Part shown: one piece after another, positions 1-40,110 of the stretch | Numbering within the stretch: position 1 is the stretch's first letter | Layout: each line of letters opens with the position of its first letter | Assembly: GCA_013214205.1 (NCBI GenBank) | Contig: JABSPQ010000332.1 | Coordinates: 1-40,110 of the forward strand | DNA length: 40,110 nt | Direction of reading: 5' to 3' | DNA from: Flavobacteriales bacterium | Lineage (GTDB): Bacteria > Bacteroidota > Bacteroidia > DT-38 | Program-made: the position numbers and the translations under genes | Notes under the pieces: generated by a model | Databases searched by the model: none | Seen by the model: the letters and a program-made list of their open reading frames with translations, nothing else | Told to the model about the DNA's origin: nothing

Positions 1-236
1 GTGCTTGCTTACCCAATCAAATATGCCTCGTATGCGGTTCCTGTCCGTCAGTACCGAAATTTGTAGTCGGTATTTGCTCTTTCTAGCGCAAATAATCTTC
101 AGTCCAAACCTCACGGTTAGCAACCTTGCAGCTTACTAATGGTTCGAGGCACGCCCCTCGCCCATAAGGGACTTGCACCCTCTAGATTAATAATTTACCT
201 TTCGATAAATTAAAGATGCCCATACTGGGCACACAC
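1..236 (-). mobile_element. Group II intron, 5' part (domain I), cut by window edge
   Basis: Read on the minus strand, the segment begins with GTGTG followed by a CCC/GGG hairpin, matching the GUGYG-like 5' end of group II introns. It continues with AGGGTGCAAGTCCC (complement of about 169-182), a segment like AAGCTGCAAGGTTGC, CGTGAGG, and then CTGACGGACAGGAACC and CATACGAGGC. These blocks in this order are typical of domain I of bacterial reverse-transcriptase-bearing group II introns, recognised from memory. The remaining domains and the maturase (ltrA-like) would lie to the left of base 1. The exact 5' boundary is 234 or 236, because GTGTGTG is a short repeat. The intron starts only a few bases after the hairpin at 242-286, which fits group IIC-type insertion behind stem-loops. 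Confidence 0.85.
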
Positions 237-241
237 ATCAC

Positions 242-286
242 CTAAACTTCATTTTTGCCCCACGGGGGACAAAAACGCAGTTTAGC
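242..286. other. Strong hairpin (terminator-like) beside the intron 5' end
   Basis: A stem-loop with nested arms: the outer CTAAACT pairs with AGTTTAG (7 bp), and the inner TTTTTGCCCC pairs with GGGGACAAAAA with one bulged A around an ACG loop. On the minus strand it has the look of a rho-independent terminator of an upstream gene, or of the 5'-exon stem-loop used by group IIC introns as a target. The intron boundary follows about 6-8 bases after the outer stem. The rest of 237-503 shows no convincing gene. Confidence 0.6.
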
Positions 287-503
287 TTAACCGTTAATCT
301 GGAATAATCAACGGTATTCTTGTCAGTAACTTCATTCCCAATTCGTTCTTCGAAGCCTTTTTCAATCACCGAAGTTTTAATATAGGTGATGGCGCAGAAA
401 GTTAGGCAAAGCCGAATTAAAAAAACTTAAACGTTTATGTTACCTTTTTGCATTCTATGTTTCTTATTAAGAGATTAGAGCAATTAAAGGTCAGTAAACA
501 TTA

Positions 504-1030
504 ATGCAGCCAACAGACGACAAGCAAAAACAGTTCATGGAGATTTACACTCCAATCCACAAAGACTTTGTGCGATTCTGTGAAGCTCAAGCGCGTAACA
601 TTACCAACCACGAAGACCTTATTAATGAATCCATCTTAAAAGTTTACCAAGCTTGGGATAGCATTCAAAAGAAAGACGCCCTCCTCTTCTTCTTATTCCG
701 AACGGCAAAACATGTATTGCTTAATATAATTCGCAAGAAGAAAGAACTGGGCATGGAAAACGCCAACGAATTGTCCTACCAGCAGTCCAATACTGCCGAG
801 GCCGATCTCGAAATTCAACATCTCTATAACCAACTCGACAAACTTACCGATGCAAAAAGAGAAGCATTAATCATGTTCGAAATCTCTGGATATTCCATCA
901 AAGAAATTGCGAAGCATCAAGACGCCAAGGAAGGCGCTGTAAAAGTGATGTTAGGCAGAGCCAGAAAAGAACTTAAAGTATTGCTAGAAGATGAGCCCAG
1001 AACCGATGTAAAATCTAAAGCCGCCATAAA

Positions 1031-1034
<4 letters not shown>
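504..1034 (+). CDS. ECF-like RNA polymerase sigma-70 factor
   Basis: A 176-aa sigma factor that would direct RNA polymerase to a specific promoter set. Region 2 lies at about residues 15-75 (HEDLINESILKVYQAW, then the FFLFRTAKHVLLNIIRKKK helix). Region 4 lies at about 105-160 and holds the helix-turn-helix in EISGYSIKEIAKHQDAKEGA and VKVMLGRARKEL. There is no region 1.1 or 3, so it is ECF type, of usual length. The stop overlaps the start of the next gene (ATGA), so the two are translationally coupled, as in sigma/anti-sigma pairs. A TACCTTTT box at 441-448 may be part of its promoter but is a poor match. The regulon cannot be told from the window. Confidence 0.9.
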
Positions 1035-1981
<947 letters not shown>

Positions 1982-2004
1982 TAGGCTTCTTAAAATGACT
2001 GAAT

Positions 2005-2193
2005 CGTCATCCTGACAATCAGTGTGCGTAAGCACATCTGAGAAGCAGGATCACTCCAGCCAGAGGTGATAAGCCCAAAGTCATTTCAAATATGAGGCTA
2101 CTTAATATCTCCTTATCTGCAAGTCACATCCCTCCTCCGGCTGGTATGATCCCGCTTCCACCCTATCTACGATAGCGCGTTGTCGGGATGACG
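2005..2193. repeat. Long imperfect inverted repeat, MITE-like
   Basis: This occupies most of the 345-base gap at 1982-2326. The outer arms are CGTCATCCTGACAA (2005-2018) and TTGTCGGGATGACG (2180-2193), complementary except one position. The inner arms at 2042-2066 and 2134-2158 (GAAGCaGGATCA against TGATCCcGCTTC) pair with a few mismatches. A third pair is GATAAG (2068-2073) with CTTATC (2112-2117). There is no coding capacity. Such hairpin-forming elements are usually dispersed and multicopy. A transcript of the region would fold into one long stem. Confidence 0.75.
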
Positions 2194-2239
2194 TGCCGTA
2201 TATCAGGAAGTAATAAAGCTCTGTTTTTCCTCCCCTAGC

Positions 2240-2293
2240 TTAATGGTACAATCCCCCATTAAACAGTAAAGTACAGGACAGTTTGTATCTTTA
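2240..2293 (+). promoter_or_regulatory. Inverted repeat and -7-like box before the fucosidase gene
   Basis: TTAATGG (2240-2246) and CCATTAA (2256-2262) form a perfect 7-bp inverted repeat with a 9-base spacer, of operator type. TATCTTTA at 2286-2293 resembles the Bacteroidetes -7 box TAnnTTTG with one mismatch, about 34 bases before the ATG. The operator would lie over or just upstream of the -33 region. Confidence 0.4.
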
Positions 2294-2326
2294 AAGTCAT
2301 ATTATTGCACCCAACAACATCAAGCT

Positions 2327-4801
2327 ATGAGGAATTTTCAAAAAAGAACAAAAACATTAGTCGTTTGTGCAATTACAGTACTGTTTTCACAAGCAGTAAG
2401 CGCTCAAGGAACCGACATTCCAACAAGTATCGACAAAAAGGAATTTAACCCCGCCACCTTAATGTGGTATACAACACCAGTTGAAAAATGGGAAGATGCA
2501 TTGCCTATTGGAAACGGTAGATTAGGTGCTTTAATTTGGGGCGGTGTTGACGAAGAAGTAATAAACTTGAATGAGGATACCTACTACTCTGGCGGACCAT
2601 ACAGTACGGTTAAAGAAGGAGGCTATAAAGCACTACCTGAAATTCAAAAGCTTTTGTTTGCAGGAGAGCCTATAAAAGCTCACAAAATGTTTAGCAGAAA
2701 CATCTTAGGTTATCCTGTTGAACAAATGAAGTACCAGAGCATGGGCGGACTTCATATATTCTACGGAGAAGATTTAAAGGCTACCAACTATAAGCGCTGG
2801 TTGGATTTATCTAGAGGAATAACAGGATCAAATTACGAAATTGATGGCGTAACATATACACGTGAGATTCTATCCTCTCATGTAGATCAGACCATTGCTA
2901 TACGACTAACAGCAAGTAAACCTGGAATGATCTCGTTTGAAGCCGAATTGCAGGGAACTAGAAATGGTTCTCATTCCAACTACGGAACCGATTATTTCCG
3001 AATGGATGGCGAAAACGAAAATGAATTGGTATTAAGAGGTCGATCCGCAGATTATTTGGGGATAGAAAGTAAATTGCTCTACGAAGAACGTGCACGCTTT
3101 GCTAATGAAGGTGGCAAAGTAAGCTTAGATGACAGTCGAATTAAAATTGAAAATGCAGATGCAGTAACCATCTACATTGTAGCTGCTACCAACTTTGTTA
3201 ACTACAAAGATGTGAGCGCCGATCAAGCTCAACGCGCTAAGGATTACATGAACGGTGTTAAAGGCAAATCATTCGATGATGTAAAATCAGCTGCATTAAA
3301 AGACTATCAGTCTTTTTTCAATAGAGTTGACTTGTCTCTAGGGAATTCAGAATCTTCATACCTTCCAACAAACGAGCGTATGGCAAGCATTCAAACAAAG
3401 CCAGATCCTTCAATGGCGGCATTGTCGTACCAATTTGGCAGATACCTTTTAATCTCTTCAAGCAGACCGGGAACACAACCAGCCAACCTACAAGGTATCT
3501 GGAACCCAGAAGTAAACCCAGCATGGGATTCTAAATACACAACCAATATCAACACCGAAATGAACTATTGGGCAACGGAATCTAGCAATTTAAGCGAACT
3601 TCACGAGCCGCTCTTTAAAATGATTGAAGAACTAACCGATGAAGGTACCAAAGTAGCCAAAGAACACTATGGAGCTAAAGGATGGGTATTCCATCAAAAC
3701 ACTGATTTATGGAGAGTTGCCGCTCCCATGGACGGATCGCAATGGGGAACATTTACTGTTGGTGGTGCATGGTTAACTACCCACATGTGGGAACGCTACT
3801 TGTTTTCGCAAGATGAAGAATTTCTGAAAAGAGCCTACCCTACCATGAAAGGATGTGTAGACTTCTTTATGGATTTCCTTATTGAACACCCTAACGGAAA
3901 ATGGTTGGTAACAAGTCCGTCTAACTCACCCGAAAATCCACCTGCAGGACCTGGATACAAATACTTTTTTGATGAAGTTATTGCATGGGAATATTTTACC
4001 ACCATTGTTTACGGCTCAACGATTGACATGCAGATACTGAAAGATTTATTTAAATATTACGTGGAAGCATCTGATATTTTAGGATTAGATAAAGAGTATG
4101 CAAAAAAAGTTAATGCAGCTAGAGACCGATTAGTACCATCTATGGTTGGTAAAGACGGAACACTTCAAGAGTGGACTGAAGATTATGCACAAATGGAAAA
4201 AAATCACAGACATTACTCACATATGTATGGGTTGTATCCCGGCAATGTACTCTCTGCGAAAAGAACTCCTGAATTGGTAGACCCAATTAAGAAAGTAATG
4301 GATCTTAGAGGTGATGAATCAACAGGTTGGTCGAGAGCGTGGAAAATGAGCATTTGGGCTAGACTTTACGATGGCGAAAGGTCATTAAGAATCTACAAAG
4401 GATACCTTAAAGATGTTTGCACCGAATCATTTTTTGCAATCTGTACGGGGTCTATGCAGGTGGATGGTTCTCATGGGGTAACCGCAGGTGTTACAGAAAT
4501 GTTGGTACAATCGCACGAGGGTGTAATCGACCTTTTACCTGCTGTACCCAACGAATGGGGCACCGGACAATTTGATGGTGTTTGCGTTAGAGGTGGGTTT
4601 GAACTCGACATAAAATGGAAGGACTCAAAAATTACTTCGGTTGAAGTATTGTCTAAAGCTGGCAGTGCTTGTGTTATTAATACGAAAGGAAAAACCAAAG
4701 TAACCTTAGATGGAAAAGAGATAAAAACCAAGTCGAACAAAGACGGATCAATAGAATTCGAAACCATCAAAGGGAAAACATACCAAATAACTGCACTATA
4801 A
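2327..4801 (+). CDS. GH95 family alpha-L-fucosidase, secreted
   Basis: An 824-aa enzyme of the usual size for glycoside hydrolase family 95, which removes terminal L-fucose (typically alpha-1,2-linked) by inversion; some members act on L-galactose. Residues 1-26 are a Sec signal peptide ending VSAQ, so it is exported. The N-terminal beta-domain starts at MWYTTPVEKWEDALPIGNGRLGA (split: positions 46-69), a family hallmark. The (alpha/alpha)6 barrel holds NINTEMNYW (407-415), HQNTDLWR (456-463) and SPEN (534-537), which fit the regions of the catalytic Asn pair and Glu of the Bifidobacterium enzyme. GDESTGWSRAWK near the end supplies the expected acidic site. It would feed fucose to the catabolic genes downstream. 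No SusC/SusD pair is present in the window. Confidence 0.93.
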   Translation: MRNFQKRTKTLVVCAITVLFSQAVSAQGTDIPTSIDKKEFNPATLMWYTTPVEKWEDALPIGNGRLGALIWGGVDEEVINLNEDTYYSGGPYSTVKEGGYKALPEIQKLLFAGEPIKAHKMFSRNILGYPVEQMKYQSMGGLHIFYGEDLKATNYKRWLDLSRGITGSNYEIDGVTYTREILSSHVDQTIAIRLTASKPGMISFEAELQGTRNGSHSNYGTDYFRMDGENENELVLRGRSADYLGIESKLLYEERARFANEGGKVSLDDSRIKIENADAVTIYIVAATNFVNYKDVSADQAQRAKDYMNGVKGKSFDDVKSAALKDYQSFFNRVDLSLGNSESSYLPTNERMASIQTKPDPSMAALSYQFGRYLLISSSRPGTQPANLQGIWNPEVNPAWDSKYTTNINTEMNYWATESSNLSELHEPLFKMIEELTDEGTKVAKEHYGAKGWVFHQNTDLWRVAAPMDGSQWGTFTVGGAWLTTHMWERYLFSQDEEFLKRAYPTMKGCVDFFMDFLIEHPNGKWLVTSPSNSPENPPAGPGYKYFFDEVIAWEYFTTIVYGSTIDMQILKDLFKYYVEASDILGLDKEYAKKVNAARDRLVPSMVGKDGTLQEWTEDYAQMEKNHRHYSHMYGLYPGNVLSAKRTPELVDPIKKVMDLRGDESTGWSRAWKMSIWARLYDGERSLRIYKGYLKDVCTESFFAICTGSMQVDGSHGVTAGVTEMLVQSHEGVIDLLPAVPNEWGTGQFDGVCVRGGFELDIKWKDSKITSVEVLSKAGSACVINTKGKTKVTLDGKEIKTKSNKDGSIEFETIKGKTYQITAL

Positions 4802-4904
4802 TAAAGCGTAGTAATTCATTCACCTAATGATTGATCTATACTTAGAAATAGGTTAACAAACCTTGTCTTCAACACAGATATTTGGCAAGTACAGCAAAAC
4901 CAAG

Positions 4905-4961
4905 ATGGTATTATATTACCACTATTAGCACTTACTGTACAATTAAATGGTATTTTAATAC
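4905..4961. promoter_or_regulatory. Palindromes before the AraC-type regulator gene
   Basis: TGGTA (4906-4910) and TACCA (4917-4921) form an inverted repeat. A second ATGGTATT occurs at 4947-4954, and GTATTTTAATAC (4950-4961) is a perfect palindrome ending 11 bases before the start codon. The half-site TGGTATTA (4906-4913) recurs inverted at 5931-5938 before the peptidase gene. This suggests autoregulation by the AraC protein, though AT-rich DNA makes chance palindromes common. Confidence 0.35.
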
Positions 4962-4972
4962 TTTAATTTACA

Positions 4973-5839
4973 ATGAAAGTATTACCGTTTAAACTTCCAA
5001 CTACATCAAGCCAGTCCTTTTTGGTTCAAATAGACGAAGAGCCTCATTTGTACGACACTTTCCACAGTCACCCAGAAGTTCAAATAATGCTCATCTTAGA
5101 GAGCGAAGGTAATTTGATCTGTGGCGATTACATCGGGAACTTTCAGCCCGGAGACTTATATGTAACTGGCCCCGACCTCCCCCATGTTTTTAGAAACAAC
5201 AAAGAATATTACAAGGGCGATAAGAATTTAAAAGCCAAAGCCATTTCAATCTTTTTTAACGACAACGTTATTGGAGAAGGATTTCTTGATCTTCCCGAAA
5301 TGGAAGTACTCAAAGGCTTTATAGCAAAGTCGGTTCGAGGAATTCACTTTAATGATACAGTTTGCAAAAAAGTAGGCCCACTTATCAAATCAATAGATAA
5401 AGACAAAGGACTTGAACGATATATTCGATTGCTGCAAATTCTAAAAATCCTGTCGGAGTCGAAAGAGTACGACTTTTTGTGCACCGATGTTGAAATGAGG
5501 AATTACGGGGAGAAAGAAGGAAAAAGAATGGATCAGGTTTTAAAATTCATCTTGTCGGAGTACTATAGAGAAATTACCCTGAAGGAAATTTCGGAACTGG
5601 CCAACATGACACCAAATGCCTTTTGTCGGTATTTTAAACAACACACCAGAAAAACATACATCAATTTCCTCAACGACATTAGAATTGCTAACGCATGTAA
5701 AACGCTAAAAACATCCGAAGAAAGTATTGCGCAAATTGGTTACCAAAACGGATTTAACAACCTGTCTAATTTTAACCGCACTTTCAAAAAGAGCATTAAC
5801 ATGTCCCCTTCTACATATAGAAAGGCCTACTTACAGTAG
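4973..5839 (+). CDS. AraC family transcriptional regulator with cupin sensor
   Basis: A 288-aa regulator. The N-terminal half (about 20-110) is a cupin-like ligand domain, with HSHPEVQIMLILESEGN and FQPGDLYVTGPDLPHVF. The C-terminal 100 residues carry two helix-turn-helix motifs: ITLKEISELANMTPNAFCRYF and EESIAQIGYQNGFNNLSNFNR, ending with the AraC signature MSPSTYRK. It lies between the fucosidase and the hydroxyproline array, all on the same strand, and is the only DNA-binding regulator close to either. Likely ligands are fucose or a hydroxyproline-pathway intermediate, but the sequence does not say which. This cupin subgroup is often annotated as a regulator of sugar use. Confidence 0.92.
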   Translation: MKVLPFKLPTTSSQSFLVQIDEEPHLYDTFHSHPEVQIMLILESEGNLICGDYIGNFQPGDLYVTGPDLPHVFRNNKEYYKGDKNLKAKAISIFFNDNVIGEGFLDLPEMEVLKGFIAKSVRGIHFNDTVCKKVGPLIKSIDKDKGLERYIRLLQILKILSESKEYDFLCTDVEMRNYGEKEGKRMDQVLKFILSEYYREITLKEISELANMTPNAFCRYFKQHTRKTYINFLNDIRIANACKTLKTSEESIAQIGYQNGFNNLSNFNRTFKKSINMSPSTYRKAYLQ

Positions 5840-5930
5840 CTCAAAGAGTTAAAACTCAACTATTACCTCCATTTACAGCCATCATTATATTATCCAACTA
5901 ACTACACATTATATTAATTACATGTTAAAA

Positions 5931-5943
5931 TAATACCAGTATT
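5931..5943. promoter_or_regulatory. Palindrome upstream of the peptidase/hydroxyproline operon
   Basis: AATAC (5932-5936) and GTATT (5939-5943) are inverted around CA, and TAATACCA here is the exact reverse complement of the half-site TGGTATTA at 4906-4913. It lies about 140 bases before the peptidase gene in an otherwise featureless AT-rich 240-base gap. It is a candidate binding site for the AraC protein encoded next door. Confidence 0.3.
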
Positions 5944-6079
5944 AGCTTAAATTGGTCGCAATCCTGCGAATCCTTATTTTACCTTTATTAAATAAGATAA
6001 AAACCCTTGGGAATTTATATATTAGATTAAAAGAGACTTCATAAAACGTTTATTAACAACATTACAACTGTAATTTCAA

Positions 6080-8353
6080 ATGACATTTAGCCTCCGAAAA
6101 ACAATAATTCTTGCCATTACCTTGGCGTTTGTTGCAGGTATTGCTTTTACAAGTTCTGCCCAGAAATCTAAAATTACAATAGAGGACCTTTATACCGACT
6201 ACACTTTTAGTGCAGAAGGCATAAGCGCTTTAAGATGGTTGGAGGATAGCAAAGGCTACTCTACTTTAGTAAAAAACGAAGAAGTTGGAGGAAGAGATAT
6301 TGTTAGAACAGATGCTGTTTCGGGTAAAACGAAAGTGCTTGTTTCTGCAAATCAATTAATTCCTAAAGGTGATACCACGGCGTTGAGCATAAGAAATTAC
6401 ATTTGGTCGGCTGATAATAGTAAAGTCTTAATCTTTACCAATACACGTAAAGTATGGAGACGCCACACCAGAGGTGATTACTGGGTACTCGAATTAAAAA
6501 GCGGCAAACTCACACAGATTGCTCCAGACATGAATCCTGCGCGATTAATGTTCGCCAAATTTTCTCCTGATGCAAAAAACGTTGGGTTCGTGTATTTCAA
6601 CAACATCTACGTTCAATCTCTTGAAACAAATAAAATAGAGCAATTAACTACTGATGGCAACGACATTATAGTTAACGGAACTTTTGATTGGGCTTACGAA
6701 GAAGAATTAAATTGTAGAGATGGATATAGGTGGAGTCCCGACAACAAAACAATTTCGTTTTGGAGATCGAATACAGAAGGAATGGGTACTTTTTACTTAA
6801 TCAATAACATTGATTCGGTTTACCCAAAACTCACCGCACTCCCCTATCCTAAAGTAGGCACACCTAGTTCTTCGGTTAAAATTGGAGCAATCAACTTAGC
6901 AGATAAAAAAATTACTTGGATGGATATTCCAGGTGACAAGCGAGAGCATTATTTAGCTCGTATGGAATGGGCACAAAATTCTGATGAATTAATTATTCAG
7001 CAATTGAACCGTCCACAGAATACCAATAAAGTATTTTTCGCTAATGCAAAAACGGGAACCGCTAAATTGGTATACACCGAAAAAGTTGATACGTGGTTAG
7101 ATGTCTACAACGACATGACTTGGCTGAACGACGACAAAGAATTTACGTGGTTAAGTGACAACACAGGCTGGTTGCACCTCAACAAGATTTCTAGAACGGA
7201 TGGCAAAATGACACCAATTACTTCTGGTGATTATGAAGTGGTGACTTTATTAAACGTTGAACCTAAAAGCGGATGGGCTTACTTTATGGCATCGCCAGAA
7301 AATGGAACGCAGCTTTATTTATACCGAAGTAAATTAGATGGAACAGGACAACCAGAACGATTGACTCCTAAAGATGAAGCAGGATATCATTCGTACAAGC
7401 TGTCGGAAAACGGCAAATACGCCATCCATGATTGGTCAAATGCTACTACTCCTTCAACCTATGAAGTTGTGGAGCTACCAAGCCATAAGGTAATTAGAGT
7501 GTTGGAAGACAACAAAGAATTGAAAGAAACGCTTGCGAAATATGCGATTCCTCAAAAGGAATTCATTAAAATTAAAACCGCCGAAGCAGAATTCGATGCT
7601 TGGATCATCAAACCAATTGATTTCGATCCGAATAAAAAGTATCCACTTTTGTTTTATGTATACGGCGAACCTGCTGGCTGTACAGTAGAGGATTATTACG
7701 GAGATTTTTGGCACCCGTTTTTAGCGCAAGAAGGATACATTGTAATGAGCATTGATAACCGTGGAACACCTCAACCTAGAGGACGAGAATGGAGAAAAAG
7801 TGTGTACGAAAAAATTGGTGTAATCTCTTCTTACGATCAAGCGGCATGTGCACGAAAAATTATAGAATGGGATTTTATAGATAAGGAAAGAGTTGGTATT
7901 TGGGGCTGGAGCGGTGGAGGCTCTAGTACTTTGCAAGCGATGTTTAGATATCCCGAAATTTACAAAACAGGTATAGCTATTGCGTTTATTAGCGATCAAA
8001 GAGTCTACGACAACATATATCAAGAAAGGTATATGAATACACTCGACAAAAACGAAGCAGGTTATATTGAAGGAAGCCCTATTACACACGTAGAAGGCTT
8101 GGAAGGTAATTTGCTTTTAATGTACGGCTCGGCGGATGACAACTGCCATTATCAAAATTGCCAAATGTTGGTTGACCAATTAATTAAGCACAACAAATAC
8201 TTTACTATGATTGATTACCCGCTAAGAGATCACGGTATTTGGCAAAGAGAAAACACAACGATGCATTTACGCATGACAATGCTGCGATTTTTAAATCTTA
8301 ACCTACCTGCGGGTGGCGTGTCCTCCGAAGCCAAAGCGAAGGGGGAAAAATAA
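6080..8353 (+). CDS. S9B dipeptidyl-peptidase IV-like prolyl peptidase
   Basis: A 757-aa exported serine peptidase that releases X-Pro (and possibly X-Hyp) dipeptides. Residues 1-27 are a signal peptide ending SSAQ. The N-terminal beta-propeller spans about 60-490 and contains the substrate-amino-group motif WAYEEEL. The C-terminal alpha/beta-hydrolase domain has nucleophile S611 in GWSGGGSS, D686 in GSADDN and H718 in LRDHGIW. The usual DPP-IV nucleophile elbow is GWSYGG; here Tyr is replaced by Gly, a variant worth noting. It is followed after 11 bases by the hydroxyproline epimerase gene, which suggests that the peptides it trims are rich in proline or hydroxyproline. Confidence 0.92.
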   Translation: MTFSLRKTIILAITLAFVAGIAFTSSAQKSKITIEDLYTDYTFSAEGISALRWLEDSKGYSTLVKNEEVGGRDIVRTDAVSGKTKVLVSANQLIPKGDTTALSIRNYIWSADNSKVLIFTNTRKVWRRHTRGDYWVLELKSGKLTQIAPDMNPARLMFAKFSPDAKNVGFVYFNNIYVQSLETNKIEQLTTDGNDIIVNGTFDWAYEEELNCRDGYRWSPDNKTISFWRSNTEGMGTFYLINNIDSVYPKLTALPYPKVGTPSSSVKIGAINLADKKITWMDIPGDKREHYLARMEWAQNSDELIIQQLNRPQNTNKVFFANAKTGTAKLVYTEKVDTWLDVYNDMTWLNDDKEFTWLSDNTGWLHLNKISRTDGKMTPITSGDYEVVTLLNVEPKSGWAYFMASPENGTQLYLYRSKLDGTGQPERLTPKDEAGYHSYKLSENGKYAIHDWSNATTPSTYEVVELPSHKVIRVLEDNKELKETLAKYAIPQKEFIKIKTAEAEFDAWIIKPIDFDPNKKYPLLFYVYGEPAGCTVEDYYGDFWHPFLAQEGYIVMSIDNRGTPQPRGREWRKSVYEKIGVISSYDQAACARKIIEWDFIDKERVGIWGWSGGGSSTLQAMFRYPEIYKTGIAIAFISDQRVYDNIYQERYMNTLDKNEAGYIEGSPITHVEGLEGNLLLMYGSADDNCHYQNCQMLVDQLIKHNKYFTMIDYPLRDHGIWQRENTTMHLRMTMLRFLNLNLPAGGVSSEAKAKGEK

Positions 8354-8364
8354 TATCAATACTT

Positions 8365-9372
8365 ATGTCGCATACTTTTGAATGTATAGACGCACACACT
8401 TGCGGTAACCCTGTAAGAGTTGTTGCGAAAGGCGGACCTGATTTAGTTGGAGCCAACATGTCTGAAAAACGCCAGCATTTCCTTAAGGAATACGATTGGA
8501 TTAGAAAAGGGTTAATGTATGAGCCACGTGGTCACGACATGATGAGCGGTACCATCCTCTACCCTCCCCACGATCCACAAAACGACTTCGCCGTTTTGTT
8601 TATCGAAACATCTGGCTGTTTAGCCATGTGCGGACACGGCACTATTGGCACCATTACCATCGCCATAGAGAAAGGATTAGTTACGCCTAAAGTTCCTGGT
8701 AAAATAAGAATGGAAGCGCCTGCAGGTTTGGTTCAAATTGAATATGGTTTAAAAGGCGACAAAGTAGACTGGGTTAAACTAGTAAATGTAAAAAGCTACT
8801 TGGCTGCAGAAAACTTAACAGTAGAATGTCCTGAGCTTGGCGAAATTACTTTCGACGTTGCTTATGGTGGGGCTTTCTATTGTATCGTAGACCCTCAAAA
8901 AAACTTTAGCGGCATTCAAGATTTTACCGCAGGTAAAATCATACAATACTCTCAAGTCGTTCGGAAAAGAATCAATGAGAAATATCCAAACAAATTCATC
9001 CATCCTGAAAACGATACCATCAACGGTGCTTCCCACATGCTTTGGACAGGTGATCCCATAGATCCTACTTCCGACGGACGGAATGCTGTTTTCTACGGCG
9101 ACAAAGCCATAGATCGTTCTCCTTGTGGAACTGGCACCTCTTCCAGACTAGCACAACTCCACGCAAAAGGAAAACTTAAATTGAATGAAGAGTTTATCCA
9201 CGAAAGTTTTATAGGAAGCAAATTTATTGGTAAAGTAGAAGAAGAAACCAATATCGGTGACCTACCAGCCATTGTTCCTTCCATACAAGGTTGGGCAAGG
9301 ATATTTGGAGAAAATAAAATTACAATAGATGAAGACGACGATCCTTACGCGTTAGGATTTCAGGTGATATGA
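8365..9372 (+). CDS. lhpA: 4-hydroxyproline 2-epimerase (proline racemase family)
   Basis: A 335-aa member of the proline racemase superfamily. Both catalytic cysteines are present: C89 in MCGHGT and C254 in DRSPCGTGT. The second Cys (rather than Thr) separates epimerases and racemases from trans-3-hydroxy-L-proline dehydratases. The likely reaction is trans-4-hydroxy-L-proline to cis-4-hydroxy-D-proline, the first step of hydroxyproline breakdown; proline racemase is the alternative. Its stop overlaps the start of the FAD dehydrogenase gene by 4 bases (ATGA), and the remaining pathway genes follow, which favours the hydroxyproline role. It is cytoplasmic, with no signal peptide. The symbol is given by pathway role. 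Confidence 0.88.
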   Translation: MSHTFECIDAHTCGNPVRVVAKGGPDLVGANMSEKRQHFLKEYDWIRKGLMYEPRGHDMMSGTILYPPHDPQNDFAVLFIETSGCLAMCGHGTIGTITIAIEKGLVTPKVPGKIRMEAPAGLVQIEYGLKGDKVDWVKLVNVKSYLAAENLTVECPELGEITFDVAYGGAFYCIVDPQKNFSGIQDFTAGKIIQYSQVVRKRINEKYPNKFIHPENDTINGASHMLWTGDPIDPTSDGRNAVFYGDKAIDRSPCGTGTSSRLAQLHAKGKLKLNEEFIHESFIGSKFIGKVEEETNIGDLPAIVPSIQGWARIFGENKITIDEDDDPYALGFQVI

Positions 9373-10610
9373 GTAAGAAAAAAGAAATAATCATTATTGG
9401 TGGTGGCATTATAGGAATGTCGAGCGCCTATTATTTAACAAGAGAAGGACACAACGTATCTATTATAGATGCTTCGATAGACGGTGATATTCTCAACTGT
9501 TCTCATGAAAATGCTGGGTACGTTTGCCCGAGTCATTTTATTCCGATGGCAGCCCCTGGAGTTATCAACTCAGGATTAAAATGGATGCTCGATCCACAGA
9601 GCCCCTTCTTTATTCCGATAAAATTAAAAGCAGATCTTTTATCATGGCTTTGGCAATTCTACAAAGCGTCGAGTCAACGCAGGGTTGATATTGCTATTCC
9701 TGTGCTGTTAAACCTCGGCCTTCAAAGCCGCAAACTGTATACAGAATTAAGCGACGATTTAGGTTTTGACCTTACCGCGCATGGTTTGAATGTGCTTTTT
9801 AAAACGAGTTCGCACTTTAAAGAAGAACTAGAGATGGTTAAACAAGGCAGAGACCTCGGCCTTATCATCGACGAATTGAACTCGGACGATTTCGCAAAAC
9901 TAAGTCCTCACAAATTGGATCTTGCTGGCGGAATCAGATTTATGGACGACGCCCACCTCGATCCTCGTCAGCTAAATGCTAAATTGAAAGAGCATTTAAA
10001 AAATGCTGGTGTGCAGTTTATAAAAGACAATATAGAACGCGTGGAACTAAGTGCGAAAGGCATTGTTTCCGTTGGAGAAAAAAAATACAAAGCAGACGAA
10101 TATATTCTATCAGGTGGTGTTGGCTCAACTAAACTGGCCAAGCAAATAGGTATCAACATCCCTATTCAGCCGGGTAAAGGCTATACCATGACCGTTGACA
10201 ATGCCCATGCATTAACCACAGAACCAACCATGCTAGGTGAAGGTAAAGTTGCATTAACTCCCTTTAAAGATGAATACAGAATTGCAGGTACCATGGAATT
10301 AGGTGTGTCGGATAGAGCGATTAATGCAAACAGAATTGCTGGCATAAAAAACTCAGTTAAAGCCATTTTTCCAGAATACGATGCATCTCAAATAAGACCA
10401 GAAATTGCACAAAGCGGATTGCGTCCGTGTTCTCCAGATGGAATGCCTTTTATCGGCAGAAGCAAAAAGGTGTCCAACCTTGTATTAGCATGTGGACATA
10501 CCATTCTTGGAGTTAGCTTGGCCGCAATAACTGGCAAGCTGGTAAACGATATTATTTCGGATTATACACCTTCAATAAAAATGGATTTACTAAGTCCTGA
10601 TAGATTTTAA
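9369..10610 (+). CDS. FAD-dependent D-hydroxyproline / D-amino-acid dehydrogenase
   Basis: A 413-aa DAO-family flavoprotein. The FAD-binding Rossmann motif GGGIIGMSSAYYL sits at the N-terminus, with the acidic end of beta-2 in IIDAS. A conserved C-terminal FAD segment reads SGLRPCSPDGMPFIGR. It should oxidise cis-4-hydroxy-D-proline to 1-pyrroline-4-hydroxy-2-carboxylate, passing electrons to the respiratory chain or to oxygen. It replaces the multi-subunit LhpBEF enzyme of some proteobacteria. It is translationally coupled to the epimerase gene. D-proline and other D-amino acids are possible substrates. Confidence 0.88.
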   Translation: MSKKKEIIIIGGGIIGMSSAYYLTREGHNVSIIDASIDGDILNCSHENAGYVCPSHFIPMAAPGVINSGLKWMLDPQSPFFIPIKLKADLLSWLWQFYKASSQRRVDIAIPVLLNLGLQSRKLYTELSDDLGFDLTAHGLNVLFKTSSHFKEELEMVKQGRDLGLIIDELNSDDFAKLSPHKLDLAGGIRFMDDAHLDPRQLNAKLKEHLKNAGVQFIKDNIERVELSAKGIVSVGEKKYKADEYILSGGVGSTKLAKQIGINIPIQPGKGYTMTVDNAHALTTEPTMLGEGKVALTPFKDEYRIAGTMELGVSDRAINANRIAGIKNSVKAIFPEYDASQIRPEIAQSGLRPCSPDGMPFIGRSKKVSNLVLACGHTILGVSLAAITGKLVNDIISDYTPSIKMDLLSPDRF

Positions 10611-10660
10611 TGAAGTTGAATATGCGAAACAAGAATAAAAACAATAACGATAGAAAATTC

Positions 10661-10683
10661 GGACAGGAGATATCTTTCTGTCC
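10661..10683 (+). promoter_or_regulatory. Perfect hairpin/operator in the mid-array gap
   Basis: GGACAG (10661-10666) and CTGTCC (10678-10683) are inverted, with AGATATCT nested between. As RNA it extends through G-U and A-U pairs to a 9-bp stem with a 5-base loop. It lies in the 127-base gap between the FAD dehydrogenase and the DapA-family gene, the only sizeable break in the array. No U-tract follows, so a terminator is unlikely; an operator or an RNA-processing/stability hairpin fits better. Confidence 0.5.
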
Positions 10684-10737
10684 TATAACAGATTACATAA
10701 TCTTTACAATAATTAATAATTAACAACACAATATAAT

Positions 10738-11652
10738 ATGCAAACTCCTGATTGGCACGGTGTAATACCAGCAGTAAACACACACTTTAACGAAGACTTC
10801 AGTATTGACTACGAAGCAACTTTAAACCACATCGACCTCCAAATCAAGCATGGCATCCATGGCATGATTGCTTTAGGTACTTGTGGCGAAAACAACACCC
10901 TAGAAGAAGATGAGAAAATAGAAATACTCTCAAGAATCTACAAAATGGTAGCCGGAAGAGTTCCTGTAATTGTTGGAGTTTCTGAGTTATCTACTCAAAA
11001 GGCTGTTAGATTCGCAAAAGCTGCTGCACCTATTTCAGACGGTTTTATGTTGTTGCCTCCAATGGCTTACACATCGGATAAGCATGAAACAGTTGAGTAT
11101 TTTAAAGCTGTAGCCGCTGCTGCACCACAAACTCCAATTATGGTGTACAATTGCCCAGAAGCTTACAGAGTAGATGTAGACCTTCCAATTTTAAGAGAAT
11201 TGGCTAAAATTGATAGCGTTGTTTGTATTAAAGAAGCTACTGGTCAAACAAGAAGAATTACAGAAATAACTCGCGAATTTGGAGATAGATTTTTAATTCT
11301 TGCCGGTTTAGACACACACGCATTAGAATTGATGATGTTAGGTGCTAAAGGATGGATTACAGGCTTAGGAGTTGCTTTCCCAGAGGAAGACCTTGCCATT
11401 TACCAATTACAGCAAGAAGGTAGATACGAAGAAGCACTTGAGATCTACCGTTGGTACATGCCAATGTTAATATTTGATGTAGTTCCTCATTTGGTTCATT
11501 TGATCAAATTAACTTCACAAAGAATGGGCTTAAGCAACGGAGTTTGCAGACCTCCTAGATTGCCACTTATAGGTGAAGAGTTAGCAGAGGCAAATAAAAT
11601 AATTGACGAAGCTATAGCTACTAGAATTGATTTGAGCAAATACAACCTATAA
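10738..11652 (+). CDS. lhpC: DapA-family 1-pyrroline-4-hydroxy-2-carboxylate deaminase
   Basis: A 304-aa class I aldolase-like lyase. It shows the DapA family motif GTCGENNTL at about 47-55 and the Schiff-base lysine K165 in VVCIKEATG, with Y137 in VYNCPEA as catalytic tyrosine. In hydroxyproline clusters this family converts 1-pyrroline-4-hydroxy-2-carboxylate to alpha-ketoglutarate semialdehyde plus ammonia, which matches its neighbours. True dihydrodipicolinate synthase is less likely because no lysine genes are nearby. It is first in the second half of the array, and its stop is 11 bases before the next start. Confidence 0.88.
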   Translation: MQTPDWHGVIPAVNTHFNEDFSIDYEATLNHIDLQIKHGIHGMIALGTCGENNTLEEDEKIEILSRIYKMVAGRVPVIVGVSELSTQKAVRFAKAAAPISDGFMLLPPMAYTSDKHETVEYFKAVAAAAPQTPIMVYNCPEAYRVDVDLPILRELAKIDSVVCIKEATGQTRRITEITREFGDRFLILAGLDTHALELMMLGAKGWITGLGVAFPEEDLAIYQLQQEGRYEEALEIYRWYMPMLIFDVVPHLVHLIKLTSQRMGLSNGVCRPPRLPLIGEELAEANKIIDEAIATRIDLSKYNL

Positions 11653-11663
11653 TAAGAAAGCCC

Positions 11664-12608
11664 ATGATTAACATTAACAAAGAGGATACTGTTAAGTACA
11701 GCGCATTCCCCGATCTTATTGAGGCATTAAAAGCCGGCTTTCAAGCCGACTTTAATGTGCCAAGCAGGTCGCACCACGACATGAAAAACCCAACGGCAAG
11801 CAGAGAAACTACTTTGCTTATTATGCCAGCATGGGAAGATGGCGAGGTATGTGGAGTTAAGATTGTAACGGTTGCCCCTGATAATACAGACAGACCAACC
11901 ATTCAAGGTAATTACATTCTTATCGATATTAAAACTGGTAGCGCGCTGGCTTTGTTAGATGCACCGTCTTTAACTGCAAGAAGAACAGCAGCAGCGTCGG
12001 CTTTGGCATCTTCATTTTTATCGAGAGAAGATACCAAGTCTATTTTAATGGTTGGTACAGGAACCTTATCCCCTAACCTGATTAAAGCTCACGCGGCAGT
12101 CAGACCAATTGAAGAAGTATTCATTTGGGGACGAAACAGAAGTAAAGCAGAAGCTGTTGCAGCTAGCTTAGCAGATGAAAGTTTCAGCGTTACAGTTGTA
12201 GATACCATCGAAGAAAAAGCGAGTGATGTAGATTTGATATCCGTGGCAACTATGTCTATGGAACCTCTTATTAAAGGCGAATGGTTAAAACCTGGTCAGC
12301 ATTTAGACTTAGTTGGTGCATACCGCCCTGACATGAGAGAATCTGATGATGAAGCAATCAGAAGATGTAGAATCTATGTTGATACTTACTATGGTGCTAC
12401 ACATGAAACAGGAGAAATCGTAATTCCGCTTAAAGCTGGTACCATTACAGAAGACGACCTTAACGCAGATCTTTTCAACCTTTGTAAAGGAGAAAAATCG
12501 GGCAGAGCAAGTGCTGAAGAAATTACCATGTTTAAATCTACAGGTCACGCGTTGGAAGATCTTGCTGGAGCAAGATTAATTTACAACGGATTAAAAAATT
12601 CTAAATAA
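11664..12608 (+). CDS. Ornithine cyclodeaminase/mu-crystallin family reductase
   Basis: A 314-aa protein with the family's substrate domain (RSHHDM, TLLIMPAW) and the signature SLTARRTAAASALAS, then an NAD(P) Rossmann fold with VGTGTLSPNLI. In hydroxyproline and proline clusters such proteins (LhpI/LhpD type) reduce 1-pyrroline-2-carboxylate to L-proline rather than cyclise ornithine. Here that substrate could arise if the FAD enzyme oxidises D-proline made by the epimerase. No dehydratase-type (Cys/Thr) racemase homologue is present to make it from trans-3-hydroxyproline. It is tightly packed between the deaminase and the aldehyde dehydrogenase genes. Confidence 0.85.
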   Translation: MININKEDTVKYSAFPDLIEALKAGFQADFNVPSRSHHDMKNPTASRETTLLIMPAWEDGEVCGVKIVTVAPDNTDRPTIQGNYILIDIKTGSALALLDAPSLTARRTAAASALASSFLSREDTKSILMVGTGTLSPNLIKAHAAVRPIEEVFIWGRNRSKAEAVAASLADESFSVTVVDTIEEKASDVDLISVATMSMEPLIKGEWLKPGQHLDLVGAYRPDMRESDDEAIRRCRIYVDTYYGATHETGEIVIPLKAGTITEDDLNADLFNLCKGEKSGRASAEEITMFKSTGHALEDLAGARLIYNGLKNSK

Positions 12609-12616
12609 AAAAACAA

Positions 12617-14191
12617 ATGTCAATAACAGGAAAAAACATAATAGGATATTCGGAAAGTGCTAAAGGTGCTTCATTTCAAGTTCAAAGTCCTAGTACAGGA
12701 GAATTGTTAGCAAACACATACTTCACTGCAACATCGGAAGAAGTAGATGAGGCAATGAACAAAGCGAACGCTGCATCTAAAGCATACAGTAAAGTAAGTC
12801 GTAAAAATAGAGCTCAGTTTTTAAGAGACATTGCTGATAACATAGCAGGTTCTGCAGAAACACTTACTCCAATAGCAATGGCAGAGTCGGGTTTACCACA
12901 AGGCAGAATTGAAGGTGAAACAGGAAGAACATGTAACCAACTTAGGTTATTCGCTAATTTAATTGAAGAAGGTTCTTACGTTAAGGCAGTAATTGATAAA
13001 GGAAACCCAGATAGAACACCTCTTCCTAAACCAGATTTAAGATCGATGGAAGTTGCTCTTGGACCAGTAGTGGTTTTTGGTGCATCTAATTTCCCATTGG
13101 CATTTTCAACTGGCGGAGGAGATACCGCTTCTGCATTAGCAGCTGGTTGTCCTGTGGTTGTTAAAGGTCATCCTGCTCACCCAGGAACATCTGAAATAGT
13201 GGCACAAGCAATTATTGCCGCAGCTAAAAAGAATGATTTACCTGATGGTGTATTCTCTCTACTTTTTGATTCTGGCATTGAAGTAGGAATTCAATTAACT
13301 AACCATAAGTATACTAAGGCCGTTGGATTTACAGGTTCTTTAAAAGCAGGTAGATCGTTAATGAACATAGCAGCTAAAAGAGAAAACCCAATTCCTGTTT
13401 ATGCAGAAATGGGAAGTGTTAACCCTTCTGTTATATTACCTGGAACGCTTAAGGATAAAGCTGATGCACTTGCTACTGGCATGGCAGGATCTGTTACTAT
13501 GGGAGTTGGACAATTTTGCACAAACCCTGGAATTGTTTTCGGAATCAAAGATGAAAACTGGGATCAATTTTGTGCTACGTTAAGTACTGAGTTAGGTAAT
13601 GTGGCAAGCGGAACCATGCTTACACAGGGCATTAGCAATACCTATCACAAGGGAATTCAACAAATTTCTGCTGACGCAAACATTGAGGTGCTTTTAAGCG
13701 CTGCATCCAGTGATACTTGCCAAGCGGGACCTAGCTTATTAAGAACAAGCTCGGAAGCGTTGAGAAACAACCCAAAACTTGGAGATGAAATATTTGGCCC
13801 TTCTACCCTATTGGTTGATTGCGATTCTATGGAAGATGTTTTAAAAACAGTTGCTTCTTTGGATGGTCAGCTTACAGCATCAATTCATGGAAACGAAGAC
13901 GACGTACAGAACAGCGGCGAATTAGTTGATATATTAACAGAACTAGCAGGGCGAGTTATATTCAACGGTTTCCCTACTGGTGTTGATTTAGCAGCTGCAA
14001 TGATTCATGGTGGTCCTTATCCAGCTTCTTCAGATGGACGTTCTACTTCAGTTGGAGTACAAGCAGTTTATCGTTTCACAAGACCAGTTTCTTATCAAGA
14101 ACTTCCACAAAGCTTATTACCTTTGGAACTTCAAGATGCGAATCCGTTAAACGTGTTTCAAGCATTAGGAACGCCAACAGCAACAAACTAA
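12617..14191 (+). CDS. Alpha-ketoglutarate semialdehyde dehydrogenase (ALDH superfamily)
   Basis: A 524-aa aldehyde dehydrogenase. The catalytic Cys is C301 in GQFCTNPG and the general base Glu is E264 in YAEMGSVNP. The cofactor region FGASNFPLAFSTGG and the FTGS element (residues 238-241) are intact. The GQFCTNPG form and the length are typical of the bacterial 2,5-dioxovalerate (alpha-ketoglutarate semialdehyde) dehydrogenase subgroup. That is the last hydroxyproline step, giving alpha-ketoglutarate for the TCA cycle. It starts 8 bases after the OCD-family gene. Confidence 0.9.
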   Translation: MSITGKNIIGYSESAKGASFQVQSPSTGELLANTYFTATSEEVDEAMNKANAASKAYSKVSRKNRAQFLRDIADNIAGSAETLTPIAMAESGLPQGRIEGETGRTCNQLRLFANLIEEGSYVKAVIDKGNPDRTPLPKPDLRSMEVALGPVVVFGASNFPLAFSTGGGDTASALAAGCPVVVKGHPAHPGTSEIVAQAIIAAAKKNDLPDGVFSLLFDSGIEVGIQLTNHKYTKAVGFTGSLKAGRSLMNIAAKRENPIPVYAEMGSVNPSVILPGTLKDKADALATGMAGSVTMGVGQFCTNPGIVFGIKDENWDQFCATLSTELGNVASGTMLTQGISNTYHKGIQQISADANIEVLLSAASSDTCQAGPSLLRTSSEALRNNPKLGDEIFGPSTLLVDCDSMEDVLKTVASLDGQLTASIHGNEDDVQNSGELVDILTELAGRVIFNGFPTGVDLAAAMIHGGPYPASSDGRSTSVGVQAVYRFTRPVSYQELPQSLLPLELQDANPLNVFQALGTPTATN

Positions 14192-14218
14192 TAACAGATA
14201 TATGCTAAACTAAGTGAG

Positions 14219-15799
14219 ATGAGTTTACCAAGTATATTTAACGATGTGATAGGCCCTGTAATGCGGGGTCCATCAAGTTCTCACACAGCTGCTTCGTGGC
14301 GGATTGGCCAATTGTGTTTAGACCTTTTAGGACAACCGCTCGAAAAAGCACTTGTTGAATTCGACAAAGATGGCCAGTGGCATACAAACTACCGCGATCA
14401 AGGTACCACGCTTGGTATTGAAGGCGGATTGCTAGACTTAGGTATCAGCGATGAAAGAATTAAAGATACCGAAGGTTATGCCGTTGAAAAAGGCATTGCC
14501 ATCACTTACCAAATAAGCTCCTTCCCTACTACACACGTAAACTCGATGAGAGTTACAGCAACAGGAGTCTCTAAAAAAGAAGTACAAATTGTGGCCGTTT
14601 CTCTTGGCGGCGGAACATTCGAAATAAGAATTATCAATGGTTTTGATGCCGTGCTTGACGGAAAGAACTATGAATTAATCTGTTTTTCAAAATCCAATGG
14701 ATTAGATAACATCCCCCAAGCCAATTCGGATAAAATTGAATTCAGATTTCAAGAAAATGAAGCTGGCACTATCCTACACTTCAAATCGTCTAATCCATTT
14801 CCGGAGGAATTGGTTAATGAATTAAATGCGAATTCGGAGATTGAAAGCGTTGCTGTAGTAAAGCCAGTGATGCCAATAATTGCTGGAAACGAAACCCCAG
14901 TCCCCTTTTCCTCTATCGCTTCGTTGATTGAATACGCTGAAGAAAATGATCAAACATTGGGTCATATAGGATTGCTCTACGAAAAATGCATCAGCGGATT
15001 AAGTGACGAAGAGCTCATTAAAAAAATGGAGGAGCTCTATAAAATTATTGATGGTGCTATTGATATCGGACTCAAAGGCACTTATTATTCAGATAGAATT
15101 CTTCAACAACAATCTCATTTAATTGAGGAGAAAGTATCAAAAGGTAAAATAAAAGACTCCATTGTAAACCGGATCATTGAATACGTATCTGCTTTAATGG
15201 AATCGAAAAGTGCGTTAGAAGTAATTGTAGCAGTTCCTACTGCTGGTTCTTGCGGTACTACTGGTGGCGCAATTAGAGCGGTTGCCGAACAGTACGATTC
15301 TACACACGAAGAAATTATCTCCGCCTATTTTGCAGCCGGAATAGTAGGCGTATACATTGCAAAAGGCCCAGGATTTTCGGCCGAAGAGCATGGTTGCCAA
15401 GTTGAAACAGGCGCATCTGCCGCAATGGCTGCCGCTGCAGTTTGTCAATTAATGGGAGGCAATGCAAAGCAATCATTAAGTGCTGCATCAATGGCATTAC
15501 AAAATACAATCGGCTTAATTTGCGACCCAGTTGCCGACCGTGTTGAAGTACCTTGCTTGGGAAAAAACATCAATGGAGGTGTAAATGGTTATACCACTGC
15601 AACTATGGTTGTAGCTGGTTTTAACGCAGTTATCCCACTAAACCAAGTAATTCAATCTGTTTCTGCAGTAAGTAAAACAATGCCTTCTTGCGTAAAGTGT
15701 ACTGGCGAAGGTGGACTTGCAATTACTGAAACAGCTATTAAGATAAAAGAAGAATTAGCCGAACGAAAAAACAAGCAACAAGCCACTAAAAAGGCATAA
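14219..15799 (+). CDS. sdaA: L-serine dehydratase (iron-sulfur, fused alpha/beta)
   Basis: A 526-aa protein that deaminates L-serine to pyruvate and ammonia with a 4Fe-4S cluster. The beta domain comes first (IGPVMRGPSSSHTAASWR near residue 10). The alpha domain from about 325 has TAGSCGTTGG, EEHGCQVETGASAAMAAAAV, GLICDPVADRVEVPCLGKN and a C-terminal SCVKCTGEGGL, with conserved cysteines to bind the cluster. It is longer than the common ~455-aa SdaA, with extra sequence between the domains. It sits inside the hydroxyproline/fucose array, 27 bases after the semialdehyde dehydrogenase gene, which suggests that serine is released together with hydroxyproline. Confidence 0.88.
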   Translation: MSLPSIFNDVIGPVMRGPSSSHTAASWRIGQLCLDLLGQPLEKALVEFDKDGQWHTNYRDQGTTLGIEGGLLDLGISDERIKDTEGYAVEKGIAITYQISSFPTTHVNSMRVTATGVSKKEVQIVAVSLGGGTFEIRIINGFDAVLDGKNYELICFSKSNGLDNIPQANSDKIEFRFQENEAGTILHFKSSNPFPEELVNELNANSEIESVAVVKPVMPIIAGNETPVPFSSIASLIEYAEENDQTLGHIGLLYEKCISGLSDEELIKKMEELYKIIDGAIDIGLKGTYYSDRILQQQSHLIEEKVSKGKIKDSIVNRIIEYVSALMESKSALEVIVAVPTAGSCGTTGGAIRAVAEQYDSTHEEIISAYFAAGIVGVYIAKGPGFSAEEHGCQVETGASAAMAAAAVCQLMGGNAKQSLSAASMALQNTIGLICDPVADRVEVPCLGKNINGGVNGYTTATMVVAGFNAVIPLNQVIQSVSAVSKTMPSCVKCTGEGGLAITETAIKIKEELAERKNKQQATKKA

Positions 15800-15820
15800 A
15801 CATAAAGAGAAAGAGAAAAC

Positions 15821-17455
15821 ATGTCGGATAGTATGAGTATGATAGACTTAGCGATCATTGTAATATACATGGTCGGTATTTTATTAATTGGAATATGGTC
15901 TGTAAAAGGCAAAGCAATGACCAGCGATGGTTATTTTTTGGCTGGTAGAGGACTTAACTGGGTAGTTATTGGTGCTGCCTTATTTGCATCCAATATTTCA
16001 ACTATTCACTTGGTTGGCCTTGCAGCTTCGGGATATAACGAAGGATTGATGTGGGGAAACTTTGAATGGTTGGCAGGTATCACTTTAATTTTCCTAGGGA
16101 TCTTTTTTGCACCATTCTATTTCAAAAGCAAAATCTCTACCCTCCCCGAGTTCATGGAAAAGAGATACGACACTCGATCAAGAACTGTACTGGCCATTAT
16201 TGCTATTATGGGCGCATTGTTTGTACATATTGGAATGAGCATGTATGCTGGAGCTGTGGTATTCGAGACTTTTTTAGGCATTGATGTAATTTGGTCAATC
16301 GTTATTATTTCTGTTGTTACCACATTGTATACTGTTCTTGGCGGACTAAAAGCCGTTGTTGTAACAGAAACAGTTCAATCCGTAATCCTCATTTTAGGTG
16401 CTACCATATTAACTGGCTATGCGATCTTTGCATTATCCGACTTAGGTATCGATTCGCTCGCTGCTTTGAAAGAACGGTTAAAACCTGGTCAACTCAGGGT
16501 ATTGCACACCAGCGAAAGCTTAGAGGAAATGGGAAGCAAATCGGGTCTTACTTGGTATGCAACCATGTTGGGATATCCTGTATTAGGGATTTGGTATTGG
16601 TGTGCCGACCAAACCATCGTTCAAAGAGTTCTTGGTGCAAAAACACAAAGAGATGCTCAATTAGGACCTTTGTTTGCAGGCTTCTTGAAAATTCTTCCAG
16701 TATTTATATTAGTATTCCCTGGCGTAATTGCATATGTTCTTTTTCCCGACATCATCGGAGACAATGCTGATTCCGCGTTACCAGTTATGATTAATGAACT
16801 TTTACCTGTTGGTTTAAAAGGATTGATGGCAGCCACACTTCTTGCTGCGCTAATGAGCACAATTGCTTCAGCACTTAACAGTACGTCTACATTGGTAGCT
16901 GTTGATATAGTTAAACGTTACAAGCCAAGTGTTACAGATGCACAACAAGTTAAGATTGGACGGTATGCCGCTGTAGTTATTATGATTCTTGCCATTGCAT
17001 GGTCAACACAAGGTGATAAATTCGAGAGCATCTTCGAAGCTGTTCAACAAATTTCTGTCGCCTTCGCTCCTCCTGTTGCTTGCGTCTTTTTATTCGGTGT
17101 ATTCTCTAGAAGAGGAACTGGCGCTGGTGCTTTTACAACACTTATATGTGGTCTAATACTAGGTATTACGTCCTTTTGTTTAGACTTTGAACCCATTAGC
17201 GGATACAAGTACTTAACCGAAGGATTGGGTATGCCCTTCATGATGCAAGCTTGGTGGTTATTTGTAATCTGTACTGTTATCTATTTCGCAGTAAGTTATG
17301 CTACTCCCCGATCATCACAAGAAGTATTGGAAAAGTACACATGGGAAAGTCCACTTTCAATGCTCAAAGGCAAAATCACTGGGTTCGACGACGTGAGAGT
17401 TATTTCACTTATCCTTATTGCCTGTCTGGTAGTTTTATACACTATTTTCTCCTAA
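15821..17455 (+). CDS. Sodium:solute symporter, SGLT-like (probable L-fucose importer)
   Basis: A 544-aa inner-membrane transporter with about 13-14 membrane helices. Solute:sodium symporter features include GYFLAGRGLNWVVIGAALFASNIS, the YTVLGGLKAVVVTE loop and the sugar-subgroup segment WYWCADQTIVQRVLGAK. The GFLKILPVFILVFPGVIAY and MSTIASALNSTSTL segments also match the sugar-type members. These resemble vSGLT-like sugar transporters more than proline (PutP) transporters, so fucose is the preferred guess. Hydroxyproline or dipeptides remain possible given the upstream genes. It is 21 bases after sdaA and 3 bases before the zinc dehydrogenase gene. Confidence 0.88.
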   Translation: MSDSMSMIDLAIIVIYMVGILLIGIWSVKGKAMTSDGYFLAGRGLNWVVIGAALFASNISTIHLVGLAASGYNEGLMWGNFEWLAGITLIFLGIFFAPFYFKSKISTLPEFMEKRYDTRSRTVLAIIAIMGALFVHIGMSMYAGAVVFETFLGIDVIWSIVIISVVTTLYTVLGGLKAVVVTETVQSVILILGATILTGYAIFALSDLGIDSLAALKERLKPGQLRVLHTSESLEEMGSKSGLTWYATMLGYPVLGIWYWCADQTIVQRVLGAKTQRDAQLGPLFAGFLKILPVFILVFPGVIAYVLFPDIIGDNADSALPVMINELLPVGLKGLMAATLLAALMSTIASALNSTSTLVAVDIVKRYKPSVTDAQQVKIGRYAAVVIMILAIAWSTQGDKFESIFEAVQQISVAFAPPVACVFLFGVFSRRGTGAGAFTTLICGLILGITSFCLDFEPISGYKYLTEGLGMPFMMQAWWLFVICTVIYFAVSYATPRSSQEVLEKYTWESPLSMLKGKITGFDDVRVISLILIACLVVLYTIFS

Positions 17456-17458
17456 TCA

Positions 17459-18475
17459 ATGAAGTCATTTAAATTATACGGTTCTCAAGATTTACGAGCA
17501 GAAGATTGCCAACTTGAGCAAGAGGAGAATCAGGTTATAATCAAGGTTGATACCGTAGGAATCTGTGGATCAGATATTCATTACTACATGCATGGTCGTT
17601 GTGGTGTGTTTGTTCCTAAAACTCCTTTTTCTTTGGGTCATGAATTCAGTGGTGTAGTTACATCTGTGCCAGAAAACGACAAAGGAATCAAAATTGGAGA
17701 CCGCGTTACTGGCGATCCGCTTTTGAATTGTGGAGACACTGAGAATTGTGAGTTCTGCTCTAAAGGCCAACGAAGTCTTTGTCCGAAGAAAAAATTTATG
17801 GGATCCGCAGCAGCATTTCCTCATGTACAAGGCGCAATGAGAGAATCCATGAGTGTTCCTATTGAAAACACCCATCTCCTACCCGATTCTGTTTCTTTTG
17901 TTGAAGGTGCTATGATTGAGCCAACAGCCGTTTGTTTACACGCCGTTAAAAAAGCAGGAGATCTTCAAGGAAAAAAAGTATTGGTTACTGGCGGTGGCAC
18001 AATTGGTCAGTTAATCTTAAGGATTGCCATTTCTATGGGTGCCGAAGTTGATTTGAGCGACATTAAAGCATACAATCTTGGTATCGCAGAAAAAGGAGGA
18101 GCAAACAAAGTAATTAATCCGATACAAGACGAAATTGCCGACATGACTTACGATGTCGTTTTTGAAGCATCTGGTGCAGCACCTGCCTTTGTAAGTGCAC
18201 TTTCATCAGTAAAAAAAGGTGGTACAATTGTACAAGTTGGCACCCTACCCGATTCTATTGAAATTCCTGGTAATCTAATAATGACCAAAGAGTTAACAGT
18301 TATTGGCACAATGCAATTCTATTCTGAATTCGCCGAATCCCTTGAATTGATTGCATCTGGCAAGCTAAACATAGCTGATCTTAACACACAAACATTTAAT
18401 TTTACTGAAACTCCAGAGGCACTAGAGTTCGCCGCCAAAGGAGAAGATTGTATCAAAGTTCAAATAAAAATATAA
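17459..18475 (+). CDS. Zinc-dependent medium-chain alcohol/polyol dehydrogenase
   Basis: A 338-aa MDR-family enzyme. Catalytic zinc ligands appear in GICGSDIHYY and GHEFSG; the structural zinc Cys cluster is CGDTENCEFCSKGQRSLC. The NAD(P) fold has VTGGGTIGQLI with Asp in VDLSDI, hinting at NAD preference. It most resembles L-idonate 5-dehydrogenase / sorbitol dehydrogenase-type proteins. It sits between the symporter and the fucose-dehydrogenase-like aldo/keto reductase, so it probably oxidises a sugar, sugar acid or polyol of the fucose route or of a companion sugar. The exact substrate is not predictable. Confidence 0.85.
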   Translation: MKSFKLYGSQDLRAEDCQLEQEENQVIIKVDTVGICGSDIHYYMHGRCGVFVPKTPFSLGHEFSGVVTSVPENDKGIKIGDRVTGDPLLNCGDTENCEFCSKGQRSLCPKKKFMGSAAAFPHVQGAMRESMSVPIENTHLLPDSVSFVEGAMIEPTAVCLHAVKKAGDLQGKKVLVTGGGTIGQLILRIAISMGAEVDLSDIKAYNLGIAEKGGANKVINPIQDEIADMTYDVVFEASGAAPAFVSALSSVKKGGTIVQVGTLPDSIEIPGNLIMTKELTVIGTMQFYSEFAESLELIASGKLNIADLNTQTFNFTETPEALEFAAKGEDCIKVQIKI

Positions 18476-18481
18476 GTATTA

Positions 18482-19420
18482 GTGCAAAAAAATAAACTCG
18501 GCAAAACCAATCTCTTAGTATCAGAAATTAGTTTTGGCGCCTCAGCACTTGGCGGGGTTTACAACGATGTAGATGAAGACGCGTGCATTGAAACCGTGCA
18601 GGTAGCTATTAATGTTGGCATCAACTTAATTGATGTAGCACCAGCGTACGGCGGCACAAAAGCCGAAACCGTATTAGGAAAAGCGCTCAAAGATATTCCG
18701 AGAGATATGTACTATATCTCCACCAAGGCGGGTAAGTATACCGATCCCGACAACTACAGCAACAACGAATTCAACTATACAGAAAAGAAAATACGCGAAG
18801 GATTAGAAGAAAGCATGAAGCGTTTGGGCGTAGACTATTTAGACATTGTTCACCTCCATGATTTCGATTACGAAAATGGCGCGCATTGCGAAGCCGCTTT
18901 CAGTACTGGTTTCGGAACACTTTTAAAACTTAAGGAAGAAGGCGTAATTGGTGCTATTGGCGCAGGAATTTATGACATGGAGTTGTGGCACCGTGTTATT
19001 GCCGAAGCCCCTGTGGATGCAATTTTGCTTCACAATCATTACTCGCTACTCGACACACTGGCATTGGAATTAATTGATGCTTGTAACGAAAAAGAAATTG
19101 GAATTATTAATGCATCACCTTTTGCAAGCAGTCTTTTAACCCCTGGCCCTGCGGCACATTGGCACCCAGCCACTACAGAGGAAAGGGCTTTATTAGAAAA
19201 AGCAGCCCAATATTGTAACGATCGAGACTTTTCTATTACAGATTTGGCTATCCAATTTTCCACACAGCAAAATCATTTCCCCACCACCCTATTCAGCACC
19301 GATACTTCTGATACGTTTATGAAAAACATGTTGGCGTACCGAAAGGATCTCGATTACGATCATGTTAAGGCAGTGCAAACAATACTAGCTCCCATTATAA
19401 ACAAACAATGGGCATATTAG
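18482..19420 (+). CDS. Aldo/keto reductase, probable L-fucose 1-dehydrogenase
   Basis: A 312-aa AKR with a GTG start 6 bases after the previous stop. The tetrad is D51 and Y56 (LIDVAPAYGG), K82 (ISTKAG) and H126 (VHLHDFD). It belongs to the L-galactose dehydrogenase / D-threo-aldose 1-dehydrogenase branch (SFGASALGG, ASPFASSLLTPGP), which oxidises L-fucose to L-fucono-1,5-lactone. That is the missing first step of the non-phosphorylating route whose other four enzymes are on the opposite strand at 25461-29200. It is last in the long plus-strand array. Confidence 0.85.
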   Translation: MQKNKLGKTNLLVSEISFGASALGGVYNDVDEDACIETVQVAINVGINLIDVAPAYGGTKAETVLGKALKDIPRDMYYISTKAGKYTDPDNYSNNEFNYTEKKIREGLEESMKRLGVDYLDIVHLHDFDYENGAHCEAAFSTGFGTLLKLKEEGVIGAIGAGIYDMELWHRVIAEAPVDAILLHNHYSLLDTLALELIDACNEKEIGIINASPFASSLLTPGPAAHWHPATTEERALLEKAAQYCNDRDFSITDLAIQFSTQQNHFPTTLFSTDTSDTFMKNMLAYRKDLDYDHVKAVQTILAPIINKQWAY

Positions 19421-19489
19421 AATAGCAAAAGAAAATAATTGATTCCCATTAACACTTCTGCCCTGTTCTGTTCTTTCAAACATCTATTT

Positions 19490-19571
19490 CAAGCGTCCGC
19501 TTGGAAGTAAGCACCAACAGCAAATAAGTCAAATCCCCTACTTTCTCCCCCGTTTTTCAAGCATCCACTTG
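19490..19571. repeat. Pair of REP-like palindromes CAAGC(N)4GCTTG type
   Basis: CAAGCGTCCGCTTG (19490-19503) and CAAGCATCCACTTG (19558-19571) are two copies of the same short palindrome, each preceded by TTT. They lie in the 295-base gap (19421-19715) between the aldo/keto reductase and PadR genes; the rest of the gap has no gene. A related palindrome with centre TTGCAA is at 23197-23211. They are probably dispersed intergenic repeats. Confidence 0.6.
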
Positions 19572-19687
19572 CGACAAATCAACAAAAAACAGGAAGTAAC
19601 CAAAAAATCACAGCTCCAAACACCCTGTAAACATTGAGAAAATAAAAATATCACTATTATGTTTTACATAGTACCATGTTAATCATA

Positions 19688-19695
19688 TATCTTTG
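19688..19695 (+). promoter_or_regulatory. TATCTTTG -7 box before padR-like gene
   Basis: An exact match to the Bacteroidetes -7 consensus TAnnTTTG, 20 bases before the PadR start codon. The -33 region around 19661-19669 (GTTTTACAT) is a weak match. Confidence 0.5.
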
Positions 19696-19715
19696 CCATA
19701 ACAAGTACTATACTT

Positions 19716-20048
19716 ATGGAATTAAAAGTAGAAAACACAAAGGCGCAGATGCGCAAAGGAGTATTAGAATATTGCATTCTCAGCACCTTAGAAAAGTCTG
19801 AAGCCTATCCGTCTGACATTATAGCTGAGCTTAAAGATGCCAAGATGATTGTGGTAGAAGGAACTCTATACCCCCTCTTAACAAGATTAAAAAATGCTGA
19901 ATTACTGAGCTATCGCTGGGAAGAATCCAAATCTGGCCCCCCAAGGAAATACTATTCCTTAACAGGAAAAGGCGCAAGCTTCTTAAAAGAGTTAACCAAA
20001 ACTTGGGATGAGCTTCAAGCAGCAGTGAATAGAGTTAAAAAGAAATAA
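19716..20048 (+). CDS. PadR family transcriptional regulator
   Basis: A 110-aa winged-helix protein of normal PadR length. It shows the family pattern GVLEYCILSTLEKSEAYPSD, then VVEGTLYPLLTRLKNAELLSYRW and GPPRKYYSLTGKG. PadR proteins repress their own operon and sense membrane or small-molecule stress. It is followed after 21 bases by the PspC-domain membrane protein. This padR/pspC pair is common in Bacteroidetes and is likely a housekeeping envelope module unrelated to the sugar genes around it. Confidence 0.92.
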   Translation: MELKVENTKAQMRKGVLEYCILSTLEKSEAYPSDIIAELKDAKMIVVEGTLYPLLTRLKNAELLSYRWEESKSGPPRKYYSLTGKGASFLKELTKTWDELQAAVNRVKKK

Positions 20049-20069
20049 AAGAAATTAATACTAGACAAA

Positions 20070-21683
20070 ATGAAAAAGACAGTAACAATCAACCTCAGCG
20101 GAATTGTATTCACATTAGATGAAGATGCCTACGAAAGCTTACAGATTTACTTAAATAGTATTCGTAAAGGCTTTAGTAATTCCGAAGGCTGCGATGAGAT
20201 TTTAGCTGACATAGAAGCAAGAATAGCCGAGCTGTTTAAAGAGATGCTTGAAGGAGCAACCCAGGTTATTTCTATGAAGGAATTAGATCAGGTAATTGAG
20301 GTAATGGGAAAGGTGGAAGATTTTATCGACGACGACTCCGAAGAAACCGAAAACAGCCAAGAGCACACCAATGAGGAGCAAGGTGAGAAACAAGCCTACA
20401 GCAGATTGTACAGAGATGGAGAGAAAAGAATTCTTGCAGGTATTTGTTCAGGGCTCAGCTATCGTCTACAAATAGATCCCATCTGGTTAAGAATTCTATT
20501 TGTCGTTTTCGCAGGATTCTTCATTCCAGTATATGTTATACTATGGATAGTAATTCCAGAAGCTAAAACGACTTCTGAAAAGTTAGAAATGAAAGGCGAA
20601 CCAATCAATATTGGGAGTATTGGAAAAACAATTGAAGACAGCCTTAACGACATTACTGATAGAATTAACAAAGAAACTGCTGGCATGAAAGGCCCGAATA
20701 ACCCAGCTAGAAAGCTGCTAATTAGAATCATTGAACTAATTACTGCTCTTGTTTCTGTCGTATTTAGATTTGTAACAACCATCGTTGGATTTACTTTCTC
20801 CATTGTAGGTTTTACACTACTGGCGACTATTATCATTATTGTTTTTGCCAATGGCATTTCATCGGTATGGATGCCAATTGCAGATGTCGATTTTCCAAAT
20901 CAAACCCAGCTATTAACAATGCTGTTTGGCAATGAGATGGATCTCTTCTTGGGTAAAGTTGGTCTCGGTTTGTTAATCGGAATTCCTGCACTTGCCTTGC
21001 TATATGTTGGAATAAAACTGATTTTTAAAATCAAACAATCCTTTATTGGACTTGGACTTGGACTAACTTGCCTTTGGATTGTAGGGCTTCTGCTCACCAT
21101 ATTTACGGGCGCCACATTTATTCAAGAATTTAGAATGGAAGACGAGGTGGTAAACGTTACGTCATTAGATACAGCAACAACAGATACATTAAGAATTAGC
21201 CTTAACAATGATTTATTCAAACATGGCGATCATCAATTTAGAATAGGCCATGGCCCAGGTCATTTCCGAATTAAATTAGACGAAGAGCACGTTTATCTTG
21301 GCAATCCAAGGTTAAGTATAGAGAAAGCATCGGGAGATCAATTTGAAGTACACCTCTATAAAAAAAGTCGTGGCACAACCACCGACGAGGCCAATAATTT
21401 GGCACAACAAATTAAATACCTATATCAAGTTTCTTTAGACGAAATTACATTCGATTCCCATTACGAAATACAGACAAATTCAAAATGGAGAGTACAGGAA
21501 GTGCATGTGGTGCTTTCTATTCCCGAAGGCAAGGCTGTTAAGCTTGACGACAAAATATTAAGGATTCTTAAATGGACAGATAACGCTTCCGATTCATGGC
21601 CTGTAGATATGGTGGGTAAAACATGGACAATGACTTCCAATAACGGCCTTACTTGCATTGGATGCGATAAAGATGATTTGTAA
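20070..21683 (+). CDS. PspC-domain membrane protein
   Basis: A 537-aa protein. Residues 1-95 form a soluble N-terminal domain (ITINLSGIVFTLDEDAY-like start, helices through FKEMLEGATQ). A PspC domain follows at about 112-172 (RDGEKRILAGICSGLSYRLQIDPIWLR split over positions 112-140, then a membrane helix). Several more hydrophobic segments span about 215-265 and 290-355. The C-terminal 180 residues form a polar domain, probably extracytoplasmic. PspC proteins act in phage-shock/envelope stress, partnering regulators such as the PadR protein encoded just upstream. Its substrate or partner is not known. Confidence 0.85.
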   Translation: MKKTVTINLSGIVFTLDEDAYESLQIYLNSIRKGFSNSEGCDEILADIEARIAELFKEMLEGATQVISMKELDQVIEVMGKVEDFIDDDSEETENSQEHTNEEQGEKQAYSRLYRDGEKRILAGICSGLSYRLQIDPIWLRILFVVFAGFFIPVYVILWIVIPEAKTTSEKLEMKGEPINIGSIGKTIEDSLNDITDRINKETAGMKGPNNPARKLLIRIIELITALVSVVFRFVTTIVGFTFSIVGFTLLATIIIIVFANGISSVWMPIADVDFPNQTQLLTMLFGNEMDLFLGKVGLGLLIGIPALALLYVGIKLIFKIKQSFIGLGLGLTCLWIVGLLLTIFTGATFIQEFRMEDEVVNVTSLDTATTDTLRISLNNDLFKHGDHQFRIGHGPGHFRIKLDEEHVYLGNPRLSIEKASGDQFEVHLYKKSRGTTTDEANNLAQQIKYLYQVSLDEITFDSHYEIQTNSKWRVQEVHVVLSIPEGKAVKLDDKILRILKWTDNASDSWPVDMVGKTWTMTSNNGLTCIGCDKDDL

Positions 21684-21780
21684 TTGAATGGGTTCAGCCC
21701 GATAAAAAAACAGCCTAGTACAGGATGGTATTTAACAAGTAAATGAGGAAATTACAAGCTCATATTTCAAATACCAATAA

Positions 21781-23163
21781 ATGTTTCAAGCAGCCACGTA
21801 TAAGCAACGAAGAGAGATACTAAAGCAAAAAGTAGGCAACGGTTTAATATTATTATTGGGGAACGAAGAGTCTTCAATGAACTTTAAGGATAATACTTAT
21901 CACTACAGACAAGACAGTACTTTCCTTTATTACTTTGGCATCCAACGTGCAGGATTAGCTGCCATCATCGACATTGACAATGATACCGAGGTGCTGTTTG
22001 GAAATGAATTCACAGTTGAAGATGCAGTTTGGATGGGTCAACAAACAACAATTCAGGAACAGGCATCTTTGTGTGCAGTCGCCAAAGTTGAAACAAGTAA
22101 TCAGATTGAGAAAGCATTAAGGTTTGCTCAAAGCAGCAACCGACAAATTCATTTTTTACCCCCATACCGAGTAGAGAACAAAGTAAAACTGCTCGATTTA
22201 ATTGGAATTTCGTCTTCAGAAATTGACAACGATTTTTCTCTTGATTTAATAAAAGCTGTAGTAAGTCAGCGAGAGATTAAGACCGAAGAAGAAATTACTC
22301 AAATCAACAGTGCTGTAGATGTAACGGTAGACATGCATTTGGCAGGTATTAAATGCGCCAAGGTAGGTATGACAGAAGCACAGGTTGCTGCAGAGGTTCA
22401 CAAAGTGGCACTCGATGCCTCAGGTGGTCTTTCGTTCCCGATTATTGCTACCATAGACGGACAGGTTTTACACAACCATTACCACGGAAACACTCTAAAA
22501 GAAGGCGATTTGTTCCTTTTAGATGCCGGTTTCGAAAACCCAATGTGTTACGCAGGAGATTTATCAAGCACATTCCCTGTAAGCAAAACATTCAACACCC
22601 AGCAGAAAGAAATCTACCAATTATCGTTAGATGCCCACGAAGCTTCTATAGATGCAATGGGTTTAGGAATTCCATTTAAAGATGCACACCTAGCTGCATG
22701 TAATATAATTTTTGATGGTTTAAAAGGCATGGGACTCACCAAAGGAGACACTGCCGACGCAATTAATGTTGGAGCTCATGCCCTATTCTTTCAGTGCGGC
22801 ACAGGTCACCAAATGGGATTAGACGTTCACGACATGGAAGATTTGGGTGAAGTTTGGGTTGGTTATGCTGGAAAAGCTAAAAGCACTCAGTTCGGTTTAA
22901 AGTCTTTAAGATTAGCTAAACCACTGGAAGTAGGACATGTTGTCACCATTGAACCCGGCATATATTTCATCCCGGAATTGATGGATCAATGGCGGGCTAA
23001 AAACAAATTTAACGATTTTATCAATTGGGACAAAGTGAATGAGTTTCGAAACTTTGGAGGAATTAGAAATGAAGAGGATTTCGTAATGACAGAGAGTGGT
23101 GCTCAATTACTTGGCAAGCCTAAACCTAAAACGATTGAGGACATAGAAACTTTACGTTCTTAA
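21781..23163 (+). CDS. pepP: Xaa-Pro aminopeptidase (M24B, PepP-like)
   Basis: A 460-aa cytoplasmic metallopeptidase that removes an N-terminal residue preceding proline. The N-terminal creatinase-like domain has MNFKDNTYHYRQDSTFLYYFG. The pita-bread domain carries the metal ligands D248 (LLDAGFEN), D260 (YAGDLSSTFP), H343 (GTGHQMGLDVHD), E391 (VTIEPGIYF) and a final Glu at 431-432 (RNEEDF). Its presence just beyond the hydroxyproline array complements the exported DPP-IV-like enzyme: together they would reduce Pro/Hyp peptides to free amino acids. It has its own 97-base upstream gap and ends convergently with the minus-strand operon. Confidence 0.92.
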   Translation: MFQAATYKQRREILKQKVGNGLILLLGNEESSMNFKDNTYHYRQDSTFLYYFGIQRAGLAAIIDIDNDTEVLFGNEFTVEDAVWMGQQTTIQEQASLCAVAKVETSNQIEKALRFAQSSNRQIHFLPPYRVENKVKLLDLIGISSSEIDNDFSLDLIKAVVSQREIKTEEEITQINSAVDVTVDMHLAGIKCAKVGMTEAQVAAEVHKVALDASGGLSFPIIATIDGQVLHNHYHGNTLKEGDLFLLDAGFENPMCYAGDLSSTFPVSKTFNTQQKEIYQLSLDAHEASIDAMGLGIPFKDAHLAACNIIFDGLKGMGLTKGDTADAINVGAHALFFQCGTGHQMGLDVHDMEDLGEVWVGYAGKAKSTQFGLKSLRLAKPLEVGHVVTIEPGIYFIPELMDQWRAKNKFNDFINWDKVNEFRNFGGIRNEEDFVMTESGAQLLGKPKPKTIEDIETLRS

Positions 23164-23196
23164 TTATCCGTATCATAAATTACCAACTCCGCATCA

Positions 23197-23289
23197 CAAG
23201 TTGCAAACTTGCGATAGCGGACTGTCTAGAGAAATACTGCTAAACTTAAAAAAATGCTGCTCTTTCAAGTTTGCAACTCGGAAGCAGCA
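23197..23289. repeat. Palindromes in the convergent gap (possible bidirectional terminator)
   Basis: CAAGTTGCAAACTTG (23197-23211) is a perfect palindrome with a GCA centre. Further on, TGCTGCT (23255-23261) pairs with AGCAGCA (23283-23289), enclosing AGTTTGCAACT. The second structure is flanked by A-rich sequence on both sides. Both lie between the convergent aminopeptidase and alpha/beta-hydrolase genes, so they may end transcription in both directions. The first resembles the CAAGC palindromes at 19490-19571. Confidence 0.5.
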
Positions 23290-23302
23290 AAATGTTGCTA
23301 GT

Positions 23303-24103
23303 TTAATTCTTCAAAAAGAAATCAGTGGTTACTTTATTAAACTTCTCAAGATTTTCCCAATGGTGCGCATGGCCACCTTCTGGAAAAGAAACAAACTGAG
23401 AGTTTATAATATTGTGACGCAAGAACTTAGAAAACTTTGTTGGCGTAATTATATCTTGCTCTCCACAAGTAATTAACGTTGGTACTTTAATCCGACGCAA
23501 TCTATCCATAGTGTCATGGTTGATACATGCATCAATCTGACCTTCGAAACCATTTTGAGATTGTGGATTGTTATCATTCAATGCTACCTTTTGCCACTTT
23601 GCTAAACGTGCTTTGCCCTCTTTATAATAAAGCGGAGAATAAATCCAAAGCTGCATTAACTCTTTAAAAGTATCGGCTTCACTAGTAATTCTGAGCTTCT
23701 TTAGATTCTCGTAAACCGTTGTAGCGAAATTATTAAACTTAGGCCAAGTACTAATTAAAACCATAGAACGAACCTTCTCAGGATGATTTAAAGCCAACTC
23801 TTGCGCTATAGCACCACCCATGGAAATTCCTGCAATTCTTGCTTTATCCACTTTCGCGTGTTCCATTACAGCAACTACATCATCAGCCATCATAGCCGTG
23901 GTATATGGCCCCGGTGGTTGACTTGATCTTCCTACTCCACGCTGCTCAATTACTATACATCTAAAATGCTTTTTATATTCCGCCACATGCTTATCCCACA
24001 AACTGCCATCCATACCCAATCCATGCAATAGAATTAACGGTTCACCCTTTCCGATGTTTTGATAATGAATATGCACTCCTTTTATATCTACGTAATATCT
24101 CAT
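23303..24103 (-). CDS. Alpha/beta hydrolase (lactonase/enol-lactonase-like)
   Basis: A 266-aa hydrolase with oxyanion motif HGLGMDGSLWD, nucleophile S94 in GISMGGA, acid D217 in GEQDIITP and H245 in EGGHAHH. It is closest in style to 3-oxoadipate enol-lactonase / carboxylesterase members. It is last in the minus-strand fucose operon, after the Gfo/Idh gene (107-base gap). A role in lactone or ester opening of a sugar derivative is plausible, but the amidohydrolase in the same operon already covers fuconolactone, so its substrate is unknown. Confidence 0.85.
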   Translation of the reverse strand: MRYYVDIKGVHIHYQNIGKGEPLILLHGLGMDGSLWDKHVAEYKKHFRCIVIEQRGVGRSSQPPGPYTTAMMADDVVAVMEHAKVDKARIAGISMGGAIAQELALNHPEKVRSMVLISTWPKFNNFATTVYENLKKLRITSEADTFKELMQLWIYSPLYYKEGKARLAKWQKVALNDNNPQSQNGFEGQIDACINHDTMDRLRRIKVPTLITCGEQDIITPTKFSKFLRHNIINSQFVSFPEGGHAHHWENLEKFNKVTTDFFLKN

Positions 24104-24169
24104 TGTGTTCTTTTTATAAAAATTGTATTTTTTTGAAAGGGCAGAAATAATGCTCGTTCTAAAGTATTC

Positions 24170-24194
24170 TTTATTTCAATAAATTGGAAATAAA
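24170..24194 (-). terminator. AT-rich hairpin after the Gfo/Idh gene
   Basis: TTTATTTC (24170-24177) and GAAATAAA (24187-24194) are perfect inverted arms with a 9-base loop, 17 bases beyond the Gfo/Idh stop. No U-tract follows on the minus strand, so termination strength is uncertain. Confidence 0.3.
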
Positions 24195-24210
24195 ACGGAT
24201 TGCAAATTGA

Positions 24211-25257
24211 CTACGACCTATTACTCGACTGATATGCAGACTCTACCAATTGCATGGTTTTAATAGCATCCTCCACAGAAGTTGGTAGTACATCTGCTCC
24301 TTCTTTAAATCGCATAATGTTTGCCATGGGGCCAATAAACGCATCAGGAAACCAACTGCCTTCCAATTCAACGGTTTTCCATTCGCCTTTCCCAGCTTCG
24401 TCTGCAATAAAGTATTCAAAAACATCAGGAACTGAATCGGGGTAATTTAGATTGAGCCCCATCTTAGCATAAATAGCGCCCTTGGTTCCCTCCCACTTAA
24501 TGTAGCTGTGTTGGTGCTTCGATCCGAAATTATGATCGTGATTGGTATTAATTCGTGCTGCTTTAACATCACCATAATCAAATATGATAGAGCTTCGGGT
24601 AGACGAAACCGTTGTTGTAGGATGCTTTACAGTTTTAGCCAGAAGCCTTTGTGGATCACCGAAAAAAGAACGAATCATGTCGATGTAATGAATGCTGTGG
24701 TAGAGAATTTCCACACGTGAATTGGTTGCTAAAAAGTCCCATAAGTGCCAAGGCGTAACAGTAGTTACCTTCACCTCAATATCGAACACCTCTCCTATTG
24801 CACCCGAATCAATAATAGAGCGGGCTGCATTAACAAACGGCGTGTACCTCAACTGAAAATTAACAGCGGCAGTTAAATTCAACTCCCTACAAACTTCTAA
24901 TATTTCGTTTGCTTGCTCTATGTTTTCGCCCATTGGCTTTTGAATGAGAACGGTAGAATTTCCGGGCAACTGAACAAGTATGTCGATAATTTTATCGGCA
25001 GGAACGGCCACATCAAACACGGCATTCAACAACGCTCCATGTGCAATCAACTCTTCTAAAGTCTTATAAACATTGGCAATTTCAAATTGTGCTCCAAGCG
25101 CTTTGGAACTCTCGAAATTCAAATCAAAAATCCCTTTAACCTTAAAGCCTGCCTTTTTATACGCAGGCAAATGAGCATTCTTTATGATCCCTCCTGCTCC
25201 AATTATTACAATTGGCATTGGGGTTTGGGGCAAAGCAGACTTATCGTTGATTATCAT
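24211..25257 (-). CDS. Gfo/Idh/MocA family oxidoreductase
   Basis: A 348-aa NAD(P)-dependent sugar oxidoreductase. The Rossmann motif is VIIGAGGIIKNAHLPAY, the substrate motif is QKPMGEN (the usual EKP has Gln in place of Glu), and the conserved HSIHYIDMIRSFFG follows in the second domain. Family members oxidise or reduce sugars, inositols or lactones. It sits downstream of the fuconolactonase in the fucose operon, so it may act on a side sugar (for example L-galactose, D-arabinose or a methyl-fucose) or serve as an alternative dehydrogenase. The start at 25257 is kept; an internal Met at residue 14 is also possible. Confidence 0.85.
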   Translation of the reverse strand: MIINDKSALPQTPMPIVIIGAGGIIKNAHLPAYKKAGFKVKGIFDLNFESSKALGAQFEIANVYKTLEELIAHGALLNAVFDVAVPADKIIDILVQLPGNSTVLIQKPMGENIEQANEILEVCRELNLTAAVNFQLRYTPFVNAARSIIDSGAIGEVFDIEVKVTTVTPWHLWDFLATNSRVEILYHSIHYIDMIRSFFGDPQRLLAKTVKHPTTTVSSTRSSIIFDYGDVKAARINTNHDHNFGSKHQHSYIKWEGTKGAIYAKMGLNLNYPDSVPDVFEYFIADEAGKGEWKTVELEGSWFPDAFIGPMANIMRFKEGADVLPTSVEDAIKTMQLVESAYQSSNRS

Positions 25258-25303
25258 ATTGAACGCTTAAATTAACGATTTCAGTCGTATTTCCTGAAAC
25301 TTT

Positions 25304-25444
25304 CTTCTCGATACATCGCCGAAGAACGGCAATACTCGAACTGACACGCCCTAGAGGGCCCGCAAACAGCTTTTCAAATCTAATACCTTTAAAAATAATT
25401 GTCAGTTCGAGTGAATTTTCTCTTCGAAAATTTGTATCGAGAAC
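25304..25444. repeat. Palindromic MITE-like element inside the fucose operon
   Basis: TTCTCGATACA (25305-25315) is matched by TGTATCGAGAA (25433-25443), and CTCGAACTGACA (25335-25346) by TGTCAGTTCGAG (25400-25411). All pairs are perfect, giving a two-tier stem across 140 bases. The pattern of CTCGAACTGACA and GTATCGAGAA arms is one I recall as a common intergenic repeat in flavobacterial genomes. It fills the 203-base gap between the fuconolactonase and Gfo/Idh genes and has no coding capacity. Confidence 0.75.
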
Positions 25445-25460
25445 ACAATGATTACAGTAC

Positions 25461-26285
25461 TCAAATCCCATAAAACTCTGCTGCCGTATTTCCAAACACA
25501 AAGTCCTTATCGGTTTGCTCCATGCCTTCACAATACTTTTCTAAGATTGTTTTTCCTTCGGCATACTTACCTACCAACAAGCATACAGGCCAGTCAGAGC
25601 CATACATTAAGCGCTTGGCACCATAAGCATCAAACACCACATCCAAGTAAGGACTAAACTGTTCGGGTTGCCAATTACTCCAGTCTGCTTCGGTTGTTAA
25701 ACCCGATACTTTGCAATATACATTTGGGTTTTGAGCCAACTCCTTCATCATACTCCCCCATGGTTCCAGCTCACCTGTATTAACGAGGGGTTTAGCCATG
25801 TGGTCGATTACAAAGCGTTGATCTGAAAATGCGTTCACCAGCCTCAACGCCTCAGGCATTTGATTGGGAGCAATTAAAATATCGTAAGTGTAGTTGTGCT
25901 TGCCTAAGGCTGCAATGCCCCGTCTAAAGGCTTCACCATCCATAAAACCATCAGGTTCTGCTTGCACTATGTGCCTAAAGCCTTTCAACTTTTGGAATGT
26001 TGCCATCCATTCAAGCTTCTGCTCTGCTTCGTCGGATTGCAGATCAACCCAACCTACTACTGCAGGAATGAAATTAAATACTTCGGCTAAATCTAAAAGA
26101 AAACTTGTTTCAGTAGAGCTTTGTGCGGCCTGAACGGCCACACAAGCATCTACATTATTATCTGTTAAGATTGGTTGAAGGTGATTGGGCATAAAATCAT
26201 TGCGCAACACCTTCATGTTTTCTGTAATCCAAGCATCCCGTTTGGGGCTGAACTTCCAGAAGTGTTGATGAGAATCAATCCGCAT
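25461..26285 (-). CDS. L-fuconolactonase (amidohydrolase 2 family)
   Basis: A 274-aa amidohydrolase. The N-terminal metal motif is IDSHQHFW and the C-terminal conserved Asp is in MYGSDWPVCLL. This family opens sugar lactones, here L-fuconolactone to L-fuconate. The start is set at the ATG at 26285, inside the end of the FAH-family gene (overlap 11 bases); a TTG two codons upstream would add two residues. Gene order with fuconate dehydratase, SDR and FAH-family genes is the standard one for the non-phosphorylating fucose route. Confidence 0.88.
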   Translation of the reverse strand: MRIDSHQHFWKFSPKRDAWITENMKVLRNDFMPNHLQPILTDNNVDACVAVQAAQSSTETSFLLDLAEVFNFIPAVVGWVDLQSDEAEQKLEWMATFQKLKGFRHIVQAEPDGFMDGEAFRRGIAALGKHNYTYDILIAPNQMPEALRLVNAFSDQRFVIDHMAKPLVNTGELEPWGSMMKELAQNPNVYCKVSGLTTEADWSNWQPEQFSPYLDVVFDAYGAKRLMYGSDWPVCLLVGKYAEGKTILEKYCEGMEQTDKDFVFGNTAAEFYGI

Positions 26286-27129
26286 CGACAACTCCTTGTC
26301 TTGCTTCTCCTAAATTTTCAACACCTAATTCAACTACATCACCTGGCTTTAAAAACTGCTGTGGTTTTAATCCCATTCCAACGCCAAATGGTGTTCCTGT
26401 GGTAATCACATCACCCGGTAAAAGCGTCATAAAGTTAGTCAGGTAGCTTACTATAAAAGGAACTGTAAAGATCATATCAGACGTATTACTACCCTGTTTT
26501 CTCTCTCCATTCACATTCAACCAAAGGTCGAGGTTGCCAACATCACCAGCCTCATCCTTAGTAACTAACCATGGCCCAATCGGAGTGAAGTTATCATTAC
26601 TTTTTCCTTTAACCCATTGCCCAGCTCTTTCCAACTGAAATTCTCTTTCACTTACATCGTTGATTAATGTATAGCCAGCAATGTAATCGTTGGCTTCTGC
26701 CTCGGTAATGTAACTTGCTTTCTTACCGATTACAACTCCCAACTCAACTTCCCAGTCTGTCTTTTTACTATTTCTTGGAATAATAATATTATCGTTAGGA
26801 CCACAAACAGATGTTGTTGACTTAAAGAATATGATTGGCTCTGGCGGAGGCTCCATTCCCGTTTCTTTTGCATGGCTAGAATAATTTAATCCTATTGCAA
26901 TTACCTTAGAAGGACGTGCAACTGGGCAGCCTATTCTTACGCTGTCATCCACTACCGGACAACTTGCAGCGTTGTCTTTTAACCATTCTTGAAGCTTGTT
27001 TACACCGTCGTCTCCAAAAAACTGTTCGTCGTAATTAGCACAAAATGCGCTAACATCTAATCTTTTTCCTTCTTCGTTTAGTACCGCTGGAATCTCTTTC
27101 CCTTCTTCGCCTAATCTTATTAATTTCAT
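26275..27129 (-). CDS. 2,4-diketo-3-deoxy-L-fuconate hydrolase (FAH family)
   Basis: A 284-aa fumarylacetoacetate-hydrolase-fold enzyme. The metal and active-site motifs are ALGLNYSSHAKETG-like (VIAIGLNYSSHAKE), DWEVELGVVIGK, YTLINDVSEREFQ and TGTPFGVGMGL. In this context it cleaves 2,4-diketo-3-deoxy-L-fuconate to pyruvate and L-lactate, the last step of the route. It is packed 9 bases after the SDR gene and overlaps the fuconolactonase gene. Confidence 0.9.
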   Translation of the reverse strand: MKLIRLGEEGKEIPAVLNEEGKRLDVSAFCANYDEQFFGDDGVNKLQEWLKDNAASCPVVDDSVRIGCPVARPSKVIAIGLNYSSHAKETGMEPPPEPIIFFKSTTSVCGPNDNIIIPRNSKKTDWEVELGVVIGKKASYITEAEANDYIAGYTLINDVSEREFQLERAGQWVKGKSNDNFTPIGPWLVTKDEAGDVGNLDLWLNVNGERKQGSNTSDMIFTVPFIVSYLTNFMTLLPGDVITTGTPFGVGMGLKPQQFLKPGDVVELGVENLGEARQGVVDAD

Positions 27130-27138
27130 TAATTCTTC

Positions 27139-27879
27139 TTATGATTTTATTTTAATAAACCCTCCATCTATAGGAAAGTCTGTACCCGTGATAAACCCTG
27201 ATTCATCCGAGCACAAATATAATGCAAGATTAGCAACTTCTGAGGGGGTACCCATTCGACCTATAGGTTGCGACTGGCTTAGCTTTTCGAACATTTCCTT
27301 CTCTTGCCCTGGGTAGGTTTTAGCAATGAAATCGTCAACAAATGGCGTATGTATGCGTGCTGGCGATATACAATTACACCGAATATTATTCTTCAAATAG
27401 TCACATGCAACAGAATATGTCATGGTTAGCACAGCTCCTTTTGTCATTGAATAAGCAAATCTATCCGGAATGCCAACATGAGATGCAATAGAGGCCAAAT
27501 TCAAAATTACCCCTCCATTTCCATCCATCATATGGCTAATACAAGCAAACATAGAATTGTAAACGCCTTTTACGTTTACATTAAACAATCTCTCAAAATC
27601 ATCAGTACTGGTGGTGTCTAACTTGCCAATATGGCTAATACCCGCACAGTTTACCAAAATATCTATTCCGGCTTTAGTTGCAACTTCCGCGGCAGCATTA
27701 ACGCATGCTTTCTGATCTGAGGCATCTACCTGATGAAATATAATATTCCCATCAACATTTCCAGAATTCAAATCGAATACGTGCACTGTAGCTCCTTCAG
27801 CTTCGAATCGCTTTGCGACAGCATTCCCGATTCCGCTTGCGCCACCAGTTATAATAGCTGTTTTGTTTTCTAACCTCAT
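27139..27879 (-). CDS. 2-keto-3-deoxy-L-fuconate dehydrogenase (SDR family)
   Basis: A 246-aa classical short-chain dehydrogenase. The cofactor motif is TGGASGIG, followed by D36 (FDLNSG, NAD preference) and NCAGIS. The catalytic set is S130, Y143 and K147 (YSMTK). The C-terminus SDESGFITGTDFPIDGG is typical. Adjacent to fuconate dehydratase (1 base apart), it should oxidise the C4 hydroxyl of 2-keto-3-deoxy-L-fuconate to the diketo compound. Confidence 0.9.
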   Translation of the reverse strand: MRLENKTAIITGGASGIGNAVAKRFEAEGATVHVFDLNSGNVDGNIIFHQVDASDQKACVNAAAEVATKAGIDILVNCAGISHIGKLDTTSTDDFERLFNVNVKGVYNSMFACISHMMDGNGGVILNLASIASHVGIPDRFAYSMTKGAVLTMTYSVACDYLKNNIRCNCISPARIHTPFVDDFIAKTYPGQEKEMFEKLSQSQPIGRMGTPSEVANLALYLCSDESGFITGTDFPIDGGFIKIKS

Positions 27880-27880
27880 A

Positions 27881-29200
27881 TTACTCTTGTAATGCTTTTT
27901 CTCTGTTTACCCAAATCTCCCCTTCTGGAAACGTGTAGGCATCTAGGCTTTCTTGTTTCATTTGAACGGAATAACCAGGCAATGTTGGCGGGACATATTT
28001 ACCATTCTTTATCTTGATTCTATCAATAAAATGATCGTGTAAGTGATCTGCGTATTCTATCATTCGGCCATCTAACGAACCACTAATACAGATGTAATCA
28101 ATCATGGAAAGATGCTGCACATATTCGCACAATCCAACTCCACCAGCATGCGGACAAACAGGTACGTTAAATTTGGCTGCCATTAACAAAATGGCCAACA
28201 CTTCGTTAACACCCCCAACCCTACAACTATCTATTTGACAAACTTCTATAGAATTTGCTTGAAGCAATTGTTTAAACATTACTCTATTCTGACAATGCTC
28301 GCCTGTGGCTACTTTTATAGGGGCCACTGCTCTAGCGATAGTGGCATGACCTAGTATATCATCTGGACTAGTAGGTTCTTCTATCCAATATGGATTGAAC
28401 TTAGCCAACTTCTTCATGTTTTCAATCGACTCACCTACATCCCAACGCTGATTAGCATCCATCATTAAACGGGCATCGTCGCCAATTTCTTCTCTAATTA
28501 AAGCAGCGCGCTTCATATCGTCTTCAAGGTCGGCGCCAACTTTCATTTTAATATGACTCCATCCGTTCGCAATTGCTTCTCTACATAGCGTTCTGATTTT
28601 TTCATCGGTATAGCCCAACCAGCCTGCAGATGTTGTGTATGCGGGATAACCATTCTCTTTTAGATCAGCTATTCTTTCCTGCTTTGTAGGTTCTAATTTA
28701 GTTAGCATTTCAATTGCTTCCTCTGGCGTAATGGCGTCTGTGATGTACGTAAAGTCTACACATCTCACCAATTCCTCTGGCGACATATCTGCGATTAACT
28801 GCCAAACAGGCCTGCCTTCCATCTTAGCGTAAATGTCCCAGATGGCGTTAATGATAGCACCTGTAGCCAAATGAATCACCCCTTTTTCTGGCCCCAACCA
28901 CCTCAACTGGCTGTCTCCGTTGAATTCTTTCCAAAAGCCACCCATATCAGCAATGATGTCTTCCATCTTTTTGCCAATAAACAAATGCGACATAGAATCG
29001 ATTGCTTTTACAACAATATCGTTACCTCTACCAATTGTAAACGTTAAGCCGTGTCCTTCAACACTTTCATCACTTGTTTTAAGAATCACATAAGCCGCTG
29101 AGTAATCAGGATCTCGATTCATTGCGTCTGAGCCATCAAGGCTGTCGCTTGTAGGGAAACGGATGTCTTTTACTTCAAAATCTACAATAGAAATTGCCAT
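27881..29200 (-). CDS. L-fuconate dehydratase (enolase superfamily)
   Basis: A 439-aa enzyme when started at the ATG at 29200 (a TTG 10 codons upstream is less likely). Mandelate-racemase-group residues are all present: K218/K220 (IKMKVG), metal ligands D248 (DANQRWD), E274 (EEPTSPDD) and E301 (TGEHCQN), and H351 (CPHAGGVGLCEY). These numbers agree with those I recall for the characterised Xanthomonas FucD (K220, H351), supporting true fuconate dehydratase rather than a general sugar-acid dehydratase. It converts L-fuconate to 2-keto-3-deoxy-L-fuconate and is the first fucose gene of the minus-strand operon. Confidence 0.93.
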   Translation of the reverse strand: MAISIVDFEVKDIRFPTSDSLDGSDAMNRDPDYSAAYVILKTSDESVEGHGLTFTIGRGNDIVVKAIDSMSHLFIGKKMEDIIADMGGFWKEFNGDSQLRWLGPEKGVIHLATGAIINAIWDIYAKMEGRPVWQLIADMSPEELVRCVDFTYITDAITPEEAIEMLTKLEPTKQERIADLKENGYPAYTTSAGWLGYTDEKIRTLCREAIANGWSHIKMKVGADLEDDMKRAALIREEIGDDARLMMDANQRWDVGESIENMKKLAKFNPYWIEEPTSPDDILGHATIARAVAPIKVATGEHCQNRVMFKQLLQANSIEVCQIDSCRVGGVNEVLAILLMAAKFNVPVCPHAGGVGLCEYVQHLSMIDYICISGSLDGRMIEYADHLHDHFIDRIKIKNGKYVPPTLPGYSVQMKQESLDAYTFPEGEIWVNREKALQE

Positions 29201-29281
29201 ATGTAATTTATTAGGATGTTGAGCCAACAATAATAGCGAGAATTATTGCCTCTACTATCCTTGTCTGTACTGTTTATGATA

Positions 29282-31948
29282 TTATTTCTGTTGTTGCAAA
29301 TAAGTAACCAACGATGCCAATTCCTTAAACGAAAGTGCATTGGCAAGACCAGATGGCATCATAGAGTTTTCCAGTTCCTCCCGGCTCTTAATGTCCTTCT
29401 TCTCTATTTGATTGGCATTACCAGCAATGTCGCGAATGGTAAGTTTATCGGCAGATTCGGCTGTTACAAACCCCACATACGTCTCATCATCATTGGTTTC
29501 AATTAGCACGGTTGTAAAGCCCTGAGAAATAGAAGCATTTGGTTTTAAAATAGATTCAGCTATTTGATCTCTATTCATAATTGAACCTATCTGCCCCATA
29601 AATGGCCCTTTCATAGTTTTGCCTTTTTCTACATTATGACAAGCAATACAACCTTGATCTATAAAGAGTTTCGCGCCCAACTTAGCGTTTCCCTTAATCT
29701 GGGTTATTGCTACTATTATGTCTTCTATAGACGACTCTCCCACTTGACCTTTCTTATTTTTGATCTTATCTAAATCAATCTTTTGTTCCTCCGTGATTTC
29801 TTCTTTAATCAAAGTTCCGAGTTCGTCAATTTGCATTCTATTGCGATCATTCAACTGAGCAAACATCTCCTTCTTAGAATCGTCTACAGCATTCAACTCC
29901 TTAATCAGTAACGACTTTATCTTATTGGATTCCCCCCATACAACACCTTTGTAATATGGCCCATGTGTATCTGGTCTTGTGCCCCACCACCAACTTCCAT
30001 CATATTTATCTTCTTCATGATAAATTCTGGAAAGCGTTGATAAGATGTTCTCCTTAAGTTTAGCATCTTTACTTACATCATACGCGGCTATTAAACCATC
30101 CACCGCTTTGGCATCGTGCAAATACCTTAATGTCCAAAGTGCCAATTCTGGATTCGTTGTTATCCCTTTAACACATGCATCTATAGCGTTAATTTTAACC
30201 AAAGACTTTACAGCCAAGTGTGTCAATATAATTTCTGAATTTGGTGTAGCATGAGGTCCTTCTACTCCTGCTGGAGGAATTTTAGCCGAAGCAGGCACTT
30301 TAAAGCTCAGTAATGTTTCGGCAGCCTCAACACGTCCCAATCGGCCCAAAGCAATAATTGCAGCTGCCTGCACCCTCGGATTGGCATCTAGGGCAGCATT
30401 AATAATTCGTTCTAACGGAATAGCATCCAAACAACCTTTTCTATCTGCCAAAGCTCTAATTGCGAACTCTCGCACCTTATCTTCTTTACACAACTCCAAT
30501 AAGGCATCTATTCCATTGGCACATGTAGCTTGCGCATAAGTGTAGATTCCTGCTACTCTATTCGCTAACGGCAATGCTTTGTCTTTAGCGATACTCAAAG
30601 AAGCAACTGCAACCTCATCAGTCGATCTGTTAAGCATTTCTTGCTGTGCATGAAATCGAGTAACTGAATTGCCTGCCTTTAAAAGCTCGCCAAGTTCTGT
30701 AACATCTAATGCTTTTAGATCAGGAAAAGCTTCGTATGTCCAACCTTTAGGCACCACCTTTATCACATATCCTTTATCCGGGCTTCCTTTATACCCTGCG
30801 CCATCCCATGCTGCAAGGTACATTCTGCCAGAACCATCTAGGTCCAAATCTGTAATTTGAGGAAGTGTAATAAACTTTTCGTCGGCTTGCGTAAATGTTG
30901 GGCCATCCATAGTAACCCTATGAATAAACAATTCGCTATTACCCCAATCGGCCATCATAGGCACATGATTGTACTCTACAGGCCATCTATCGTCGTCCAT
31001 AAAGTAACTTCCCGTACCCGAACCGCCACCTACGTCAACCAAAGCAGGAATAATCTCGTCCGTAAAATTCTTGAACAAATTAGGATATCCATGTTCTCCA
31101 CTTTGTAAGTAATGCATAAAGCGAATGTTCCATCCCCCGCCATCGTTGGTATTTCCACGGGTATACACATTCATAAAAGGATCAATTGCAACATCATAAA
31201 TATTACGCGTGCCATGGATATACTCTTCCATTTCGGTGCCATCTGGCCTAACCCTTACAATACCACCACCCAACATGGTCATCTTTTTACCCGATCTATC
31301 TTCGGCATTATGAAACCCAAAATCGCCAACAGCAATGTAAATCCAGCCATCAATACCCATTCGGATTCCGTTGGTAGAATGATCAGTTCCTCTTTTTCTT
31401 ATAGACTCTGGAGAGCAAATATTCGTAATTAATGGTTTAGAAGGGCCATCGGCAACACCGTCGTTGTTTTTGTCTTCGAAAACCACAATATCCATTCTTT
31501 CCGCCAAGCTGTCGACAAGATTAAAAACAGTGTACAACACATAAACCTTATCTCCCACAGCCATTATACCACGAGGGTTATCCACTTTCGCAAAAGTGGT
31601 AGTTTGTTCGTATTCGCCATCGTTATCGGCATCTACCAACTTCATAATTCGTCCTTTCCCTGGAGTTTTACCAAGAGAACCAATCATGTCTACTCCAACA
31701 AACACTTCGCCTGTAGGCAAAACGGCCAAACAAGAAGGACTTGGAACAACATCTGGCCCTGCAATATCTGTGAATACAAATGAGGTACTATCTCTTTCTA
31801 TCGCTTCTAAATCTAATCCTGGAGGGGTGAAATAATCTTTTAACTCTTGATTATCTACTGTTTCTGAAGGTTTACCTTGATCACAACCCGACAATACGCC
31901 TAAGACTAAAAGACTTAGCGATAACACCTTCATTTCTATTACTCTCAT
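29282..31948 (-). CDS. Lipoprotein with sorbosone-dehydrogenase-like propeller, HEAT repeats and cytochrome c
   Basis: An 888-aa exported protein. The lipobox is LSGC at about residue 21; the ATG five codons in (31933) is an equally good start. The N-terminal ~400 residues form a beta-propeller of the glucose/sorbosone dehydrogenase or DUF7133 type (GIRMGIDGWIYIAVGDFG, LGGGIVRVRPDG, DLDGSGRMYLAAWDG). The middle (about 430-640) is made of helical HEAT-like repeats. The C-terminus has a haem c motif CIACH at about 767-771 with following Met residues as possible distal ligand. This resembles the 'membrane-bound dehydrogenase' proteins abundant in Planctomycetes and marine Bacteroidetes. It could oxidise a sugar in the periplasm and pass electrons to the respiratory chain. 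It lies just upstream of and co-directional with the fucose operon (81-base gap). Confidence 0.8.
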   Translation of the reverse strand: MRVIEMKVLSLSLLVLGVLSGCDQGKPSETVDNQELKDYFTPPGLDLEAIERDSTSFVFTDIAGPDVVPSPSCLAVLPTGEVFVGVDMIGSLGKTPGKGRIMKLVDADNDGEYEQTTTFAKVDNPRGIMAVGDKVYVLYTVFNLVDSLAERMDIVVFEDKNNDGVADGPSKPLITNICSPESIRKRGTDHSTNGIRMGIDGWIYIAVGDFGFHNAEDRSGKKMTMLGGGIVRVRPDGTEMEEYIHGTRNIYDVAIDPFMNVYTRGNTNDGGGWNIRFMHYLQSGEHGYPNLFKNFTDEIIPALVDVGGGSGTGSYFMDDDRWPVEYNHVPMMADWGNSELFIHRVTMDGPTFTQADEKFITLPQITDLDLDGSGRMYLAAWDGAGYKGSPDKGYVIKVVPKGWTYEAFPDLKALDVTELGELLKAGNSVTRFHAQQEMLNRSTDEVAVASLSIAKDKALPLANRVAGIYTYAQATCANGIDALLELCKEDKVREFAIRALADRKGCLDAIPLERIINAALDANPRVQAAAIIALGRLGRVEAAETLLSFKVPASAKIPPAGVEGPHATPNSEIILTHLAVKSLVKINAIDACVKGITTNPELALWTLRYLHDAKAVDGLIAAYDVSKDAKLKENILSTLSRIYHEEDKYDGSWWWGTRPDTHGPYYKGVVWGESNKIKSLLIKELNAVDDSKKEMFAQLNDRNRMQIDELGTLIKEEITEEQKIDLDKIKNKKGQVGESSIEDIIVAITQIKGNAKLGAKLFIDQGCIACHNVEKGKTMKGPFMGQIGSIMNRDQIAESILKPNASISQGFTTVLIETNDDETYVGFVTAESADKLTIRDIAGNANQIEKKDIKSREELENSMMPSGLANALSFKELASLVTYLQQQK

Positions 31949-31965
31949 TGCATAACTTGTTTGTG

Positions 31966-31973
31966 CAAATATA
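31966..31973 (-). promoter_or_regulatory. TATATTTG -7 box for the propeller/cytochrome gene
   Basis: On the minus strand TATATTTG is an exact TAnnTTTG match, 17 bases before the first ATG (32 before the internal one). No clear TTG -33 box at 19-20 bases upstream. The other minus-strand genes downstream may be transcribed from here. Confidence 0.5.
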
Positions 31974-32343
31974 CTAAACAGCTATTCCTACACCTTCCAT
32001 TTACCAACGAAATGTAGCAAGGCACTAACCATTGGCGGTTCATTTTAAATGGCATTTTATCTATAACTGGGCAAATGGAAACCAAACCTTTATCCCAACA
32101 TTCAGTTTATTATATCACAGCACCACATCAACTTAACATGTACCGTTTATTGCATATTTGGTACAAACATTCAAAACATGAGACAAAAAGCACCACAATA
32201 CAAATTCAATCAACATTCACAAGAAAAATTGGAGACTATTAAATTTTAGGACAAACGAATTAATTCTCAACCTTACTAACTGCTAAAAAAACAAATAATA
32301 ATCTCCTTGCAACAGTTAAACGGCTACCCTATTACCAACCCAA
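31974..32343. other. Intergenic region between divergent genes
   Basis: About 370 AT-rich bases hold no convincing gene. A GTACC/GGTAC inverted pair flanks TTTATTGCATATTT near 32144-32164, with CATATTTG one mismatch from a -7 box on the plus strand. This could be the promoter of the sigma factor gene downstream. A 23-codon ATG frame starts at 32178 but shows no sign of being real. Confidence 0.4.
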
Positions 32344-33171
32344 ATAAACAAAAACGACCTAGATATCCAATTCAATGAATTAAAGAGCGAGCTTGCTACC
32401 TACATTTTCAGGCTTGTTACTAATCGACAAGTAGCGGAAGATGTAGTACACGATACTTACATTAAGGTAGTTGACAAAATAGATACGTTTAAGGGAAGCT
32501 CATCCTTTAAAACGTGGGTATTTAGCATTGCTACCAACATTGCAAAAAACATACTAACCAGACAAAACAAGTGGGTTGAAAGCGCTCAGGACTACGGTGC
32601 CATGTTGCACGTAAAATCTAAAAAGCATTGGGATACCTTTCAACAAGTATTTGCCTCTACCCCCGAACAAGAGTATGAAGTAAAAGAACATTTAGCTTAT
32701 TGCTTTAACTGCATAAATAAAACATTGGAGACTGAGCAACAGGTGTGCCTCTTACTCAAAGAAGTGTATGAATTCAAGGTTCACGAGATAATGCAAATCA
32801 CCGAGCTAACGGAAGGAAAAGTAAAGCACGCCATTGCAAATGCTAGGAAAGAGCTTGTTAATATTTTCGGAAAACGTTGTGCTTTTGTCAATAAAAACGG
32901 TGCTTGCCACCAATGTACAGAATTAACAGGCATGTTAAATCCTAAGCAAGACATTCAGATAAAAGCCAACAAATTGAAGTTGGTTCAAAAACAAAAAACA
33001 GAAAGCCAAGAACGGCTCCTTGATCTTCGGTTTGAATTGGTTCGTGCTGTAGACCCTTTAAATGCCAACAATAATTTAGTGACCACCTACTTTTTAGAAA
33101 ACTCAGAAAAGTGGGTTAAAGAAGGAATAGAAAAAAAAGTTTTAGAAAACCCGTCCGAAACCAAGCCATAG
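32344..33171 (+). CDS. RNA polymerase sigma-70 family factor with no canonical start codon
   Basis: The frame encodes a full sigma factor. Region 2 is read from 32400-32560 (TYIFRLVTNRQVAEDVVHD, then FKTWVFSIATNIAKN). Region 4 is at about 32690-32870 (EVYEFKVHEIMQITELTEGKV). A Cys-rich tail follows (CAFVNKNGACHQC) with a helical end. The first ATG in frame (32602) would delete all of region 2, so it cannot be the true start. The in-frame stop at 32317 bounds the frame, and no ATG, GTG or TTG lies between it and region 2. The ATA at 32344 (encoding INKNDLDIQ) is where an ATG would be expected. Either a rare start is used or the gene is inactivated at initiation. An SRPBCC gene follows after 34 bases. 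Confidence 0.75.
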   Translation: MNKNDLDIQFNELKSELATYIFRLVTNRQVAEDVVHDTYIKVVDKIDTFKGSSSFKTWVFSIATNIAKNILTRQNKWVESAQDYGAMLHVKSKKHWDTFQQVFASTPEQEYEVKEHLAYCFNCINKTLETEQQVCLLLKEVYEFKVHEIMQITELTEGKVKHAIANARKELVNIFGKRCAFVNKNGACHQCTELTGMLNPKQDIQIKANKLKLVQKQKTESQERLLDLRFELVRAVDPLNANNNLVTTYFLENSEKWVKEGIEKKVLENPSETKP

Positions 33172-33205
33172 TTTGTCTAACTACTAAACAAAGACAAATT
33201 GTACT

Positions 33206-33712
33206 ATGACTAAATTAAAAGCACCACTACAGCTAGAGCAAAAAATCCGCATTAATTCAACTCCCGAAAAAGTTTGGGAAGTCTTTAACAATCAATCATT
33301 TCTCACAAAATGGACTCAGGATGTACAGGGTTCTCAATATAAAAACAGAATGGCATCGCCCGGCCAGTTAAGAAAAAACGAATGTATTGTAAATGGTAAA
33401 ATAGGAACGATAGAAACACGCTGTGTTGGTATGACAGGCAAAGAGAGAGCGGAGTTTATTGTTGAAAACGATTCATTCGGCATTACAAAAATGCTATTGA
33501 ACATGTCGTTTGCAGCCGAGTTCCGAAAAATTAACAGCACCGAAACCGAATTTGTGATGCTCTCTCATTACACGCCTAAAAACTTCCTTTTAAGATTGAT
33601 TAACCCTTTAATTAAAAAGAAAATGGGTAAGGAAGTAGACATTATGATTAAAAGACTTAAAGACTATGTGGAGAAAGGGGAAACCAATAAGCTCAACCCT
33701 ATCAACAATTAG
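33206..33712 (+). CDS. SRPBCC (START/Bet v1-like) family protein
   Basis: A 168-aa soluble protein with the SRPBCC opening pattern LEQKIRINSTPEKVWEVFNNQSFLTKWTQDVQG, given at residues 8-39, and a C-terminal helix LINPLIKKKMGKEVDIMIKRLKDYVE spanning about 132-157. Such folds bind hydrophobic ligands in a deep cavity. It lies directly behind the sigma factor, with which it probably shares a transcript. No catalytic function can be assigned. Confidence 0.8.
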   Translation: MTKLKAPLQLEQKIRINSTPEKVWEVFNNQSFLTKWTQDVQGSQYKNRMASPGQLRKNECIVNGKIGTIETRCVGMTGKERAEFIVENDSFGITKMLLNMSFAAEFRKINSTETEFVMLSHYTPKNFLLRLINPLIKKKMGKEVDIMIKRLKDYVEKGETNKLNPINN

Positions 33713-33837
33713 ACAAGTATTTACGTCACAACACCTTACAGCACAATCAGCTCATAATCGGCTTACTACAAGCAATTCGCAACAGAAAATGTGCTGTTTG
33801 ATATTGGATAACATAAAACAAAAGCGCAATTTTGGCT

Positions 33838-33884
33838 ATGAAACGTATGGTAATAGAGTCGGTTTCTATTGCAATACGTTTCAT
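33838..33884. repeat. Near-perfect 20-bp-arm hairpin upstream of a lipoprotein gene
   Basis: The arms 33838-33857 and 33865-33884 (ATGAAACGTAT...AATAGA against TCTATT...ATACGTTTCAT) match at 18 of 20 positions around a 7-base loop. It lies 34 bases before the lipoprotein ATG at 33919. No U-tract follows on either strand. A 5'-UTR structure or a small palindromic element are the best explanations. Confidence 0.8.
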
Positions 33885-33918
33885 TGTTAAGCGTTTCGTT
33901 GGAATTAATTATTCGATT

Positions 33919-34779
33919 ATGAAAACAAATAATGCCGTTGTAGCCATTCTTATTCTATTGCTATTATTCTCATGCAAAAAAGAAGACGACATTGAAATAA
34001 TAGAAGAAAATGACATCCCATATAGCGTGCAAATAGATGGGGATCTGTGGATTCCGTCCGAAGGGGCATTTTGCTCTATATATAACAATCAAATTAATAT
34101 TAATGCCAAAGACAGTTTTGTAAATGGCTTATGGAGGTCATTAGGCTTCAGCATGAAGCATCCCCAAATGGGAACCAATAAGATCTCTTCTATCGCTTAT
34201 GCTGAATTCAATGGACATTCGGGGTTCTTTCTCACACGAGGCAATGGAGTTGTTGAAATAGCAACGTTCGATACAATAAACGGTTATATTGAAGCCAATT
34301 TCAGTATGGAAATAGCAACTGCCGATGAGCCTATGGAGCTTATAAATGGCGTTTTAAAACTGAACATTACAAGTTTATTTTGCCCGGTTGTATACGACAC
34401 GATTACTTCTATTAATAACCTTTTTAACAAATGGACGGTTATCGGGTTTAAAGAATCCACGTCGACAGAATTCGATTCCCCTCCTTGTGGTTACACACCT
34501 TATTTAAAATTCGAAAATTATAATAACGATAGTATTCTACTATATGAATGTCTAGCAACCATTAATCATTCGGGAGGAGCTTACGAGCTTATAAACGATA
34601 GCATATTATTCGATTACCCAGCAACTACTATGGCTGGAGGACCTACCCACGCAATGGACTATGAAGACAGAGTTCACCTTTTTCTAAGAAACAACAAAGT
34701 CAAATATGCCATTAACAACAACAACTTTTTAGTGTTAACAAACAACGATAACATCGAACTCCATTTACTGTTAAACTAA
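33919..34779 (+). CDS. Lipoprotein of unknown function
   Basis: A 286-aa protein when started at the ATG at 33919, where a perfect lipoprotein signal begins: MKTNN, a leucine/isoleucine-rich core, then LFSC with Cys at about residue 19 followed by KKEDD. An ATG 29 codons upstream would put a charged extension before the signal and would translate through the hairpin at 33838-33884, so it is unlikely. The mature part is beta-rich and includes YSVQIDGDLWIPSEGAF-like and VFDTINGYIEANFSM-like segments seen in small Bacteroidetes lipoproteins of the DUF6252-like kind. No function can be assigned. Confidence 0.75.
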   Translation: MKTNNAVVAILILLLLFSCKKEDDIEIIEENDIPYSVQIDGDLWIPSEGAFCSIYNNQININAKDSFVNGLWRSLGFSMKHPQMGTNKISSIAYAEFNGHSGFFLTRGNGVVEIATFDTINGYIEANFSMEIATADEPMELINGVLKLNITSLFCPVVYDTITSINNLFNKWTVIGFKESTSTEFDSPPCGYTPYLKFENYNNDSILLYECLATINHSGGAYELINDSILFDYPATTMAGGPTHAMDYEDRVHLFLRNNKVKYAINNNNFLVLTNNDNIELHLLLN

Positions 34780-34974
34780 TTATTACGAGGCCTCCACCCC
34801 ATTGTTGCAACCCATTAATACGAAGTAATACCCTAATTTCACTAAACAATTAGTGTTTAAAAGCATAAACCAAGCTGCCCTACTTAAAATGCATCAAGTT
34901 AAAACAGTAACATGAACACCGATATATTAAACACCGAAATAATCTTAGAGAACGAAAGAGCACATTGCAACACA

Positions 34975-35556
34975 ATGATTAATATTTCATTTCTCTCTCT
35001 TATAAGCTTCAATCTATGCGCTCAAAACTATACCATAACCCCTAATTCAATTGGTTCAATAAGTCTTTGCCTAGATACACTTGGGATTAAAGAAAGGCAT
35101 TTATCAACCCTTAAAGTGGATATGGATGGATTCGTTGTATTCAGCAAAAAGTATGGCACAGGAGGCTGCACTATTGATGCACACATTTCGGTAGTAGATT
35201 CAATAACGGTACACCGAATTCAAACGGATTGTTCCAAGTATAAAGCAGCCAATGGAGTTTCACCCATAATGAAACTTGATAGTTTGCTTCACCTCGAAAA
35301 CAATTTAAAATATTGGATTGATTTGGCAGACCCTCACCCCATCACTATTTACAGCCGTATTGGAGGTATAGAGATTAATTATTACCTCGACGAATTCACT
35401 GAAAACAAAATCCATGATATCGGAGGAGATGAGGATACTGAGGTTTCCGACCTTAAAACATTTACCGATCTGTTAAACTTTTCAGGCTCACAAGCAAAGG
35501 ATGCTTATGTATATTCAATACAAATTGAAGACACTTTCGGTTGTGGTGTGGAGTAA
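34975..35556 (+). CDS. Exported protein of unknown function
   Basis: About 193 aa from the ATG at 34975, which opens a signal peptide (MINISFLSLISFNLCAQ) ending in the CAQ cleavage motif common in Bacteroidetes. An ATG at 34912 in the same frame would add 21 polar residues and hide the signal. The mature protein has Asp/Gly-rich beta strands and three Cys. No family is recognised. It follows the lipoprotein gene by about 195 bases on the same strand. Confidence 0.6.
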   Translation: MINISFLSLISFNLCAQNYTITPNSIGSISLCLDTLGIKERHLSTLKVDMDGFVVFSKKYGTGGCTIDAHISVVDSITVHRIQTDCSKYKAANGVSPIMKLDSLLHLENNLKYWIDLADPHPITIYSRIGGIEINYYLDEFTENKIHDIGGDEDTEVSDLKTFTDLLNFSGSQAKDAYVYSIQIEDTFGCGVE

Positions 35557-35963
35557 CATTAAACCACCTCAATGCCTCTTCGTATGTCGCTAAATAATAA
35601 AATATGACAAAATACTTTCTTTTATTTTCTATCATGTGCTGAATCCAACCATACTCTTTTTACCCATCAAATTAAGGCTCCTAAATGTTGTCCTTTAAAT
35701 TTTTGAGACAAAACAAAATCTTCTTTTTCAGAAACAAATACACGTAAAAGAAGAATTGAGACCCTGCAAAACCGACATTATCAGGAATAAATTCTACCAC
35801 AGAGGTTAAAGCAGGAAAATCTCAGAATAATTGTTTGACAAATTAATTACTCATATCTTGAAGTCTGTAAACGCTTAAAATCGTTTTTCAATTAGCAATT
35901 GAAATCAAGTTTTTGAATTGCGCATACCTTCCATATTTATTAGCAAAAATTAACCTCAGAAAT
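35557..35963 (+). other. Intergenic region with candidate promoter for the metalloprotease
   Basis: Some 400 AT-rich bases hold no gene I can support. TTG (35831-35833), a 20-base spacer and TATCTTGA (35854-35861) resemble a Bacteroidetes promoter, about 100 bases before the protease ATG at 35964. TTTG at 35834-35837 is an alternative upstream box. Confidence 0.3.
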
Positions 35964-38207
35964 ATGAATATAACAAAACAATATTTTCTCCCTTTACTAG
36001 CTGCTTTGATGAGCATATTTATATCATCACTAAGCATGGCACAAAAAGATAGTCATCCGTGTAAAACAACGGAAGTATTAGAAAAATTTAAAAAATCCAA
36101 TCCAGCCGCATATAAAACGATGATGGCCGAACGTGCCGCAAGTAAAACTGAAGCACGAAACAGAGCATCTGGAATTCGCATGCAGAAGGCTGCAACAACC
36201 TACGTAATGCCTATCGTTTTCCATATTATCCATAACAATGGTGCTGGAAATATTCCTGAGTCGGATGTATTCGAAACAGTGGCTATGCTAAACGAGGATT
36301 TTAGCGGAAACAGCCCTTATATCAATTTAATTGATCCTGATTTTGCAGCTGATTATGGAGATATTGGATTTGAGTTTAGATTGGCGCAAATAGATCCAGA
36401 TGGAGGCGCTACTAACGGAATTCACTATTATCAATCTGCAGTTTATTTCGATGGAGACAAAGAAGACCCAGTGGAATGGATACAAGATCAGTGGACAAAT
36501 CCATGGGCGTACAATGAGTACGTAAATATATTTGTAGTAACTAGCCCAGGTGGAGCATATGCATGGTCGGGTAAAAACAACGATGCAACAGGTGTAGTTA
36601 TACATTATGGATACATTGGAGAAAGTGGTTCTACCCCAAATACAGATGAAAGATCGTGGTTAACACACGAATTAGCACACACATTTAATATTGATCACAC
36701 ATGGGGAAATGGCCAAGATGCTGGTCAAAACGGTAACTGTGGTGGAGACGATGGAATGGATGATACACCAGATACTGAAGGAACTTATGGATGTGATCTT
36801 AATCAAGTTACTTGTGGAAGTAAAGACATGGTTCAAAACGTGATGGATTATTCGTCATGCGGTTTCTTTTTAACAAACGATCAAGCAGCAGCAATGGTAG
36901 CCCACGTAACATCTAATGGGCATAACAACATTTACACACAAGCAAATTTAATAAAGGCTGGTGTAGACAATAGTGAAGCTTCTTGTAGTATTACTGTATT
37001 ATGTAACGATGCAGTTAATGGTTCTGCTACTGTTGAAGTAAGTGGTGCTGATGCTCCATTTTCTATTGATTGGTCTAACGGATCATCTGCTTCTGGGTTA
37101 GCTTCAGGTGACACAGATACAGATTCATCTTTACCTTCAGGTAATGTTACCGTTACTGTTACTGATAATAGTGCAGCTACAGCAACTTGTACAGCAACTT
37201 GTACAGCAACTATATCTACTACATCAGATATCAATATTTCATCTGCAATTACGGATGCTTCTGAGTGTGGAGCAGGATGTGACGGTGCGGTTGATTTAAC
37301 TGCTTCGGGAGATGGTATTGGCTCTGCTGTTGTTTCTATAAATACTAGTGCTTCTGGATATTGGGGATACACTGATATTGTTGATGGCGATTGCGCTACT
37401 GATGCATATTACATTGACTTTACGCCTAATTCTCTCTCCTATGCTACGGTTGACGAAACTAGTATTTCTTCAATATGTGTAAGCTTTACACACCCTAGCC
37501 CAGCAGATTTAAAGTTTACGGTAGTTACAGCTGATGCTGGAGGTAATTATTATTATTTAGATTTGGTAGAAGTTGGAGATATCCCTAATGGAGCAGACAT
37601 TGATTATGCCTGCTTTACGAGAGATGCAACAGCGTCGATTTCTACAGGAACAGCCCCTTTTACTGGTGAGTGGAAACCAACAGAGGACTTTACCACACCT
37701 GGTTTTGACTTAGATGGTACAGTAACTACTAACTATTGGTATTTATCTGTTTACGATTGTGTTGCTAATGGTCAAACTGGAACGATTGATTATTTCGAAG
37801 TTAATTTCTTCGATGGTGTAGATAACACAACTTATTCGTGGTCTAATAACGATAACACGGTTGATGTGGCTGATTTATGTATTGGTACATATACTGTAAC
37901 AGTTACAGACAACAACGGTTGTTCTGCTACACACGCTGCAGATGTTGGGTGTATTGATCCTGTAGGGATTGAAGACAGACTAGATCAAGAAACGAGAGTG
38001 TTTCAAGACAGAGCTGGTAGAATCAAGATTGATAGCAAGAACATTGTTGAAAGCGCTAGTGTTTACGACTTAAGTGGAAAGTTAATCTACAATGGTCAAG
38101 TAAAAAACAACACTATTAGATTGTCTGATTCTAGAGAAGGTTTTCACCTTGTAAAACTCAATACTTCTAAAGGTAGCATAGTAAGAAAAATGGTTTTGAC
38201 TAAATAG
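35964..38207 (+). CDS. Secreted M43 (pappalysin-type) metalloprotease with T9SS sorting domain
   Basis: A 747-aa protein from the ATG at 35964 (an upstream TTG would precede the signal peptide MNITKQYFLPLLAALMS...SMAQ). The catalytic domain (about 75-335) has HELAHTFNIDH with zinc ligands H235, H239 and H245, and the Met-turn NVMDY at about 292-296. Then follow a SprB-like repeat (about 342-405), a second SprB-like half (424-453), and a proprotein-convertase P-domain-like beta region (454-615). The other half of the second repeat (622-661, YSWSNNDNTVDVADLCIGTY) comes next, and a type IX secretion C-terminal domain (about 681-747, VYDLSGKLIYNG and FHLVKLNT..GSIVRKMVL) ends the protein. It is secreted and should degrade proteins at the cell surface or outside. 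Confidence 0.92.
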   Translation: MNITKQYFLPLLAALMSIFISSLSMAQKDSHPCKTTEVLEKFKKSNPAAYKTMMAERAASKTEARNRASGIRMQKAATTYVMPIVFHIIHNNGAGNIPESDVFETVAMLNEDFSGNSPYINLIDPDFAADYGDIGFEFRLAQIDPDGGATNGIHYYQSAVYFDGDKEDPVEWIQDQWTNPWAYNEYVNIFVVTSPGGAYAWSGKNNDATGVVIHYGYIGESGSTPNTDERSWLTHELAHTFNIDHTWGNGQDAGQNGNCGGDDGMDDTPDTEGTYGCDLNQVTCGSKDMVQNVMDYSSCGFFLTNDQAAAMVAHVTSNGHNNIYTQANLIKAGVDNSEASCSITVLCNDAVNGSATVEVSGADAPFSIDWSNGSSASGLASGDTDTDSSLPSGNVTVTVTDNSAATATCTATCTATISTTSDINISSAITDASECGAGCDGAVDLTASGDGIGSAVVSINTSASGYWGYTDIVDGDCATDAYYIDFTPNSLSYATVDETSISSICVSFTHPSPADLKFTVVTADAGGNYYYLDLVEVGDIPNGADIDYACFTRDATASISTGTAPFTGEWKPTEDFTTPGFDLDGTVTTNYWYLSVYDCVANGQTGTIDYFEVNFFDGVDNTTYSWSNNDNTVDVADLCIGTYTVTVTDNNGCSATHAADVGCIDPVGIEDRLDQETRVFQDRAGRIKIDSKNIVESASVYDLSGKLIYNGQVKNNTIRLSDSREGFHLVKLNTSKGSIVRKMVLTK
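37178..37213 (+). repeat. 12-bp tandem repeat in the protease gene
   Basis: The unit TACAGCAACTTG is repeated nearly three times in frame, encoding a Thr-Ala-Thr-Cys series at the end of the first SprB-like repeat. The unit is a multiple of three, so copy change keeps the frame. Confidence 0.85.
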
Positions 38208-38270
38208 TCGAGATCACCTACCCTGTTGATCTGAGCTTATTACGAGGATTTACGTTTAGTTTATATAAAA

Positions 38271-38293
38271 AAAGAAGGGCATTGCCCTTCTTT
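38271..38293. terminator. Bidirectional rho-independent terminator
   Basis: A 10-bp perfect stem (AAAGAAGGGC and GCCCTTCTTT) with a 3-base loop is flanked by an A-run upstream and a T-run downstream. It works on both strands. It separates the metalloprotease gene from the convergent gene remnant and the gene at 38422-39990. Confidence 0.92.
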
Positions 38294-38320
38294 TTTTTGT
38301 TTGATATTGTTGTACTAAAC

Positions 38321-38401
38321 TTATTTAACTACTGTACCCGCTGGGGCATCTTTAGCTTCAATCCAATTTGCATTGGCAGCATACACAAGTAAAGTTGCCA
38401 T
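38321..38401 (-). pseudogene. Remnant: 3' end of a second copy of the neighbouring gene
   Basis: On the minus strand these 81 bases encode 26 residues plus stop, MATLLVYAANANWIEAKD then APAGTVVK. The last 26 residues of the protein encoded at 38422-39990 begin with the same MATLLVYAAN, share W, P, V and K in register, and end at the same point: 14 of 26 identical with no gap. Only 20 bases separate this piece from the stop codon of the intact gene. It is the tail of a diverged tandem paralogue whose body has been lost. Confidence 0.8.
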
Positions 38402-38421
38402 TTGGGGTTATGTGATCTAGA

Positions 38422-39990
38422 CTATTTAACAAAAGCAGTTGATGGAACTTTTGATTCCGGAAGCCATTGTTTGTTGGCTGCATATACAAGTAGTGTAGCC
38501 ATTAAAGGGCCACGACCAGAGTTGTCTTGATTGTGGAAGCATTGTGCACCTGCTATTACACGCCCCTTTCCATGATTGTATTCTACAAAGGTTGGTTTAT
38601 CCATATCTGCGGATTCGCCATCTTTTGATACACTTGCCAAAACCATTGCACCAGCTGGCACATTGGTTAAATAACCATGACTTGCCAAATTAGCTTTGAT
38701 TTGCAATTCACCACGCATTGGTGCAAAAATTGGATGAGAAGGGATGGTAACCAAGTTGATGTATCCCAAATGTTTGTTCATCATTGCGCCTCCCGGTAAC
38801 GTTATCCCGTATTTCTCCGTGCCATTCAACTCCACTACCAACGTTCCTCCATTTTTCACAAACTTGTCGAACATGGCAATATTCGCTTCAAATGCCTTAT
38901 AATATTCAGTTGTATTCCATTGTGCACCGGGGATTAGTATCATATCATATTTACTAAGATCTGTTTCGCTCATAAAGGCAGATGGCTTCGCATCATATGC
39001 TATTCCTAAATAGTCAAATGTCTCCTCAAATGTTTGGTTCCGTGCCCACGAATGTTGATCTCTATATATTAACACCTTTGTATCAGGAGCGGTTAAATCC
39101 AAAGATTCAACATAATCTCTGTATTTACTTTCCCACTCACCTTCTGGGAATATCACAGCAATGCCGTCAGGAGAATGTTCTTCTATCCGAATCACCTCAG
39201 TACCAGATTCGTCGACAGTGAACTTAATTGACCAATTTGGCCATGTAACATATGTAAACTCCGTTTCCGATATTGGTTTCATTATGTAAACCTGATCTCC
39301 TGGAATTTCGTTTTTAAGTACTCCATCCTCATAAGTAAAAATATATTTACCTGCAGCGGGCATATAGGTTCCCTTAAGGCTCTCCATAAATTTAGGCTTG
39401 TCAAAACCCAATGCTATCACTTCTGCAATTTGCTCGGATATTGGCGGATCTTTCTGTCCTTCACCATTCCCCTGAGATCTTCTATAATAACCAAGAATCT
39501 CTTCTTTAAGCTCATCGCTATCAATTTCTGGAAAAAGCGATTTCATCTCCTCTTCTTTTCCTTTCATTCCCCAGCCTTCTGAGATTCCAGCAATTGCTTC
39601 CGTTCTCAATTTCATGTTGGTTAATTCTCTGGCTCGTTTAAGCGCAGGGTCATAATCTTGATTGGCCCAATCCCACATTACACGCAGCAAACACTGCCGA
39701 GGTAATTCGAACCCAAAAGTATTTTTAGCGTCGTATATAAAATTAAAAGCATCTTTTCCATTGTGCTTTCCCCACGAACGAAAGATGTCGGTCATCCATT
39801 CATGTAAGTCTAAATTTACCGTACGCATCTGCCATCCCTTTTCAAATTGGTCATCGGTTTGATTAATACCCAATGCCCTAAGTTGTGCCCAACGCTCTTT
39901 ACCATCTTCTATGTTCTGAATTTCTTGAAATTTATCGAAGAAGTCTTTCTCGCTATTTATCCCAGGCCATTTATACCAATTTAATTTCAT
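38422..39990 (-). CDS. Protein with GATase1/ThuA-like C-terminal half, function unknown
   Basis: A 522-aa protein without a signal peptide. Residues 1-190 are helical and Trp-rich (GKERWAQLRALGIN, DPALKRARELTN) and may be a repeat fold. About 195-300 form a beta-rich middle domain (LKGTYMPAAGKYIF, TYVTWPNWSIKF). The C-terminal part from about 300 looks like a class I glutamine-amidotransferase/ThuA fold: KVLIYRDQHSW, YDMILIPGAQWNTTEYY, FVKNGGTLVVELNGT and HGKGRVIAGAQCFHN. No catalytic Cys nucleophile elbow is evident, so it is probably not an active amidotransferase. It is cytoplasmic as far as can be seen and has no operon partners in the window. A paralogue tail lies just downstream. Confidence 0.7.
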   Translation of the reverse strand: MKLNWYKWPGINSEKDFFDKFQEIQNIEDGKERWAQLRALGINQTDDQFEKGWQMRTVNLDLHEWMTDIFRSWGKHNGKDAFNFIYDAKNTFGFELPRQCLLRVMWDWANQDYDPALKRARELTNMKLRTEAIAGISEGWGMKGKEEEMKSLFPEIDSDELKEEILGYYRRSQGNGEGQKDPPISEQIAEVIALGFDKPKFMESLKGTYMPAAGKYIFTYEDGVLKNEIPGDQVYIMKPISETEFTYVTWPNWSIKFTVDESGTEVIRIEEHSPDGIAVIFPEGEWESKYRDYVESLDLTAPDTKVLIYRDQHSWARNQTFEETFDYLGIAYDAKPSAFMSETDLSKYDMILIPGAQWNTTEYYKAFEANIAMFDKFVKNGGTLVVELNGTEKYGITLPGGAMMNKHLGYINLVTIPSHPIFAPMRGELQIKANLASHGYLTNVPAGAMVLASVSKDGESADMDKPTFVEYNHGKGRVIAGAQCFHNQDNSGRGPLMATLLVYAANKQWLPESKVPSTAFVK

Positions 39991-40020
39991 AAGGCATTAT
40001 ATTTTGTGTAAATTTATGGT

Positions 40021-40110
40021 ATGGGAAAGGTGTTTGAAATTATAATAAAAGAGAGTTTTTTAGAGTTAAAATCAGCTCAACGAAAAGAGAATAATCTAAA
40101 AAAGAAGCTA
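40021..40110 (+). CDS. Possible IS630-like transposase N-terminus, cut by window edge
   Basis: An ATG frame stays open for all 30 codons to the right edge, beginning MGKVFEIIIKESFLELKS and continuing with Lys/Arg-rich helical sequence. The spacing of ESFLELKSAQRKENNLKKKL recalls the N-terminal helix of IS630-type transposases (ES-ELK...KRLR pattern). A TATATTTTG stretch at 39999-40007 upstream could be its -7 region. Identification is tentative because only 30 residues are visible. Confidence 0.35.
   Translation, partial: MGKVFEIIIKESFLELKSAQRKENNLKKKL

Follow-up and report, generated by a model that had tools for sequence, protein, structure and literature searches.

Among the ECF sigma factors, the passages of PMC8999054 on cysteine-bearing groups describe a CXC motif in the linker of CorE and C-terminal extensions abundant in cysteine in ECF287 and ECF288. 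For genes that begin at a near-cognate codon, the relevant sections of PMC13009471 report AUA starts in infC, ccpN and citZ of S. aureus, where reporters for ccpN and citZ (AUA) and for cvfC1 (AUU) reached approximately 10% of the AUG level, and where the ccpN AUA reporter reached up to 30% in rich medium. In F. johnsoniae, initiation is favoured by an A at -3 together with low structure, according to the part of PMC6847099 that deals with start sites. For the Bacteroidia, the corresponding part of PMC9976891 names A at -3, -6, -12 and -13 with little structure, and it states that the ribosomes of F. johnsoniae generally fail to recognise the Shine-Dalgarno (SD) sequence, with rpsU as the exception.

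Here we analysed a 40,110-nucleotide stretch of DNA from a Flavobacteriales bacterium (the window, which is the complete contig G000:C260 of an assembly of 464 contigs and 5.11 Mb) in which an ECF-type sigma gene has an ATA at the place of its start codon. The reading that we favour, with evenly balanced confidence, is a real and recent change from ATG to ATA in a living ECF sigma gene, which would be weakly translated from AUA. Near-cognate starts are already known as a kind, and the sigma case is new; a search of the open-access literature on AUA or ATA starts, on infC of Bacteroidetes and on murI starts found nothing on this sigma gene.

Table 1. Features of the sigma locus, in coordinates of the window
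Feature	Position	Strand	Basis
In-frame TAA before the sigma frame	32317..32319	+	sequence
ATA at the site of the ancestral start codon; the three nearest orthologs have ATG there	32344..32346	+	ortholog register
Predicted ECF-type sigma factor CDS, 275 codons + TAG if read from the ATA	32344..33171	+	homology, AlphaFold model
Sigma-70 region 2, PF04542, 44.9 bits (cut-off 24)	32377..32568	+	Pfam
Earliest canonical in-frame start, ATG; a product from there is without any region 2	32602..32604	+	sequence
C120-x2-C123 pair, start of region 4	32701..32712	+	39-sequence alignment
Sigma-70 region 4, PF08281, 24.6 bits, just below the cut-off of 25.7	32722..32856	+	Pfam
C-terminal motif RC-x8-CHQC-x-EL-x-G-x2-NPKQ, after region 4	32875..32949	+	39-sequence alignment
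SRPBCC/Polyketide_cyc2-like gene, ATG start; 27.3 bits (cut-off 27.4)	33206..33712	+	Pfam

The original prediction stated that no ATG, GTG or TTG lies between the stop at 32317 and region 2, that the ATA at 32344 sits where an ATG would be expected, and that region 2 is intact and in frame. Our analysis bore this out: the earliest canonical codon is the ATG at 32602, before which CTG is likewise absent from 32320 onwards, the ATA is aligned with the ATG of the three nearest orthologs (L031, L032 and L033), and the Sigma70_r2 match begins at codon 20 of the open frame, at about 32377. The frame is open from 32320 to the TAG at 33169-33171, and the near-cognate codons in frame between 32320 and 32602 include ACG (32320), ATA (32344), ATC (32365) and ATT (32404). 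The 5′ leader of the gene also holds a 23-codon ATG reading frame (32178-32249, +).

A genome scan recovered 13 relatives of the sigma gene, and its named close relatives are Flavobacteriaceae. The nearest orthologs are those of Kriegella aquimaris (L031, 79% identity), Flavivirga algicola (L032, 72%) and an uncultured Flavobacteriaceae bacterium (L033, 72-73%), all with an ATG exactly opposite the ATA of the window; counted from that codon, the protein has 275 residues in the window, L031 and L032 and 273 in L033. The wider set of 47 homolog loci, less three copies of the window and two repeats, comprises 42 distinct genes. In each of these an ATG precedes region 2, falling at ungapped column 0 or 1 in 25 genes; the window alone is without one. 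A homolog at E 1e-40 was found in 29 of 395 genomes of the class, the genome of the window included, and a family-level search centred on G005, which was guessed to cover the Flavobacteriaceae, gave none in 35 at E 1e-75. Because the orthologs and all 42 homologs have ATG, the ancestral start codon, judged from these sequences, is ATG, and the window differs from it by one transition, real or apparent. Comparing the start base in relatives, as the original prediction had proposed, thus gave ATG throughout at the level of other genera. No near-cognate start conserved in relatives was found among the 42 homologs, none of which shares the ATA, and the ATA is therefore not a conserved regulatory start. 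As a putative near-cognate start, it lies at the homologous start position, and the conserved N-terminus is preceded by no canonical start. Beside the Flavivirga ortholog (L032:6426-8533), a second, longer sigma factor is followed by small genes that are presumably YCII-like, in an arrangement that we take to resemble an ECF42 cluster.

Between the window and L031, pN is 0.103 and pS 0.749 (ratio 0.138), and because most comparisons approach saturation at synonymous sites, the pN/pS ratios are rough. Branch-specific changes in the sigma gene, counted at sites where L032 and L033 agree, numbered 18 amino-acid and 22 synonymous changes for the window and 15 and 11 for L031; the downstream SRPBCC-like gene had 14 and 17 for the window and 11 and 11 for L031. 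At conserved columns, the window deviates 11 times, L031 10, L032 13 and L033 11 times. The 274 codons of the sigma frame contain no stop and no frameshift. Approximately 4.2% of random point changes would create a stop, and the neutral time since silencing is bounded at less than about 0.086 substitutions per site (95% level, indels ignored); the change, if real, is therefore recent, or the gene is still used. An old pseudogene was rejected by the pN/pS ratio and the stop-free frame. By these measures, the sigma gene is not decayed, and constraint is relaxed neither in it nor in its downstream partner. The latter is 71-75% identical to the sigma-adjacent gene in L031-L033, and among the loci searched, many with flanks of only 1.5 kb, such a neighbour was found beside the sigma gene only in these three and the window. 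As a guess, the SRPBCC-like protein may be a small-ligand partner.

No SD match of at least four bases precedes the sigma ATA (-20 to -1), which has C at -3 and A at -6, and the 63 bases around it are predicted to be unstructured (MFE 0.0 kcal/mol). For 184 first ATGs of the same genome, taken as putative starts, an SD 4-mer was found in 16 and an A at -3 in 77. Because the sigma ATA has neither an SD of the infC type nor an A at -3, expression from it should be weak, to judge from this context. A 2017 study by Hecht is said to have measured all 64 codons as starts in E. coli. The initiator tRNA tolerates a mismatch at the third position and IF3 discriminates against AUA, so that synthesis of the sigma factor would be low and would vary with IF3 activity, like that of infC. 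In the course of events that we propose, the ancestral ATG of an intact ECF sigma gene would have become ATA by one transition on the gene's own lineage, and the protein would probably still be synthesised from AUA at a low level.

The genus appears to use near-cognate starts in other genes. In infC of the same genome (L082, G000:C331), no ATG, GTG or TTG lies between the upstream stop and the conserved core, and the likeliest start is an ATA followed by GCA, 8-10 bases 3′ of an SD of the GGAGG type; infC of the congener G001 (L080) has the same arrangement. Across 25 genomes of the class, in all of which infC was placed by phmmer (L073-L097), 14 have no canonical start before the core, 11 of these with ATA at the likely start, and in the remaining 11 one or more canonical codons precede the core, sometimes downstream of an ATA-GCA. 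The ATA starts of infC often stand behind a strong SD, though SDs are rare in the group. Those of G008, G014 and G022, the last among the genomes with later canonical codons, have no SD 4-mer but an A at -3.

In the cell-wall gene murI (glutamate racemase), both genomes of the genus (L141:17589-18404, +, on G000:C410, and L150 in G001) have no ATG, GTG or TTG before the PIGIFDSG motif. The start candidates common to both are GTT at -6, or ATC/ATT at -5, where some relatives carry ATG or TTG (23 loci compared, with four that had no motif match left out), and the start codon is likely ATC/ATT; a one-base difference in upstream length would set an ATA of G000 opposite an ATT of G001 further up. 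Because murI of G000 lies directly behind the stop of the upstream gene, reinitiation may assist there, and the sigma gene has no such neighbour. Given that infC and murI of the genus have no canonical starts, the sigma gene could plausibly initiate at AUA. The original prediction had offered a rare start or silencing by a single base change. Its single-base difference from relatives held, with ATG in L031, L032 and L033, and the rare start gained plausibility from infC and murI; silencing of long standing fell away, given 274 codons without a stop, a pN/pS ratio of 0.14 and a neutral time below about 0.09 set against a pS of 0.75.

We also screened for coding sequence before the first canonical start by codon score, using the window and 20 further stretches of the same genome (257 kb; four all N), and the sigma frame ranked first of 145. 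When 20 more stretches were added at the same score cut, the sigma frame, earlier just above the cut, was absent from the 232 scored; once the cut was lowered, it was second among 311 frames, exceeded only by one of 70 codons with no match in Pfam. A Pfam scan of the 20 non-sigma frames among the best 40 of the screen showed that murI was the only other scanned frame with a domain before its first canonical start beyond a frameshift, truncation or difference of a few codons. It is conceivable, although we think it highly doubtful, that the lineage uses AUH starts (AUA, AUU, AUC) for IF3-sensitive, down-tuned genes including murI, partly without an SD, and that a single base change has newly brought the sigma gene into this set, so that a transcription programme would depend on the IF3 level.

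A foreign or contaminant origin of the contig was rejected: the tetranucleotide correlation of the window with nine stretches of its own genome averages 0.73 (0.63 among these stretches), and that with L031-L033 is 0.37-0.51. Por_Secre_tail and PorP_SprF domains are present on other contigs of the assembly (Pfam) and, with the Flavobacteriaceae among the named relatives, point to its phylum. Two proteins neighbouring the sigma gene match their own genome only (1 of 40 and 1 of 30 genomes) and a third has matches in 15 of 30 genomes, with a best foreign identity of 52%; because these matches are few or distant, the neighbourhood would seem poorly represented rather than clearly foreign. None of nine pattern matches was confirmed as a viral relative, and all 70 plasmid records fall below 60% identity. 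The sole Rfam match obtained, a group II intron domain at positions 1-120 of the window (-; RF02001, 44.3 bits, cut-off 32) with its 3′ end cut off, is unrelated.

That the organism has an ATG, and an ordinary gene, behind a consensus or assembly error is possible, if on the unlikely side. In favour of such an error, all 42 homologs have ATG, and the assembly, in 464 contigs, has at least two conserved genes frameshifted in 40 sampled stretches, which beyond the window hold 361,808 readable bases; consensus errors or decay therefore exist there. A LysM hydrolase (L100:715-2127, -; LysM from Pfam, GH73 by our own reading) and an arginine deiminase/DDAH-like gene (L135:8472-9656, -; Pfam) are each split by a frameshift, which may be a sequencing indel or a real lesion. 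The N-termini are missing from an APH-like gene and from a piece of an M28 peptidase. A same-frame screen gave six stop-interrupted candidates, of which L125 alone resembles a nonsense change; one other is the truncated APH case, and the rest look like neighbouring genes or chance frames. The possible in-frame stop in L125, around 5667 (-), lies within a small protein that we take to be lipocalin-like, and would be one further interruption of this kind. The established disruptions are, however, indels and not substitutions, and one convincing candidate in six matches suggests few substitution errors. Start codons are also a far smaller target than all stop-convertible codons, and apart from its start the sigma gene shows nothing unusual, its 11 deviant conserved columns comparing with 10, 13 and 11 in the orthologs. 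Indels seem to outnumber substitutions among the disruptions, a mild argument against a substitution error, although the window had been picked for its oddity.

A real but very recent silencing, in which no functional sigma factor is made and decay is beginning, we regard as unlikely. An ATA with neither an SD nor an A at -3 would be a poor start by the Bacteroidia rules given in the section of PMC9976891 cited above, and the next in-frame start comes only after region 2. The gene, however, has no stops, frameshift or relaxed constraint, its partner gene is likewise unrelaxed, and canonical starts are missing from infC and murI of the genus as well.

Initiation elsewhere, at another near-cognate codon (ACG 32320 or ATC 32365, both in frame) or by a frameshift from an upstream start such as TTG 32307, whose frame crosses the start region to a TGA at 32376-32378, is very improbable: no codon but the ATA lines up with the ATG of relatives, and a protein read from it has the 275 aa of the orthologs. 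An upstream frameshift or alternative start was accordingly rejected: near the start, the other frames between about 32200 and 32400 offer only this TTG and an ATG at 32375 that terminates after two codons.

With regions 2 and 4 both present, the predicted protein is an ECF sigma factor, and it matches TIGR02937 (sigma70-ECF) over residues 17-173 with 61.3 bits against a cut-off of 42.9. C120, C123, C179, C188 and C191 are invariant in an alignment of 39 sequences that excludes L037 and L038 (of 40 usable homologs) as well as L069 and L070, short or broken members of the 43-sequence set without an intact C-terminal motif. The AlphaFold model built with this alignment has a mean pLDDT of 87.6; in numbering from the ATA, its first helix spans residues 3-25, and C120-x2-C123 lies inside helix 113-125. 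The best solved matches in Foldseek are the ECF sigma factors SigG1, SigW, AlgU and RpoE, SigG1 (7qh5) being the top match with E 5.3e-5. The C-terminal extension of approximately 100 aa has no Pfam match over cut-off. Its cysteines (C179 and those of CHQC 188-191), together with the C120-x2-C123 pair, are near-invariant in the family and are candidates for a sensor of metal or redox state within the protein. It is probable that the sigma factor acts without an adjacent classical anti-sigma gene and senses through this extension.

If the ATA is real and used, the favoured reading of a living sigma gene with a changed start would provide a natural single-base change from ATG to ATA in a regulator of the Bacteroidota. 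Ribosomes of the Bacteroidota mostly ignore the SD, and the gene would then be a clean test of near-cognate starts without SD pairing. To judge from the comparison of infC and murI, gene callers that accept only ATG, GTG and TTG would assign wrong starts to conserved genes of the group. If the ATA is an error, one consensus base suffices to erase a regulator from annotation.

Compared with described sigma factors, the protein resembles the CorE-like groups (ECF44/ECF238) in a C-terminal extension that carries cysteines and in a pair of cysteines located between or at the sigma domains. Three invariant cysteines (179, 188 and 191) follow sigma 4 and may correspond to the cysteine-rich C-terminal domain of those groups. 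The CorE-like pair, however, is a CXC in the linker, whereas here a CxxC stands at the start of sigma 4; because the CXC linker motif was not found, we do not file this sigma factor under CorE-like. By analogy with CorE, we infer that an on-board cysteine-based sensor may replace the anti-sigma factor. In SigG1-type ECF factors, too, a fused extension comes after the sigma 2 and sigma 4 domains; it is SnoaL-like there and here cysteine-bearing, with no Pfam match over cut-off. Compared with described near-cognate starts, the sigma gene resembles infC of S. aureus, which is likewise intact and carries AUA at the corresponding start position, as does infC of the same genome with its ATA. The latter infC, however, has an SD and a weak start that recurs across the class, whereas no SD accompanies the sigma ATA, which among the genomes examined occurs in this one only. 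In the account given in the cited sections of PMC13009471, ccpN of S. aureus is, as the sigma factor would be, a regulator whose AUA start lowers synthesis, and the AUA of citZ is limited to one strain lineage, as here, but infC, cvfC1 and ccpN have extended SD motifs and the sigma gene has none.
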